This document shows, piece by piece, positions 1 to 64,000 of a stretch of DNA of 64,000 bases. The position numbers and the translations under genes are program-made. The notes under the pieces are model-generated. The model did not search any database, was not told the DNA's origin, and saw only the letters and a list, made by a program, of their open reading frames with translations. The stretch lies in assembly GCF_009749525.1 (NCBI RefSeq), contig NZ_WOAC01000021.1, positions 1-64,000 on the forward strand, written 5' to 3'. Positions within the stretch are counted from its first letter, which is position 1. Each line of letters starts with the position of its first letter. Source of the stretch: Mesorhizobium xinjiangense. GTDB taxonomy: Bacteria > Pseudomonadota > Alphaproteobacteria > Rhizobiales > Rhizobiaceae.

Positions 1-113
1 CGGTTGACGTGGAACTGATCGTGCCGATCGCGATGGAAGAGAAGCTGCGCTTCGCCATCCGTGAGGGCGGTCGCACCGTCGGCGCCGGCATCGTCGCCTC
101 GATCACCGAGTAA
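1..113 (+). CDS. tuf: Elongation factor Tu, C-terminal end (partial)
   Basis: Only the last 36 codons are present, reading from base 3 to a TAA stop at 111-113. The peptide carries the EF-Tu domain III ending, with [10 protein letters not shown] followed by an [12 protein letters not shown] segment. EF-Tu brings aminoacyl-tRNA to the ribosome as a GTP complex. A tuf copy directly before rpsJ is the usual alphaproteobacterial arrangement (str operon leading into S10), so the gene starts outside the window. A 67 bp gap separates it from rpsJ. Confidence 0.95.
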
Positions 114-136
114 GTTGAACCAGTCGATCTGTCGCG

Positions 137-157
137 GGCGCGGGTACGGCCCGCGCC
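137..157 (+). other. GC-rich hairpin between tuf and rpsJ
   Basis: GGCGCGGG (137-144) pairs perfectly with CCCGCGCC (150-157) around a 5-nt loop. No T-run follows, so it is not a standard intrinsic terminator. It could be an mRNA-stability or processing element between the str and S10 parts, or a fragment of an S10 leader; both readings are inference. Confidence 0.4.
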
Positions 158-180
158 GCGCCAGAACAAGGAATTGACGC

Positions 181-489
181 ATGAACGGCCAGAATATCCG
201 CATCCGCCTAAAGGCGTTTGACCACCGGGTGCTCGACGCGTCGACCCGTGAGATCGTGTCGACCGCCAAGCGAACCGGCGCGAACGTCCGCGGCCCCATT
301 CCGCTGCCGACGCGGATCGAAAAATTCACGGTCAACCGCTCGCCGCACATCGACAAGAAGAGCCGCGAGCAGTTCGAGATGCGCACGCACAAGCGGCTGC
401 TCGATATTGTGGACCCGACGCCGCAGACTGTCGACGCTCTGATGAAGCTCGACCTTGCCGCTGGTGTCGACGTCGAGATCAAGCTTTGA
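181..489 (+). CDS. rpsJ: 30S ribosomal protein S10
   Basis: This 102-residue protein has the full S10 length and pattern: [10 protein letters not shown] at the N-terminus and a [19 protein letters not shown] segment in the middle. S10 sits in the 30S head and also acts as NusE in transcription antitermination. The ATG at 181 has an AAGGA ribosome-binding site about 8 nt upstream. It opens the S10 cluster; rplC follows 19 bp later. Confidence 0.98.
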
Positions 490-508
490 GCTTGGGAAGG
501 TGGAACTG

Positions 509-1240
509 ATGCGTTCAGGTGTTATCGCACAAAAGCTGGGCATGACACGCGTCTACGATGATGCGGGCGAGCATGTGCCGGTGACGGTTCTGCGGATGGA
601 GAACTGTCAGGTCGTCGCACAGCGGACCGAAGAGAAGAATGGTTACACTGCGGTACAGCTCGGTGTCGGGCTGGCCAAGGTGAAGAATACGTCGAAGGCG
701 CTGCGCGGCCATTTTGCCATCGCCTCCGTCGAGCCGAAGGCAAAGCTGGCCGAGTTCCGCGTTTCGCCGGACAACCTGCTCGATGTCGGTTCGGAGATTA
801 CGGTCGATCATTTCGTTGCCGGCCAGAAGGTCGATGTGACGGGTACGTCGGTCGGCAAGGGTTTCCAGGGTGTGATGAAGCGCCACAATTTTGGTGGTGG
901 CCGCGCCTCGCACGGCAACTCGATCTCGCACCGCGCGCACGGTTCGACGGGTCAGAACCAGGACCCCGGCCGCGTGTTCAAGGGCAAGAAGATGGCCGGT
1001 CATATGGGCCAGACGCGCGTGACGACGCAGAATGTCGAAGTCGTATCGACCGATGCCGAGCGTGGTCTCATCCTGATCCGCGGCGCCGTTCCCGGCTCCA
1101 AGGGAGCCTGGATCCTGGTGCGTGACGCGGTCAAGGCCGCCCTTCCGGACAATGCGCCGAAGCCGGCCGCGATCCGCGCCGCCAAGACGAACGACGCTCC
1201 GGCGCAAGAAACCGCTCCGGCGACTGAGGGAGCCGAATGA
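509..1240 (+). CDS. rplC: 50S ribosomal protein L3
   Basis: The 243-residue product starts [18 protein letters not shown] and contains the L3 signature around [18 protein letters not shown], where the extended loop reaches toward the peptidyl-transferase centre. The frame stays open upstream into rpsJ, but ATG 509 is chosen because a GGGAAGG ribosome-binding site lies just before it. The C-terminal tail, rich in Ala and Pro, runs past the usual fold, as is common in rhizobial L3. The stop overlaps the rplD start as ATGA. Confidence 0.98.
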
Positions 1241-1857
1241 TGGATATCAAGATCACCACGCTTGGTGGCGCAGAAGCCGGGAAGGTGAAGCTCTCCGACG
1301 AGATCTTTGGTCTCGACCCGCGCGAAGACATCCTGCAGCGTGTCGTGCGCTGGCAGCTTGCCAAGAAGCAGCAGGGCACGCACAAGGCCAAGGGCCGTGC
1401 CGAGATTGCGCGCACCGGTGCCAAGATGTACCGCCAGAAGGGTACGGGCCGCGCCCGTCACTCTTCGGCCCGTGCACCGCAGTTCCGCGGCGGCGGCAAG
1501 GCGCATGGTCCCGTCGTGCGCAGCCACGAGCACGATCTTCCAAAGAAGGTCCGTGCGCTCGGTCTGAAGCATGCATTGTCGGCCAAGGCCAAGAGCGACA
1601 GCCTGATCGTTGTCGACGAACTGGCGGGTGACGGCAAAACCAAGGCCCTGATGGAGAATCTCGCCAAGCTGGGCCTCTCCAACGCATTGGTTATCGGCGG
1701 CGCCGAGATCGACCAGAATTTCAAGCGCGCGGCTTCGAACATTCCGAACATCGATGTGCTGCCGGTTCAGGGCATCAACGTCTACGACATTCTGCGCCGC
1801 GGCAAGCTGGTCCTGTCGAAGTCAGCTGTCGAGGTCCTTGAGGAGCGCTTCAAATGA
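1237..1857 (+). CDS. rplD: 50S ribosomal protein L4
   Basis: This 206-residue protein has the L4 core: a [15 protein letters not shown] loop that lines the exit tunnel, then GGGKAHGP. In enterobacteria L4 also represses the S10 operon through a leader RNA; whether that holds here cannot be read from the sequence. Translation is coupled to rplC by the ATGA overlap. A second Met directly follows the first, so the start may be 1237 or 1240. Confidence 0.98.
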
Positions 1858-2147
1858 CAGATCTTCGCCATTATGACGTGATCGTCAGCCCGGCGATCAC
1901 CGAAAAGTCGACCATGGCTTCGGAGAACAACCAGGTCGTGTTCAATGTCGCGCCGACGGCTTCGAAGCCGGAGATCAAGGCGGCGATCGAGGCGCTCTTC
2001 GGCGTCAAGGTCACGGCTGTGAACACGCTTGTTCGCAAGGGCAAGGTCAAGCGCTTCCGCGGCACAATGGGACGCCAGAGCGCGGTGAAGAAAGCAGTCG
2101 TGACGCTGGCCGAAGGCCACGCGATCGACGTGACAACCGGTCTCTGA
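1854..2147 (+). CDS. rplW: 50S ribosomal protein L23
   Basis: The 97-residue product begins [19 protein letters not shown] and contains [16 protein letters not shown], the L23 core that binds 23S rRNA near the exit of the peptide tunnel. L23 is the docking point for signal recognition particle and trigger factor. It overlaps the end of rplD by 4 bp (ATGA), and rplB follows after 18 bp. Confidence 0.98.
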
Positions 2148-2165
2148 GAGGCTTGAGGGAATAAG

Positions 2166-2999
2166 ATGGCACTCAAGAAATACAATCCGGTGACGGCGAG
2201 CCAGCGTCAGCTGGTTGTCGTGGACCGATCCGGCCTCTACAAGGGAAAGCCGGTCAAGGGCCTGACGCAGGGTCTGACGAAGTCGGGCGGACGCAACAAT
2301 CATGGCCGCGTGACTGCCCGTTTTGTCGGTGGTGGTCACAAGCGGACATACCGCATCATCGACTTCAAGCGCCGCAAGTTCGATGTGGCAGCGACGGTTG
2401 AACGGATTGAATACGATCCCAACCGTTCGGCCTTCATCGCGCTTATCCGTTACGAGGATGGCGAGCTTAGCTACATCCTGGCGACGCAGCGCCTGGCGGT
2501 CGGCGACAAGGTCGTGTCCGGCAAGCAGGTCGACGTGAAGCCCGGCAATGCGATGCCGCTTTCGGCGATGCCCGTGGGCACGATCGTCCACAATGTCGAG
2601 TTGAAGCCGGAGAAGGGTGGTCAGATCGCCCGCTCGGCTGGCGCTTACGCCCAGCTCGTCGGTCGCGACCAGGGCCTGGCGATCCTGCGCCTGAACTCGG
2701 GCGAGCAGCGGCTCGTCTCCGGTTCGTGCTTTGCCACGGTGGGTGCCGTGTCCAATCCGGACCACGCCAACATCAATGACGGCAAGGCGGGTCGCACGCG
2801 CTGGCGCGGCAAGCGTCCGCACAATCGCGGCGTGACCATGAACCCGGTCGACCATCCGCATGGCGGCGGCGAGGGCCGGACCTCCGGCGGCCGTCACCCG
2901 GTCAGCCCGTGGGGCAAGCCGACGAAGGGCAAGCGGACGCGGTCCAACAAGTCGACCGACAAGTTCATCATGCGCTCGCGCCACGCGCGCAAGAGCTAA
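2166..2999 (+). CDS. rplB: 50S ribosomal protein L2
   Basis: This 277-residue protein has the complete L2 pattern: an OB-fold N-terminal half with [17 protein letters not shown], and a C-terminal [17 protein letters not shown] segment containing the conserved His associated with the peptidyl-transferase centre. L2 is needed for subunit joining. It sits between rplW and rpsS as in all S10 operons. Confidence 0.99.
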
Positions 3000-3014
3000 G
3001 AGAGGTAAGCTGAA

Positions 3015-3293
3015 GTGACCCGTTCAGTCTGGAAAGGCCCGTTTGTCGACGGCTATCTGCTGAAGAAGGCGGAGAAGGTGCGCGAAGGCGGCCGCAACGA
3101 GGTGATCAAGATGTGGAGCCGCCGCTCCACCATCCTGCCGCAGTTCGTCGGCCTCACCTTTGGTGTCTACAACGGCCAGAAACACGTTCCCGTTTCCGTG
3201 TCCGAGGACATGGTCGGTCAAAAATTCGGTGAGTTCGCGCCGACCCGGACCTATTACGGCCACGGTGCGGACAAGAAGGCGAAGAGGAAATAA
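3015..3293 (+). CDS. rpsS: 30S ribosomal protein S19
   Basis: The 92-residue product starts at a GTG codon and reads [19 protein letters not shown], with [21 protein letters not shown] in the core. S19 lies in the 30S head and contacts S13 and the A-site tRNA. An AGAGGTAAGC ribosome-binding region precedes the GTG. rplV starts 2 bp after the stop, so translation is probably coupled. Confidence 0.98.
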
Positions 3294-3295
3294 CG

Positions 3296-3685
3296 ATGGG
3301 CAAGGCCAAAGCTCCGCGCAGGCTTGCTGACAACGAGGCGCGTGCCGTTCTGCGCACGATCCGTGTCAGCCCGCAGAAGCTGAACCTGGTTGCCTCCCTG
3401 ATCCGGGGCAAGAAGGTTGCGACAGCGCTCGCCGACCTGGAATTCTCGCGCAAGCGCATTGCCGAAACTGTCAGGAAGACGCTGGAATCGGCGGTCGCCA
3501 ACGCGGAAAACAATCACGACCTCGATGTCGACGCGCTCGTCGTGGCCGAGGCCTATGTCGGCAAGTCGATCGTCATGAAGCGCTTCCATGCCCGCGGCCG
3601 CGGCCGCGCCAGCCGCATCGAGAAGCCGTTCTCGAACCTGACGATCGTCGTGCGCGAAGTTGAAGAAGAAGTGGAGGCCGCCTGA
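3296..3685 (+). CDS. rplV: 50S ribosomal protein L22
   Basis: A 129-residue L22: [20 protein letters not shown] near the N-terminus, and the long beta-hairpin region [19 protein letters not shown] that lines the exit tunnel and is the known site of macrolide-resistance changes in other bacteria. A short acidic tail (EVEEEVEAA) ends the protein. The stop TGA overlaps the rpsC start by one base. Confidence 0.98.
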
Positions 3686-4389
3686 TGGGCCAGAAAGTCA
3701 ATCCGATCGGCCTTCGTCTCGGCATCAACCGGACCTGGGACTCGCGTTGGTACGCCAATACCGGCGAGTATGGCGAACTGCTTCACGAGGACATCGGCAT
3801 CCGCAGCTACCTGATGAAGGAGTTGAAGCAGGCCGCGGTCTCCAAGGTCGTGATCGAACGTCCGCACAAGAAGTGCCGCATCACGATCCACGCCGCGCGC
3901 CCCGGTCTCATCATCGGCAAGAAGGGTGCGGATATCGAGAAGCTGCGCCGCAAGCTGACCGAGATGACGAAGTCGGAGACGCATCTCAACATCGTCGAGG
4001 TGCGCAAGCCCGAGACGGATGCTGCGCTGATCGCCCAGTCGATCGCACAGCAGCTTGAGCGCCGCGTGGCTTTCCGTCGCGCCATGAAGCGCGCCGTTCA
4101 GTCGGCGATGCGTCTGGGCGCCGAGGGCATCCGCATCAACTGCGCCGGCCGTCTCGGCGGTGCCGAGATCGCGCGTATGGAATGGTATCGTGAGGGCCGT
4201 GTGCCGCTGCACACGCTGCGCGCCGACGTCGACTATGGCGCGGCCGAAGCGCACACCGCCTACGGCATCTGCGGCGTCAAGGTGTGGGTGTTCAAGGGCG
4301 AGATCCTCGAACACGACCCGATGGCTTCGGAGCGCCGCGCGGTCGAGGGCGAGCATCAGGGCGGCGGTCGTCGCCGCGAGAACGCGTAA
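3685..4389 (+). CDS. rpsC: 30S ribosomal protein S3
   Basis: This 234-residue protein begins [20 protein letters not shown]. It has a KH domain with the [15 protein letters not shown] nucleic-acid-binding loop and a C-terminal domain with [21 protein letters not shown]-like sequence (here [14 protein letters not shown]). S3 forms part of the mRNA entry channel. The start overlaps the rplV stop by one base (TGATG). A 39 bp gap precedes rplP. Confidence 0.98.
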
Positions 4390-4428
4390 GCGACGCGCCG
4401 AACGAATTTGAATTGGAGTTAGAGAACG

Positions 4429-4842
4429 ATGCTGCAGCCTAAGCGCACAAAGTTCCGCAAGCAGTTCAAGGGCCGCATTCACGGCGCTGCGAAGGGCGGG
4501 ACGAACCTGGATTTCGGTGCTTACGGTTTGAAGGCACTGGAGCCGGAGCGGGTCACCGCTCGTCAGATCGAGGCCGCTCGTCGTGCCATCACGCGCCAGA
4601 TGAAGCGCCAGGGCCGCGTCTGGATTCGCGTGTTCCCGGATGTCCCGGTGACCTCGAAGCCGACCGAAGTCCGCATGGGCAAGGGCAAGGGTTCCGTCGA
4701 TTACTGGGCCTGCCGCGTCAAGCCCGGTCGCGTCATGTTCGAGCTCGACGGCGTGCCTGAAGACGTGGCGCGCGAGGCTCTGCGCTTGGGCGCCGCCAAG
4801 CTGCCCGTCAGAACGCGCTTCGTACAGCGCATTGCGGAATAG
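4429..4842 (+). CDS. rplP: 50S ribosomal protein L16
   Basis: This 137-residue product begins [19 protein letters not shown] and carries [21 protein letters not shown] and [12 protein letters not shown], the L16 core that positions A-site tRNA in the large subunit. A GGAGTTAGAG ribosome-binding site lies just upstream. rpmC follows after 14 bp. Confidence 0.98.
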
Positions 4843-4856
4843 GAAAGGGCCAAGCC

Positions 4857-5057
4857 ATGAAAGCTTCGGACGTTCGGGCCAAGACGCTCGATCAGCTGAA
4901 TGACGAGCTTGCCTCGCTCAAGAAGGAGCAGTTCAACCTGCGCTTCCAGAAGGCGACAGGGCAGCTCGAGAAGACGTCGCGTGTGAAGGAAGTCCGTCGG
5001 GACATCGCGCGCATCAAGACCATCGCCGCCGAGAAGTCGGCCGGCAACAAGGCTTAA
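4857..5057 (+). CDS. rpmC: 50S ribosomal protein L29
   Basis: A 66-residue, largely helical protein beginning [25 protein letters not shown], with [30 protein letters not shown], the conserved L29 pattern. L29 sits near the tunnel exit beside L23. It starts 14 bp after rplP and ends 11 bp before rpsQ, matching standard order. Confidence 0.97.
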
Positions 5058-5068
5058 GGACGACGATT

Positions 5069-5311
5069 ATGCCAAAGCGCATCCTGCAGGGCACGGTGGT
5101 CAGCGACAAGAACGAGAAGACGGTTGTCGTCAAGGTCGAGCGTCGCTTCACGCATCCTGTGATGAAGAAGACCGTGCGCATGTCGAAGAACTACAAGGCG
5201 CATGACGAAACCAACGCGCTCAAGGTAGGCGACAACGTATTCATCCAGGAATCGAAGCCGATCTCCAAGGATAAGCGTTGGGTCGTCGTGACCGAGAACC
5301 AGGCGCAGTAG
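5069..5311 (+). CDS. rpsQ: 30S ribosomal protein S17
   Basis: An 80-residue OB-fold protein starting [27 protein letters not shown], with the S17 signature [18 protein letters not shown] near the C-terminus. It is a primary 16S rRNA binder. This is the last gene before a 67 bp gap that holds a hairpin; rplN then starts the next set. Confidence 0.98.
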
Positions 5312-5328
5312 CGAATAATGGACAAGCC

Positions 5329-5352
5329 GGGGAGGGCGTTGAGCCCGTCCCC
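5329..5352 (+). other. Intercistronic stem-loop between rpsQ and rplN
   Basis: GGGGAGGGC (5329-5337) can pair with GCCCGTCCCC (5343-5352), leaving one irregular position. No T-run follows. It lies at the classical boundary between the S10 and spc operons and could modulate read-through or mRNA processing; that role is inference. Confidence 0.35.
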
Positions 5353-5378
5353 TTGAGACAAGAAGAAGGCGGCCAGTC

Positions 5379-5747
5379 ATGATTCAGATGCAAACAAACC
5401 TCGACGTGGCGGATAATTCCGGCGCCCGTCGTGTCATGTGCATCAAGGTGCTGGGCGGCTCGAAGCGGAAATATGCTTCCGTCGGCGACATCATCGTGGT
5501 GTCGGTCAAGGAAGCCATTCCGCGCGGCCGCGTGAAGAAGGGCGATGTGATGAGGGCGGTCGTGGTGCGCACGGCCAAGGACATCCGCCGTCCGGACGGC
5601 AGCGTGATCCGTTTCGACAAGAACGCAGCCGTTCTCGTCGACAATAAAAAAGAGCCGGTCGGCACCCGTATCTTCGGCCCGGTCCCGCGTGAGTTGCGCG
5701 CGAAGAACCACATGAAGATCATTTCGCTCGCGCCGGAAGTGCTTTAA
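5379..5747 (+). CDS. rplN: 50S ribosomal protein L14
   Basis: The 122-residue product starts [21 protein letters not shown] and contains the L14 signature around [22 protein letters not shown]14 contacts helix 14 of 16S rRNA and is the target of the silencing factor RsfS. An AAGAAGGCGG region lies before the ATG. It begins the spc part of the superoperon. Confidence 0.98.
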
Positions 5748-5759
5748 GGAGCCGGACCA

Positions 5760-6071
5760 ATGCAGAAGATTCGCAAGGGCGACAAGGTCGTCGTGCTCGC
5801 CGGCAAGGACAAGGGCCGCACCGGTGAAGTCGTTCGCGTCATGCCGAAGGACGAGAAGGCCGTCGTGCGCGGCGTCAATATGGTTCGCCGCCATCAGCGT
5901 CAGAGTCAGACCCAGGAAGGCGGCATCCTTTCGAAGGAAGCCCCGATCCATCTGTCCAATCTTGCCGTTGCCGACCCCAAGGACGGCAAGCCGACCCGCG
6001 TCGGCATCGAGGTGAAGGACGGCCAGAAGGTGCGTGTGGCCAAGCGCTCGGGAGTTACAATCGATGTCTAA
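5760..6071 (+). CDS. rplX: 50S ribosomal protein L24
   Basis: A 103-residue L24 with a KOW motif near the N-terminus ([22 protein letters not shown]) and [16 protein letters not shown] in the middle. L24 is an early assembly-initiator protein for 23S rRNA. The last 8 bp overlap the rplE start, so translation of the two is probably coupled. Confidence 0.98.
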
Positions 6072-6621
6072 GACCGCTGAGCAGCCGCGCCTGAAAACGC
6101 TCTACAGGGAGCAGATTCGCAAGGCGCTGCAGGAACAGTTCAACTACGCCAACGAGATGCAGATTCCGCGTCTCGACAAGATCGTCATCAATATGGGCGT
6201 TGGCGAGGCGACTGGCGATTCCAAGAAGCCGACGAACGCGGCCGAGGATCTGGCGCTGATTTCCGGTCAGAAGGCCGTGGTCACCAAGGCGCGCAACTCG
6301 ATTGCCGGCTTCAAGGTGCGCGAGGGCATGCCCATCGGCGCCAAGGTGACGCTGCGCAAGGACCGCATGTACGAGTTCCTGGACCGCCTGGTCACGATCG
6401 CGCTGCCGCGCGTTCGCGATTTCCGCGGCCTGAACCCGAAGAGCTTTGACGGCCGCGGCAATTTCGCCATGGGCATCAAGGAGCACATCGTGTTCCCCGA
6501 GATCAATTACGACAATGTCGACCAGATCTGGGGAATGGACATCATCGTTTGTACGACTGCCGAGACGGACGACGAAGCCCGGGCGTTGCTCAGGGCCTTC
6601 AACTTCCCCTTCCGGCAGTAA
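6064..6621 (+). CDS. rplE: 50S ribosomal protein L5
   Basis: This 185-residue protein binds 5S rRNA in the central protuberance. It starts [20 protein letters not shown] and has the L5 motif [16 protein letters not shown] and [18 protein letters not shown]. The reading frame extends upstream inside rplX, but ATG 6064 matches the family start and gives an 8 bp overlap. rpsN follows after 27 bp. Confidence 0.98.
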
Positions 6622-6648
6622 CGGCAGCGAGAAAAGGAAGAATCTGAA

Positions 6649-6954
6649 ATGGCCAAGACCAGCTCAGTCGAAAAGAACAAGCGCCGGCGCAATCTCGTCG
6701 ACCGCTACGCTGCAAAGCGTGCGGAGCTCAAGGCGATCATCAAGAACCAGGAACTGCCTCTCGAGGAGCGTTTCCGGGCACAGCTCAAGCTGTCCGCTCT
6801 GCCGCGCAATTCGTCCAAGACCCGCATTCGCAATCGCTGCGAAGTGACGGGTCGTCCGCGCGGCTATTATCGCAAGCTGAAGATGTCGCGTGTCGCGCTG
6901 CGTGAACTCGGGTCCATGGGCATGATCCCGGGCCTGGTCAAGTCGAGCTGGTAA
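6649..6954 (+). CDS. rpsN: 30S ribosomal protein S14 (zinc-independent type)
   Basis: The 101-residue product has the long S14 form without the CxxC...CxxC zinc ribbon of the short form. Key segments are [20 protein letters not shown] and [22 protein letters not shown]14 sits in the 30S head. It has a GAAAAGGAAG ribosome-binding region and is followed 13 bp later by rpsH. Confidence 0.98.
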
Positions 6955-6967
6955 GGAGGGCTGACCC

Positions 6968-7366
6968 ATGTCCATGAGTGATCCTCTCGGCGATATGCTG
7001 ACCCGGATTCGCAACGCGATCGGCCGCAAGAAGACGAAGGTTTCCACGCCAGCGTCGAAGCTGCGGGCGCGTGTTCTGGAAGTTCTGAAGAGCGAAGGCT
7101 ACATCCGCGACTACAGCCAGACCGATTTCGACAACGGAAAGTCGGAGATCGAGATCGAGCTGAAGTATTTCGACGGCGTACCGGTCATCCGTGAGATCGG
7201 CCGTGTGTCCAAGCCGGGCCGTCGCGTCTACGTTTCGGCCAGGTCGATCCCGCAGGTCGCCAACGGTCTCGGCATCGCCATTCTTTCCACGCCGAAGGGT
7301 GTGATGGCCGATCACGAGGCGCGTGACCAGAATGTCGGCGGAGAAGTTCTCTGCCAGATCTTCTGA
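6968..7366 (+). CDS. rpsH: 30S ribosomal protein S8
   Basis: A 132-residue S8 with the N-terminal pattern [19 protein letters not shown] and the C-terminal core GGEVLCQIF (family: GGE(I/V)LC.(V/I)(W/F)). S8 binds the central domain of 16S rRNA and in E. coli represses the spc operon by binding near rplE; the equivalent site was not identified here. AGGAGGG precedes the start at good spacing. Confidence 0.98.
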
Positions 7367-7406
7367 TCGGGCGGCTTGAGACAGGAAAAGGAACGAGGAC
7401 AAGACA

Positions 7407-7940
7407 ATGTCTCGTATTGGCAAGAAACCCGTTCAGGTTCCCCAGGGCGTTACCGCCACAATTGACGGCCAGACCGTCATGGCGAAGGGCCCGAAGGGCG
7501 AACTGAAGTTCGTGGTCAATGATGAAGTGCTGGTGAAGCTGGAAGACGGACGGGTGTCGGTCGAACCGCGCGACCAGTCCAAGGACGCACGCTCCAAATG
7601 GGGCATGTCGCGCACGCAGATCGTCAACATCATGCAGGGCGTGACCGAAGGCTTCGAGAAGCGGCTGGAGATCACCGGCGTGGGCTATCGTGCTGCCATG
7701 CAGGGCAAGAACCTGCAGCTGGCACTTGGCTTTAGCCATGATGTGGTCTACCAGACGCCGGCGGGGATCGAGATCGCCTGCCCGAAGCCCACGGAAATCG
7801 TGGTCAAGGGTATCGACAAGCAGCAGGTCGGCCAGGTCGCTTCCGAGATTCGCGAGTATCGCGGACCCGAACCCTACAAGGGCAAGGGTGTGCGTTATGC
7901 GGACGAACGCATCGTCCGCAAGGAAGGCAAGAAGAAGTAA
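7407..7940 (+). CDS. rplF: 50S ribosomal protein L6
   Basis: The 177-residue protein begins [21 protein letters not shown] and ends with the L6 signature [14 protein letters not shown]. The two repeated halves of the L6 fold are recognisable. L6 lies near the factor-binding site of the large subunit. Gaps of 40 bp before and 80 bp after the gene are larger than in the first half of the cluster. Confidence 0.98.
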
Positions 7941-8020
7941 CGCCACGGTGCGCGGTCGCGGGAGCCGAAGAGGCTACCGCACATGGCCGCACCCGTCTTA
8001 CAAGGCAAGGAAGTACAGTC

Positions 8021-8380
8021 ATGGCTTCGAAGGATTCCACCCAGCGCCGTGCGGCGCGCGTCCGCCGTCAGATCAGGAAGGTGGCCAATGGCCGCCCGCG
8101 TCTTTCGGTTCACAGGTCGTCGAAGAACATCTACGCCCAGATCATCGACGATACGAAGGGCCACACGCTGGCCGCCGCTTCGACGCTCGAAAAGGATCTC
8201 AAGGGATCCCTGAAATCGGGCGCGGATGCCGCTGCGGCTGCCGCCGTGGGCAAACTCCTGGCCGAGCGGGCCGTGAAGGAGGGTGTCACGGATGTCGTGT
8301 TCGACCGCGGCGCCTACATCTATCACGGCCGCGTCAAGGCGTTGGCGGAAGCCGCGCGTGAGGGCGGCCTGAGTTTCTAA
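8021..8380 (+). CDS. rplR: 50S ribosomal protein L18
   Basis: A 119-residue L18 that binds 5S rRNA. The N-terminus has [25 protein letters not shown] and the C-terminus [26 protein letters not shown], the standard family ending. An AAGGAAGTACAGTC sequence precedes the ATG. It sits between rplF and rpsE as expected. Confidence 0.98.
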
Positions 8381-8469
8381 TCGCATGTCCGTCGACGACG
8401 GCTCTCCCGGCCGTCTTTGGCGGATATTGTTTTGCAGCCGTGCTACCGGAAAAGAACAAGGACTAGGAT

Positions 8470-9027
8470 ATGGCACAGGATCGTAGGGAAGGTCGCGGCC
8501 GCGACCGTGACGAGCGCGACAGCGAATTCGTCGATAAGCTCGTTCATATCAACCGCGTCGCCAAGGTCGTGAAGGGTGGTCGCCGTTTCGGCTTTGCCGC
8601 GCTCGTCGTCGTTGGCGATCAGAAGGGCCGCGTCGGCTTCGGCCACGGCAAGGCGCGCGAGGTGCCGGAGGCCATTCGCAAGGCAACGGAGAGCGCCAAG
8701 CGCGAGATGATCTTCGTGCCGCTGCGCTCGGGCCGCACGCTGCATCACGACGTCGAGGGCCGTCACGGTGCCGGACGCGTTCTGCTGCGCGCTGCCAAGG
8801 CCGGTACGGGCATCATCGCCGGTGGCCCGATGCGCGCGGTGTTCGAGACGCTCGGCGTGCATGACGTCGTGGCAAAGTCGATGGGGACGTCCAATCCCTA
8901 CAACATGGTCCGTGCTACTTTCGATGCGCTCAAGCGGCAGATGCATCCCAAGGATGTCGCTGCGCATCGTGGAATCAAGTACTCGACGCTACAGGCGCGC
9001 CGTGGCGCCGTGGCGACCGAGGAATGA
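8470..9027 (+). CDS. rpsE: 30S ribosomal protein S5
   Basis: This 185-residue protein has a basic and acidic N-terminal extension ([17 protein letters not shown]) and the S5 double-stranded-RNA-binding-like motif [24 protein letters not shown]5 helps translational accuracy and unwinds mRNA at the entry tunnel with S3 and S4. AAAGAACAAGGAC precedes the start. Confidence 0.98.
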
Positions 9028-9056
9028 TTGCGGCTGCTTGAAGAGGATTGACGACA

Positions 9057-9257
9057 ATGGCTGAGAAGAAGAAGGGCCAGACGGTGACCGTCGAGCAGAT
9101 CGGCAGCCCCATTCGCCGTCCCGCCGCCCAGCGCCAGACGCTGATCGGATTGGGTCTGAACAAGATGCATCGCCGCCGCACACTGGAGGATACTCCAGCC
9201 GTGCGCGGAATGATCGCGAAAGTGCAACATCTCGTCCGCGTAGTGGACGAGGCTTGA
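9057..9257 (+). CDS. rpmD: 50S ribosomal protein L30
   Basis: A 66-residue protein starting [21 protein letters not shown] with [21 protein letters not shown], the L30 pattern. ATG 9057 is preferred over an in-frame TTG at 9048 because it matches the family start and has AGAGGATTG upstream. rplO starts 20 bp after the stop. Confidence 0.97.
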
Positions 9258-9277
9258 ACCTCGCGGGAGACGGAAAC

Positions 9278-9751
9278 ATGAAACTCAACGAATTGCGTGA
9301 CAAGGATGGCGCCAGTCATTCCCGCAAGCGCGTCGGCCGCGGTATCGGTTCTGGTTCGGGCAAGACGGGCGGACGCGGCGTCAAGGGCCAGAATTCGCGT
9401 TCGGGCGTGTCGCTCAACGGCTTCGAGGGCGGCCAGATGCCGCTCTACCGGCGCCTGCCGAAGCGCGGCTTCAAGAATATCTTCGCCAAGGATTTCAACA
9501 CGGTGTCCGTGGGCCGGGTTCAGCAGGCGATCGACGCCAAGAAGCTCGATCCCAAGGCAACGGTCACGGTCGAGGCGCTGATTGCTGCCGGTGTCGTGCG
9601 GCGCGCCAAGGATGGCGTTCGCCTTCTTTCGGACGGCGAACTCAAGGCCAAGGTAAGCTTTGACGTGGCCGGCGCCTCCAAGGCGGCAATCGAGAAGGTC
9701 GAGAAGGCCGGCGGCTCGGTCATGCTGCCCGAGAAGGCTGCGGCGGAATAA
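9278..9751 (+). CDS. rplO: 50S ribosomal protein L15
   Basis: The 157-residue product begins [22 protein letters not shown] and has the glycine-rich, rRNA-binding N-terminal tail [21 protein letters not shown]15 is a late-assembly protein. ATG 9278 is chosen over an upstream in-frame TTG; GGGAGACGG lies just before it. A 130 bp gap with three hairpins follows before secY. Confidence 0.98.
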
Positions 9752-9763
9752 GCGGCAATTGTG

Positions 9764-9852
9764 AAGCGGCGGCGATCGGCCGCCGCTTGCATCCTGGCCG
9801 GGTGAAGCCTATTTCGGGGCTTCGCAAGAAGCGCGCCGCCCGTCCGGGCGGC
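9764..9852 (+). other. Three consecutive stem-loops between rplO and secY
   Basis: Perfect stems are AAGCGGCGGC/GCCGCCGCTT (9764-9773 with 9779-9788), GAAGCC/GGCTTC (9804-9809 with 9818-9823) and GCCGCCCG/CGGGCGGC (9835-9842 with 9845-9852). None is followed by a T-run, so simple termination is unlikely. They may set the lower expression of secY relative to ribosomal proteins through pausing, processing or RNA stability; this is inference. Confidence 0.5.
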
Positions 9853-9881
9853 TCGTCTGCGTGACGGAGCGGAGATTTTTC

Positions 9882-11222
9882 ATGGCGTCAGCTGCTGAGC
9901 AATTGGCATCCAATCTGAACTTTTCGGCCTTTGCAAAAGCAGAGGACCTGAAGAAGCGGATCTGGTTCACCCTCGGCGCGCTGCTCGTCTATCGGCTCGG
10001 CACCTATATTCCCATTCCGGGGATCAACCCCGACGCCTTTGCCCAGGCCTTCCAGCAGCAGTCGGGCGGCGTTCTCGGCATGTTCAACATGTTCGCCGGC
10101 GGCGCGGTCGGGCGCATGGCCATCTTCGCGCTCGGCATCATGCCCTATATTTCCGCCTCCATCATCATGCAGCTCATGACGTCGGTCGTGCCGACCCTCG
10201 AGCAGCTCAAGAAGGAAGGCGAGCAGGGCCGCAAGGTCATCAACCAGTACACGCGCTACGGTACCGTGCTATTGGCCACGGTCCAGGCCTACGGCATTGC
10301 CGTGGGGCTTGAAAGCGGCTCGGGAATCGTCGCCGATCCCGGCTGGTTCTTCAAGCTGTCGGCGGTCATCACGCTCGTCGGCGGCACCATGTTCCTGATG
10401 TGGCTCGGTGAACAGATCACCGCGCGCGGCATCGGCAACGGTATTTCTCTCATCATTTTCTCCGGCATCGTCGCCGGCCTGCCGAGTGCTCTCAGCGGGA
10501 CGCTGGAGCTCGGGCGGACCGGCGCGCTGTCGACCGGCATCATCCTGGCCATCATCGTGCTGGCGGTTGCCGTTATCGCCGTGATCGTGTTCTTCGAACG
10601 GGCGCAGCGACGGCTCTTGATTCAGTATCCCAAGCGCCAGGTCGGAAACCGCATGTTCCAGGGCGATACGTCGCATCTGCCGCTGAAGCTCAACACCGCC
10701 GGCGTCATCCCGCCGATCTTCGCCTCATCGCTGCTGCTCCTGCCGGCCACGGTTGCGGGTTTCTCTCAGTCGACGACCCTGCCGGGCTGGGCCAACAGCC
10801 TGCTGGCGACGCTCGGTCACGGCCAGCCGCTTTACATGCTGCTTTATGCCGGAATGATCGCGTTCTTCGCCTTCTTCTACACGGCGATCGTCTTCAACCC
10901 GAAGGACACGGCCGATCAGCTGAAGAAGCATTCGGGCTTCATCCCCGGCTATCGTCCGGGTGAGCGCACGGCCGAATATATCGACTATGTGCTGACGCGC
11001 ATCACAGTGGTCGGTGCGATCTATCTCGTTCTTGTCTGCCTGTTGCCGGAGTTCCTGATCTCGGCGACCGGCGTTCCGTTCTACCTTGGTGGCACTTCGC
11101 TTCTGATCGTCGTCAGTGTAACGCTCGATACGGTCTCCCAGGTTCAGGGGCACCTGATCGCCCACCAATATGAGGGACTGATCAAGAAGTCGAAGCTCCG
11201 CGGAGGAAAGAGAGGGAAATGA
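9882..11222 (+). CDS. secY: Preprotein translocase subunit SecY
   Basis: This 446-residue integral membrane protein forms the SecYEG protein-conducting channel. About ten hydrophobic segments are visible, with the SecY signature near [21 protein letters not shown] and [17 protein letters not shown]. The C-terminus [12 protein letters not shown] is basic and cytoplasmic. ATG 9882 is preferred over an in-frame GTG at 9861 because GAGCGGAG lies just upstream and the family starts with a short Ala/Ser-rich tail. The stop overlaps the adk start as ATGA. Confidence 0.98.
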
Positions 11223-11872
11223 GGCTGATACTGCTCGGACCGCCGGGGGCGGGGAAGGGAACACAGGCACAGCGGCTGGTCGAGAAGCACGGCATTCCTC
11301 AATTGTCCACCGGCGATATGCTGCGCATGGCTGTCAAGGAGGGCACCGAGGTGGGGCTGCGCGCCAAGGCGGTCATGGATGCCGGCCGGCTCGTATCGGA
11401 CGAGATCGTCAACGACATCGTGTCCGAGCGCATCGACGCCGACGATTGTGCCAAGGGGTTCATTCTCGATGGCTATCCGCGCACCCTGGCCCAGGCCGAT
11501 GCGCTCGACATGATGCTGGAGCGCAAGGGATTGGCGCTCGATGCCGTCATCGAACTCAAGGTCGACGATGATGTTCTGGTCGACCGCATATCCGGGCGTT
11601 ATACCTGTGCCGTTTGCGGCGCCGGCTATCACGAAACCAACCGCAAGCCGAAAGTCGACGGCGTGTGCGACAATTGCGGCTCGACCGAATTCAAGCGCCG
11701 CCCCGATGACAATGCCGAGACGCTGCGCACGAGGCTGCAGGCCTACTACAAGGACACCTCGCCGCTGATCGGCTACTATTATGCCAAGGGCAAGCTCAGC
11801 GTCGTCGATGGCATGGCCGAAATTGACGATGTGACGCGACAGATCGAAGATGTCCTAGTGGAGCGAATTTGA
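11219..11872 (+). CDS. adk: Adenylate kinase (zinc-finger LID type)
   Basis: This 217-residue enzyme interconverts ATP + AMP and 2 ADP. The P-loop GPPGAGKGT is at residues 7-15, and the DGYPR motif at 84-88. The LID carries Cys130, Cys133, Cys150 and Cys153 in a CxxC...CxxC arrangement, a zinc-binding LID unlike the E. coli form. It is coupled to secY by ATGA overlap, and the secY-adk-rpsM order is usual. The last codons (LVERI and the stop) lie inside a palindromic repeat starting at 11855, so the C-terminus has been shaped by repeat insertion. Confidence 0.97.
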
Positions 11873-11932
11873 CTTTTGAATCCTCGGCTGTGTCGGCCGC
11901 CATATCAAATGTCAAATTCGGGACTCCACTAG
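11855..11932. repeat. Palindromic intergenic repeat overlapping the adk 3' end
   Basis: The left arm (11855-11879) starts CTAGTGGAGCGAATTTGAC and the right arm (11905-11932) ends in its reverse complement, GTCAAATTCGGGACTCCACT plus AG. The arms differ by one substitution and a 3-nt gap, with a 25-nt loop. The stop codon of adk (11870-11872) lies in the left arm. Repeats with TAGTGG ends recur between genes of rhizobial genomes from general knowledge; exact family membership was not tested. Confidence 0.8.
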
Positions 11933-11946
11933 AATCAATGGATTGG

Positions 11947-12022
11947 TAGTGGTTCTTCTGATTCCGACATTTGCTTGATGGCTTGACACAGGTGGGATGC
12001 AAATGTCGGAATCGAACCACTA
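11947..12022. repeat. Second palindromic repeat of the same general type
   Basis: The left arm (11947-11974) begins TAGTGGTTC and ends GATTCCGACATTTGC. The right arm (11999-12022) is GCAAATGTCGGAATC followed by GAACCACTA. The arms match perfectly except for a 4-nt TTCT insertion on the left. It shares the TAGTGG end and the GACATTTG core with the neighbouring repeat at 11855-11932, so the two look like diverged members of one element inserted next to each other. No gene is seen between adk and rpsM. Confidence 0.8.
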
Positions 12023-12229
12023 GCGAATATCGTGCGGGATTGACGGGTTTATACGGTTGACATTTTTGCCGTTCTGGATTAGTGCGGCCCATCTTCCTGT
12101 CAGTCTTGATGCTGTGCGGTCCTAACCGACGTTGCAGCCGATTTGAGAAGGAACCCCCGCAAGGGCCGGCCTCCACCGGACGCGGGTCAACTTGAAGCGC
12201 CGGACGTTCCGGCCGAAATGGAGAAGAAC

Positions 12230-12598
<369 letters not shown>

Positions 12599-12600
12599 TT

Positions 12601-12679
12601 GGGTGAATGGTAGAATGGTGAATGGTAGGGATGGAGCGTTCCATCTGCGCCTGTTCACCATTTACTATTGACCATTCGC
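12601..12679. repeat. Inverted GGTGAATGG-type repeat between rpsM and rpsK
   Basis: The left part contains GGTGAATGG and GAATGG units (12602-12625) and the right part (12653-12679) has TTCACCA and CCATTCGCC, their complements, so the segment can fold into an imperfect hairpin. The same TTCACCA/TGGTGAA words occur again at 48701-48814. This points to a dispersed intergenic repeat family. It lies inside the alpha operon without an obvious terminator. Confidence 0.65.
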
Positions 12680-12733
12680 CAAGGTGTAGCCGCTGGCGTT
12701 ACGGCGGCGTCGATATCGAATGAAAGGAAAGAA

Positions 12734-13123
12734 ATGGCCAAGGAAGCCACGCGTGTTCGCCGTCGCGAGCGCAAGAACATTTCGTCGGGTGTTGCTCACG
12801 TCAACTCGACTTTCAACAACACCATGATCACCATCACCGATGCCCAGGGCAATACCATCGCCTGGTCCTCGGCTGGTGCCCAGGGGTTCAAGGGATCGCG
12901 CAAGTCGACTCCCTTCGCCGCTCAGATCGCGGCCGAGGATTGTGCAAAGAAGGCGCAGGAGCACGGCATGCGCACGCTCGAGGTCGAGGTTTGCGGCCCC
13001 GGTTCCGGTCGTGAATCTGCCTTGCGCGCACTTCAGGCTGCCGGGTTCACCATTTCGTCGATCCGCGACGTGACGCCGATCCCGCACAATGGGTGTCGTC
13101 CGCGCAAGAAGCGCCGCGTCTAA
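12734..13123 (+). CDS. rpsK: 30S ribosomal protein S11
   Basis: A 129-residue S11 with the core [18 protein letters not shown] and the C-terminal [17 protein letters not shown], both diagnostic. It sits on the 30S platform and contacts the E-site mRNA. ATG 12734 is chosen for family length and the GAAAGGAAAG ribosome-binding site just upstream; the longer open frame reaches into the repeat region. Confidence 0.98.
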
Positions 13124-13221
13124 CGACTGCATTCAGGCCGCAGGCTTGCAGATCCCGCCTGCCGGCCTTTTCCAGCTTGCCCGCCACGAATGGATGGTGG
13201 CGGGATACGGAAGGAAACACC

Positions 13222-14232
13222 ATGATCCAGAAGAACTGGCAAGAACTCATCAAGCCCAACAAGATCGAGTTCTCGACCAAGAACAACACTATCACGACGC
13301 TGGTTGCCGAGCCGCTCGAGCGTGGCTTTGGCCTCACGCTCGGCAATGCGCTGCGCCGCGTACTCCTGTCGTCGCTGCGCGGTTCCGCCGTTACGGCGGT
13401 GCAGATCGACGGCGTTCTGCACGAGTTCTCCTCGATCCCCGGCGTGCGTGAGGATGTCACCGACATCATCCTCAACATCAAGGAAATCGCCATCCGCATG
13501 GAAGGCGAGGGGCCGAAGCGTATGGTCCTGCGCAAGCAGGGCCCGGGCACGGTGATTGCCGGCGATATCCAGACGGTGGGCGATGTCGAGATCCTCAATC
13601 CCGATCACGTGCTGTGCACGCTCGACGAGGGCGCGGAAATCCGCATGGAATTCACCGTCGACTCCGGCAAGGGCTACGTGCCGGCCGAGCGCAACCGCGC
13701 CGAGGATGCGCCGATCGGCCTGATCCCCGTCGACAGCCTTTATTCGCCGGTCAAGAAGGTCTCCTACAAGGTCGAGAACACCCGTGAGGGTCAGGTCCTC
13801 GACTATGACAAGCTGACCATGTCCATCGATACCGACGGCTCCATCACCGGCGAGGACGCCGTGGCGTTTGCCGCACGCATCCTTCAGGACCAACTCGGCC
13901 TCTTCGTCAATTTCGAGGAGCCGCAGAAGGAAGTTGCCGCGGAACAGGCCACCGAGCTTGCCTTCAATCCGGCGCTTCTGAAGAAAGTGGACGAGCTCGA
14001 GCTTTCGGTGCGTTCGGCCAACTGCCTCAAGAACGACAACATTGTCTATATCGGCGATCTGATCCAGAAGACCGAGGCGGAAATGCTGCGCACGCCGAAT
14101 TTCGGCCGCAAGTCGCTCAACGAGATCAAGGAAGTGCTCGCCGCCATGGGACTCCATCTCGGTATGGAAGTTCCGGACTGGCCGCCAGACAACATCGAAG
14201 ATCTCGCAAAACGCTACGAAGATCAGTACTGA
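13222..14232 (+). CDS. rpoA: DNA-directed RNA polymerase subunit alpha
   Basis: This 336-residue subunit nucleates RNA polymerase assembly. The N-terminal domain (about 1-235) contains [20 protein letters not shown]. The C-terminal domain (about 255-320) contains [21 protein letters not shown], which contacts UP elements and activators. ATG 13222 with AAGGAAAC upstream is chosen over an in-frame open extension from 13093. It is flanked by rpsK and rplQ as in other alpha operons. Confidence 0.98.
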
Positions 14233-14300
14233 GCGTGATCCGCGGGGCGCAAGCCTCGCGTCAGATCATGTCTCGCAGAGACATTTGAAGGAGTAAGCTC

Positions 14301-14732
14301 ATGCGCCATGGACGTTCTGGCCGCCGGCTCAATCGCACATCAAGCCACCGCAAGGCCATGTTCTCGAATATGGCCGCTTCGCTCATCGAGCATGAGCAGA
14401 TCACCACGACCCTGCCGAAGGCGAAGGAGCTTCGCCCGATCGTCGAAAAGCTCGTCACGCTGGGCAAGCGCGGCGACCTGCATGCTCGCCGCCAGGCCAT
14501 TTCGGCGATCGGCGACGACCAGCTTGTCAAGCGGCTGTTCGACACGATTGCGCCGCGTTACGCGCAGCGCAATGGTGGCTATCTGCGCATCATGAAGGCT
14601 GGATTCCGTCACGGCGACAATGCCGCCATGGCGGTGATCGAGTTCGTCGACCGCGACACGAGTGCCAAGGGTGCTGCCGACCGGGCGCGCGCCGAGGCTG
14701 AAGACGCCACGAGCGAGTCCGAAGCGGCGTAA
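14301..14732 (+). CDS. rplQ: 50S ribosomal protein L17
   Basis: The 143-residue product starts [23 protein letters not shown]-like ([18 protein letters not shown]) and has [21 protein letters not shown]. The rhizobial C-terminal extension is acidic and Ala-rich. AAGGAG precedes the ATG at good spacing. It is the last gene of the alpha operon; a strong intrinsic terminator lies 26 bp downstream. Confidence 0.98.
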
Positions 14733-14757
14733 GCGCGCTATCAAGCATTTCTTGAGG

Positions 14758-14781
14758 AAGGGGCCCGCGCGGCCCCTTTTT
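14758..14781 (+). terminator. Intrinsic terminator of the ribosomal superoperon
   Basis: AAGGGGCC (14758-14765) pairs with GGCCCCTT (14771-14778) around a 5-nt loop, followed by TTT. It directly follows rplQ and is the first clear rho-independent terminator in the cluster. Confidence 0.9.
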
Positions 14782-14824
14782 CGACTCCGGCCCACGGATT
14801 ATGAGAAAGCGTGAAGGAAACGGC

Positions 14825-15496
14825 ATGCGGCGCCGCTATTTATTGGGTCTTTTTCTCAGCGGTGTTGTGCAGCCGCTGGCGATTTCCCAGGCTGGGGCGC
14901 AAGGAAGAACGATGAATCTGTTGGAGGCCGTCGCGCAGGGGGACGCAGAGTTGGTGCGCGGGCTCATTTCGGAAGGCGCCGACCTCGAAATCAGGGATAG
15001 CGCGCGGCGCTCACCGCTTCTCCTTGCGACCACGCGGAACGATGTGCAGATCGCGCGGCTGTTGATCGAAGCCGGCGCCGACGTCAACGCCAAGGACAAC
15101 ATTCGCGACACGCCGTTTCTCTACGCCGGGGCGGAGGGGCGCAACGAGATCCTGAGGCTGATATTGGCAGGCGGGCGGGCCGACCTCGCCGATACGAACC
15201 GCTATGGCGGCACGGCGTTGATTCCGGCCTGCCATCACGGCCATCCCGAGACGGTGAGTATCCTGCTCGAGACCGATATCGATGTCGATCATGTCAACAA
15301 TCTTGGCTGGACGGCCCTGCTGGAGGCGGTCATCCTGGGTGATGGATGGCCTATATATCAAGAGATCGTCGGGCTTCTCCTCGATGCTGGAGCCGACGTG
15401 TCGCTGGCCGATGCCGAAGGTACGCTGCCGCTCGATCATGCCCGCTCGCGCGGCTTTGACGCGATCGCGGCAATGGTTGAAAAGGTTGCCCGTTAA
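14825..15496 (+). CDS. Exported ankyrin-repeat protein
   Basis: This 223-residue protein has a signal peptide (MRRRYLLGLFLSGVV... ending near AGAQG) and then four to five ankyrin repeats from about residue 30 to the end, with LLLATTRNDVQIARLLIEAGA and TALIPACHHGHPETVSILLE as clear units. Ankyrin repeats bind other proteins; a periplasmic location is predicted. ATG 14825 is preferred over ATG 14801 because AAGGAAA lies at the right distance and the shorter form begins with the signal peptide. It follows the rplQ terminator and precedes the protease gene by 86 bp. Its partner is unknown. Confidence 0.8.
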   Translation: MRRRYLLGLFLSGVVQPLAISQAGAQGRTMNLLEAVAQGDAELVRGLISEGADLEIRDSARRSPLLLATTRNDVQIARLLIEAGADVNAKDNIRDTPFLYAGAEGRNEILRLILAGGRADLADTNRYGGTALIPACHHGHPETVSILLETDIDVDHVNNLGWTALLEAVILGDGWPIYQEIVGLLLDAGADVSLADAEGTLPLDHARSRGFDAIAAMVEKVAR

Positions 15497-15582
15497 GGCA
15501 TTGTCTGGCGCCGCCAGAACCGCCATCTAAATAGCACAATCGCCGCAACAATGGACGCAAACTGACGACGGAGGCATCGCCG

Positions 15583-17067
15583 ATGCGCAAGAGCGCGCAC
15601 ACCATCATCTGGTTATGTGCCTTGGCCGCTGCCGTCATCATGGGGCCGGTCGGTCTTTCTCACGCGCAAGATCAAGGTCCCGGGCTGCGCGGGTTCCTCG
15701 GGGAGCTCATGGACGGCGGCAAAGCTGCGCCGTCCCGGGATCAAACCGCCAAACGCGTGCCTCTCGGGCGCGCCGAGATGCAGCTTTCATTCGCACCGTT
15801 GGTCAAGCAGACGGCGCCGGCCGTCGTCAACGTCTATGCCAAGCAATTGGTGCGCTCGCGCTCGCCCTTTGCCGGCGATCCGTTCTTCGAGCAATTCTTC
15901 GGCCGGCAGATGCCGCCGCGTGTGCGCTCATCGCTCGGCTCCGGCGTCATCGTCGATCCCTCGGGCATCATCGTCACCAATTATCATGTCATCCGTGACG
16001 CCGAAGAGGTGAAGATCGCGACATCCGACGGGCTCGAGTTCGAAAGCCGGGTGATGCTCAAGGATGAATCGCTGGATATCGCCGTGCTCAAGGTCGATGG
16101 CGAGGAGAATTTTCCGGCGCTCGATTTTGGCGATTCCGACGCGCTGGAGGTGGGCGACCTGGTGCTCGCCATTGGCAATCCCTTCGGTGTCGGGCAGACA
16201 ACGACGAGCGGCATCGTTTCGGCCCTGGCGCGCAATCATGTCGGCGTGTCCGATTTCGGCTTCTTCATCCAGACCGACGCGGCCATCAATCCCGGCAATT
16301 CGGGCGGCGCGCTGATCGACATGAGCGGCCGCCTGGTCGGCATCAACACCGCGATCTATTCACGCTCCGGCGGCTCCAACGGCATCGGTTTCGCCATTCC
16401 AGCCAATATCGTGCGCTCGGTTGTCGATTCGGCCGAGCGCGGCGAGGACTACTTCGAGCGGCCCTATATCGGCGCCGCCTTCGAGCCGGTCACGGCGCAG
16501 ATCGCGGAGGCATTGGGGATGAACCGGGCGATCGGGGCGCTCGTCTCCTCGGTCGACGAGGATGGGCCGGCCGCCAAGGCCGGATTGAAGCCCGGAGATG
16601 TCGTGATACGCCTCAACGACGCCGCCATCGAGCATGTCGATGCGCTCGGCTACCGGCTGGCCACGCAGTCCGTGGGCGGCACGGCGCGTCTTGTCGTCGT
16701 GCGCCAGGGCGAGGAACGTGAGCTCGAGGTGAGGCTCGTTCGTGCGCCGGATAATGCCGGCGGCAAGCCGGTCGTCATTGACGGGACGAGCCCGTTTGCC
16801 GGGGCACGCGTGGCCGACCTGTCGCCGCGCCTGGCGCAGCGCCTGCGCCTGCCGACCAGCCTGCGCGGCGTTGCGGTGGTCGACGTCGCACGCAATTCGC
16901 CGGCCGCCAATATAGGCCTCAAGCCGCGTGACATCGTGCGCCAGGTGAACGGCCGGGAGATCGACACGGCAGGAAGCCTGCGTAGCGCGTCGGCCGACGA
17001 TACGCGCTGGTGGCGCTTCATCGTCGAACGCGACGGTCGCCTGATTCGCCAGACAATCCGTTTCTGA
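15583..17067 (+). CDS. Periplasmic serine protease, DegP/HtrA family
   Basis: This 494-residue protein has a signal peptide ending near SHAQ (residue 29), a trypsin-like domain and two PDZ domains. The catalytic triad is His135 (TNYHVI), Asp165 (LDIAVLK) and Ser240 (NPGNSGGA). PDZ1 covers about 295-385 and PDZ2 about 405-490, the second ending the protein. HtrA proteases degrade or refold damaged envelope proteins. The following rarA gene begins 8 bp downstream, suggesting co-transcription. It could be named degP or degQ; sequence alone does not decide. Confidence 0.92.
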   Translation: MRKSAHTIIWLCALAAAVIMGPVGLSHAQDQGPGLRGFLGELMDGGKAAPSRDQTAKRVPLGRAEMQLSFAPLVKQTAPAVVNVYAKQLVRSRSPFAGDPFFEQFFGRQMPPRVRSSLGSGVIVDPSGIIVTNYHVIRDAEEVKIATSDGLEFESRVMLKDESLDIAVLKVDGEENFPALDFGDSDALEVGDLVLAIGNPFGVGQTTTSGIVSALARNHVGVSDFGFFIQTDAAINPGNSGGALIDMSGRLVGINTAIYSRSGGSNGIGFAIPANIVRSVVDSAERGEDYFERPYIGAAFEPVTAQIAEALGMNRAIGALVSSVDEDGPAAKAGLKPGDVVIRLNDAAIEHVDALGYRLATQSVGGTARLVVVRQGEERELEVRLVRAPDNAGGKPVVIDGTSPFAGARVADLSPRLAQRLRLPTSLRGVAVVDVARNSPAANIGLKPRDIVRQVNGREIDTAGSLRSASADDTRWWRFIVERDGRLIRQTIRF

Positions 17068-17075
17068 CGCACGCA

Positions 17076-18386
17076 ATGGCTGATCTGTTCGAAAACCCCA
17101 CCGCCGAACCCGGAAATGGCGGGCGTCCACTGGCCGACCGGCTGCGCCCGGCCGTGCTCGACGATGTCGTCGGCCAGGAGCATCTGACTGGGCCGGATGG
17201 CACGCTGACGCGGATGATCCGTTCGGGCTCTGTGGGCTCGATGATCTTCTGGGGCCCGCCGGGAACCGGCAAGACGACGGTTGCGCGACTGCTGGCCGGC
17301 GAGACCGGACTGGCCTTCGAGCAGATCTCGGCCATCTTTTCCGGTGTCGCCGATCTGAAGAAGGTGTTTGAGGCGGCGCGCATGCGGCGCGGCAATGGTC
17401 GTCAGACGCTGCTCTTCGTCGACGAGATCCACCGCTTCAATCGGGCGCAGCAGGATAGTTTCCTGCCGGTCATGGAAGACGGCACGGTCATTCTGGTCGG
17501 CGCGACGACGGAAAACCCGTCCTTCGAGCTGAACGCCGCATTGCTGTCGCGCGCCCGTGTGCTGAGCTTCCACGCCCTCGGCGAGGCAAGCATCGCGAAG
17601 CTGCTTGCCCGGGCCGAGCAGGCCGAGGAGAAGCGGTTGCCGCTTGACGACGAGGCGCGCGCGGTCCTCATCCGCATGTCCGATGGTGACGGTCGGGCGG
17701 CTCTGACACTGTGCGAAGAGATTTGGCGCGCCGCGCGTGTGGACGAGGTGTTTTCGGCCGAGGACCTGCAGCGCATCGTGCAGCGCCGCGCGCCGATCTA
17801 CGACAAGGGCCAGGACGGCCATTACAACCTGATATCGGCGCTGCACAAATCGGTCCGCGGTTCCGACCCCGATGCCGCGCTCTACTATCTGGCGCGCATG
17901 TTCGATGCCGGCGAGCATCCGCTTTATATTGGCCGCCGGCTGGTGCGCATGGCGAGCGAGGATATCGGCCTGGCCGATCCCCAGGCGTTGGTAATCACCA
18001 ACGCGGCCAAGGACGCCTACGATTATCTGGGCTCGCCCGAGGGCGAACTGGCATTGGCGGAGGCCTGCGTCTATCTCGCCACCGCGCCGAAATCGAATGC
18101 GGTATACACGGCCTTCAAGGCGGCCACGCGGGCGGCCAAGGAGCACGGCTCGCTGATGCCGCCCAAGCATATTCTGAACGCGCCGACCAAGCTGATGAAG
18201 CAGGAGGACTACGGCGCCGGCTACAAATATGACCACGACGCGCCGGAGGCCTTTTCCGGTCAGGACTATTTTCCCGACAAGCTCGGCCGCCAGACTTTTT
18301 ACGACCCGCCCGAACGCGGCTTCGAGCGTGAGATCAGGAAGCGTCTCGACTATTGGGCCAAGCTGCGGGCGGAGCGGCGCAGATAG
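17076..18386 (+). CDS. rarA: Replication-associated recombination protein A (AAA+ ATPase)
   Basis: The 436-residue protein starts MADLFENPTAEPGNG. Walker A GPPGTGKTT is at residues 60-68 and Walker B LLFVDEIHRF near 112-121, typical of the RarA/MgsA/WRNIP1 family, which acts at stalled replication forks and binds SSB. The C-terminal region has PKHILNAPTKLMK, a conserved family segment. ATG 17076 is chosen over an open extension into the protease gene. The tight spacing to the upstream protease gene is common in rhizobia. Confidence 0.95.
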   Translation: MADLFENPTAEPGNGGRPLADRLRPAVLDDVVGQEHLTGPDGTLTRMIRSGSVGSMIFWGPPGTGKTTVARLLAGETGLAFEQISAIFSGVADLKKVFEAARMRRGNGRQTLLFVDEIHRFNRAQQDSFLPVMEDGTVILVGATTENPSFELNAALLSRARVLSFHALGEASIAKLLARAEQAEEKRLPLDDEARAVLIRMSDGDGRAALTLCEEIWRAARVDEVFSAEDLQRIVQRRAPIYDKGQDGHYNLISALHKSVRGSDPDAALYYLARMFDAGEHPLYIGRRLVRMASEDIGLADPQALVITNAAKDAYDYLGSPEGELALAEACVYLATAPKSNAVYTAFKAATRAAKEHGSLMPPKHILNAPTKLMKQEDYGAGYKYDHDAPEAFSGQDYFPDKLGRQTFYDPPERGFEREIRKRLDYWAKLRAERRR

Positions 18387-18415
18387 GCGCGGCCAAGCGA
18401 TGAAAGGTGAGGGAT

Positions 18416-18724
18416 ATGTTCGGACTGATCGGCAAGATGCGGGCACAGCCCGGAAAACGCGACGAACTGATCGCAATCCTGCTGGCAAGCACCGATGCGA
18501 TGCCTGGATGCCTGAGCTATATCGTTGCCGAAGATCCCTCGGACGCCGACGTAATCTGGATCACCGAGGCCTGGGTTGACGAGGCAAGCCACAAGGCGTC
18601 GCTTTCGCTGCCGGCCGTCCAGGAAGCGATTGGCCGCGCCCGTCCGCTCATTGCCGGCTTCGATTCCAGCACGCCGACGGTTCCCGTCGGAGGCGTCGGA
18701 CTGGCCAACCCGGCGACCCCTTGA
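18416..18724 (+). CDS. Antibiotic biosynthesis monooxygenase (ABM) domain protein
   Basis: A 102-residue small protein beginning MFGLIGKMRAQPGKRDELIAILL, with MPGCLSYIVAEDPSDADVIWITEAW and SHKASLSLPAVQEAI. This is the dimeric alpha-beta barrel fold of the ABM/YgiN family, which includes quinol monooxygenases and heme-degrading enzymes as well as proteins of unknown role. GGTGAGGG precedes the ATG. It lies 29 bp after rarA. The substrate cannot be told from sequence. Confidence 0.8.
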   Translation: MFGLIGKMRAQPGKRDELIAILLASTDAMPGCLSYIVAEDPSDADVIWITEAWVDEASHKASLSLPAVQEAIGRARPLIAGFDSSTPTVPVGGVGLANPATP

Positions 18725-18858
18725 GCGCGGCGCAAAACATCCCTGCCGCACGGTGTTTCTCCGCTGGGAGTGCACAAAGCTGCGGCGGTCGGGATTTGAC
18801 AATCCGGAGCGGCCGCGACAGGAGGATGTATATCGTTCGTTGAGAGGCGCTTGGCGTA

Positions 18859-19269
18859 TTGGCGGTTGGAACTGAACTTCTCCTCGGCCTGATCTGGATC
18901 GCCGTCGGCAGCGCTCTGGGCGGCATGGCCCGCTTCTTCGTCTCCGGTCTGGTCGGCCGCCGCATTGGTGAGACCTTTCCCTGGGGCACGATGGCGGTGA
19001 ACGTATCAGGTGCCTTTGCCATTGGTGCCGCCGCGGCGGCGGCAACGGGTGGGGTGGTCCTGCACGAACCGGGCGCCTGGGGCCTTGCCGCGACCGGATT
19101 TCTCGGCTGTTACACGACGGTTTCCTCGTTCAGCCTGCAGACCCTTGCCCTGGCCCGGGATGGCGACTGGCTGCTGGCATCGCTCAACGTCACCCTTTCG
19201 CTCGTCCTCGGGCTGTGCGCGGTGGCGCTCGGATTTGCCGCAATAGCGGCGATGATCCATGGAGCCTGA
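18859..19269 (+). CDS. crcB: Fluoride channel subunit CrcB, first copy
   Basis: This 136-residue, four-helix membrane protein belongs to the Fluc/CrcB family that exports fluoride. The family words are GGMARFF, WGTMAVNVSGAF and GFLGCYTTVSSFS. The last differs from the usual GGFTTFS form seen in the second copy. A TTG at 18859 is the only plausible start after an in-frame stop at 18841-18843; GAGAGG lies 11 nt upstream. A tiny ATG ORF at 18826 ends at that stop. No fluoride riboswitch was recognised upstream. The next crcB begins directly after. Confidence 0.85.
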   Translation: MAVGTELLLGLIWIAVGSALGGMARFFVSGLVGRRIGETFPWGTMAVNVSGAFAIGAAAAAATGGVVLHEPGAWGLAATGFLGCYTTVSSFSLQTLALARDGDWLLASLNVTLSLVLGLCAVALGFAAIAAMIHGA

Positions 19270-19270
19270 T

Positions 19271-19768
19271 ATGGACAGCGCCGAACATTCCCGTTCCAAC
19301 GCTACAGTGGGAAAAGCGGCTAAGAGCCGCCGCTGGGCGCCGGGCAGGGCGGCCCGCAATTCCGTCGTTCTTTATGCTGCCGTGGGGCTCGGCAGCATGG
19401 CCGGGGGCGTCACGCGCGCGCTGGTATCGATCGCAAGCCTCGAACTTCTTGGCCCGGCATTCCCCTGGGGGACGCTCGCCGCCAACCTCGCGGGTTCCTT
19501 CCTGATCGGTCTGTATGCCGCGCTGACGGAGCCGGGCGGGCGCATCTTCGCCGGTTCTGCCCAGAGGCAGTTCGTCATGGCAGGCTTTTGCGGCGGGTTC
19601 ACCACCTTCTCGCTGTTCAGCCTTGAGACGTTCCAATTGATCCTTGAAGATCGATGGCCGACGGCGGTGTTCTATGTCGCGGCGTCGCTGCTGGCATGGT
19701 TTGCCGCAGTCTGGCTGGGGCATGTTTGGGGCTGGCGGATCAATCGGCTGCGAGGCAAGGACATATGA
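19271..19768 (+). CDS. crcB: Fluoride channel subunit CrcB, second copy
   Basis: This 165-residue CrcB has a hydrophilic N-terminal extension of about 28 residues and then four membrane helices, with WGTLAANLAGSF and GFCGGFTTFSLFSLE, the canonical fluoride-pore words. Start ATG 19271 follows a GGAG site; ATG 19259, overlapping the first copy, is also possible. Two adjacent diverged crcB genes are known to form heterodimeric channels in some bacteria. The stop overlaps the DUF190 start as ATGA. Confidence 0.87.
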   Translation: MDSAEHSRSNATVGKAAKSRRWAPGRAARNSVVLYAAVGLGSMAGGVTRALVSIASLELLGPAFPWGTLAANLAGSFLIGLYAALTEPGGRIFAGSAQRQFVMAGFCGGFTTFSLFSLETFQLILEDRWPTAVFYVAASLLAWFAAVWLGHVWGWRINRLRGKDI

Positions 19769-20106
19769 CGACGATACCAAAACAGGCGCAACTCCTGCGC
19801 ATCTTCATCGGCGAGAACGACCGGGCCGAAGACAGGCCGCTCTATGAAGCGATCGTGCTCAAGGCGCGTGAAATGCAGCTGGCCGGTGCCACCGTCATGC
19901 GTGGGGCGGTCGGCTTCGGCCGGTCGAGCCGGCTTCACACGACCAAGATCATGCGTTTGTCGGAAGACCTGCCGCTGGTCATCGAGATCGTCGACAGCGA
20001 GGACAAGATCGCCGCCTTCCTGCCGGTTCTCGATACGATGATGTCGAGCGGACTGGTGACGCTGGAGAAGGTGCAGGTCCTGCAATATGGCGAAAGCGGC
20101 GGTTAA
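19765..20106 (+). CDS. DUF190 family protein linked to CrcB
   Basis: A 113-residue soluble protein with RIFIGENDRAEDRPLYEAIV and AGATVMRGAVGFGRSSRLHT, then LPLVIEIVDSEDKI, the DUF190 pattern with a PII-like ferredoxin fold. DUF190 genes often sit beside crcB. The 4 bp overlap with crcB points to translational coupling and a shared role in fluoride resistance, possibly as a regulator of the channel; that role is inference. Confidence 0.87.
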   Translation: MTTIPKQAQLLRIFIGENDRAEDRPLYEAIVLKAREMQLAGATVMRGAVGFGRSSRLHTTKIMRLSEDLPLVIEIVDSEDKIAAFLPVLDTMMSSGLVTLEKVQVLQYGESGG

Positions 20107-20197
20107 ATCCGCTGATCCGTAGGCTGTTCATCGTGATTGAGGCTCGCAACGCCGCCCGTGCGATGCTATGGGCCCGGGCGAAGCAGGACAATCGGAC

Positions 20198-21181
20198 ATG
20201 GCAGGCATACAACAGATCACCGTCGAACCGGACGAGGCCGGCATGCGGCTCGACCGCTGGTTCAAGACGCATTTTCCGGGGCTTGGCTTCGGCCATCTGC
20301 AGAAGCTGTTGCGCTCCGGCCAGGTGCGGGTCAATGGCGGGCGCGTCAAGGCCGACACGCGCATCGAGCCGGGCCAGGTCGTCCGGGTGCCGCCGCTTTC
20401 CGTCGACCGCAAGGGCGAGGCGCCGCTGACCCAGCGCACCATGCGCGACCAGCACGATGCCGACATCCTGCAGAAGATGCTGATTTACGAGGACCCCAAG
20501 GTCTTCGTTTTCAACAAGCCGTCCGGCCTGGCCGTCCAGGGCGGCTCGGGCGTGTCGCGCCATGTCGACATGATGCTGGAAGCGTGGCGCAGCAAGAAGG
20601 GCGAAAAGCCGCGGCTCGTGCACCGTCTCGACCGCGACACCTCCGGGGTGCTGGTCGTCGCGCGCACCCGCCTTGCCGCCATGCGGCTGGCCGAAGCCTT
20701 TCGCGGACGCGACGCCAAGAAGACCTATTGGGCGCTCGTGCGCGGCGTGCCGAGGAAGCGCCAGGACAGGATTTCCACCTGGCTGGTCAAGGAACAGACC
20801 CTCGACGGCGACCGCATGCGCGTCGCCCGCCACGGCGAACCGGATGCCGACCACGCCATTTCCAACTACCGCATTCTCGAACAGGCCGGCCAGACGCTTT
20901 CCTGGCTGGAAATGGAACCGCACACCGGCCGTACGCATCAGTTGCGCGTGCATGCTGCCCATATCGGCAATCCGATCATCGGCGATCCGAAATATTTCTT
21001 CGCCGACCAGAACTGGGACCTGCCCGGCGGTATCCAGAACCGGCTGCACCTGCACGCCCGGCGCATCGTCATTCCGCATCCCGACGGCGGCCGCATCGAT
21101 GTCACGGCACCCCTGCCGCCGCATATGCGCCAGAGCTGGAATCTGTTGGGATTTGACGAGACGGAGACGGATGAAGGCTGA
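20198..21181 (+). CDS. rluC: RluA/RluC family 23S rRNA pseudouridine synthase
   Basis: This 327-residue enzyme has an S4 RNA-binding domain (about 12-75, with LDRWFKTHFPGLGFGHLQKL) and a pseudouridine synthase domain with the catalytic HRLDRDTSG motif at about 142-150, Asp145 being the predicted nucleophile. RTHQLRVH follows near 250. RluC modifies three uridines of 23S rRNA in E. coli; the exact targets here are inferred. ATG 20198 matches the family start. It is 91 bp after the DUF190 gene. Confidence 0.9.
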   Translation: MAGIQQITVEPDEAGMRLDRWFKTHFPGLGFGHLQKLLRSGQVRVNGGRVKADTRIEPGQVVRVPPLSVDRKGEAPLTQRTMRDQHDADILQKMLIYEDPKVFVFNKPSGLAVQGGSGVSRHVDMMLEAWRSKKGEKPRLVHRLDRDTSGVLVVARTRLAAMRLAEAFRGRDAKKTYWALVRGVPRKRQDRISTWLVKEQTLDGDRMRVARHGEPDADHAISNYRILEQAGQTLSWLEMEPHTGRTHQLRVHAAHIGNPIIGDPKYFFADQNWDLPGGIQNRLHLHARRIVIPHPDGGRIDVTAPLPPHMRQSWNLLGFDETETDEG

Positions 21182-21304
21182 CATCGCCTTGTCGTCGTCA
21201 ATCGGCCGCGCCGCAAGCCACGGCCTTGAAGCCGGCGGCCGCCACCTTATCTTCAACCCTCAAGTCCCGGTCGTCGCCGGCAAGAACAAGAAACGGAGCT
21301 GCCG

Positions 21305-22096
21305 ATGCGTGAGCTGCTGAACGATCTCGAAAATGGCGAACATCTGTCCGACGCCGATCCGATGAAGCGCGCCCAGAAGCAGATGCGCCAGCCGCGCCCG
21401 CGGCGTTTCTACAAGGAGGTCGCCGTCTCGCCTGTCGATGAGGGCCATGCGGTGACGCTGGACGGCAAGACGGTCAAGACGCCGGGAAGGGCGGTGCTTG
21501 CAGTGCCTGCGCGCGCGGCGGCAGAACTGATCGCGGCCGAATTCTCGGCTCAGGGCGAAGAGATGGATCCGGTATCGATGCCGGTGACGCGTCTCGTCAA
21601 CACGGCGATCGACGGCGTTGCGGCCGATACCCAGGCGGTCCTTGAGGATATATTGCGCTATGCCTCGTCGGACCTCATCTGCTATCGGGCTGAGGCGCCG
21701 CAGCGTCTGGTCGAGTTGCAGGCCGAGGCCTGGGACCCGGTGCTGGACTGGGCGCGTGATCGGCTGGGCGCACGGCTCCTTCTGGCCGAAGGCGTCATTC
21801 ATGTCGAGCAGCCGCGCGAGGCGCTGGCCGCGCTCGGGGTCCATCTCAGCATGCGCAGCGAGCCTTTGCGGCTTGCCGGCCTGCATGTCATGACGTCGCT
21901 GACAGGCTCGGCCCTGTTGGCGCTCGCCGTCGATGAGGGGCTGTTGACCGTCGACGAGGCATGGACGGTCGCCCATGTCGACGAGGATTGGAACATCGCC
22001 CAATGGGGCGAGGACGCCGAGGCCGCGGCGCGTCGCGCCAAACGGCTGGTCGACATGCGGGCCGCGGCTGCGCTGCTGGAAGCGCTGACCAAGTAA
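21305..22096 (+). CDS. ATP12 family F1-ATPase assembly chaperone
   Basis: A 263-residue protein with RPRRFYKEVAVSPVDEGHAVTLDGK, then KTPGRAVLAVP and SMPVTRLVNTAIDGV, the ATP12 pattern. In mitochondria Atp12 binds the F1 alpha subunit before assembly; alphaproteobacterial homologues are presumed to do the same. It lies 123 bp after the pseudouridine synthase. The gap (21182-21304) holds no gene I can support, although related genomes often carry a HAD hydrolase in this neighbourhood. Confidence 0.9.
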   Translation: MRELLNDLENGEHLSDADPMKRAQKQMRQPRPRRFYKEVAVSPVDEGHAVTLDGKTVKTPGRAVLAVPARAAAELIAAEFSAQGEEMDPVSMPVTRLVNTAIDGVAADTQAVLEDILRYASSDLICYRAEAPQRLVELQAEAWDPVLDWARDRLGARLLLAEGVIHVEQPREALAALGVHLSMRSEPLRLAGLHVMTSLTGSALLALAVDEGLLTVDEAWTVAHVDEDWNIAQWGEDAEAAARRAKRLVDMRAAAALLEALTK

Positions 22097-22110
22097 AGCA
22101 ATTCCTCGGC

Positions 22111-22230
22111 GCTTAGAACATGTCCCGCTCAAACGGAATCGTTTGAGCGAAAGGCACATGCTCCAACACATTGATCTGGCGCGCATATCTTCGCTTCAAA
22201 CGATTCCGTTTGAAGCGAACGCGCGCTGGC
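22111..22230 (-). repeat. RIME-like mosaic repeat, copy 1
   Basis: About 120 bp with two hairpins: GCTCAAACG/CGTTTGAGC (22127-22148) and CGCTTCAAACG/CGTTTGAAGCG (22192-22217), joined by a conserved middle including GATCTGGCGCGCATAT. Its reverse complement matches copies at 22696-22813 and 37633-37755. The layout of two palindromes in about 110-120 bp resembles rhizobial RIME elements. Confidence 0.85.
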
Positions 22231-22295
22231 CGGTATTGTACGGTTCCGCGCACAAAGAGGCGGGCCATGTCGCTCGCCGTCCAATTCGTCGCGTC

Positions 22296-22658
22296 TTATC
22301 TGCCGCTGCCCGACAGGTCGTAAAGTATCTTTGCGATGTCGCTTTCCAGCGGGAAGGACAGCATCCCCATGACTGAATAGCCGAGAAGCCAGGGCATGAA
22401 ATAGAAGCGGATCAAGAAGAAGAACCAGGCGACGAAGAGCGGCACCAGCGGCTCGATCAGGAAGCCCGGCGTGATCGGCCGGAAGACGCGCAGGATCGGA
22501 TTGGTGAACTTGACGAAGATGCGCATGAAAAAGAAGTCGGAATCTTCCGACAGGAACAGGTTCATGGCCGAGCGCCCGATCAGCGTCCACATGATGACGC
22601 CGAGGACATAGTCCACCACGATCACCCAGAGCGGGTGTATGAAAATCAGATCTTCCAA
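22296..22658 (-). CDS. Small membrane protein, YggT-like
   Basis: This predicted 120-residue protein has a membrane segment near the N-terminus (LWVIVVDYVLGVIMWTLI) and two more in the C-terminal half. The middle, FVKFTNPILRVFRPITP, resembles the YggT loop with a conserved NP..R.FR..P pattern. The start is a TTG at 22658 with GGGAGGGG just upstream. A longer open frame continues into RIME copy 2, but that part is repeat sequence. The gene sits between two inverted RIME-like copies. Function unknown; YggT proteins are linked to osmotic tolerance or envelope and division roles in other bacteria. Confidence 0.65.
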   Translation of the reverse strand: MEDLIFIHPLWVIVVDYVLGVIMWTLIGRSAMNLFLSEDSDFFFMRIFVKFTNPILRVFRPITPGFLIEPLVPLFVAWFFFLIRFYFMPWLLGYSVMGMLSFPLESDIAKILYDLSGSGR

Positions 22659-22695
22659 GAATCCCCTCCCAGGCGCGTGGATCGTCCCGCTGGCC

Positions 22696-22813
22696 TTAGC
22701 GCGCGTTTGCTTCAAACGGAAACGCTTGAAGCAAAGATATGCGCGCCAGATCAATATGCTGGAACATGTGCCTTTCGCTGAAACGATTCCGTTTGAGCGG
22801 GACATGCTTTAGC
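22696..22813 (+). repeat. RIME-like mosaic repeat, copy 2
   Basis: Begins TTAGCGCGCGTTTGCTTC and ends GAGCGGGACATGCTTTAGC, with hairpins around CTTCAAACGG...CTTGAAG and CGCTGAAACG...CGTTTGAGCG. It is the inverted partner of copy 1 and in the same orientation as copy 3. It lies about 40 bp upstream of the start of the minus-strand YggT-like gene, so that gene's transcript likely begins in or beyond the repeat. Confidence 0.85.
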
Positions 22814-22853
22814 CGCGATGACGCGCAGACAAACGACTTATCTCATTTTGCCC

Positions 22854-22884
22854 AAAAAGAAAGGGGCGGGATCGAGCCCGCCCC
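22854..22884 (-). terminator. Intrinsic terminator of the symporter operon
   Basis: Read on the minus strand, GGGGCGGG (22877-22884) pairs with CCCGCCCC (22863-22870) around a 6-nt loop and is followed by TTTCTTTTTG. It lies 20 bp after the stop of the minus-strand symporter gene at 22904. Confidence 0.88.
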
Positions 22885-22903
22885 TTCCAAGCTTTAATAC
22901 CGA

Positions 22904-24721
22904 TCAGTGACCGGCGGCAAGGATGGTTGCGCCGTGCGGGATGCGCACTTCGTCGACCATGTCCTGGATTTCCTTGCTCGGCGCCGGCGTCAGCAGGCTG
23001 ACGACGACCATGGCAACCAGGCTGACCGGCATGCCGATGATGCCGAAGCGGATGTGATCGATGCCGAACCATGGCTCCATCAGGCCGTTATAGACCATGT
23101 AGAGATACCAGGTGCCGACCAGGAATCCGCCCATCATGCCGGCAATGGCGCCCGCCCTGTTGGCCCGTTTCCACCACACGCCGAGAACGAGCGGGAAGAA
23201 GAGGCCGGAACAGGCGAAGTCGAACGCCCATGCCACCGCACCGAGAATGCCCGTCAGCTTCAGCGAGGCGATGAACGCCGCGGCCAGGCCGATGAAGAGC
23301 AGCAGGACGCGGGCGACGATGAGACGCCGTGCGGTATCGGCACGCGGGTCGATGATCTTGTAGTAAAGATCATGCGACAGCGCATTGGCGATCGCCAGCA
23401 GCAGGCCGTCGGCAGTCGACATGGCGGCTGCCAGGCCGCCGGCCGCCACCAGGCCGGAGATCACGTAAGGCAGGCCCGCGATTTCCGGTGTGGCGAGCAC
23501 GACGATGTCGGGCCGCATGAAGAACTCGTTCAGCTGAACGATCCCGTCGCCGCTCTGGTCGACCACGGCCAGCATGCCCACCGAGCTCCAGTGCTGCACC
23601 CATGCCAGGTTCGACACTTCCTCAAACGCCTTGCCGATGACCGCCGTGGGCAGGTTCGGATCAAGAAGCTGCAGCTTCGTCAGCGTGGCCAGTGCCGGCG
23701 CCGAGAAGTAGAGCAGGAAGATGAAGAACAGCGACCAGCCGACCGAGCGGCGTGCCGCGCGCACGGATGGCGTGGTGAAGTAGCGCATCAGGATATGCGG
23801 CAGGGAGGCCGTTCCAGCCATCATGCAGATGGCAAGCGACACCATCTTCCATCCCTGGCCAGCCGGCTCGTTTTGCGGCGTGGTGAGGACGGCGACACCC
23901 GGGACGGCTTCCGCCGCCGGCTGCAATCCGAATTGCGCCTCCAGTTCGGCGATGCGATGGATGGCCTCGCCATAGGAGAAGTGCGGGATGAGGCCGAAGC
24001 CCTGCTTGTTGGACATCCAGATGATCGGCACCAGATAGGCGATGATCAGCACGATGTACTGGGCCACCTGTGTCCAGGTCACGCCGCGCATGCCGCCGAG
24101 CATGGAGCAGATGAAGATGCCCAGCAGGCCGAGATAGACGCCGAGCTCGAACGGGATGCCGAGCGTCTGGGCGGCGATAGTGCCGGTGGCGTTGATCTGC
24201 GCCGTCACATAGGTGAATGATGCCACCACGAGCACGATGACGGCGCACAGCCGCGCCGTGTTGCCGCCATAGCGCGTGCCGATGAAGTCGGGCACGGTGT
24301 AGCAGCCGAACTTGCGCAGATAGGGCGCCAGCAGCGAGTTGACGAGCACGTAGCCGCCCGTCCAGCCGACGATGAAGCCGAGATACGGATAACCGCCGAA
24401 ATAGACGCCGCCGGCAAGCGCCACGAAAGACGCGCCGGACATCCAGTCCGCCGCTGTGGCCATGCCGTTGTAGAGCGCCGGCACTTCGCGGCCGGCAACA
24501 TAGTAAGCGTCGACTTCCGCCGTGCGCGACAGCCAGCCGATGATGGCGTAGATGGCGATCGTGAACATGAGGAAGCAGATGCCGATGGCCTGCGCGCTCA
24601 GCCCCATGCGCTCCAGGAGGGCCATGAAGGCAAAAAAGACGAGGAAGCCGAGCGTGTAGAGCGCATAGACCTTGCCGAGATTGTCTACGAAGCTCCTGCT
24701 CTTGCCGTTTTGAGTTGACAT
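22904..24721 (-). CDS. Sodium:solute symporter, large subunit
   Basis: A 605-residue SSS-family transporter with about 13 membrane segments. Features include VDAYYVAGREVPALYNGMA, DWMSGASFVALAGGVYFGGY and GGLAAAMSTADGLLLAIANAL, typical of acetate/proline-type symporters. The long insert around residues 280-320 and the partner gene upstream match the VC_2705-like subfamily that pairs with a DUF4212 small subunit. ATG 24721 is chosen because GAGGAGGG precedes it at good spacing; an in-frame upstream extension overlaps the small subunit. The substrate (a carboxylate such as acetate, or another solute) is not decided by sequence. Confidence 0.9.
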   Translation of the reverse strand: MSTQNGKSRSFVDNLGKVYALYTLGFLVFFAFMALLERMGLSAQAIGICFLMFTIAIYAIIGWLSRTAEVDAYYVAGREVPALYNGMATAADWMSGASFVALAGGVYFGGYPYLGFIVGWTGGYVLVNSLLAPYLRKFGCYTVPDFIGTRYGGNTARLCAVIVLVVASFTYVTAQINATGTIAAQTLGIPFELGVYLGLLGIFICSMLGGMRGVTWTQVAQYIVLIIAYLVPIIWMSNKQGFGLIPHFSYGEAIHRIAELEAQFGLQPAAEAVPGVAVLTTPQNEPAGQGWKMVSLAICMMAGTASLPHILMRYFTTPSVRAARRSVGWSLFFIFLLYFSAPALATLTKLQLLDPNLPTAVIGKAFEEVSNLAWVQHWSSVGMLAVVDQSGDGIVQLNEFFMRPDIVVLATPEIAGLPYVISGLVAAGGLAAAMSTADGLLLAIANALSHDLYYKIIDPRADTARRLIVARVLLLFIGLAAAFIASLKLTGILGAVAWAFDFACSGLFFPLVLGVWWKRANRAGAIAGMMGGFLVGTWYLYMVYNGLMEPWFGIDHIRFGIIGMPVSLVAMVVVSLLTPAPSKEIQDMVDEVRIPHGATILAAGH

Positions 24722-24734
24722 TGCGTGACCCTCC

Positions 24735-24995
24735 TCAGTCGCTGACGCCGTATTCGTCGTCAATCTGGTCCTGACGCCAATTCTGGACCCAGATGAGAAC
24801 GACGAAGGCGATGAGCGAGCCCTGGACGCACATGTAGTAGCCCAGTGGGAAGCCCAGGAAAGTGAACGAATTCAGTGCATTGGCGAACCAAGGAATGATG
24901 ATCGCGAACAACGCCCAGAGCGCCAGGACGACGTATGTCAAATTCCTGGTCTTCTCCCAATGGCGTTCCTTGGCGCCAGCATCAGTGCTGGACAT
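24735..24995 (-). CDS. DUF4212 symporter small subunit
   Basis: An 86-residue protein with two membrane helices (LTYVVLALWALFAIIIPW and YYMCVQGSLIAFVVLIWV), matching the small-subunit family of solute:sodium symporters. The N-terminus MSSTDAGAKERHWEKTRN is hydrophilic. It is the first gene of a two-gene minus-strand operon and ends 13 bp before the large subunit start. ATG 24995 has AGGGGAGGAC upstream on its strand. Confidence 0.88.
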   Translation of the reverse strand: MSSTDAGAKERHWEKTRNLTYVVLALWALFAIIIPWFANALNSFTFLGFPLGYYMCVQGSLIAFVVLIWVQNWRQDQIDDEYGVSD

Positions 24996-25156
24996 GCAAA
25001 GTCCTCCCCTCAATTGTCGCAGGCGGTATGCCTGCACTCCTCCGCGCCGATCCGAGACGGAATCAGCGCTCATGCGATGATTACAGGCAGTCATGGTTCG
25101 CGAAAATACTGCTATGGTAGCATTCCCCTCGACGCAGGGATGGTTCTACTGACGGC

Positions 25157-25828
25157 ATGAAAGAACTGACCAGACAGATATTTGAGGCGGCCGGCTGGCT
25201 GCGCGAGGCTGCTTCGCGGCTTTCCATCAGACATGACAAGGCGCCCATCGATACGCTCGAGCGCGTCCGTCACTTCGCGCGCACGCGCGCCGCGCTGATC
25301 ACCCAGAAGAAGCTCTACGGCTATCTGAAGGAACGCATGGGTACGCGGTACCCCAAGATGTTCGACGACGAGGTTTTTGTTCGCTCGATCGACGTCGCCA
25401 AGTTCGAGGTTTATGCGGCCAGTCTGACCGATCTCACCTGCTTCTGCATTGCGCGGGCGACGACGGGTGCTGTTTTTTCAAATGACGACAGGGCAGATCT
25501 TGCGCGGAGTTGCTACGGGCTGGGCATCGAGGAGAACTGCGCCGAAGCAAAGCCGGACCGCCGCGACGCGTGGCTGAAGGCGTTCGACGAGCGGCTGGCG
25601 GCAACGGTGTGGGTTTCGGCGACCGGAACCGACGAACGGCATTTCGTCGAAAGCCCCAAGGCGCTGATACGCTGGGCGCCGATTGCCGACGAACTGAAAA
25701 AATATGACCGCGAAATCGTCGAGAACTCGATCAGGTTTGCCTGGCTGGAAGTGCGCACCGACTATCTTGGCCGCCTCGACGCGGACGCTGTTGCGGCCGA
25801 CTGGAGCGCAGCCGCGAATCCAGACTGA
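25157..25828 (+). CDS. Conserved hypothetical protein
   Basis: A 223-residue soluble protein I do not recognise by family. It has no signal peptide or membrane segment. The N-terminal half is rich in Arg (RVRHFARTRAALITQKKLYGYLKERMG), followed by FVRSIDVAKFEVYAASLTDL and a C-terminal VENSIRFAWLEVRTDYLGRLD. The composition is ordinary for the region. It is divergent from the symporter operon (161 bp apart) and convergent with glnA, sharing the terminator at 25863-25883. Confidence 0.75.
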   Translation: MKELTRQIFEAAGWLREAASRLSIRHDKAPIDTLERVRHFARTRAALITQKKLYGYLKERMGTRYPKMFDDEVFVRSIDVAKFEVYAASLTDLTCFCIARATTGAVFSNDDRADLARSCYGLGIEENCAEAKPDRRDAWLKAFDERLAATVWVSATGTDERHFVESPKALIRWAPIADELKKYDREIVENSIRFAWLEVRTDYLGRLDADAVAADWSAAANPD

Positions 25829-25862
25829 TCCATGATCGCCTCGCGAGGGGGCATGAAGAAGA

Positions 25863-25883
25863 CCCGGCGGGATACCCGCCGGG
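25863..25883. terminator. Bidirectional hairpin between the hypothetical gene and glnA
   Basis: CCCGGCGGG (25863-25871) pairs with CCCGCCGGG (25875-25883) with a 3-nt loop. It lies between the converging genes ending at 25828 (plus) and 25914 (minus), with GGTTT on one side and an A-rich GAAGAAGA on the other, so it can serve both strands. Confidence 0.75.
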
Positions 25884-25913
25884 CCGGTTTCATTTGCCTG
25901 AAGGCCGTTCGGT

Positions 25914-27323
25914 TCAGACGGAATAGTACATGTCGAACTCGACCGGGTGCGGCGTCATCTCGAAGCGCAGCACTTCGGCCATCTTGAGCTCGATATAGGC
26001 GTCGATCTGGTCGTCGTCGAACACGCCGCCGGCCTTGAGGAAGGCGCGGTCCTTGTCGAGGCTCATCAGCGCCTCGCGCAGCGAAGCGGAGACGGTCGGA
26101 ACCTTCTTCAGTTCCTTGGCCGGCAGATCGTAGAGATCCTTGTCCATGGCCTGTCCCGGATGGATCTTGTTCTTGATCCCGTCGAGACCGGCCATCAGCA
26201 TCGCTGCGAAGGCGAGATAGGGGTTGGCGGCCGGGTCCGGGAAGCGGACCTCAACGCGCTTGGCCTTCGGCGAGGCGCCGAAGGGGATGCGGCAGGACGC
26301 CGAACGGTTGCGCGCCGAATAGGCGAGCAGGACCGGCGCCTCGAAACCCGGAACCAGACGCTTGTATGAGTTGGTCGAGGGGTTGGTGAAGGCGTTGAGG
26401 GCCTTGGCGTGCTTGATGATGCCGCCGATATAATAGAGGCAGTTCTCCGACAGGCCAGCATATTCGTTGCCGGCGAAGGTCGGCTTGCCTTCCTTCCAGA
26501 TCGACTGGTGCACATGCATGCCCGAGCCGTTGTCGCCATAGACCGGCTTCGGCATGAACGTGGCGGTCTTGCCATAGGCATTGGCGACCTGGTGGATGAC
26601 GTACTTGTAGATCTGCATCTTGTCGGCGTTACGGGTCAGCGTGTCGAACTTGATGCCGAGCTCATGCTGTGCGGCGCCAACCTCGTGGTGGTGCTTTTCG
26701 ACCACCACGCCCATTTCGGCCATGACGGTCAGCATCTCGGAACGCATGTCCTGCAGCGAATCGACCGGCGGAACCGGGAAATAGCCGCCCTTGGTGCGCG
26801 GGCGATGGCCGAGGTTGCCGGTCTCGTATTCGGCGTCGTCGTTCGACGGCAGTTCGGTGGAGTCGAGCTTGAAGCCGGTGTTGTATGGATCGGCCTTGAA
26901 CTTGACGTCGTCGAAGACGAAGAACTCGGCTTCCGGGCCGACAAAGACGGTGTCGCCGATGCCCTCGGACTTCATGTAGGCCTCGGCCTTCTTGGCCGTA
27001 CCGCGCGGGTCGCGGTTGTAGGCTTCGCCCGAGATCGGATCGAGAATGTCGCAGACGATCGCCATCGTCGACTGTGCGAAGAACGGATCCATGTGCGCCG
27101 TCTCGGTGTCGGGCATCAGGACCATGTCGGATTCGTTGATTGCCTTCCAGCCGCCGATCGAGGAGCCGTCGAACATGACGCCGTCGGCGAACATGTCTTC
27201 GTCGACCGCCGCCACGTCCATCGTCACGTGCTGCAGCTTGCCCTTCGGGTCGGAAAAGCGCAGATCGACGAACTTCACGTCGTTGTCCTTGATCTGCTTC
27301 AAGATGTCATTGGCTGTCGTCAT
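25914..27323 (-). CDS. glnA: Glutamine synthetase, type I
   Basis: This 469-residue enzyme makes glutamine from glutamate, ammonia and ATP. The GS signatures are [38 protein letters not shown] and a C-terminal DLYDLPAKE in which Tyr398 is the predicted adenylylation site for GlnE control. It is dodecameric in the family. It lies 51 bp downstream of glnB on the same strand and is probably transcribed with it from the predicted sigma54 promoter. Confidence 0.98.
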
Positions 27324-27374
27324 GCTGTCTATCCCTGTGTGACGATTGATTGTGAGAGAGCCCGGACGGTCGCG

Positions 27375-27770
<396 letters not shown>

Positions 27771-27772
27771 TT

Positions 27773-27790
27773 AAGCACGATCCGTGCCAA
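27773..27790 (-). promoter_or_regulatory. Predicted sigma54 promoter of glnBA
   Basis: The minus strand reads TTGGCACGGATCGTGCTT, with GG at 27788-27787 (-24) and GC at 27776-27775 (-12) separated by 10 bases, as in the TTGGCAC-N5-TTGC consensus. The -12 element reads GTGC rather than TTGC. Transcription would begin near 27763, about 50 bp before glnB. Confidence 0.75.
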
Positions 27791-27908
27791 GTCGATTTTG
27801 GGCGATGCGGTCGGGTGCGATTGTCGTGGCGCATGGAGCCGATCCGTGATTTGGGCCGCCTCATGCCATGCGCCCAGTCGCTGGGTACCAGCATGTCGAC
27901 AAATTCTG

Positions 27909-27935
27909 TGCACCACTGTGCATAAAGATTGTGCA
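27909..27935 (-). promoter_or_regulatory. Predicted NtrC binding sites
   Basis: TGCATAAAGATTGTGCA at 27919-27935 and the overlapping TGCACCACTGTGCA at 27909-27922 are dyads of the NtrC type (TGCACC-N5-GGTGCA). They lie about 120-150 bp upstream of the predicted sigma54 promoter, a normal enhancer distance. Confidence 0.65.
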
Positions 27936-28023
27936 TTCAGCAATATTTGTAAGCAGTCAATGCCGATTGCGATCGCTTTGCGGCTCGCTGTAGTCTTGCC
28001 GAGCGTTCAACCCCGGATGGCCC

Positions 28024-29538
28024 ATGATGATCGAACTTCCAACACCGGCGCAGATGTCGACGGTCGACCGGCTAGCCATCGAGCGCGGACCGCATGACGG
28101 ATACGGATTGATGCTGCGCGCCGGCCAGGCCGTGGCAGCCGACATTCTCGCGCATTATCCCGCAATGGCGGCGGCCCATATATTGTGCGGCGGCGGCAAC
28201 AATGGCGGCGACGGTTATGTCGTCGCCCGCCTTCTGGCCGAAGCCGGTGTCGCTGTCCGCATATGGCGTGAAAAGCCGCCGAAGCCCGGTACGGATGCGG
28301 CGCGGGCAGAAGCGGATTGTCCGGTTGCGGCTGAGGTGCTGGAGCGCTTTTCGGCCAAGCCGGGCGATGTCGTCGTCGACGCGCTGTTCGGCGCCGGCCT
28401 GTCCGGTCCGGTGCGCGGTCCGGCGGCACAGGCCATCATCCGCGCCAACGCCTCGGGTGCCGCAACCGTGGCGGTCGACCTGCCGTCCGGCGTTTCCGGC
28501 GAGACAGGGCAGGCCGACGTTGCGGCGATCCGCGCTGCGCGCACCGTTACCTTCTTCCGCAGGAAGCCGGGGCATTTGCTCCAGCCGGGGCGTTCGCTCT
28601 GCGGTCCGACCGTGGTGGCCGATATCGGCATTGCGGCCGAGGTGCTGGACGAAATCGGGCCGCGATGCTTCGAAAATGCACCCGCGCTCTGGGCTGGCGC
28701 CATGCCGGCGCCGGGTGTCGAGGCGCACAAATATGCGCGCGGCCACGCGGCTGTCTTTTCCGGCGGCCCGGCCAACACCGGTGCTGCGCGGCTCGCCGCA
28801 CTTGCCGCCGCGCGTGCGGGCGCCGGCGCGGTGACGGTGCTTTCGCCGGCCAACGCCCTCATGGTCAATGCCGCTCATCTGACGTCGATCATGCTGCGAA
28901 AGATCGAAGACACGGAGGACCTTGTTGCGTTTGTCGGCGATCGCAATCCGTCCGCAATGGTGATCGGTCCGGCTTTCGGCGTCGGAGAAAGATGCCGTGC
29001 CTTCGTGAAGGCCATTCTTGCAAATGCCGCGGACAGCGATGGCCGGCATGCCGGCCTGGTGTTCGACGCCGACGCCATCACCAGTTTTTGCGACACACCC
29101 GACGAATTGTTTGCGGCCATTGGCGCAGGGCAGGGCGTCGACACCGTGCTGACGCCGCACGAGGGCGAATTCCGCCGCCTGTTCCCGGACATCGCTGCGC
29201 AGCATTCGGTCTCGAAGGTCGAGCGGGCCCGTCTGGCTGCTCGTCGCGCCGAGGCAACGCTTGTCTACAAGGGGCCGGACACGGTGATCGCTTCGCCCGA
29301 CGGGCGCGCGGCGATCAACGCCAACGGCACGCCCTGGCTTGCCACCGCCGGTTCGGGCGACGTGCTGGCCGGCATCATCGCCGGGCTGATGGCGCAGGCA
29401 ATGCCTGCCTTCGAGGCGGCGGCGACCGCGGTCTGGCTGCATGCCGAGGCGGGCCGGCGCTTCGGCCCGGGCCTGATTGCCGAGGACCTGCCGGGCCTGC
29501 TGCCGGAGGTCCTGGGCGAACATCTGGGGAGCGGGTAG
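28024..29538 (+). CDS. nnrDE: Bifunctional NAD(P)H-hydrate epimerase / ADP-dependent dehydratase
   Basis: This 504-residue fusion repairs damaged NAD(P)H hydrates. The N-terminal epimerase domain (about 1-215) has GGGNNGGDGYVVARLL and the C-terminal kinase-like dehydratase domain (about 230-500) has TPHEGEFRRL and NANGTPWLATAGSGDVLAG. It starts with MM at 28024 (second Met 28027). It is divergent from glnB across a 310 bp intergenic region holding the sigma54 and NtrC sites. Confidence 0.95.
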   Translation: MMIELPTPAQMSTVDRLAIERGPHDGYGLMLRAGQAVAADILAHYPAMAAAHILCGGGNNGGDGYVVARLLAEAGVAVRIWREKPPKPGTDAARAEADCPVAAEVLERFSAKPGDVVVDALFGAGLSGPVRGPAAQAIIRANASGAATVAVDLPSGVSGETGQADVAAIRAARTVTFFRRKPGHLLQPGRSLCGPTVVADIGIAAEVLDEIGPRCFENAPALWAGAMPAPGVEAHKYARGHAAVFSGGPANTGAARLAALAAARAGAGAVTVLSPANALMVNAAHLTSIMLRKIEDTEDLVAFVGDRNPSAMVIGPAFGVGERCRAFVKAILANAADSDGRHAGLVFDADAITSFCDTPDELFAAIGAGQGVDTVLTPHEGEFRRLFPDIAAQHSVSKVERARLAARRAEATLVYKGPDTVIASPDGRAAINANGTPWLATAGSGDVLAGIIAGLMAQAMPAFEAAATAVWLHAEAGRRFGPGLIAEDLPGLLPEVLGEHLGSG

Positions 29539-29575
29539 GCCGCCAGAATGCCGGCATCGCCCTTCACGTGGCGCT

Positions 29576-31447
29576 TCAGCCGAGCACGACCAGCGGCGTT
29601 TCGTCTTCGGTGGTGAATTGCAGGTCGCGCAACGGATCGCCCGATGCACGCCGGCGCATCAACAACAATGTGCGCAGGCCCTTGGCGATGCGGTTGGCAT
29701 AGCCGAGGTCGTTGAGCAGCGAACTGAGCTGCATGCCGTCGATGCGTCCGGCCCTGAGAGCGGCAAAAAGATCCGAGCGAAATTGCTCCTGAAAGCTGGC
29801 AACGGTGTCGGCGAGTGATTGCAGCCGCTTTTCCCAGCCTTCGCTTTGCGCATCGGCGCGGCCCAGGAGCCTGACATCGTGCAGCACGGTGGCCAGGTGC
29901 CGGCGCAACGCGACATAGGCGTCGCGGGTGGGCGAATCCGGCTGACGCAGATAGAAGCCGAGATTCTTCTGCAGGTGCTTGGCGTCCTTGACGATCTCGA
30001 CGAGTTGCAGGGCCACCATCTGGCAGGCTGTCCAGAATTCGCGATGCGCTTCGTCCTTGGTCGTGTCGATGCGGCCCATGAAGCTCAAGAGATCGGCATA
30101 GACGCCCTTGATGTGGCGCCGGTAGAGCAGGTCGGCGCTGGCATAGGTCTCGGCCGGCCGTGCCCGCATGACGGCGTCGTCGGGGCTGATGCGGTTGAGC
30201 TCGCTGACCGGCAGGTAAAGGGCGTGGCAGATCACCTCGATGCTCAATCGGCCGAGATGCTCGAGCTCGCGCACGACCGCGGCCGCCGCCGTATCGAGCG
30301 AGTTCAGCGCCTGGGGGTCGAGATAGCGCGCCCGTGTCAGTTCTTCCTGCGGCTTCGCTGCCGCCGGCTCGTCAATCAGCACACGCGGCTCCGGCCGGTC
30401 CGGCAGGACGGTTTCGAGCAGGCGGGCGAAGCGGTCGATCAGCGGCCAGAAGATGAGGACGCCGAGCCCGTTGAACAGGGAATGAAAGATCGCCAGCATG
30501 ATGAGATCGTTGTCGGAAAACCCGATCAATTCGGCGAGCGTCTCGGTCAGCCAGACGAGGCCGTCCATCATCAAGAGGGCGAGCGTCGCCGTGACCACAT
30601 TGAACAGGACATGCGCCAGTGCCAGGCGCTGGCCGCTGCGGTTGCCGCCCAGCGCGCCGGCGACGGCCGTCGTGACGCTGCTTCCGACATTGGCGCCGAT
30701 CGCGATCGCTGCTGCCTGCAGGAGATCCACCTGGCCAAGCGCCAACGCCGCCAGTGTCAGCATCAGCGTCGCATGGGTCGATTGCAGCACCAGCGTCAGC
30801 GCAAGGCCGATGCCGACAAAGACGAGCCGCCCCAACCAGCCCGCAAGCTGGTATTGGGCCATGTCGAAGTTCTCGGTGACCGTCGAAAAGCCGGCCTTGA
30901 TCTGGTCGATGCCGAGAAAGATGAAGGCGATGCCGAGCAGGATGCGGCCGGCCGCCTTGGCCTTGGGGCCGAAGAAGCTCGCCAGGACGCCGAAGATCAT
31001 CAGCGGCAGGGCGAAGGGCGACAGCGAGAAGTTCTGCCCGGCGAGCGCAAGCAGCCAGATGCCGGTGGTCGAGCCGAGATTGGCGCCGAAGACGATGGCG
31101 ATACCCGCCGTCAGGCCGATCAGCCCGGTGGTGATGAAGGCGATCGTCATCAGCGAGACGAGTGTGCTCGACTGCAGCGCCGTAGTGCCGACAAGGCCGA
31201 TCAGCAGGCTCCTGAGGCGTGTCGAGGTGCCGCGCGCCAGCATCTGTTCGAGCGTGTCGCCAGCCAGATCGCGCAGTCCCTCCTCGAGGCATTGCATGCC
31301 GAACAGAAACAGCGCCAGACCGGCGCACAGCGTCATCCAGTGCTGGCTGGCCCAAAAACTGTAGCCGAGCGCGAGAACCGCAAGCAATGCGACGATCGCC
31401 ATCGTGTATTGACGCAGAACACGGTTTGACGAGCTGCCGTCTTGCAT
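29576..31447 (-). CDS. Na/Pi cotransporter family protein with PhoU-like C-terminus
   Basis: This 623-residue protein has an N-terminal membrane domain of two Na/Pi-cotransporter repeats (LFLFGMQCLEEGLRD, then GTTALQSSTLVSLMT, and a second GANVGSSVTTAVAGALGG). The C-terminal half from about residue 340 is helical and PhoU-like. It probably imports phosphate or a related anion driven by sodium. The start is ATG 31447, with AGAGGCGTACCTCC before it; a longer open frame upstream overlaps the DUF72 gene and is not used. No Pho box was recognised upstream. Confidence 0.88.
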   Translation of the reverse strand: MQDGSSSNRVLRQYTMAIVALLAVLALGYSFWASQHWMTLCAGLALFLFGMQCLEEGLRDLAGDTLEQMLARGTSTRLRSLLIGLVGTTALQSSTLVSLMTIAFITTGLIGLTAGIAIVFGANLGSTTGIWLLALAGQNFSLSPFALPLMIFGVLASFFGPKAKAAGRILLGIAFIFLGIDQIKAGFSTVTENFDMAQYQLAGWLGRLVFVGIGLALTLVLQSTHATLMLTLAALALGQVDLLQAAAIAIGANVGSSVTTAVAGALGGNRSGQRLALAHVLFNVVTATLALLMMDGLVWLTETLAELIGFSDNDLIMLAIFHSLFNGLGVLIFWPLIDRFARLLETVLPDRPEPRVLIDEPAAAKPQEELTRARYLDPQALNSLDTAAAAVVRELEHLGRLSIEVICHALYLPVSELNRISPDDAVMRARPAETYASADLLYRRHIKGVYADLLSFMGRIDTTKDEAHREFWTACQMVALQLVEIVKDAKHLQKNLGFYLRQPDSPTRDAYVALRRHLATVLHDVRLLGRADAQSEGWEKRLQSLADTVASFQEQFRSDLFAALRAGRIDGMQLSSLLNDLGYANRIAKGLRTLLLMRRRASGDPLRDLQFTTEDETPLVVLG

Positions 31448-31556
31448 GGAGGTACGCCTCTCGGTGACGCGGTTACCGATCCGCCCAGCCCGCCATATCG
31501 GGTGGGTTCGTTCCAAATGAACCATTTTGGAGCGGATCGGAAGAGGCGGGAGCGTC

Positions 31557-32366
31557 CTACGCGCCGTCCACGCGCTGCTGCAGGGCTTGCGCCGCCTGGG
31601 GCGCGCGTACTTTCCCCTCGTGAATGAAATAGACGAAGACGTCACGCGGCGTGTCGTCGGGCCGGGTCGCCGGATCGGCAAGCGGCAGGTCGTCGGGCTG
31701 GCCGCCCGCGGCCCATGACCTGGCGCGCCCGGCCCAGCCGTCGAGGTCTTCCGGCGCGTAGGCGGTGGGAATGCCGTCTTCGCCCTTTTGCAGCCGCGCA
31801 TAGACGAAGTCGGCCGTCACGTCGGCGATTTCGGGATAGTCGTGATGGTGCGCATAGCAGATCGCCGCGCCGTATTCGCGTGCCAGCGCCACGAATTCGG
31901 GCACGCCGAAGGATGCGTGGCGAACCTCCAGCACATGGCGCAGCGCCACGCCGCCGCTCGATGCCGGCAGAAGCTTCAGGAAGGCTTCGAAATCCTCCGG
32001 GTCGAATTTCTTCGTCGGTGCGAACTGCCAGACGATCGGGCCGAGGCGGTCGCCGAGCTCGTGCACGCCGGTGTCCCAGAATTTCTGCATGGATTCACCG
32101 GCTTCGCCGAGCACCTTCTTGTTGGTGACGAAGCGGTTGCCCTTGACCGCAAAGACAAATCCGTCGGGCGCATCGGCGGCCCATTTGGCGAAGGTTTGCG
32201 GCGTCTGGCCGCGATAATAGGTGCCGTTGATCTCGATCGTCTTCAGGTGACGGCTGGCATAGTGAAGCTGCTGCTTCTTCGGCAGGTCGGACGGGTAGAA
32301 GGTGCCTTCCCAGGGTGGAAAGGTCCAGCCGCCGATGCCGGCCCGAATGGTTCCGCTCTGTGTCAT
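31557..32366 (-). CDS. DUF72 (YecE) family protein
   Basis: A 269-residue TIM-barrel-type protein starting MTQSGTIRAGIGGWTFPPWEGTFYP, with LKTIEINGTYYRGQTP, FVFAVKGNRFVTN and LGPIVWQFAPTKKFD, the DUF72 pattern. The biochemical activity of the family is not established. It lies 109 bp upstream of the Na/Pi cotransporter gene on the same strand; no terminator is seen between them, but a link in function is not evident. Divergent from the toxin-antitoxin pair. Confidence 0.88.
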   Translation of the reverse strand: MTQSGTIRAGIGGWTFPPWEGTFYPSDLPKKQQLHYASRHLKTIEINGTYYRGQTPQTFAKWAADAPDGFVFAVKGNRFVTNKKVLGEAGESMQKFWDTGVHELGDRLGPIVWQFAPTKKFDPEDFEAFLKLLPASSGGVALRHVLEVRHASFGVPEFVALAREYGAAICYAHHHDYPEIADVTADFVYARLQKGEDGIPTAYAPEDLDGWAGRARSWAAGGQPDDLPLADPATRPDDTPRDVFVYFIHEGKVRAPQAAQALQQRVDGA

Positions 32367-32384
32367 TGGCTTCCCTCTCGCTTG

Positions 32385-32410
32385 AACTTAGTCCATTGCT
32401 TAGCTAAGTT
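32385..32410 (+). promoter_or_regulatory. Predicted autoregulatory operator of the toxin-antitoxin pair
   Basis: AACTTAG (32385-32391) and CTAAGTT (32404-32410) form an inverted repeat, and CTTAGCTAAG (32399-32408) is a perfect palindrome within it. It ends 7 bp before the antitoxin ATG. TTGAAC (32382-32387) could be a -35 element with TAAGTT (32405-32410) as a weak -10, which would place the transcript start close to the ATG. Antitoxins of the Phd family repress their own operon at such sites. Confidence 0.6.
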
Positions 32411-32417
32411 ATGGCGC

Positions 32418-32936
32418 ATGAAGATGGTGAATGTCCATAAGGCCAAGACCGAACTCTCCAGGCTCCTGACAGAAGTTGAAGCAGGCGCAGAGATCGTGAT
32501 CGCGCGCAACAACAAGCCGGTGGCGAGGCTGGTTTCGGTGCGGACGCGGGGCGAACCCTTGCCGCCGATCGAACTGGAGCCGTGGGAGCACGCACCCGAC
32601 GATTATATCAGCAAGGAGGACATCGCGGACTACTATCGCCGGTTCCCGCAGGAATGGGACGACATGATCCAGCGGGTCGGGTTTGCCGAGGACAAGCAGG
32701 CCGCGTTCGACGTGAGCGAACTGCGCCAGGCGCTGGCGGCGGGGAAGGAATTCACGATCATGCAGCAGGGCAGGGCGGTGGCGAAGGTGATGCCGGTCGA
32801 AGAAAAGAAGCCGCGCGTGCCGGGGCGCTTCGCGCATCTGCGCGGCAGCCTGCCGCCCGACCTGTTCGATCAGCCTTTGGAGCAGGACGAACTGGATGCC
32901 TGGGAAGGCAAATATTCGCGCGATGGTGACCGGTGA
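32418..32936 (+). CDS. Phd/YefM-type antitoxin with two tandem domains
   Basis: The 172-residue product contains two copies of the Phd-like DNA-binding half: residues 4-40 (VHKAKTELSRLLTEVEAG, then NNKPVARLVSV) and residues 97-127 (FDVSELRQALAAGKEFTIMQQGRAVAKVM). The C-terminal 132-165 (PRVPGRFAHLRGSLP, then DQPLEQDELDAWEG) is the usual toxin-binding tail of VapB/Phd partners of PIN toxins. Normal antitoxins are about 75-90 residues, so this looks like an in-frame duplication and fusion. Met 32424 is an alternative start; no strong ribosome-binding site is visible. It overlaps the toxin by 4 bp. Confidence 0.82.
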   Translation: MKMVNVHKAKTELSRLLTEVEAGAEIVIARNNKPVARLVSVRTRGEPLPPIELEPWEHAPDDYISKEDIADYYRRFPQEWDDMIQRVGFAEDKQAAFDVSELRQALAAGKEFTIMQQGRAVAKVMPVEEKKPRVPGRFAHLRGSLPPDLFDQPLEQDELDAWEGKYSRDGDR

Positions 32937-33322
32937 GCTATCTGCTCGATACCCATGCATTGTTCTGGTGGGTCTATTTTCCCGAACTTCTGCCGGCAAA
33001 GGTTCGCGAAACTCTTGGCGACGCGGATATTCAGGTGTTCGCAAGCGCGGTGTCCGCCTACGAAATGTCCTACAAGCATTATCGGGGGCGCTGGCCGGAG
33101 GCGGAGCTTCTGGTCGGCGCGTTCGAAGAACTGGTTGCGTCCGAGGGGTTTGACCTTCTGCCGATGTCTGCCCGGCACGCGATCCGTGCAGGGTCGTATG
33201 ACCGCCAGCACCGCGATCCGTTCGACCGCATGCTGGTCGCGCAGGCCGCGATCGAGGACTTAAGGATCGTGTCGAGCGACAAGGGGTTGAGACTGCTCGG
33301 GGCGGAGCCGGTGTGGGCCTGA
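32933..33322 (+). CDS. PIN-domain (VapC-like) RNase toxin
   Basis: A 129-residue PIN protein with the acidic residues Asp6 (LLDTHAL), Glu44 (SAYEMSYK), Asp95/Asp98 (RDPFDRML) and Asp116 (SSDKGL), giving a complete Mg-binding site for RNA cleavage. It starts at GTG 32933, overlapping the antitoxin stop as GTGA, so toxin synthesis is coupled to the antitoxin. The pair forms a type II toxin-antitoxin system. It belongs to the COG3744-like group rather than the classical VapC group. Confidence 0.88.
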   Translation: MSYLLDTHALFWWVYFPELLPAKVRETLGDADIQVFASAVSAYEMSYKHYRGRWPEAELLVGAFEELVASEGFDLLPMSARHAIRAGSYDRQHRDPFDRMLVAQAAIEDLRIVSSDKGLRLLGAEPVWA

Positions 33323-33455
33323 CCCTATCCGTAATGTCCTTGTACCTGGACGGCGGCGATCCCTTTTCACCATCTTGCGCGGGGTCGGCTTCCAGGACGA
33401 CGCAGCGTGAGCGGACCGATCCGATGTCGATGGATGATCTGCCCGTGCTGGACGC

Positions 33456-36380
<2,925 letters not shown>

Positions 36381-36975
36381 GGCCGGATTGCCGCCTCGTG
36401 ATCGAAATCTGTTGCGTTGCCGGCCGCAGTCACCGGCCTCGCTCATATAGGTTGCAGTGCCGGAATGTGGAGTCCGGCGTCAATATCCGGTTCATGAGTT
36501 AGACCCCTTTGGGGGAGGAGGGCAAGTCAAAAGAACAAAGAGGAAACAGGTTCCTGACAAGCCATGTCGCGGGGGTGCATGCAGCGGTGCAGCGATCACA
36601 TTTTGGGCCCGGCGCCCGGTTTCTGTTGACATGCGGCGCCGGGCCGGCGCAGAGTTTCGGTGTCTTTCGCGATCGCCTTCGAGGTCAACCGGAATGACCG
36701 TTTGCGAGGCGCCGCAGACGCGAAGGTTCGAGCGTGAAACGGCATTCTGGACGCAACGAACAATGGAGCGAGGTATGACCCCACCGGACAGTCCCTCCAG
36801 GCTCCGCTTGATCGGGGCCACGGCGAGCCGGCCGGTCGCCTGAGGCGATACCGCCGAGGCTGCCGTTAATCATCGACATCGCTAGATTTTGAAGCACGCA
36901 TCATTGTGATGCGAAGCAAAGATCGGCCAGTTCGAACTGGCTATTGGACTTCGAACTGAGAGGTCGGAGTCCAAA
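36381..36975. other. Intergenic region upstream of uvrA, no clear protein gene
   Basis: This stretch holds no ORF I can assign to a family. It contains a degenerate LexA-like site (36533-36547), a perfect 11-bp GC stem (36606-36616 with 36635-36645), a 22-codon ORF (36775-36843, MTPPDSPSRLRLIGATASR...) behind GAGCGAGGT, a CGCATCA/TGATGCG hairpin (36897-36913) and a perfect 16-bp palindrome GCCAGTTCGAACTGGC (36926-36941). The 22-codon ORF could be a real small peptide but there is no supporting pattern. Confidence 0.5.
36533..36547. promoter_or_regulatory. Possible degenerate LexA box upstream of uvrA
   Basis: GAAC-AAAGAGG-AAAC has the GAAC-N7-GAAC spacing of alphaproteobacterial LexA sites with one mismatch in the second half. 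It lies 153 bp upstream of the uvrA ATG on the uvrA side. uvrA is commonly SOS-controlled. The mismatch keeps confidence low. Confidence 0.35.
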
Positions 36976-37026
36976 CAAAAAAGGCCTCGCGCGCTCGAGA
37001 CAGGTAGCGGCGAGGCCTGTTTTTTT
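36897..37026 (+). ncRNA. Candidate small RNA with two hairpins and a terminator
   Basis: Reading the plus strand: a 7-bp hairpin CGCATCA-TTG-TGATGCG (36897-36913), a perfect palindrome (36926-36941), GGACT/AGTCC that can pair (36946-36972), then a strong intrinsic terminator ending in T7. No ORF fits the interval. Promoter elements upstream are weak (TAGATT near 36883). It could instead be only the end of a longer transcript from the spacer. Structure is seen; expression is inference. Confidence 0.35.
36976..37026. terminator. Bidirectional terminator downstream of the DUF2585 gene
   Basis: GGCCTCGC (36983-36990) pairs with GCGAGGCC (37010-37017) over a 19-nt loop. On the plus strand TGTTTTTTT follows; on the minus strand the stem is followed by TTTTTTGTTT. 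It lies 19 bp past the stop of the minus-strand DUF2585 gene. Confidence 0.85.
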
Positions 37027-37044
37027 GGCCGGTTGCAATTCCCG

Positions 37045-37623
37045 CTACAATGCCGACTGCCACGCCCGGATCGCATCGATCGGCCAGATGAGCATGACGA
37101 CGTTCAAGGTCAGATTATCCCTGATCACAATGGCGGCCACGACTTCGAAGGCAATCGCCAGGGCGATCGTCATCCAAACGGGAAGCGCGCGCGCCAGCCA
37201 GAAGCCGACGAGCATCCACACTATGTCGGCAACCGAGTTGATGACGCTGTCGCCGGCATAGCCGACGGCCATCGTGGCCTCGCGGTAGCGGTTGATGATC
37301 AAGGGGCTGTTTTCGACGATCTCCCAGGCGGCTTCGACAAGAATGGCGATCGTCGCCCGCCAGCCGACGGCAAGCCTTGGCGCGGCGGCGGCCAGGGCCC
37401 AGTAGAACAGGAAGCCGTGGATGATGTGCGACAGGGAGTACCAGTCGGCCAGATGCTGTGAATTGTCGGGGGAGTTCACCTCGCCGACCCAGAACTTGAT
37501 CTCGCCGCAGGTGCAAATCGGCACGCGGCCCATGGTCAGAAGGATGGACGCGGTCAAGGCAATGATAAGCGCGCCGACGGCAAGAGGCAGCAATGGTCGC
37601 GAGGAAATGGCCAAGAATCGCAT
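37045..37623 (-). CDS. DUF2585 family membrane protein
   Basis: A 192-residue protein with several membrane segments: the N-terminal LLPLAVGALIIALTASILL, then a loop CTCGEIKFWVGEVNSPDNSQHLADWYS, FLFYWALAAAAP, and C-terminal helices. Key words are SHIIHGFLFYW and WEIVENSPLIINRYREATM, which match the rhizobial UPF0314/DUF2585 family of unknown function. ATG 37623 lies 10 bp from RIME-like copy 3; the open frame continues into the repeat, which is not taken as coding. Confidence 0.87.
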   Translation of the reverse strand: MRFLAISSRPLLPLAVGALIIALTASILLTMGRVPICTCGEIKFWVGEVNSPDNSQHLADWYSLSHIIHGFLFYWALAAAAPRLAVGWRATIAILVEAAWEIVENSPLIINRYREATMAVGYAGDSVINSVADIVWMLVGFWLARALPVWMTIALAIAFEVVAAIVIRDNLTLNVVMLIWPIDAIRAWQSAL

Positions 37624-37632
37624 GGGTGTCCC

Positions 37633-37755
37633 TTTAGCGCGCGTTTGCTTCAAACGGCAACGTTTGAAGCAAAGATATGCGCGCCAGATCAATAAGCTGG
37701 AACATGTGCCTTTCGCTCAAATGATTCCGTTGAGCGAAAGGCACATGTTTTAGCG
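37633..37755 (+). repeat. RIME-like mosaic repeat, copy 3
   Basis: Begins TTTAGCGCGCGTTTGCTTC, contains the middle GATATGCGCGCCAGATCAAT and ends AAAGGCACATGTTTTAGCG. Orientation and sequence match copy 2 (22696-22813), with small differences in the hairpin loops and one deleted base in the second palindrome. It sits just upstream of the minus-strand DUF2585 gene. Confidence 0.85.
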
Positions 37756-37857
37756 AAAGCTGCGACCGTAGCCGGCGCCGTCGTGATTGCAATGCGGGGC
37801 GCGGCGCCGGACTGAATACGATCGAAAGCGCTTGCCGACGAAGCGCTGTTGCGATAA

Positions 37858-37872
37858 GAACAAAAATAGAAC
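37858..37872 (+). promoter_or_regulatory. LexA box upstream of ssb
   Basis: GAAC-AAAAATA-GAAC is a perfect match to the direct-repeat GAAC-N7-GAAC (GTTC-N7-GTTC) SOS box of alphaproteobacteria. It lies 117 bp upstream of ssb. It may also have served uvrA before the spacer between the two genes grew. Confidence 0.78.
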
Positions 37873-37988
37873 AAAATGATTTGTGGACAGTGCCGCGCAT
37901 TCGGCCGTAGCGCGACACAGAAGAGTCTCAATCACCGGCAGAGTGTGCGATAGAACGGTAAAACTTAGGACGAGCGTGGAGAAGCAAC

Positions 37989-38498
37989 ATGGCGGGCAGC
38001 GTCAACAAGGTCATTCTGGTGGGCAATCTGGGCGCTGATCCCGAGATCCGCCGCCTCAATTCGGGCGATCCGGTCGTCAATCTGCGTGTCGCCACGTCCG
38101 AATCGTGGCGCGACCGCAATTCCGGCGAGCGCCAGGAGCGCACCGAATGGCACAGGGTGGTGATCTTCAACGACAATCTGGCCAAGGTGGCCGAGCAGTA
38201 TCTGAAGAAGGGCATGAAGGTCTATATCGAGGGCCAGATCCAGACCCGCAAATGGACCGACCAGAGCGGGCAGGAGCGGTATTCGACCGAGGTGGTGCTG
38301 CAAAAATTCCGTGGCGAGCTGCAGATGCTCGATTCGCGCGGCCAGGGCGGCGGCGAGGGCCAGGTCGGCTATGACCGCGGCGGCCGCGGCTCGGACTTCG
38401 GTTCGTCGGGGCCGAACGACAATTCCGGTGGCGGCAATGACAGGGGCGCGGCCGGCGGCGGGTTCTCGCGCGACCTCGACGACGAGATTCCGTTCTGA
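37989..38498 (+). CDS. ssb: Single-stranded DNA-binding protein
   Basis: A 169-residue SSB with an OB-fold at about 5-110 ([36 protein letters not shown]), a Gly-rich linker and the acidic tip DLDDEIPF that recruits partner proteins including RarA-type ATPases. GAGAAGCAAC precedes the ATG. Probably SOS-inducible through the LexA box upstream. Confidence 0.97.
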
Positions 38499-38524
38499 TC
38501 GCGCTTGCCGCGTGAACGCTGAAT

Positions 38525-39019
38525 ATGTGCCAGCTTTGTGAAACCGGCGAATTGGGTGCGGCCGGCTTCGGCGTGGTCACCCGCCCGGCCGAGCAATTGG
38601 CTGGCATCGCGTGGGCGGGGAGCTTCGCAGATGCGCGGGCCGGGGCGGTTCGTGCTCTTCTCAGCGGTGTCCAGGCGCGCGTCGGCCAGGGAAACGGCTT
38701 GTGGGCGAGCCCCATAATCGCTCTTTCCTGGAACGATCGGCCGGACGGGTTTTGCTCTTTCGTCGGGATCGCGGCCGAGGAAGCCGATCCGGCGATGGCC
38801 TTCGACACGCGCCTTGCCCTGCCGTCCACGACCTGCGCCACCGCCTGGCATGCTGCGGGCGACGGCGACGTGGTGAGACATTACGGCCGCATGATCGAGT
38901 GGATCGCATCGCTCGGCCACACGCGCGACACCGGATCCTATCATCACCGCGAGGAATATCCGCGCGACGCCGATTTCGACGCCGCCCCGGAACTGCGGCT
39001 GATGATCCCGATCGATTGA
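38525..39019 (+). CDS. GyrI-like / effector-binding domain protein
   Basis: A 164-residue protein. The C-terminal part, HHREEYPRDADFDAAPELRLMIPID, is typical of the GyrI-like (AraC effector-binding) fold, whose members bind small aromatic or cationic ligands or inhibit gyrase. The N-terminus MCQLCETGELGAAGF has a CxxC and could be an over-extended start; no good ribosome-binding site precedes ATG 38525. It lies 26 bp after ssb, on the same strand. Role unknown. Confidence 0.65.
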   Translation: MCQLCETGELGAAGFGVVTRPAEQLAGIAWAGSFADARAGAVRALLSGVQARVGQGNGLWASPIIALSWNDRPDGFCSFVGIAAEEADPAMAFDTRLALPSTTCATAWHAAGDGDVVRHYGRMIEWIASLGHTRDTGSYHHREEYPRDADFDAAPELRLMIPID

Positions 39020-39156
39020 GGCGAGGCGGCCGCCTCAGCGATGATCGCGGTGATCTGGATGCGCGGCATTGCACCGGCGCATATTGGGTTATGAGAGGGT
39101 GATTGGCACGGCCGTTGCTTGGACTGAGGCACGTGCAACCGACAGGAGGTCACACC

Positions 39157-40077
39157 ATGCGGATCCGTTTCACGATTCTTTGCCTTGCCATTGGGCTGGG
39201 CCTGATTTCCGGGCTCGCGGCGCGTGCCGCCGAAGTGCTCGACGACACGCCGAGGATCGCCGTCGTTTCGGCCTTCGAGCCGGAATGGATCGCGCTGCAG
39301 GAGGATCTTTCCGACCGCCAGGAACATACGATCAACGGGCGCACCTATCTGACCGGCACGCTTGCCGGAAAGGACGTGGTGATGTTTCTGAGCGGTGTGA
39401 GCATGGTCAATGCGGCAATGACGACGCAGTCCGCGCTTGACCAGTTCGTCATCACCTCTGTCGTCTTTTCGGGCATTGCCGGCGGCGTCGATCCGGCATT
39501 CAACATCGGCGACGTGCTGATCGCCGAAAAGTGGGGCCAGTATCTGGAGGCGATCTTCGCCCGCGAGACGGATGAAGGCTTCGCCATCCCGCCCTTCTTC
39601 GGCAAACCGGAGTTTCCCGGCTTCGGCATGATCGTGCCGCGATCGGTCGGCGTGACGCAAAAGGGCGGCGAAGGACTGGAGAAACGCTTCTGGTTTCCGA
39701 GCGACCCGGACCTTCTCAATGCGGCGCGCAAGGTTGCTGCAAGCCTCGACCTGCGCGACTGCGCCGAAGAGAATAAGTGCCTGTCCACCCCGCCGAAGAT
39801 CGTCGTCGGCGGCAACGGCGTTTCCGGCCAGGCTTTCGTCGACAATGCTGCGTTCCGCGAATATGCGCATGACACTTTTGGGGCCAGGCTGCTCGACATG
39901 GAAAGCGCGGCCGTCGCCCATGTGACCTATACCAATGACGTGCCGTTTCTCGCCGTGCGCAGCCTCTCCGACCTTGCCGGCGGCGGTGAGGGCGCCAACG
40001 AGATGGCAACCTTCATGGCGCTCGCCTCGGTCAATTCCGCCGCCGTCGTAAAGGCCATCCTGGCTGAGATGCCGTAG
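39157..40077 (+). CDS. Secreted nucleoside phosphorylase / MTA-SAH nucleosidase-like protein
   Basis: The 306-residue protein has a signal peptide (MRIRFTILCLAIGLGLISGLAARA) and then a PNP/UDP phosphorylase superfamily domain: IAVVSAFEPEWIAL, VMFLSGVSMVNAAMTTQ, GIAGGVDPAFNIGDV and LDMESAAVAHVTY, where the Glu of MESAA is the usual catalytic/ribose-binding residue. It is predicted to act in the periplasm on nucleosides. AGGAGGT lies at ideal spacing before ATG 39157. An insert near residues 200-235 carries two cysteines (DCAEENKC). Confidence 0.82.
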   Translation: MRIRFTILCLAIGLGLISGLAARAAEVLDDTPRIAVVSAFEPEWIALQEDLSDRQEHTINGRTYLTGTLAGKDVVMFLSGVSMVNAAMTTQSALDQFVITSVVFSGIAGGVDPAFNIGDVLIAEKWGQYLEAIFARETDEGFAIPPFFGKPEFPGFGMIVPRSVGVTQKGGEGLEKRFWFPSDPDLLNAARKVAASLDLRDCAEENKCLSTPPKIVVGGNGVSGQAFVDNAAFREYAHDTFGARLLDMESAAVAHVTYTNDVPFLAVRSLSDLAGGGEGANEMATFMALASVNSAAVVKAILAEMP

Positions 40078-40172
40078 TCGCCGCGAGGCCCCGCCGCGAT
40101 CTTGCGCGCCGCCACATGCCTGCCCGCTTTTGCGGCAAGAAATGGCTTCTTCGGGCAAAGGAGGCGGCGCGC

Positions 40173-40544
40173 ATGATCCGAGGAACGATAGGCTCGCTCG
40201 CACTGGCGCTTTGTGCGGTTGCCGCGGCGGCGGCCGGCGAAGCCGATGTCGTGGCGGTGGAGGTGACGCCGGAGCCAGGCGGAACCTTTCGTTTCGATGT
40301 GACGGTGCGCCATTCCGACGAGGGGTGGGATCACTATGCCGACCGCTGGGATCTCGTCGGCGCGGACGGCGCTGTCTACGGTGAACGCGTGCTGCTGCAT
40401 CCGCATGTCGATGAGCAGCCGTTCACGCGCAGCCAGGGCGGCATCGAGATTCCCGACGGCGTCGACACGGTGACGGTTCGCGCGCATGACAAGGTGCACG
40501 GCCTCGGCGGCAAGGAACTGGACGTCGCGCTGCCGGAGCGATGA
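40173..40544 (+). CDS. Small exported hypothetical protein
   Basis: A 123-residue product with a signal peptide (IGSLALALCAVAAAAAGEA) and a mature domain of about 100 residues, VVAVEVTPEPGGTFRFDVTVRHSDEG and GERVLLHPHVDEQPFTRS, that looks like a small beta-sandwich. AAAGGAGG precedes ATG 40173. I do not recognise a named family. It is convergent with the minus-strand genes that follow. Confidence 0.7.
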   Translation: MIRGTIGSLALALCAVAAAAAGEADVVAVEVTPEPGGTFRFDVTVRHSDEGWDHYADRWDLVGADGAVYGERVLLHPHVDEQPFTRSQGGIEIPDGVDTVTVRAHDKVHGLGGKELDVALPER

Positions 40545-40602
40545 AGGGCCGACGACGGGCCAACTTGTGGATGGTGAAATCCCGCGGGCGGGATGGTCGA
40601 AT

Positions 40603-41013
40603 TCACAGGCGCTGCAAGTCGCGCAGCGCGCGCTCGTAGATCGGTGAATTGCCGGCCAGCCAGTCGATGGCATTCGGCCAGTTGGCCTTGTCGTGCATGT
40701 CCGTTCGCAGGCGGCTGACGAGCAGGAATTGATCGCCGAGCCTGATATCGGGCTGGCCCAGGGCCGCGGCCAGTAAATCGTGATGCGGAAACAGAAACTC
40801 TCTGATGTGGCCCGTCCTGGTGCCGCGATCGCCGCGCACGAACAGGCCCACGGCGTTCGCCGAGATGTAATGCGCAAGGATCAGCGGGCGGTTGCCCACG
40901 GCCAGCCATCGGGTCGATTCGCTGCCCCGCTCCATGCGCGCCGCCAGCGCCGGCTGCTCGCTGGCAAATTGGGCCCAGAAGGCGCGGCGATGCCGGTTGA
41001 GATCGGAGACCAT
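40603..41013 (-). CDS. Conserved hypothetical protein
   Basis: A 136-residue soluble protein with RRAFWAQFASEQPALAARM, RWLAVGNRPLILAHYIS and NAVGLFVRGDRGTRTGHIREFL. It resembles DUF4268-like domains only loosely, so no family is assigned. It lies 10 bp after the marC stop on the same strand and may be co-transcribed with it. Confidence 0.65.
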   Translation of the reverse strand: MVSDLNRHRRAFWAQFASEQPALAARMERGSESTRWLAVGNRPLILAHYISANAVGLFVRGDRGTRTGHIREFLFPHHDLLAAALGQPDIRLGDQFLLVSRLRTDMHDKANWPNAIDWLAGNSPIYERALRDLQRL

Positions 41014-41023
41014 TGTGCGGCCT

Positions 41024-41656
41024 TTATGCGGCGGCCATCAGCGCCTTGATGCCGTCGGCCACGAACTGCACGGCAAGCGCGGCCAGGATGACGCCCAGCA
41101 GACGGGTCAGGATAGACCGGCCGGTCTGGCCGAGGAACTTGTCGAGGCGTTCGGCAAGCAGAAAGACCAGATAGGTTGTCGTGGTGGCGGCGAGAATGAC
41201 CGCGACCAGCGTCGCCTGGCCGGCCGGTCCCGCGAACGAGCCCGACAGCAGCACCGTCGCCGATATGGCGCCCGGACCGGCAATAAGAGGGATGGCCAGC
41301 GGGAAGACGGCGATGTTGTGGATGTGGTCCCTGGTTATCGCCGCATCGGCGCTGCGTTCCTTGCGCTCCTGGCGCCGCTCGAAGACCATCTCGAAGGCGA
41401 TGAAGAAGAGCAGAAGCCCGCCGGCGACCCGGAAGGCGGGCAGGGTGATGCCGAAAACGGCCAGGATCGCCGCGCCGGCGAGCGCGAACAGCGCAATCAC
41501 GCCGAAGCTGATGATGCAGGCGCGCATGCCGGTCTGCCGGCGCTCCGCGCGGTTCATGCCGCGCGTCAACGCCAGGAAGACGGGCGCCAGGCCAGGCGGA
41601 TCGATGGTCACCAGTATGGTCACGAAGGCGTTGAAGACCGCGTCGAAACTCGGCAT
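41024..41656 (-). CDS. MarC family integral membrane protein
   Basis: A 210-residue protein with six predicted membrane helices and the MarC words LVTIDPPGLAPVFLALT, FRVAGGLLLFFIAFEMVF and FPLAIPLIAGPGAISATVLL. MarC was once linked to multiple antibiotic resistance, but the family function is not established. The cytoplasmic loop ERRQERKERSADAAITRDH is charged. The start ATG 41656 lies 64 bp before the glyoxalase stop region on the same strand. Confidence 0.88.
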   Translation of the reverse strand: MPSFDAVFNAFVTILVTIDPPGLAPVFLALTRGMNRAERRQTGMRACIISFGVIALFALAGAAILAVFGITLPAFRVAGGLLLFFIAFEMVFERRQERKERSADAAITRDHIHNIAVFPLAIPLIAGPGAISATVLLSGSFAGPAGQATLVAVILAATTTTYLVFLLAERLDKFLGQTGRSILTRLLGVILAALAVQFVADGIKALMAAA

Positions 41657-41720
41657 GGCTGTCCCCTTGTCACGGCCGCAGTCTTACAGCCGCGCCGGGG
41701 ATGTGGCCAGCCGACATTCC

Positions 41721-42101
41721 TCAATCCGCTGCCTTGTGAAAGTAGGCTTCCAGCCGGTAGCCGTCGGGGTCGATCACGAAGGCGGCGTAATAGTTTTCTC
41801 CATAGTCGGCCCGCAGACCCGGCGCGCCGTTGCTGGTTCCGCCCGCCGCCAGGGCCGCGGCATGGAAGCTGTCGACGCCGGCGCGATCCGGGGCGGCGAA
41901 GCAAAAATGCAGCCCCGAGGCCAGATCCGGTTTCACCGGCCGTGCCGACTGCAAGACCCAAAGGCCGATGGAATCCGACCCGTATCCCAGCGAAGATGCG
42001 TCCTCGTAGAGCATGCGATGCCCGAGTGCTGGCATGGCGACATCGTAAAAGGCCTTAGCCCGGGAGAGGTCGGCGACCCCAATGGAGACGTGGTCAAGCA
42101 T
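41721..42101 (-). CDS. Glyoxalase/bleomycin-resistance (VOC) family protein
   Basis: A 126-residue VOC protein: MLDHVSIGVADLSRAKAFYD at the start, and YYAAFVIDPDGYRLEAYFHK at the end, with His4 and the C-terminal Glu as likely metal ligands. Such proteins bind small electrophiles or antibiotics, or act as lyases. The first 8 bp overlap the end of the next gene upstream (42094-42663), so the two are probably translated together. The frame continues upstream but that is shadow sequence. Confidence 0.85.
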   Translation of the reverse strand: MLDHVSIGVADLSRAKAFYDVAMPALGHRMLYEDASSLGYGSDSIGLWVLQSARPVKPDLASGLHFCFAAPDRAGVDSFHAAALAAGGTSNGAPGLRADYGENYYAAFVIDPDGYRLEAYFHKAAD

Positions 42102-42663
42102 GCTTGCGTCCTTCCTTTGTTGTGGATGCTGAAAGACCGGCCCGGCGGACGAAGAATTCGACCGTCTTCGACCATTCGCCGCCGGGCGCGTGTTCGCCGA
42201 TCCAGTGAAACGAGTGATCGGTGATTTCGGTGAAGCTCCAGCGGTTGGCCACGCCCTTGCCGTCCGTGCCTTCCTGCACGATGTCCCGGCCGGCGGCGCG
42301 TCCGATCTGGGTTGAATAGAACTGTCGCACAGGGTCGGCCCAGATGATGTGCCAGGCGTCGAGCGCTGGATCGAAGACGCGCAAGGTGGTGCCGAACATG
42401 TAGCTTTGCGCCGTATCGTCCGGTTGTCCTGGCCGGTACCCGGGAATACGCCAGATGTCCTGGATCGCGCGTCCTTGGAGCACCCATCCGAAATGGATGC
42501 TTCCGGTCGCCTCGCGGGTCGAGCCATCGGTGTCGTAGGCCAGGACGTCCATGGTCCAGTCGCCGATGAAGCGGCCGTACAGCGCGAGCTTTTCAGCCAG
42601 ATCCGGTGCGGGGCCGGCATAGTGGAGCATGGACGGAAATGCGGATTGGTCGCCTTGTGTCAT
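42094..42663 (-). CDS. Conserved hypothetical protein, DUF1579-like
   Basis: A 189-residue soluble protein with FIGDWTMDVLAYDTDGSTRE, IHFGWVLQGRAIQDIWRIP and ITDHSFHWIGEHAPGGEWSK. The pattern is close to small beta-barrel proteins of the DUF1579 type (whole fold one lipocalin-like domain). Ligand unknown. ATG 42663 has GGAGG just before it; an upstream TTG is less likely. It shares the operon with the glyoxalase gene and faces the AraC regulator across 85 bp. Confidence 0.68.
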   Translation of the reverse strand: MTQGDQSAFPSMLHYAGPAPDLAEKLALYGRFIGDWTMDVLAYDTDGSTREATGSIHFGWVLQGRAIQDIWRIPGYRPGQPDDTAQSYMFGTTLRVFDPALDAWHIIWADPVRQFYSTQIGRAAGRDIVQEGTDGKGVANRWSFTEITDHSFHWIGEHAPGGEWSKTVEFFVRRAGLSASTTKEGRKHA

Positions 42664-42748
42664 ATGCGCCTCCAACAGGTGTCAGGAGAGCGCATGGCTA
42701 GCGCGCCGGGCGCTGTCGGCGCTTGGGAAATATTGCTATTTTGACGCC

Positions 42749-43618
42749 ATGACCGTGACCTCCGGCTTGTTGACGGACGGCTGCGGCTGGCGGGTAAGCG
42801 AAATCGTCTGCACTGCCGGCCCCGGTGACCGTCCCTACGAGGAATTCCACGATGCGACCTGCGTTGCGCTGGTGACGGCGGGCACGTTCGGATACGCCTG
42901 TTCCCAGGGTCAAGCGTTTATGTCCTCCGGGTCGCTGCTGCTCGGCAATTCCGGCACTTGTTACGAATGCGGTCACGAACACGCACCGGGAGATCGATGC
43001 ATTTCCTTTCACTTCGACGACGACTTCATCGCGGCACTGGGCGAGGGCATCAGCCCCGCTGCGCGCAAGGAGCGCTTTCGTCTCTCTCGCGTGCCGGCGG
43101 TTGCAGAGACGATAAGGCTGGCGGCCGACATCGAAGTTTGCTGTGCCGAAGGCGACGCGCGAGCGATAGGCGAGACGGCACTGCGCCTCGCCGGTGCCGC
43201 ATTCTTGCTGGATGCTGGGTGCCATCGTCCCGCCGCTCCAAAGTCCGGTGAGGAGCGGCGCATCGGGCGTGCCATCCGCCGGATCGAGGCCGACAGCGAC
43301 AGTCCGCTCGGCCTTGCCGAACTGGCCGACGAAGCCTGCCTCAGCCCCTATCATTTCTTGCGCGTGTTTCGAGCCGTTACCGGTTCGACGCCCTATCAAT
43401 ACCTCTTGAGAACGCGGCTGCAACGCGCGGCGGTACGACTGCGGACAAGCGAGGAACCTGTGTCGTCGGTGGCATTCGCGGCCGGCTTCAACGACCTTTC
43501 GACCTTCAACAGGCGGTTTCGCAATATCATGGGCGAGAGCCCAGGGGCCTGGCGTGCGGGGCGCGGGTGCAACGCGGCAGAGAATCGATCTTCACCCACG
43601 CTGGCCCGGCGAACGTGA
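42749..43618 (+). CDS. AraC family transcriptional regulator
   Basis: This 289-residue protein has a cupin-like N-terminal domain (about 1-130, with LLLGNSGTCYECGHEHAPGD) and a C-terminal AraC double HTH (about 175-275), including PLGLAELADEACLSPYHFLRVF and SSVAFAAGFNDLSTFNRRFR. ATG 42749 is chosen from domain length. Its divergent position suggests that it controls the hypothetical-glyoxalase pair and itself. No ribosome-binding site stands out. Confidence 0.88.
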   Translation: MTVTSGLLTDGCGWRVSEIVCTAGPGDRPYEEFHDATCVALVTAGTFGYACSQGQAFMSSGSLLLGNSGTCYECGHEHAPGDRCISFHFDDDFIAALGEGISPAARKERFRLSRVPAVAETIRLAADIEVCCAEGDARAIGETALRLAGAAFLLDAGCHRPAAPKSGEERRIGRAIRRIEADSDSPLGLAELADEACLSPYHFLRVFRAVTGSTPYQYLLRTRLQRAAVRLRTSEEPVSSVAFAAGFNDLSTFNRRFRNIMGESPGAWRAGRGCNAAENRSSPTLARRT

Positions 43619-43721
43619 CATTCGTGCGTCAAACATTCGATCATCGCCGCGACATTTTCGTTGGTTCTCATATCTGTTTGATTCCGTGAGGGAAAATGGT
43701 CATGAAAAGATGCCTTGCGGA

Positions 43722-43749
43722 TTGGAGAATTGCGCAGGCTTCCTATATA
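43722..43749 (+). promoter_or_regulatory. Predicted promoter of gyrA
   Basis: TTGGAG (43722-43727) and TATATA (43744-43749) are separated by 16 bp, a reasonable housekeeping promoter. Transcription would start near 43757, giving a leader of about 30 nt before the gyrA TTG. A 24-codon ORF across this stretch (43696-43770) is not considered a gene. Confidence 0.45.
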
Positions 43750-43786
43750 AGGAGCGCAGTGATTCCTTAGGCGATCGTGATCAAAT

Positions 43787-46564
43787 TTGTCTGACCTGAC
43801 CAATCCGCCCGGGCCGGAAGACGGCCCCTCCGGCATCGAACCGATTTCCATCATCGAGGAGATGCAGCGTTCCTATCTCGATTACGCCATGAGCGTGATC
43901 GTGAGCCGCGCGCTGCCCGACGTGCGCGACGGCCTGAAGCCGGTGCACCGGCGCATCCTCTACGCCTCGCATGAGAGCGGCTATCACTGGAACCGCAGAT
44001 ATGTGAAGTCTGCGCGTCCTGTCTCCGACGTCATGGGTAAATATCATCCCCATGGCGACGCCTCCATCTATGACGCCTTGGTGCGCCTGGCCCAGCATTG
44101 GTCCATGCGCCTGCCGCTGATCGACGGGCAGGGCAATTTCGGCTCCATCGACGGCGACCCGCCGGCGGCCATGCGCTACACCGAGGCACGGCTTACCAAG
44201 GCGGCGCACGAGCTTCTGGAAGATATCGACAAGGATACAGTCGACTTCCAGGACAATTATGACGGAACGGCGTCCGAACCGCGCGTCCTGCCGGCGCGCT
44301 TCCCCAATCTGCTGGTCAATGGCTCTGGCGGCATCGCCGTCGGCATGGCGACCAACATTCCGCCGCACAATCTGGGCGAGGTCATCGATGCGGCCATAGC
44401 CATCATCGACGATCCGGCAATCGACCTGCCGTCTCTGATGGAGATCATTCCGGGCCCGGACTTCCCGACCGGCGGCATCATTCTCGGCCGCTCGGGCATT
44501 TACAGCGCCTATCAGGGCGGACGCGGCTCCGTGCTCATGCGCGGCAAGGTGGATATCGAGGAGATCCGCAACGACCGCGAGGCCATCATCATCACCGAGG
44601 TGCCCTATCAGGTCAACAAGGCGACGATGATCGAGAAGATGGCCGAGCTGGTGCGCGACAAGCGTATCGAGGGCATCTCCGACATTCGCGACGAGAGCGA
44701 CCGTCAGGGCTATCGCGTCGTCGTCGAACTGAAGCGCGACGCCGTCGCCGACGTGGTGCTCAACCAGCTCTATCGCTTCACGCCGCTGCAGACCTCTTTC
44801 GGCTGCAACATGGTGGCGCTGAACGGCGGCAAGCCGGAACTGCTGAACCTTCACGATATCCTCAAGGCGTTCGTCTTCTTCCGCGAGGACGTTGTCAGCC
44901 GACGAACCAAATATCTGCTCAGGAAAGCGCGCGAACGGGCGCATGTGCTGGTCGGCCTGGCGATCGCGGTAGCCAACATCGATGAGGTCATCCGGCTGAT
45001 CCGTCACGCACCCGACCCGCAGACGGCGCGCGAGCAGCTCATGGAGCGGCGCTGGCCGGCTTCGGACGTCGAAGAGCTGATCCGGCTGATCGACGATCCG
45101 CGCCACAGGATCAACGAGGACGGCACCTACAATCTGTCCGAGGAGCAGGCGCGCGCCATTCTCGAGCTGAGGCTGCAGCGCCTGACGGCGCTCGGGCGCG
45201 ACGAGATCGCCGATGAGCTGAACACGATCGGCGCCGAGATCACAGATTATCTGGACATCCTGTCCTCGCGCGCGCGCATTCAGCAGATCGTCAAGGACGA
45301 GCTGGCTGCCGTGCGTGAGGAGTTCGGCACGCCGCGGCGCACCGAGATCATCGACGGTGGCGGCGACCTCGACGACGAGGATCTCATCCAGCGCGAGGAG
45401 ATGGTCGTCACGGTCACGCATGAGGGCTACATCAAGCGCGTGCCGCTTTCGATCTACCGGGCCCAGGCGCGCGGCGGCAAGGGCCGCTCGGGCATGTCGA
45501 CCAAGGATACGGATTTCGTTACCCGGCTGTTCGTCGCCAACACCCATACGCCGATCCTGTTCTTCTCCTCGCGTGGCATCGTCTACAAGGAGAAGGTCTG
45601 GCGCCTGCCGGTCGGCACGCCGCAATCGCGCGGCAAGTTCCTGCGCAACCTGCTGCCGCTGGACGAGGGCGACCGTATCACCGCCATCATGCCGCTGCCG
45701 GAGGATGAGGATAGCTGGGGCGAACTCGATGTGATGTTCGCCACCACGCGCGGCACGGTGCGCCGCAACAAGCTGTCGGATTTCGTGCAGGTCAACCGCA
45801 ATGGCAAGATCGCCATGAAGCTCGACGAGGGCGATGCGATCCTCAACGTGGCCACCTGCACCGAGCGGGACGATGTGTTGCTGACGGCCGATACCGGCCA
45901 GTGCATCCGCTTCTCGGTCGCCGATGTGCGTGTCTTTGCGGGCCGCAATTCCATCGGCGTGCGCGGTGTCGCGATGACCGAGGACGATCGTGCCATTTCG
46001 ATGGCCATCCTCGAGCACGTCGAGGCCACGCCGGCAGAACGCGCAGCCTATCTCAAGCGCTCGGTGGCCGAGCGCAAGCTCGCCAACGAGGAGAATGAAG
46101 AGGACGTTGCGCTGACCAATGAGGATGTGACGGAGGAAGAAGCCCTTTCGGATGAGCGTTACGAGTTCCTGAAGGCACATGAGCAGTTCGTGCTGACCGT
46201 CACCGAGTTCGGCTACGGCAAGCGCTCCTCATCCTATGATTTCAGGCTGACGAGCCGCGGCGGCAAGGGTATTCGCGCCACCGACGTATCGAAAACTGGC
46301 GAGATCGGGCGGCTTGTGGCGACGTTCCCCGTCGCCAACGAGGACCAGATCATGCTGGTCTCGAACGGCGGCCAGGTCATTCGTGTCCCCGTCAGCGGAA
46401 TCCGCTTCGCCAGCCGCGCGACCAAGGGCGTGACGATCTTCAACACGGCAGAAGGCGAAAAGGTGGTGTCGGTCGAACGCATTTCCGAACCACAGGACGA
46501 TGTCGAGGCCGAAGTGGCCGCAGCCGCCGATGGTTCGGCCTCACTGTCCGAAGACGGCGAATAA
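43787..46564 (+). CDS. gyrA: DNA gyrase subunit A
   Basis: This 925-residue subunit breaks and rejoins DNA. The catalytic Tyr131 lies in AMRYTEARL. The quinolone-resistance region [14 protein letters not shown] has Ala92 where E. coli has Ser83; Asp96 equals Asp87. The GyrA box reads QARGGKG rather than QRRGGKG. A C-terminal beta-pinwheel follows, with an acidic linker near 760-790 ([20 protein letters not shown]). The start is TTG 43787; no ATG is in frame nearby. A clear terminator follows. Confidence 0.97.
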
Positions 46565-46592
46565 GCCAATCCGATTTGCTGGCCCAAACAAA

Positions 46593-46625
46593 AAGCCGCT
46601 GCGTTGAGAAACGCAGCGGCCTTTT
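46593..46625 (+). terminator. Intrinsic terminator of gyrA
   Basis: GCCGCTGCGTT (46595-46605) pairs with AACGCAGCGGC (46610-46620) around a GAGA tetraloop, followed by CTTTT. It is 30 bp after the gyrA stop. Confidence 0.92.
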
Positions 46626-46697
46626 GCGTCCCGGTGCGGCTGTTTGGGAGGAGAAACGCCGCTGGCGCGGTTTGGCCGGGACAGAGGAAATTGGTAA

Positions 46698-46838
46698 TCA
46701 GTGCCGCCTGACGACAAAGGGATGCCGCCGCTCGGGGCGGATTTCCTGTTTGCGTCGCTGGCCTTCTCCGTGAATGGCGAAGGCGGTGGCGATCAGCATG
46801 GCGATCGTCATGGCGGCTGCAAGCATCGCAATCAACAT
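46698..46838 (-). CDS. Small membrane protein (46 residues)
   Basis: This short ORF encodes one hydrophobic helix (MLIAMLAAAMTIAMLIATAFAI-like, residues 1-22) and a basic tail (GEGQRRKQEIRPERR and HPFVVRRH). AAGGAGACAG precedes the ATG at good spacing on the minus strand. It is isolated between gyrA and coaD. The rest of the gap, 46839-47033, holds no other feature that I can support. Only the translation signal and the helix argue that it is real. Confidence 0.45.
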   Translation of the reverse strand: MLIAMLAAAMTIAMLIATAFAIHGEGQRRKQEIRPERRHPFVVRRH

Positions 46839-47033
46839 GTTCTGTCTCCTTGCACCTTCAACGAAGCAAACCAGAAATGGTTTCGGCTTTCTGTTGCATT
46901 TCTTACATAGGTACGCCTGAACGGGGTTAAAGCGCGTCATTCAGCCGCTGTTCATGCCTGCTGCCGCGCCCTGACATGTGCGGCGATGCCGCGATGAATT
47001 GCCTTTGCCGGCCGGCAAGGCTAGAAGCGCGGC

Positions 47034-47534
47034 ATGAAAGAGCGCAAAGCAATCTATGCGGGGTCCTTCGACCCGTTGACCAATGGCCATCTCGACGTTC
47101 TCAAGGCGGCGCTGGCGGTGGCCGACATGATCTATGTCGGGATCGGCGTTCAAGCATCCAAGACGCCGGTCTTTTCCTACGAGGACCGGGTGCGCCTGAT
47201 CGAGGAATCGACCCGCGACGAACTCGGCGCCGATGCCGCAAGGGTGAAGGTGGTGTCGTTTGACGGGCTGGTGATCGACGCGGCGCGCAATCTCGGCGTT
47301 TCCATCATCATCCGCGGCCTGCGCGACGGCACGGACCTCGACTACGAGATGCAGATGGCCGGCATGAACGAGACGATGGCGCCCGAATTGCAGACGGTCT
47401 TCCTGCCGGCAAGCCCGTCGGTGCGCACCATTACTGCCACACTTGTGCGCCAGATAGCGTCGATGGGCGGAGAGGTCACGTCGTTCGTCCCGGCGGTCGT
47501 GGCTGACGCATTGAAGAAGAAGTTCAATTCCTGA
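47034..47534 (+). CDS. coaD: Phosphopantetheine adenylyltransferase
   Basis: A 166-residue enzyme of coenzyme A synthesis that joins 4'-phosphopantetheine to AMP. The nucleotidyl-transfer motif TNGH is in [35 protein letters not shown] is the family core. The ATG at 47034 has GCGGC upstream, not a strong ribosome-binding site. It is followed 20 bp later by the first cyclophilin gene. Confidence 0.96.
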
Positions 47535-47554
47535 CGATTTCTGGAGGAGTTAAG

Positions 47555-48130
47555 ATGCTGCTTTCGAGGCTGGCTTCGGCTTGCATCATTACGTTCGGGC
47601 TGACCTTCGGCGCACTGGCCGCCGACCCGGAAGACACGCTGGTCCTGACGTTGAAGGACGGAGACGTGACCATCGCGCTGCGGCCCGATCTGGCGCCCAA
47701 GCACGTTGCGCAGATCAAGACGCTGGTGCGCGATGGCGCCTACGACAATGTCGCCTTTCACCGGGTGATCGATGGTTTCATGGCGCAGACCGGCGACGTG
47801 CAGTTCGGCGACCTCGAGGAGGGGTTCGACACGGCCCGGGTCGGCAAGGGTGGATCGGCGCTCGATGATCTGCCGGCCGAATTCTCCGACGCCCATTTCG
47901 TTCGCGGAGCGGTCGGCATGGCCCGCTCGCAGAACCCCGATTCGGCCAACTCGCAATTCTTCATCATGTTTGCGCCGGCAACGCATCTCGACGGCGCCTA
48001 CACGGTCGTCGGCGAAGTAGAAAGCGGCATGGAGCATGTCGACGCGATCAAGCTTGGCGACCAGGCTTCGAACGGTGTCGTCAGCGACCCCGACCGTATA
48101 GTCAGGGCGCGCATCGCGTCCGACGGCTGA
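47555..48130 (+). CDS. Periplasmic peptidyl-prolyl isomerase (cyclophilin type)
   Basis: A 191-residue protein with a signal peptide (MLLSRLASACIITFGLTFGALA) and a cyclophilin domain: FHRVIDGFMAQTGDV with the catalytic Arg, and NSQFFIMFAPATHLDG. It helps fold proteins in the periplasm. GGAGGAG precedes the start. It is followed by a second, cytoplasmic cyclophilin gene, a common pair in rhizobia. Confidence 0.92.
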   Translation: MLLSRLASACIITFGLTFGALAADPEDTLVLTLKDGDVTIALRPDLAPKHVAQIKTLVRDGAYDNVAFHRVIDGFMAQTGDVQFGDLEEGFDTARVGKGGSALDDLPAEFSDAHFVRGAVGMARSQNPDSANSQFFIMFAPATHLDGAYTVVGEVESGMEHVDAIKLGDQASNGVVSDPDRIVRARIASDG

Positions 48131-48190
48131 GCGAAACCGCCGCCCTGGGCGGCTGGACAGGTACAATTAGAGATCGGAAAGGATCAGACC

Positions 48191-48700
48191 ATGGCCGAGA
48201 TCAAGGATCCGGAAAACACCATCCTGATGGAAACCACGCAGGGCAACGTCGTCATCGAGCTTTTCCCCGACCTGGCACCCGGCCATGTCGCGCGCATCAA
48301 GGAACTGGCCCGCGAGGGCGCCTATGACGGCGTCGTCTTCCATCGCGTGATCGACGGCTTCATGGCGCAGACCGGCGACGTCAAGTTCGGCAAGTCGGAC
48401 GGCCCGTCGTTCAATCCGGCGCGCGCCGGCATGGGCGGTTCGGACAAGCCCGACCTCAAGGCCGAATTCTCCAACATGAACCACGGCCGCGGCACCTGCT
48501 CGATGGCGCGCGCCCAGAACCCGCATTCGGCCAATTCGCAGTTCTTCATCTGCTTCGACGACGCTTCCTTCCTCAACCGGCAATATACGGCCTGGGGCCA
48601 GGTCATCGAGGGGATGGACAATGTCGACAAGATCAAGCGCGGCGAGCCGGTCACCGATCCCGACAAGATCGTGTCGATGAAGGTCGCCGCCGACGCGTGA
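48191..48700 (+). CDS. ppiB: Cytoplasmic peptidyl-prolyl isomerase (cyclophilin type)
   Basis: A 169-residue cyclophilin without a signal peptide: FHRVIDGFMAQTGDVKFG, ARAQNPHSANSQFFICFDD, and SFLNRQYTAWGQVIEGM. GATCGGAAAGGATC includes a ribosome-binding site before the ATG. It shares the core with the previous gene, from which it differs mainly in the N-terminus and location. A heptad repeat follows it directly. Confidence 0.93.
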   Translation: MAEIKDPENTILMETTQGNVVIELFPDLAPGHVARIKELAREGAYDGVVFHRVIDGFMAQTGDVKFGKSDGPSFNPARAGMGGSDKPDLKAEFSNMNHGRGTCSMARAQNPHSANSQFFICFDDASFLNRQYTAWGQVIEGMDNVDKIKRGEPVTDPDKIVSMKVAADA

Positions 48701-48814
48701 GAAGTGAAGCATTGAATGGTGAAGTGGTGAATATTGATATGGAATAAGAACTTCTTTTGTAGTCGGATATAGAAATACAATTTCACCATTCACCATTCAC
48801 CATTCACCATTCAC
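48701..48814. repeat. TTCACCA heptad repeat with a complementary left part
   Basis: The right side has four tandem TTCACCA units plus a partial one (48782-48814). The left side (48701-48736) holds TGAATGGTGAAGTGGTGAA, the complementary words, so the two parts can pair. The right array ends 13 bp before the queA ATG. It belongs with the repeat at 12601-12679. Confidence 0.8.
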
Positions 48815-48827
48815 GCCACCCATTGCC

Positions 48828-49907
48828 ATGCGTGTCGATCTTTTTGACTTTCAACTCCCCGAAGACCGGATCGCGCTGAGGCCGGCGAGCCCGCGTGATG
48901 CGGCGCGCATGCTCGTCGTCCCGCCGCACGGCGATTTTCAGGACCGCGTCGTGCGCGACCTGCCGGTATTTCTCCGGCCGGGCGACGCGGTGGTCTTCAA
49001 CGACACCAGGGTTATTCCCGCCCAGCTTGAAGGCATCCGGCGGCGCGGCGAGGCGATCGCCCAGGTCGACGCGACGCTGCACATGCGCATGGCCGCCGAC
49101 CGCTGGAAGGCTTTCTTGCGCCCGGCCAAGCGCGTGGCGGTCGGCGATCGCATCCACTTCGGCCATTCGAACAATTCCTGCTTTGTCGGGTCGCTCGACG
49201 CCACGGTGGCGGAAAAAGGCGAGGGCGGCGAGGCACTGCTTGTCTTCGATCTTTCCGGGCCGGTGCTGGACGAGGCGCTGCACGCTGTCGGCCATGTTCC
49301 ACTGCCGCCCTATATCGCGTCGAAGCGGCCCGACGACGCGCGCGACCTGACCGACTACCAGACCGTCTATGCGCGCGAGGAGGGAGCAGTGGCGGCTCCG
49401 ACGGCCGGCCTGCATTTCACGCCCGAGCTCTTCGACGCGCTGGACGCCCGAGGTGTCGAGCGCCATTTCGTGACGCTCCATGTCGGCGCCGGCACGTTTC
49501 TGCCCGTCAAGGCCGACGATACCAAGGACCATCGGATGCACGCCGAGATCGGCCATGTCGATGCCAAGACGGCAGCCGCCCTCAACGCGGTCAAGGCGCG
49601 CGGCGGGCGCATTGTCTGTGTCGGCACGACATCGCTCCGATTGATCGAAAGTGCGGCCGATAAGGACGGTGCGATCGCCGAATGGTCGGGCGCGACCGAC
49701 ATCTTCATCACGCCGGGTTATCGTTTCCGTGCCGTCGATATGCTGATGACCAATTTTCACCTGCCGCGCTCGACGTTGTTCATGCTGGTCGCCGCCTTCA
49801 GCGGACTGGAACGCATGAAGGCGGCTTACACTCATGCCATAAAGACGGGCTACCGCTTCTATTCCTATGGCGATGCCAGCCTGCTCGCCCGGAGCGACGC
49901 CGAATGA
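48828..49907 (+). CDS. queA: S-adenosylmethionine:tRNA ribosyltransferase-isomerase
   Basis: This 359-residue enzyme transfers the ribosyl group of SAM to 7-aminomethyl-7-deazaguanine in tRNA to make epoxyqueuosine. Motifs include [50 protein letters not shown] and [15 protein letters not shown]. The heptad repeat lies just before the ATG and no ribosome-binding site is seen. The stop overlaps the tgt start as ATGA, fitting a queuosine operon. Confidence 0.96.
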
Positions 49908-51034
49908 CCGAAAAATTCACCTTTCGCGTGCTGGCCACGGACGGCAAGGCGCGGCGCGGCGACATCACGATGCCGCGCGGAACGGTGCGCACGCCCGCCT
50001 TCATGCCGGTCGGCACGGGCGGCACGGTCAAGGCCATGTATATGGACCAGGTGAGGGCGCTTGGCAGCGACATCATCCTGGGCAACACCTATCACATGAT
50101 GCTGCGACCGGGCGCCGAGCGCGTGGCGCGGCTTGGCGGCCTGCATGAGTTAGCCCGCTGGCCGTGGCCGATCCTCACCGATTCGGGCGGTTTTCAGGTC
50201 ATGTCGCTGGCGCAACTGCGCAAGCTCACCGAGAAGGGCGTCACCTTCAAGTCGCATGTCGACGGGGCGCGCCATGAGATGACGCCCGAACGCTCGATCG
50301 AGATCCAGGGCCTGCTCGATTCCGACATCCAGATGCAGCTCGACGAATGCGTGGCGCTGCCGGCCAAGGACGGCGATATCGAGAAGGCGATGGAACTGTC
50401 CCTGCGCTGGGCCGAGCGCTGCAAGGCGGCCTTTGGCGATCAGCCGGGCAAGGCGATGTTCGGCATCGTCCAGGGCGGCGACAACCCCGTCTTGCGCGAA
50501 CGCTCGGCGAGCGTGCTCAAGGCGATGGACCTGAAAGGCTATGCCGTCGGCGGACTGGCTGTCGGCGAGCCGCAGGCGGTCATGCTCGACATGCTCGAGG
50601 CGACCTGTCCCGTCCTGCCGCAGGACAAGCCCCGCTACCTGATGGGCGTCGGCACACCCGACGACATCGTCAAGTCGGTCGCCCGCGGCATCGACATGTT
50701 CGACTGCGTGATGCCGACGCGCGCCGGCCGCCACGGCCTGGCCTATACGCGCCGCGGCAAGATCAATCTGCGCAATGCGCGCCATGCCGAGGATCCGCGC
50801 CCGCTCGACGAGGAAAGCGGGTGTCCGGCCGCGCGCGACTATTCGCGCGCCTATCTGCATCACCTCGTCAAGTCGGGCGAGGCGCTGGGCGGCATGCTTT
50901 TGACCTGGAACAACCTGTCCTATTACCAGAGCCTCATGCAGGGCATCCGCGACGCAATCGAGGCCGGGCGGTTTGCCGACTTCGCCGCCGAGGCGACCGA
51001 GGGCTGGACGAAAGGCGATCTGCCGGTCCTTTGA
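49904..51034 (+). CDS. tgt: tRNA-guanine transglycosylase, zinc site degenerate
   Basis: This 376-residue enzyme swaps guanine for preQ1 in the wobble position of tRNAs. The catalytic core is intact: [34 protein letters not shown] and [14 protein letters not shown] with its catalytic Asp. The usual CxCxxC...H zinc ligands are not: Ser305, Cys307, Ala310 and Asn336 occupy the four positions. Coupled to queA by 4 bp overlap. It may fold without zinc or use another stabilising contact. Confidence 0.95.
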
Positions 51035-51182
51035 ACTGCGCCGGCGGTGCAGCTGTGCCCGGAAGGCCTCCGGTGTCAGGTGCGAGGCAAGCTGCCATGT
51101 CGGACCGGCGTTGATCGGGCTGCCGATCGCTGGTTAACATGTTAATCGCATCTGCGGCGCGCGGCCGACAAAGGAGGACGGG

Positions 51183-52601
51183 ATGGACGAGGAGAGCTTT
51201 CGCGACTGGTCGATGAAGGCCGCCGAATGGGGCGTGGAGTATAGACGCACGCTGCGCGAGCGCCCCGTGCGTGCGCAAACCACGCCGGGCGCGGTCGCGG
51301 CAGCCATTGCCTCCTCGGCGCCGGAAACGGCCGAGCCGATGGAGGCGATCTTCGCCGACTTCGAAGAGACCATCCTGCCCGGAATGACCCATTGGCAGCA
51401 TCCGCGCTTCTTCGCCTATTTTCCCGCCAATGCCGCGCCGGCTTCTGTGGTGGCGGAATATCTGGTTTCGGCCATGGCCGCCCAATGCATGCTGTGGCAG
51501 ACCTCGCCGGCGGCAACTGAGCTCGAAACGCGTGTCATTGATTGGCTGCGCCAGGCGCTCGGCCTGCCTGGCCGTTTCTCGGGCGTCATCCAGGATTCGG
51601 CGTCCTCGGCGACGCTTGCCGCCGTCCTCGTCATGCGTGAGCGCGCTCTTGGATGGCAGGGCAATCGCGAGGGCCTTGCCGGTCAGAAGCCGGTGCGCAT
51701 CTATTGCTCGGACCAGGTGCACACTTCGATCGACCGCGCCATCTGGGTCGCCGGCATCGGCGAGCAGAACCTTGTCCGCATTCCCGTGGCCGGTCCGTTG
51801 CGCGCCATGGACCCGGCCGAACTCGAGGCAGCCATTCGGCGCGACAAGGACGCCGGTCGCCTGCCGGCCGGCATCGTGGCATCTGTTGGCGGCACCAGCG
51901 TCGGCGGAACGGACGACGTGGCGGCCGTCTGTGCGGTGGCCAAGAAGCACGGGCTTTACGTCCATGTCGATGCGGCCTGGGCCGGCTCTGCGATGATCTG
52001 CGAAGAATTCCGCGGCTATTGGAAAGGCATCGAGGAGGCCGATTCGGTCGTCTTCAACCCGCATAAATGGCTCGGCGCGCAGTTCGACTGCTCGGTGCAT
52101 TTCCTTGCCGATCCCGACAGCCTGGTGAAGACGCTGGCGATCCAGCCGGAATTCCTCAAGACTCATGGCCGCGACGGTGTGATCAACTATTCGGAATGGA
52201 CCGTTCCGCTCGGCCGCCGCTTCCGGGCGCTGAAGCTGTGGTTCCTGATGCGCGCATACGGGCTCGATGGCCTGCGCGAGCGGATCCGCAACCACGTCGC
52301 CTGGTCGCAGAAACTGGCGCGCCGGCTCGCCAAAACCCCCGGTTTCGAGATCGTCACGCAGCCGATGCTGTCGCTGTTTTCCTTCCGCCACCGACCGCCC
52401 GAGGGAGGGCCGGCGGACGACCACACACTCGCGCTGGTCAATGCGATCAACGATGCGGGGCAGATCTATCTCACCCAGACGCGCGTCGACGGCCAACTCG
52501 CCATCCGCTTTCAGGTCGGCCAGTTCGACACGAGCGAGGCCGACGTCGATGCGGCCTATGACGCGATCGTCGAAGCGGCCGCCGCCCTGGCCGGCAAGTG
52601 A
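51183..52601 (+). CDS. PLP-dependent decarboxylase (aromatic-L-amino-acid type)
   Basis: This 472-residue group II decarboxylase has Lys295 in NPHKWLG as the PLP-binding lysine, Asp263 in HVDAAWAGSA as the pyridine-nitrogen contact, and His180 in SDQVHTSI stacking on the cofactor. The N-terminal FFAYFPANAAPASVVAEYL matches the aromatic/DOPA decarboxylase group. The substrate could be tryptophan, tyrosine or phenylalanine. AGGAGGACGGG precedes ATG 51183. It stands alone between tgt and glpR. Confidence 0.9.
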   Translation: MDEESFRDWSMKAAEWGVEYRRTLRERPVRAQTTPGAVAAAIASSAPETAEPMEAIFADFEETILPGMTHWQHPRFFAYFPANAAPASVVAEYLVSAMAAQCMLWQTSPAATELETRVIDWLRQALGLPGRFSGVIQDSASSATLAAVLVMRERALGWQGNREGLAGQKPVRIYCSDQVHTSIDRAIWVAGIGEQNLVRIPVAGPLRAMDPAELEAAIRRDKDAGRLPAGIVASVGGTSVGGTDDVAAVCAVAKKHGLYVHVDAAWAGSAMICEEFRGYWKGIEEADSVVFNPHKWLGAQFDCSVHFLADPDSLVKTLAIQPEFLKTHGRDGVINYSEWTVPLGRRFRALKLWFLMRAYGLDGLRERIRNHVAWSQKLARRLAKTPGFEIVTQPMLSLFSFRHRPPEGGPADDHTLALVNAINDAGQIYLTQTRVDGQLAIRFQVGQFDTSEADVDAAYDAIVEAAAALAGK

Positions 52602-52654
52602 CCTGTCGGGCAAGGCCGCGGTTGCACAGCCGCGGTCATGCGCCTTCCGCACGA

Positions 52655-52687
52655 TTTCGTTTTCCTGTAATGGAAATGAAAACGAAA
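52655..52687. promoter_or_regulatory. Inverted repeat upstream of glpR, possible operator
   Basis: TTTCGTTTTC (52655-52664) and GAAAACGAAA (52678-52687) are exact reverse complements, with TTTCC/GGAAA also pairing inside. It lies 14 bp upstream of the glpR ATG. DeoR/GlpR regulators in rhizobia bind TTTCG-type sites, so autoregulation is likely. Confidence 0.55.
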
Positions 52688-52701
52688 GCAGGGACACCGG
52701 A

Positions 52702-53496
52702 ATGTATCTGTCGCCGCGGCACAACGAGATCATCCAGATCGCCAAGCGGGAGGGGCGTGTTCTGGTCGACGATCTTGCCGCCCATTTCGGCGTCACGCCG
52801 CAGACGATCCGCAAGGATCTGAACGATCTATGCCAGCAGCGGCTCCTGACGCGCATTCATGGCGGGGCGCTCTTCCCCTCCGGAATCGAGAATGTCGAAT
52901 ATGAGGCGCGGCGCGAGATCGCGGCGAGCGAAAAGGACGCGATCGGCAAGGCGGCGGCGCGCCTGATCCCCGATGGCGCCTCGCTCTTCATCAATATAGG
53001 GACCACGACAGAGGCCGTCGGCAAGGCGCTGCTCGACCATGACGGGCTGATGGTCATCACCAACAACATCAATGTTGCCAACCGGATGCGCGTCTATCCT
53101 TCGATCGAGGTGGTGATTGCCGGCGGCGTCGTGCGGGGGTCCGACGGAGGCATTGTCGGCGAAGCGGCGGTGGATTTCATCCGCCAGTTCAAGGTCGATT
53201 ACGCCGTCATTGGAACCTCGGCCATCGATGCCGACGGGGCACTGCTCGATTTCGACTTTCGCGAGGTCAAGGTCGCCCAGGCGATCCTCGCCAATGCGCG
53301 GCACGTCATCCTGGTCGCCGATTCGACGAAATTCGAGCGCACCGCACCTGTGCGCATCGCGCAGCTTTCGCAGGTCGACACCTTCATTACCGACCGCTGC
53401 GACATCGAAACGATCCGCCGCATTTGCGAGGAGTCCGAAGTCGAGCTCGTCGAGACGGCGAGGGGCGAAGCCGATTCCGTGCGCGTTTTCGTTTGA
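52702..53496 (+). CDS. glpR: DeoR family glycerol repressor
   Basis: This 264-residue regulator has a DeoR HTH at the N-terminus ([21 protein letters not shown]), a conserved linker (RIHGGALFP) and a phosphosugar-binding domain with FINIGTTTEAVGKALL and DYAVIGTSAIDADGALLDFDFREV. It is expected to bind glycerol-3-phosphate. It is the first gene of the glycerol cluster, 83 bp before glpD. ATG 52702 has CAGGGA upstream. Confidence 0.92.
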   Translation: MYLSPRHNEIIQIAKREGRVLVDDLAAHFGVTPQTIRKDLNDLCQQRLLTRIHGGALFPSGIENVEYEARREIAASEKDAIGKAAARLIPDGASLFINIGTTTEAVGKALLDHDGLMVITNNINVANRMRVYPSIEVVIAGGVVRGSDGGIVGEAAVDFIRQFKVDYAVIGTSAIDADGALLDFDFREVKVAQAILANARHVILVADSTKFERTAPVRIAQLSQVDTFITDRCDIETIRRICEESEVELVETARGEADSVRVFV

Positions 53497-53507
53497 CATT
53501 CGAACTC

Positions 53508-53528
53508 ATTTCGAAATAATTCCGAAAT
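53508..53528. promoter_or_regulatory. Inverted repeat upstream of glpD, possible GlpR operator
   Basis: ATTTCG (53508-53513) and CGAAAT (53523-53528) form a dyad with a 9-nt spacer; further TTCGAA and TTTCG words lie at 53499-53535. The TTTCG half-site recalls the one before glpR. It lies 52 bp upstream of the glpD start, suited to operator control of the operon. Confidence 0.5.
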
Positions 53529-53579
53529 CCTTTCGTATTGCACGGTTCATATTGCATTGCGAAAGTTTCGGAGGGCCGA

Positions 53580-55103
53580 TTGGGCGTCGAACGAATCCAC
53601 GACATTTTCGTCATTGGCGGCGGAATCAATGGCTGCGGGATCGCCCGTGACGCGGTCGGCCGCGGCTATTCCGTCTTCCTCGCCGAAATGAACGACCTAG
53701 CCAGCGGGACCTCATCCGGGTCCACCAAGCTGATCCATGGCGGGTTGCGCTATCTGGAATATTACGAGTTCCGCCTCGTGCGCGAGGCGCTGATGGAGCG
53801 TGAGGTTCTTTGGAAGAACGCGCCGCACATCATCTGGCCGATGCGTTTCGTGCTGCCGCATCACAAGGGGCTGCGGCCCGCCTGGATGCTCCGTCTGGGG
53901 CTTTTTCTCTACGACCATCTCGGTGGGCGCAGGCTTTTGCCGCCGACACGCACCCTCGATATGCACTCCGACCCGGCGGGCCGGCCGCTCAAGCCGCTCT
54001 TCCGCCGCGCCTTCGAATATTCCGACTGCTGGGTGAATGATGCGCGTTTCGTCGTTCTCAATGCGCGCGACGCAGCCGACCGCGGCGCGACGATCAGGAC
54101 GCGCGCCAAGGTCACCCATGCCGAGCGCGCCGACGGCGTGTGGACGGTCACGGTGGAAGCGGGCGGGACGGTCGAAACGGTGAGGGCGCGGCTTCTGGTC
54201 AATGCCGGCGGCCCCTGGGTGGACGAGGTGCTGTCGGGCGCGGTGGGCCGCAACGACGCGCACAATGTGCGTCTCGTTCAGGGCAGCCACATCGTGGTGA
54301 AGCAGAAATTCGATGATCCGCGCGCCTATTTCTTCCAGAATACGGACGGCCGCATCATCTTCGCCATCCCTTATGAGGACGAGTTCACGCTGATCGGTAC
54401 CACCGATCGGGACTATTCCGGCGATCCGGCCGAGGTGGCGATCTCCGACAGCGAGATCGATTATCTGTGCGAGGCCGCCAGCGAGTATTTCAGCGAACCG
54501 GTGCGCCGTCAGGACATCGTGTGGACCTATTCGGCGGTCCGGCCGCTTTACGACGACGGAGCCTCCAAGGCCCAGGAAGCGACCCGCGACTACGTTCTGA
54601 CGGCCGAGGGCGGCAACGGCACGGCGCCGCTGGTCAATGTCTTCGGCGGCAAGATCACGACTTATCGCCGGTTGGCTGAATCGACTCTGGAAAAGATCGA
54701 GGGCTTTCTCGGGCGCAGGAAGGGACCCTGGACGGCCGATGCGCATCTGCCCGGCGGCGATTTCGCCGTCGCCGATTTCGATGGCGAAGTGGATCGTCTG
54801 ATGCAAGACTATCCGTTCCTGCAGTCCGCTCACGCAAGGCGGCTCTACAGACTTTACGGCACGCGGTCCCGCCTTATCCTTGGCAATGCAGGATCGGCGG
54901 ATGATCTGGGCCGACATTTCGGCGCCGATCTCTACGAGGCGGAAATCCGCTATCTGGCTGGGAACGAATGGGCGGTGACGGGTGAAGACGTGCTTTGGCG
55001 GCGGACCAAGCGCGGCTTGCGGCTGACGCGGGAGGAGGCCGCGGCGGTTTCGGATTTCATGCAGACGCTGGGAGCAGACAAGACGAATACGACCGCCAAA
55101 TAG
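53580..55103 (+). CDS. glpD: Glycerol-3-phosphate dehydrogenase, FAD-dependent
   Basis: This 507-residue membrane-associated enzyme oxidises glycerol-3-phosphate to dihydroxyacetone phosphate and passes electrons to quinone. The FAD motif GGGINGCGIARDA lies at about 13-25; GSTKLIHGGLRYLEYYEF and FGGKITTYRRLAE follow. The start TTG 53580 is preferred: GGAGGG is just upstream and the protein then begins MGVERIHDIFVIGGG. A longer frame from ATG 53538 lacks a ribosome-binding site. Confidence 0.93.
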   Translation: MGVERIHDIFVIGGGINGCGIARDAVGRGYSVFLAEMNDLASGTSSGSTKLIHGGLRYLEYYEFRLVREALMEREVLWKNAPHIIWPMRFVLPHHKGLRPAWMLRLGLFLYDHLGGRRLLPPTRTLDMHSDPAGRPLKPLFRRAFEYSDCWVNDARFVVLNARDAADRGATIRTRAKVTHAERADGVWTVTVEAGGTVETVRARLLVNAGGPWVDEVLSGAVGRNDAHNVRLVQGSHIVVKQKFDDPRAYFFQNTDGRIIFAIPYEDEFTLIGTTDRDYSGDPAEVAISDSEIDYLCEAASEYFSEPVRRQDIVWTYSAVRPLYDDGASKAQEATRDYVLTAEGGNGTAPLVNVFGGKITTYRRLAESTLEKIEGFLGRRKGPWTADAHLPGGDFAVADFDGEVDRLMQDYPFLQSAHARRLYRLYGTRSRLILGNAGSADDLGRHFGADLYEAEIRYLAGNEWAVTGEDVLWRRTKRGLRLTREEAAAVSDFMQTLGADKTNTTAK

Positions 55104-55136
55104 GCGGCGCGAACATATGATGCGGGAGGAGCATCG

Positions 55137-56219
55137 ATGTTGGAACTCGAGAACGTCTCGAAGGTCGTTGGCGCGGAGACGCATATCCGCGACGTGACGC
55201 TGTCGCTGCGCCACGGAACGCTCAACGTCCTGCTGGGGCCGACCCTGTCCGGCAAGACCAGCCTCATGCGATTGATGGCGGGGCTCGACCAGCCGACCTC
55301 CGGACGGGTCCTGTTCGATGGCGCCGATGTTACCGGCCTGCCGGTGCAAAAGCGCAATATCGCAATGGTTTACCAGCAGTTCATCAACTACCCGGCGATG
55401 ACCGTCTATGAAAACATTGCCTCGCCGTTGCGCGTCGCCGGCAGCGACCGCGCGACGATCGACCGCGAGGTGCGCCGGGCCGCCGATCTCCTGCGTCTGA
55501 CGCCCTATCTCGACCGCACCCCGCTGGAACTTTCGGGCGGCCAGCAGCAGCGCACCGCGATCGCCCGCGCCATCGTGAAAAATGCCGGCCTGGTCCTGCT
55601 CGACGAGCCGCTGGCCAATCTGGACTACAAGCTGCGCGAGGAATTGCGCGAGGAACTGCCGAGGATCTTCGCCGAATCCGGCGCCATCTATGTCTACGCA
55701 ACGACGGAGCCGCACGAGGCGCTGCTTCTCGGCGGCAACACGGCGACCTTGTGCGAGGGGCGGGTAACCCAGTTTGGCCCGACGATCGACGTCTTTCGAA
55801 ACCCGGTCGACCTGACGACGGCGCGCACCTTCGCCGACCCGCCGCTCAATACGATCGAACTCAAGAAGCAAGGGGCGGATTTCCTGCTCGAGGGCGGGAC
55901 GAGCCTGCCGGCGCCTGACGATCTTGCTGGCGCACCCGACGGCCCATACACGATCGGCTTTCAGCCTCACCATCTTTCACTCGAACGCCAGGCGCCCGAT
56001 TCAGCGCCGGTCCGGGCAAGGGTGACGGTCACCGAGATCACGGGATCCGAAAGCTTCGTACATCTCGATTTTGCCGGCGCGCGCTGGGTCATGCTGTCGT
56101 TGGGCATCCTGCATCTGGAGCCGGACGACGAGGTCGAGGCCTTTATCGATACACGGCACCTGATGGTGTTCGACGCCGGCGGCGCTGCCGTCACCTCGCA
56201 AGCGCCGATGGCGGTGTAG
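55137..56219 (+). CDS. glpS: Glycerol ABC transporter ATPase GlpS
   Basis: A 360-residue ATPase with Walker A GPTLSGKTS, signature LSGGQQQR (intact) and Walker B LVLLDEPLANLD, plus a C-terminal TOBE-type regulatory domain. The H-loop His is missing: the region reads YVYATTEPHEAL, with Thr where canonical proteins have THD. With GlpT it powers glycerol uptake. GGAGGAGC precedes the ATG. Confidence 0.92.
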   Translation: MLELENVSKVVGAETHIRDVTLSLRHGTLNVLLGPTLSGKTSLMRLMAGLDQPTSGRVLFDGADVTGLPVQKRNIAMVYQQFINYPAMTVYENIASPLRVAGSDRATIDREVRRAADLLRLTPYLDRTPLELSGGQQQRTAIARAIVKNAGLVLLDEPLANLDYKLREELREELPRIFAESGAIYVYATTEPHEALLLGGNTATLCEGRVTQFGPTIDVFRNPVDLTTARTFADPPLNTIELKKQGADFLLEGGTSLPAPDDLAGAPDGPYTIGFQPHHLSLERQAPDSAPVRARVTVTEITGSESFVHLDFAGARWVMLSLGILHLEPDDEVEAFIDTRHLMVFDAGGAAVTSQAPMAV

Positions 56220-56232
56220 GGACTGATTGAAT

Positions 56233-57324
56233 ATGGCGCGCATCGATCTCGATCATATCAGACACGCCTACATGGCCCATCCGCGCGATGAAAAGGACTA
56301 CGCGCTGAAGGAGGTGCATTACGCCTTCGAGGATGGCGGCGCCTATGCGCTGCTCGGTCCCTCGGGTTGTGGCAAGACCACGCTGCTCAACATCATCTCC
56401 GGTCTGCTCCAGGCCTCCGAAGGACGCATCCTGTTCGACGGAGACGACGTTTCCGTCCTGTCGACCGAACAGCGCAACATCGCCCAGGTCTTCCAGTTCC
56501 CGGTCGTCTACGACACGATGAGCGTCTACGACAATCTGGCCTTTCCGCTCAGGAACCGCGGCGTCGGCCACGCCGAAGTGGACCGGCGTGTGCGCGAGAT
56601 CATCGACATGATCGAGTTGGCCGACTGGTCGAAGCGCAAGGCGCGCGGGCTGACCGCGGATCAGAAGCAGAAAATATCGCTCGGCCGCGGCCTGGTGCGC
56701 GAGGACGTCAACGCGATCCTGTTCGACGAGCCGCTGACGGTCATCGACCCGCACATGAAATGGGTCCTGCGCTCGCAGCTCAAGCAGCTTCACAAGCGCT
56801 TCGGCCACACCATGGTCTATGTCACGCATGACCAGACCGAGGCGCTGACCTTCGCCGACAAGGTGGTCGTCATGTATGAGGGCGAGATCGTCCAGATCGG
56901 CACGCCCGACGAGCTGTTCGACCGGCCGAAGCACACCTTCGTCGGCTATTTCATCGGATCGCCAGGAATGAATGTCGTGCCGGTTTCGGTCGAAGGCCGT
57001 ACGGCCCGGTTCGGCGACGAGCGCTTCGACCTGCCGGGCACGCTCAATGCGCCAATCGGCGGTGCGATCGAAATGGGGATCCGTCCGGAATTCGTGCGCG
57101 TCGGCGAAAAGGGCATTCCCGCCCGCATCGACAAGATCGAGGATATCGGTCGCCACAAGATCGTGCGCGCCCTCGTTCAGGGCCACAGGATGGCGGCGAT
57201 CCTCGCCGAGGACGACGAGATTCCGGCCGAGCCGCGGGTCGCCTTCGCGCCCGAAGGCATCAACATCTATGCCGGCTCCTGGCGCGTCGACTACGAGGAT
57301 GCAATGCCGGGAGACGCGCGATGA
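56233..57324 (+). CDS. glpT: Glycerol ABC transporter ATPase GlpT
   Basis: A 363-residue ATPase with Walker A GPSGCGKTT, Walker B ILFDEPLTVID and an intact H-loop YVTHDQTEAL. The signature motif is degenerate: LTADQKQKISLGRG in place of LSGGQ. The C-terminal domain is of the TOBE/MalK type. Its intact and lost motifs are the reverse of those in GlpS. This GlpT is not the E. coli glycerol-3-phosphate antiporter of the same name. The stop overlaps glpP by 4 bp. Confidence 0.92.
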   Translation: MARIDLDHIRHAYMAHPRDEKDYALKEVHYAFEDGGAYALLGPSGCGKTTLLNIISGLLQASEGRILFDGDDVSVLSTEQRNIAQVFQFPVVYDTMSVYDNLAFPLRNRGVGHAEVDRRVREIIDMIELADWSKRKARGLTADQKQKISLGRGLVREDVNAILFDEPLTVIDPHMKWVLRSQLKQLHKRFGHTMVYVTHDQTEALTFADKVVVMYEGEIVQIGTPDELFDRPKHTFVGYFIGSPGMNVVPVSVEGRTARFGDERFDLPGTLNAPIGGAIEMGIRPEFVRVGEKGIPARIDKIEDIGRHKIVRALVQGHRMAAILAEDDEIPAEPRVAFAPEGINIYAGSWRVDYEDAMPGDAR

Positions 57325-58184
57325 ACAAGACCTGGAACAACAAGGCCTGGTTCATGGTGCTGCCGGTGCTGGCGCTGGTCGCCTTCAACGCGGTCATTCC
57401 GTTGATGACGGTCGTCAACTATTCGGTCCAGGAAACCTTCGGCAACAATCTCTTCTTCTTCGAGGGTGTGAAATGGTACCGCGAGGTTCTGGCCTCCGAG
57501 CGGTTCCACGCCTCGCTCTTGCGCCAGTTCCTGTTCACCGGGCTGATCCTCCTGATCGAGGTACCGCTCGGCGTCGCAGTCGCGCTGGCCATGCCGCGCT
57601 CGGGGCCTTGGGTCTCGGTGTGCCTGGTGCTCATGGCGCTGCCGCTTCTCATACCGTGGAACGTCGTGGGCGCGATGTGGAACATCTTCGCGCTGCCCGA
57701 TATCGGCCTGCTCGGCCACACGATCAATGCGCTGGGCATCGACTATAATTTCACCCGCCAACCGCTCGCGGCCTGGTTCACCGTCGTCCTGATGGATGTC
57801 TGGCACTGGACGTCGCTGGTCGTTCTGCTCGCCTATGCCGGGCTGCGCTCGATTCCCGACGCCTACTACCAGGCCGCCAGGATCGACGGCGCATCGCGCT
57901 GGTCCGTCTTCCGCTTCATCCAGCTGCCCAAGATGAACCGCGTGCTGACGATCGCCATCCTGCTGCGCTTCATGGATTCCTTCATGATCTACACCGAGCC
58001 CTTCGTGCTGACGGGCGGCGGGCCCGGCAACGCGACGACCTTCCTGTCGATCGATCTGGTCAAGGCGGCGCTCGGCGAGTTCAACCTCGGCATCGCGGCC
58101 GCCATGAGCATCATCTACTTCCTGATGACGCTTCTCGTGTGCTGGGTCTTCTATACATTGATGACACGGGAGGAAGCGCAATGA
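57321..58184 (+). CDS. glpP: Glycerol ABC transporter permease GlpP
   Basis: A 287-residue MalF-type permease with about six membrane segments and the EAA loop DAYYQAARIDGASRWSVFRF, followed by PKMNRVLTIAILLRF. The EAA loop contacts the ATPases. Coupled by 4 bp overlap to both glpT (before) and glpQ (after). Confidence 0.92.
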   Translation: MNKTWNNKAWFMVLPVLALVAFNAVIPLMTVVNYSVQETFGNNLFFFEGVKWYREVLASERFHASLLRQFLFTGLILLIEVPLGVAVALAMPRSGPWVSVCLVLMALPLLIPWNVVGAMWNIFALPDIGLLGHTINALGIDYNFTRQPLAAWFTVVLMDVWHWTSLVVLLAYAGLRSIPDAYYQAARIDGASRWSVFRFIQLPKMNRVLTIAILLRFMDSFMIYTEPFVLTGGGPGNATTFLSIDLVKAALGEFNLGIAAAMSIIYFLMTLLVCWVFYTLMTREEAQ

Positions 58185-59005
58185 AACGGCCCAGAAGGCG
58201 TGTCCTGCAGGGCCTCGGCTGGCTCGTTCCGACCCTCTACATCATTTTTTTGATGCTGCCGATCTACTGGCTCGTCAACATGTCGTTCAAGACCACGAAC
58301 GAGATCCTGGGCGGGTTCAGCCTGTGGCCGCAGAACTTTACCCTGGCCAGCTATCACGAGATCCTGACCAACCCCGTCTGGTACAACGGTTACATCAGCT
58401 CGATCAGCTATGTCCTTATCAACACGGTGATTTCGGTCGCGGCCGCGCTGCCGGCGGCCTATGCCTTCTCGCGCTATCGCTTTCTCGGCGACAAGCATCT
58501 CTTCTTCTGGCTTCTGACCAATCGCATGGCGCCGCCCGCCGTCTTCGCGCTGCCCTTCTACCAGCTCTATTCGGCGATCGGCCTGTTCGACACGCCATGG
58601 GCGGTGGCGCTGGCGCACTGCCTGTTCAACATCCCGCTCGCCGTCTGGATCCTGGAGGGGTTCATGTCCGGCGTGCCCAAGGAGATCGACGAGACGGCCT
58701 ATATCGACGGCTATTCCTGGCCGCGCTTCTTCGTGAAGATCTTCATGCCGCTGATCGCATCCGGCATCGGCGTGACGGCCTTCTTCTGCTTCATGTTCTC
58801 CTGGGTGGAACTACTTCTGGCCAAGACGCTCACATCGGTGGCGGCCAAGCCGATTGCGGCGGTGATGACGCGCACGGCCTCCACGTCGGGCTACGAACTC
58901 GGGCTCCTGGCGGCGGCCGGTGTGCTGACCATCATACCGGGCGCCATCGTCATCTATTTCGTGCGCAACTACATCGCCAAGGGCTTCGCCCTGGGGCGGG
59001 TTTAG
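58181..59005 (+). CDS. glpQ: Glycerol ABC transporter permease GlpQ
   Basis: A 274-residue MalG-type permease: six membrane segments and the EAA loop KEIDETAYIDGYSWPRFF, then VKIFMPLIASGIGVTAF. ATG 58181 overlaps the glpP stop by 4 bp and GGGAGGAAG lies just before. An upstream in-frame extension is not used. This GlpQ is a permease and not the phosphodiesterase of the same name. Confidence 0.92.
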   Translation: MKRPRRRVLQGLGWLVPTLYIIFLMLPIYWLVNMSFKTTNEILGGFSLWPQNFTLASYHEILTNPVWYNGYISSISYVLINTVISVAAALPAAYAFSRYRFLGDKHLFFWLLTNRMAPPAVFALPFYQLYSAIGLFDTPWAVALAHCLFNIPLAVWILEGFMSGVPKEIDETAYIDGYSWPRFFVKIFMPLIASGIGVTAFFCFMFSWVELLLAKTLTSVAAKPIAAVMTRTASTSGYELGLLAAAGVLTIIPGAIVIYFVRNYIAKGFALGRV

Positions 59006-59023
59006 GCAAGGAGGGAGAGTCCA

Positions 59024-59305
59024 ATGGATCTGACCTGGATGGCCTGGACCTGGCAGACGGCAGCCTTCTTCGGCCTCATCGCGGGCCTCTTGTGCATGAT
59101 GATGGTGTGGGAATGGATCAGCCCCGGCGGCGGTCCGCGTCACGGCGGGCTGGGCCTCGACACGACGCGCGGCGATCGGCTGTTCATCTCGCTCTTGGGC
59201 AGCGCCTACATCCATCTGGGCTGGCTCGCCTTTACAGACGCTCCATTGTGGGGCGGCACGGTGCTTTCGATTGTCTTCGCCATCGCGGTCTTCCGCTGGG
59301 TTTGA
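59024..59305 (+). CDS. glpU: DUF2160 membrane protein of the glycerol transporter
   Basis: A 93-residue protein with two to three membrane helices (TAAFFGLIAGLLCMMMVW and LWGGTVLSIVFAIAVF) and the DUF2160 words WISPGGGPRHGGLGLDTTRGDRL. It is always found between the glycerol permeases and the binding protein in rhizobial operons and is needed for the transporter or helps assemble it. AAGGAGGGAG precedes the start. Confidence 0.88.
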   Translation: MDLTWMAWTWQTAAFFGLIAGLLCMMMVWEWISPGGGPRHGGLGLDTTRGDRLFISLLGSAYIHLGWLAFTDAPLWGGTVLSIVFAIAVFRWV

Positions 59306-59324
59306 GGAGGATCGTCACGAGACG

Positions 59325-59356
59325 CCGGCGGCAAAATGGAGGATTGCTGCCGCCGG
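59325..59356 (+). other. Stem-loop between glpU and glpV
   Basis: CCGGCGGCA (59325-59333) pairs exactly with TGCCGCCGG (59348-59356), loop 14 nt. No T-run follows. In ABC operons such hairpins often raise the stability of the mRNA part encoding the binding protein; that is inference. Confidence 0.5.
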
Positions 59357-59455
59357 TGGGACAGGTGGGAATTCCGTACCCGGCAGGTGCCGACGCGGAA
59401 GGACTGCCCCGCATGCTCGATCGTGCGGAAGTGAAACGCAACTGGGAGGAAAGCA

Positions 59456-61195
<1,740 letters not shown>

Positions 61196-61274
61196 GCTCG
61201 GCGCGAAAGAACCGATACCGGGGGAGGCGGCATGGCCGGCTCCCTCGATTTTTGATCAGATATCAGGAGAGAAC

Positions 61275-62765
61275 ATGAGCGGCTACGTCTTGGCGATCGA
61301 TCAGGGAACCACGTCCAGCCGGGCGATCATTTTCGATGCCGACATGAAGATGGTTGCGACGGGACAGGAAGAATTTCGCCAGATCTATCCGGCATCGGGC
61401 TGGGTCGAGCACGACCCCGAGGACATCTGGAACTCGGTCGTCTCGACGGTGAAGTCCGCCCTGAGCGAGGCCAGGCTGGCGGCAACGAAAATCTCGGCCA
61501 TCGGCATCACCAATCAGCGTGAAACGGTGGTCGTCTGGGACAAGGCGACGGGCGAGCCGATCCACAATGCGATCGTCTGGCAGGATCGCCGCACGGCACC
61601 GCTTTGCGCCAGGCTCAAGAAGAAGGGGCTGGAGGCGAAGTTCACACGCAAGACCGGGCTTCTGCTCGACCCCTATTTCTCCGGCACCAAGATCGCGTGG
61701 ATCCTGGACAAGGTGAAAGGCGCGCGTCGTCGGGCGGCCAAGGGCGAATTGCTGGCCGGCACCATCGACACCTTCCTTATCTGGCGCCTGACCGGCGGCA
61801 AGGTTCACGCAACCGACGCGACCAACGCCTCGCGCACGCTGCTTTACAACATTGCCGCCAATGAATGGGACCGGGAACTCCTGGACATACTGAAGGTCCC
61901 GGCCAGCCTTTTGCCGCAGGTGAAGGACAGCGCCGATGATTTTGGAATGACTCGGGAATCCCTGTTTGGAGCGAGCATTCCCATCCTTGGCGTCGCCGGC
62001 GATCAGCAGGCGGCGACGATCGGCCAGGCCTGCTTCGAGCCGGGCATGATGAAGTCGACCTATGGGACCGGCTGCTTCGCCCTGTTGAATACTGGTGCCG
62101 ACATGGTGCGCTCGCGAAACCGGCTCCTGACGACGATCGCCTATCGTCTGAACGGCAAGACGACCTATGCGCTGGAAGGCTCGATCTTCGTTGCCGGGGC
62201 GGCGGTGCAATGGCTGCGCGACAGCCTGAAGATCATCCACAAATCCGAACATAGCGGCGACCTGGCCGCCGAGGCCGACGACCGCCAGAACGTCTATCTG
62301 GTTCCGGCCTTCGTCGGCCTTGGGGCACCCTATTGGGACGCGGATGCGCGTGGCGCCATCTTCGGCCTGACGCGCGACACCGGCCGCGCGGCGCTCGCCC
62401 GCGCAACGCTCGAATCGGTCGCCTTCCAGACCCGCGACCTGCTGGATGCGATGAACAAGGACTGGAAGGATGGGGCGGCCGGCACGGTTCTGCGCGTCGA
62501 CGGCGGCATGGTCGCCTCCGACTGGACCATGCAACGGCTCGCCGACATCCTCGACGCACCGGTCGATCGTCCCGAAATCCTCGAGACAACGGCGCTGGGC
62601 GCGGCCTGGCTGGCCGGCTCGAAAGCCGGTGTTTGGCCGGACAGCCGGGCCTTTGCCAGGTCATGGTCGCTGGAGCGCCGCTTCGAGCCGCGGATGGCAG
62701 CGTCGACCCGCTCGGCCAAGATCAGGGGCTGGCGGGATGCCGTGCGGCGGACATTGAGTGGATGA
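61275..62765 (+). CDS. glpK: Glycerol kinase
   Basis: This 496-residue FGGY kinase makes glycerol-3-phosphate from glycerol and ATP, trapping it in the cell. The family words are [48 protein letters not shown] and [30 protein letters not shown] precedes ATG 61275. It is the last gene of the glp cluster. Confidence 0.96.
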
Positions 62766-63134
62766 GGGCGGCTTGACAGGTGTCAGAAGGCGCCCGTAAC
62801 GTTCGCGCGGAGCAGCTTGGCGAACCGCAACAGCGGCGCATTGTGCAATTGGGAACATTGAGCGGCGAATGGCCCCCAAGGTCGGACTTGCGTTGCGCGG
62901 ACGAGCGGCCATTGGCTGCCGGAAATTTCATGCACGATCAACGGGCGGCCGCAGGCATCCGGGCGTTTGCGGCGCGGCGTTTTCCGTCGGTCTCCGGCGC
63001 GCAGTCGGTCGATCCTGCCGCGTGACTTTCAAGAAGCACGCTATTTGTCTGAATTTCCCTAAATATCCGGCGGGGGCCGAAGCCGCCTGCGGGCCAACGA
63101 GGCTCGGCAGGCATACGGCAATTGGAGGACGCAT
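62766..63134 (+). other. Intergenic region with a possible promoter
   Basis: No gene can be supported here; an 81-codon frame from GTG 62780 has no family pattern. TTGACA (62773-62778) with TAACGT (62797-62802) at 18 bp spacing is a candidate promoter for the next gene, giving a long leader of about 320 nt. No terminator for glpK was recognised. Confidence 0.4.
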
Positions 63135-64000
63135 ATGAGGATATTCCTGCAAGGCCTGACCGGCAGCCTGTTGGCGGCCGGTGTGGCGACGGCGGCGAGC
63201 GGACCGGCCCTGGCCGCCGATCTCGTCGTGGCCATGCCCAACTGGCCGTCCGGCCAGGCGTCGGCCAACATCATCGGGCTCGGCATAGCCTACAAGTTCG
63301 GCCTCGACGTCGAGGTGCGGGAGATGGGCACGCTGACGGCCTTTTCCGGCCTGGACCATGGGCAGGTCGATGTCCATCCCGAGGTCTGGCGGCCCAATCT
63401 CGACAACCTGGTGAAGAAATATGCCGACGACAAGGGGTCGGTCACGGTCAGCCTGCGCGGCGTTCCCGCCTGGCAGGGCCTGTGCGCCACGCCCGAGGCG
63501 GCCGAGACGGTCGGCATCAGGGATGTCAAGGATCTGAACGATCCCGAGAAGACAGCCGCTCTCGACACCGATGGCGATGGAAAGGGTGAGTTGTGGATCG
63601 GCGCGCCGACCTGGTCGTCGACCGGCATCGAGCGCGTGCGCGCCAACAGCTACGGCTATGCCGAGAACCTGACTTTGGTCGAGGCCGAGGAGGAGGTCGG
63701 CATGGCGGCCGTAGATGCCGCCGTGGCGACGGGCCGGCCGATGGTCTTCGCCTGCTATGCGCCGCATCACGTCTTCAAGCTGCACGACATCGTGCGGCTG
63801 GAGGAGCCGGAACACGACGATGCCAAGTGGAAGATCGTGGCGCCGGCCGACGATCCGCTATGGATACAGAAGTCGAGCGCCCCGGTGGCATGGGACATCG
63901 CCCATTTTCACGTTGCCTATGCTGGCGCGCTTGCCGAGGACCATCCCGATGTGGCGGCCTTTCTGGAAAAGATCGATTTCACGCCGGCCGAAGTCACCGA
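63135..64000 (+). CDS. Glycine betaine/choline-type ABC transporter binding protein (partial)
   Basis: The first 288 codons run to the window edge. A signal peptide (MRIFLQGLTGSLLAAGVATAASGPALAA-like, about 28 residues) precedes an OpuAC-type domain with LVVAMPNWPSGQASANIIG, DVHPEVWRPNLDNLVKKY, WIGAPTWSSTGIERV and RPMVFACYAPHHVF. The domain binds quaternary amines such as glycine betaine. GGAGGACGC lies before ATG 63135. The end, and probably permease and ATPase genes, lie beyond the window. Confidence 0.88.
   Translation, partial: MRIFLQGLTGSLLAAGVATAASGPALAADLVVAMPNWPSGQASANIIGLGIAYKFGLDVEVREMGTLTAFSGLDHGQVDVHPEVWRPNLDNLVKKYADDKGSVTVSLRGVPAWQGLCATPEAAETVGIRDVKDLNDPEKTAALDTDGDGKGELWIGAPTWSSTGIERVRANSYGYAENLTLVEAEEEVGMAAVDAAVATGRPMVFACYAPHHVFKLHDIVRLEEPEHDDAKWKIVAPADDPLWIQKSSAPVAWDIAHFHVAYAGALAEDHPDVAAFLEKIDFTPAEVT

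Follow-up and report, generated by a model that had tools for sequence, protein, structure and literature searches.

A ligand-poor tRNA-guanine transglycosylase in Mesorhizobium xinjiangense, common to the examined Tgts of its order

Judged from its sequence, the tRNA-guanine(34) transglycosylase (Tgt) of Mesorhizobium xinjiangense appears to be a zinc-free form of a familiar enzyme, and this form is common to all Tgts of the same order (Hyphomicrobiales) that were examined. The protein is most probably an ordinary, working, preQ1-inserting Tgt from a lineage that gave up the structural zinc site and put protein packing in its place. The zinc-binding domain is described as one of the two hallmarks of Tgt (PMC6165067); no mention of zinc loss in Tgt was found among the titles and abstract openings of open-access papers that were listed (for two of the searches, 20 of 64 and 20 of 2,089 papers).

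The tgt gene and its zinc-ligand positions

The window (the whole stretch of DNA analysed, 64,000 nucleotides) carries tgt together with queA (Table 1). The encoded protein matches TIGR00430, the Tgt equivalog profile, over residues 7-366 with 459.6 bits (cut-off 306.75), and a genome search found only this one Tgt in M. xinjiangense. Immediately 5' of queA, at 48782-48814, a 7-base unit (TTCACCA) is present in 4.7 perfect copies, flanked by a peptidyl-prolyl isomerase-like gene and queA. The genome also holds queG, queF and the QPTR importer, with no match to QueD and two weak hits to QueC (21 and 20 bits, both below the cut-off), none of them full-length. Since QueF, Tgt, QueA, QueG and QPTR are present without QueD or a full-length QueC, queuosine is probably made by salvage, from imported preQ0 or preQ1.

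Table 1. Features of tgt and queA; coordinates are those of the window
Feature	Coordinates	Strand	Basis or remark
queA, 359 aa, ATGA 4-base overlap with tgt start	48828..49907	+	NF001140, 473.1 bits (cut-off 324)
tgt, ligand-poor; encodes a bacterial tRNA-guanine(34) transglycosylase of 376 aa	49904..51034	+	ORF, profile match
Asp93, general acid/base (Zm D102)	50180..50182	+	invariant, 145/145 ligand-poor Tgts
Asp267, nucleophile (Zm D280)	50702..50704	+	invariant, 145/145 ligand-poor Tgts
Former zinc subdomain, residues 285-346	50756..50941	+	bears dimer hot-spot places Y313, Y317, H320
Codon of Ser305, at the position of the first zinc Cys (Zm C318)	50816..50818	+	phmmer alignment
Cys307 codon, sole zinc Cys retained (Zm C320)	50822..50824	+	phmmer alignment
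Codon of Ala310, at the position of the third zinc Cys (Zm C323)	50831..50833	+	phmmer alignment
Codon of Asn336, at the position of the zinc His (Zm H349)	50909..50911	+	phmmer alignment

Residues were mapped by phmmer alignment to the Tgt of Zymomonas mobilis (Zm; 1ozm), whose zinc ligands, C318, C320, C323 and H349, were placed on this alignment. The Z. mobilis stretch ECHCAVCQ aligns to ESGCPAAR, and TEHN to TWNN, gap-free in this region, and the alignment does not place the ligands elsewhere in the protein. The M. xinjiangense enzyme lacks the zinc-type motif (Cys-X-Cys-X2-Cys plus His), carrying Ser305, Cys307, Ala310 and Asn336 at these places; a sequence-only reading had held that three of the four zinc ligands were lost, and its four residues and their numbers proved exact. 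From these residues we infer that structural zinc is not bound. The zinc ligands of E. coli Tgt were reportedly the subject of work by Chong et al. in 1995.

The residues at these places were counted in 145 distinct ligand-poor alphaproteobacterial Tgts (146 with that of Bartonella queenslandensis, L248, which counts on 145 omit; rows gapped at any ligand position, or with 300 or fewer aligned residues, were dropped). Position 305 is Ser in 127 and Cys307 is retained in 129, while position 310 is A in 86, S in 33, T in 15, L in 9, and M and H in 1 each; position 336 is N in 77, A in 20, H in 17, I in 15, V in 11, S in 4 and T in 1. Bradyrhizobium-type Tgts (L087, L186, L188, L189) carry Trp at 307 with Thr310 and Ile336; in the three named Bradyrhizobium among the matches listed, Trp307 and Ile336 look as if they might fill the hole left by the metal.

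Spread and history of the ligand loss

Neither the first nor the third zinc cysteine is kept in any of 177 further Hyphomicrobiales Tgts examined, 0 of 111 from the same family (63 genera) and 0 of 66 from other families of the order (43 families). These Tgts were drawn from 70 of 142 matching order genomes, 78 chosen genomes and 29 more of a genus labelled g178; split-gene pieces (L170-L174) and two copies of the gene in the window (L001, L002) were left out before counting. Recurrence of the losses throughout these 177 rules out chance or a sequencing error as their cause. The loss is genuine and belongs to the whole order as sampled rather than to this gene; the survey of Hyphomicrobiales Tgts that the sequence-only reading had proposed shows the first and third cysteines lost in 177 of 177.

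The other orders of the class are mixed: all four ligands are present in 42 of 59 Tgts (53 families and 58 genomes, out of 167 genomes with a match outside the order) and not in 17, which include five with Ser-Cys-Ser-His, one with Cys-Cys-Ser-His and one with Cys-Cys-Leu-His. Three distant class members, L157-L159, all with the full Cys-Cys-Cys-His set, are part of this count and lie outside both the 245-row tree described below and the alignment behind the set of 145. Partial states are seen in L118 (Cys-Cys-Leu-His), L117 (Cys-Cys-Ser-His) and L235 (Cys-Leu-Leu-His), in which the loss may have been caught half-way.

A scan of named records (at least 80 loci, a sample) extends the comparison. 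Among the matches listed, ligand-poor Tgts belong to Bartonella queenslandensis, an uncultured Bartonella, Hoeflea, Mesorhizobium, Microvirga, Bradyrhizobium and a Hyphomicrobium MAG, and zinc-type Tgts to Acidocella, Acetobacter, Asaia and Komagataeibacter; the Pelagibacteraceae listed are ligand-poor in a different manner (Val-Lys-Leu-Asn in four, Cys-Leu-Leu-His in one). All 37 named Tgts from outside the Alphaproteobacteria, again among the matches listed, have all four ligands.

No second, zinc-type Tgt copy was seen in the order and family genomes, where one copy is usual. Genomes with several matches (G015, G032, G061, G205, G282) were considered as possible carriers of such a backup; their additional matches are weak or belong to split genes, an inspection that covered all of these pieces but the second ones in G015 and G061.

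How often the ligands were lost depends in part on the tree. In a 67-row gene tree of hand-chosen rows (32 from the order, 45 ligand-poor), built with residues 300-340 removed and without the long-branched order members L099, L100, L160 and L226 and the class members L148 and L152-L155, constraining the 32 order rows together gave a slightly better likelihood (p-AU 0.53), so these sequences allow a single loss at the base of the order or earlier. Constraining all 45 ligand-poor rows together was rejected in the same tree (90 log units, p-AU 0.0035); because this single-loss constraint fails, we claim only that the ligands were lost more than once within the class. In a FastTree of 245 rows (again without rows of 300 or fewer aligned residues), the order's rows fall into several separate ligand-poor groups interspersed with zinc-type rows; this topology, whose deep branches are weak, argues against one shared loss in the order. 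State changes number 12 on 245 rows, 13 on 107 and 8 on 67, all on single-gene trees whose deep branches are weak.

Catalytic core, fold and the former zinc subdomain

The catalytic and base-recognition residues of the Z. mobilis enzyme, D102, D280, D156, Q203, G230, L231 and V233, have their counterparts in D93, D267, D147, Q190, G217, L218 and V220, all invariant in the 145 ligand-poor Tgts, and the GGLAVG loop (216-221) is intact in M. xinjiangense. Dimer hot-spot residues in Z. mobilis are given as F92, W326, Y330 and H333 (PMC5395182). Hot-spot residues Y317 and H320 are found in 145 of 145 ligand-poor Tgts; the place of W326 is taken by Tyr313, which is Tyr in 136 of 145 ligand-poor and 36 of 58 zinc-type alphaproteobacterial Tgts, and that of F92 by Leu83 (50150-50152), Phe in 139 of the 145. 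Across six pairs, dN is 0.02-0.11 against a dS of 0.26-0.66; selection on tgt is purifying.

The fold is predicted to be unchanged despite the ligand loss. An AF2 model, made from an alignment of the M. xinjiangense protein with 46 of the at least 80 named loci (zinc-type relatives included; the models hold no metal), has a mean pLDDT of 92.9 and a pTM of 0.91, with residues 301-360 at 94-98, and contains the TIM-barrel fold with its C-terminal subdomain. Compared with 1ozm, it gives a Foldseek TM of 0.94 with an rmsd of 1.3, and a VIA Z of 55.9.

The former zinc subdomain, whose limits (285-346) are our choice, was compared between groups with one sequence per family, rest-of-protein identity matched at 0.60-0.76, the four ligand places removed and rows of 340 or fewer aligned residues dropped. 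Measured against the remainder of the sequence, its conservation is +0.021 in ligand-poor Tgts (57 families), against -0.049 in zinc-type alphaproteobacterial Tgts (38 families) and -0.054 in 27 non-alphaproteobacterial Tgts; the difference between ligand-poor and zinc-type alphaproteobacterial Tgts is 0.069 (bootstrap 95% 0.033-0.111). The greatest difference among 17 windows along the protein, 0.099, falls at residues 286-325, adjacent windows coming next (0.059 and 0.053), and the greatest in the opposite direction is -0.060, at 186-225. Columns tightened in ligand-poor Tgts include 312 Asp, 313 Tyr, 314 Ser, 335 Trp, 286 Lys and 277 His. Such tightening fits a subdomain kept in place by packing rather than metal; shared descent makes the groups non-independent, and a clade effect could be the source of the higher conservation.

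Columns 46, 143, 277, 286 and others contrast strongly between the ligand-poor and zinc-type groups. As specific compensating changes, the columns inspected (part of 13) gave no significance after correction for kinship; none can reach it, because the supported branches offer no more than 4 independent pairs.

Function, alternative explanations and implications

Evidence on function comes from relatives. The B. henselae enzyme (bTGT), expressed in an E. coli queDF tgt mutant, is reported to yield Q-tRNA from preQ1 down to 10 nM, in a complementation described as partial (PMC11570991; the word 'zinc' is absent from its main text). In Sinorhizobium meliloti, tgt is described as required for Q-dependent phenotypes, with preQ1 giving no bypass (PMC3568095). 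Both enzymes are presumably ligand-poor, to judge from the counts for genus and family. Genus g178 is probably Bartonella, because one of its Tgts is 86% identical to that of B. queenslandensis and has no adjacent queA. A Tgt match was found in 40 of the 41 g178 genomes searched, and all 30 of the Tgts examined (from 39 intact matches; rows of 340 or fewer aligned residues dropped) are ligand-poor, 26 with Ser-Cys-Ala-Asn and 4 with Ser-Cys-Thr-Asn. In one g178 genome, G546, all that was found of Tgt is a set of pieces interrupted by several stops (G546:C1:568859-569890), from which it follows that the genus can lose Tgt. By analogy with the B. henselae enzyme in E. coli, the M. xinjiangense Tgt would insert preQ1 at G34.

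That the protein is probably active without zinc, as first proposed, remains the best-supported conclusion, although the argument then offered, an intact queA, is weak by itself; stronger support lies in the unchanged catalytic residues and most of the dimer hot-spot residues, in purifying selection and in the Bartonella and Sinorhizobium publications. Intermediates in other orders suggest how such an enzyme may have arisen: the cysteines would go first, as in the Ser-Cys-Ser-His Tgts, and the histidine would drift afterwards. Packing and hydrogen bonds in the neighbourhood of Ser305, Cys307, Ala310, residue 336 and the tightened surroundings (R311, D312, Y313, W335) would then keep the subdomain bearing the dimer helix in place. 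G34 would be exchanged for preQ1 as usual, and the tRNA would pass to QueA and QueG.

A metal might still be bound, through Cys307 and other residues such as His277, His319 or His320. The retention of Cys307 while its three partner positions drift points this way, as does the rise of His277 with ligand loss, from 8% of 38 zinc-type to 84% of 57 ligand-poor family representatives. However, His277 persists in 10 of 16 proteins without Cys307, including the three named Bradyrhizobium with Trp307, while His319 and His320 are about equally conserved in zinc-type Tgts (0.87 and 1.00); leaving 277 aside, no column that is Cys or His in the majority of ligand-poor representatives drops strongly in the zinc-type ones. 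Structural zinc usually has four ligands, and one Cys with one His falls short of that number. A substitute site through other ligands is therefore unsupported, its only strongly rising column outlasting Cys307, and we regard continued metal binding as quite unlikely. That the enzyme is instead impaired or decaying, zinc loss reflecting relaxed selection on Tgt or queuosine, is highly improbable: no Tgt match was found in 7 of the 150 order genomes searched (several of them incomplete), and the Bartonella-like genome G546 has its stop-bearing pieces, yet a match is kept in 143 of the 150 and in 198 of 199 family genomes searched, the gene is under purifying selection with invariant catalytic residues and a relatively more conserved subdomain, and Tgts of relatives are reported to be active or required (PMC11570991, PMC3568095).

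Zinc sparing, the pathway having adapted to low zinc, is compatible with a working enzyme in which packing replaces the metal, and is rather unlikely as the driver of the loss. FolE1, QueD, QueC and Tgt are all stated to need zinc (PMC9508795), and M. xinjiangense, with its importer, lacks a QueD match and has only the two low-scoring QueC hits. QueC is nevertheless represented by a near full-length hit (at least 176 bits) in 19 of 61 family genomes (matches above the 22-bit cut-off occur in 57 of the 61, most of them short and partial). The Tgt was examined in 10 of the 19, and because all 10 are ligand-poor, loss of QueC and loss of the Tgt ligands are uncoupled; nor were zinc-regulated twin copies seen. 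The salvage state seems common in the family, and is not what removed the zinc ligands.

Known systems place the putative metal-free Tgt in context. The Z. mobilis enzyme (1ozm, 1pud) and zinc-type relatives share with it family, full length, 56-58% identity, catalytic residues and predicted fold, and differ in having a Cys-Cys-Cys-His zinc site where M. xinjiangense has Ser-Cys-Ala-Asn. B. henselae bTGT comes from the same order and has the same GGLAVGE at 216-222, but serves what is described as a salvage pathway without QueA (PMC11570991). Zinc-free (C-) ribosomal proteins such as S4 have likewise lost structural zinc cysteines and kept their role; C+ and C- forms are reported to coexist in some cases and to spread by transfer (PMC3087516), whereas the order's Tgt is, as a rule, a single ligand-poor copy. 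Eukaryotic QTRT1 and QTRT2 have the Tgt fold with a C-terminal zinc subdomain, and both are described as keeping zinc, even QTRT2 with its altered catalytic residues, the reverse of the situation in M. xinjiangense (PMC6165067, PMC4425180).

A large natural clade of ligand-poor Tgts, together with apparent intermediates, makes the role of zinc in Tgt directly testable, and the same clade offers a route to how a protein replaces a structural metal. We think it somewhat probable that bacterial Tgt has no requirement for metal, and that several alphaproteobacterial lineages (this order and, apparently separately, the Pelagibacteraceae) have a metal-free Tgt in which tighter constraint on the subdomain replaces zinc. 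In genomes that also lack QueC and QueD, apparently including this one, no zinc enzyme would then stand between imported preQ0 or preQ1 and queuosine.
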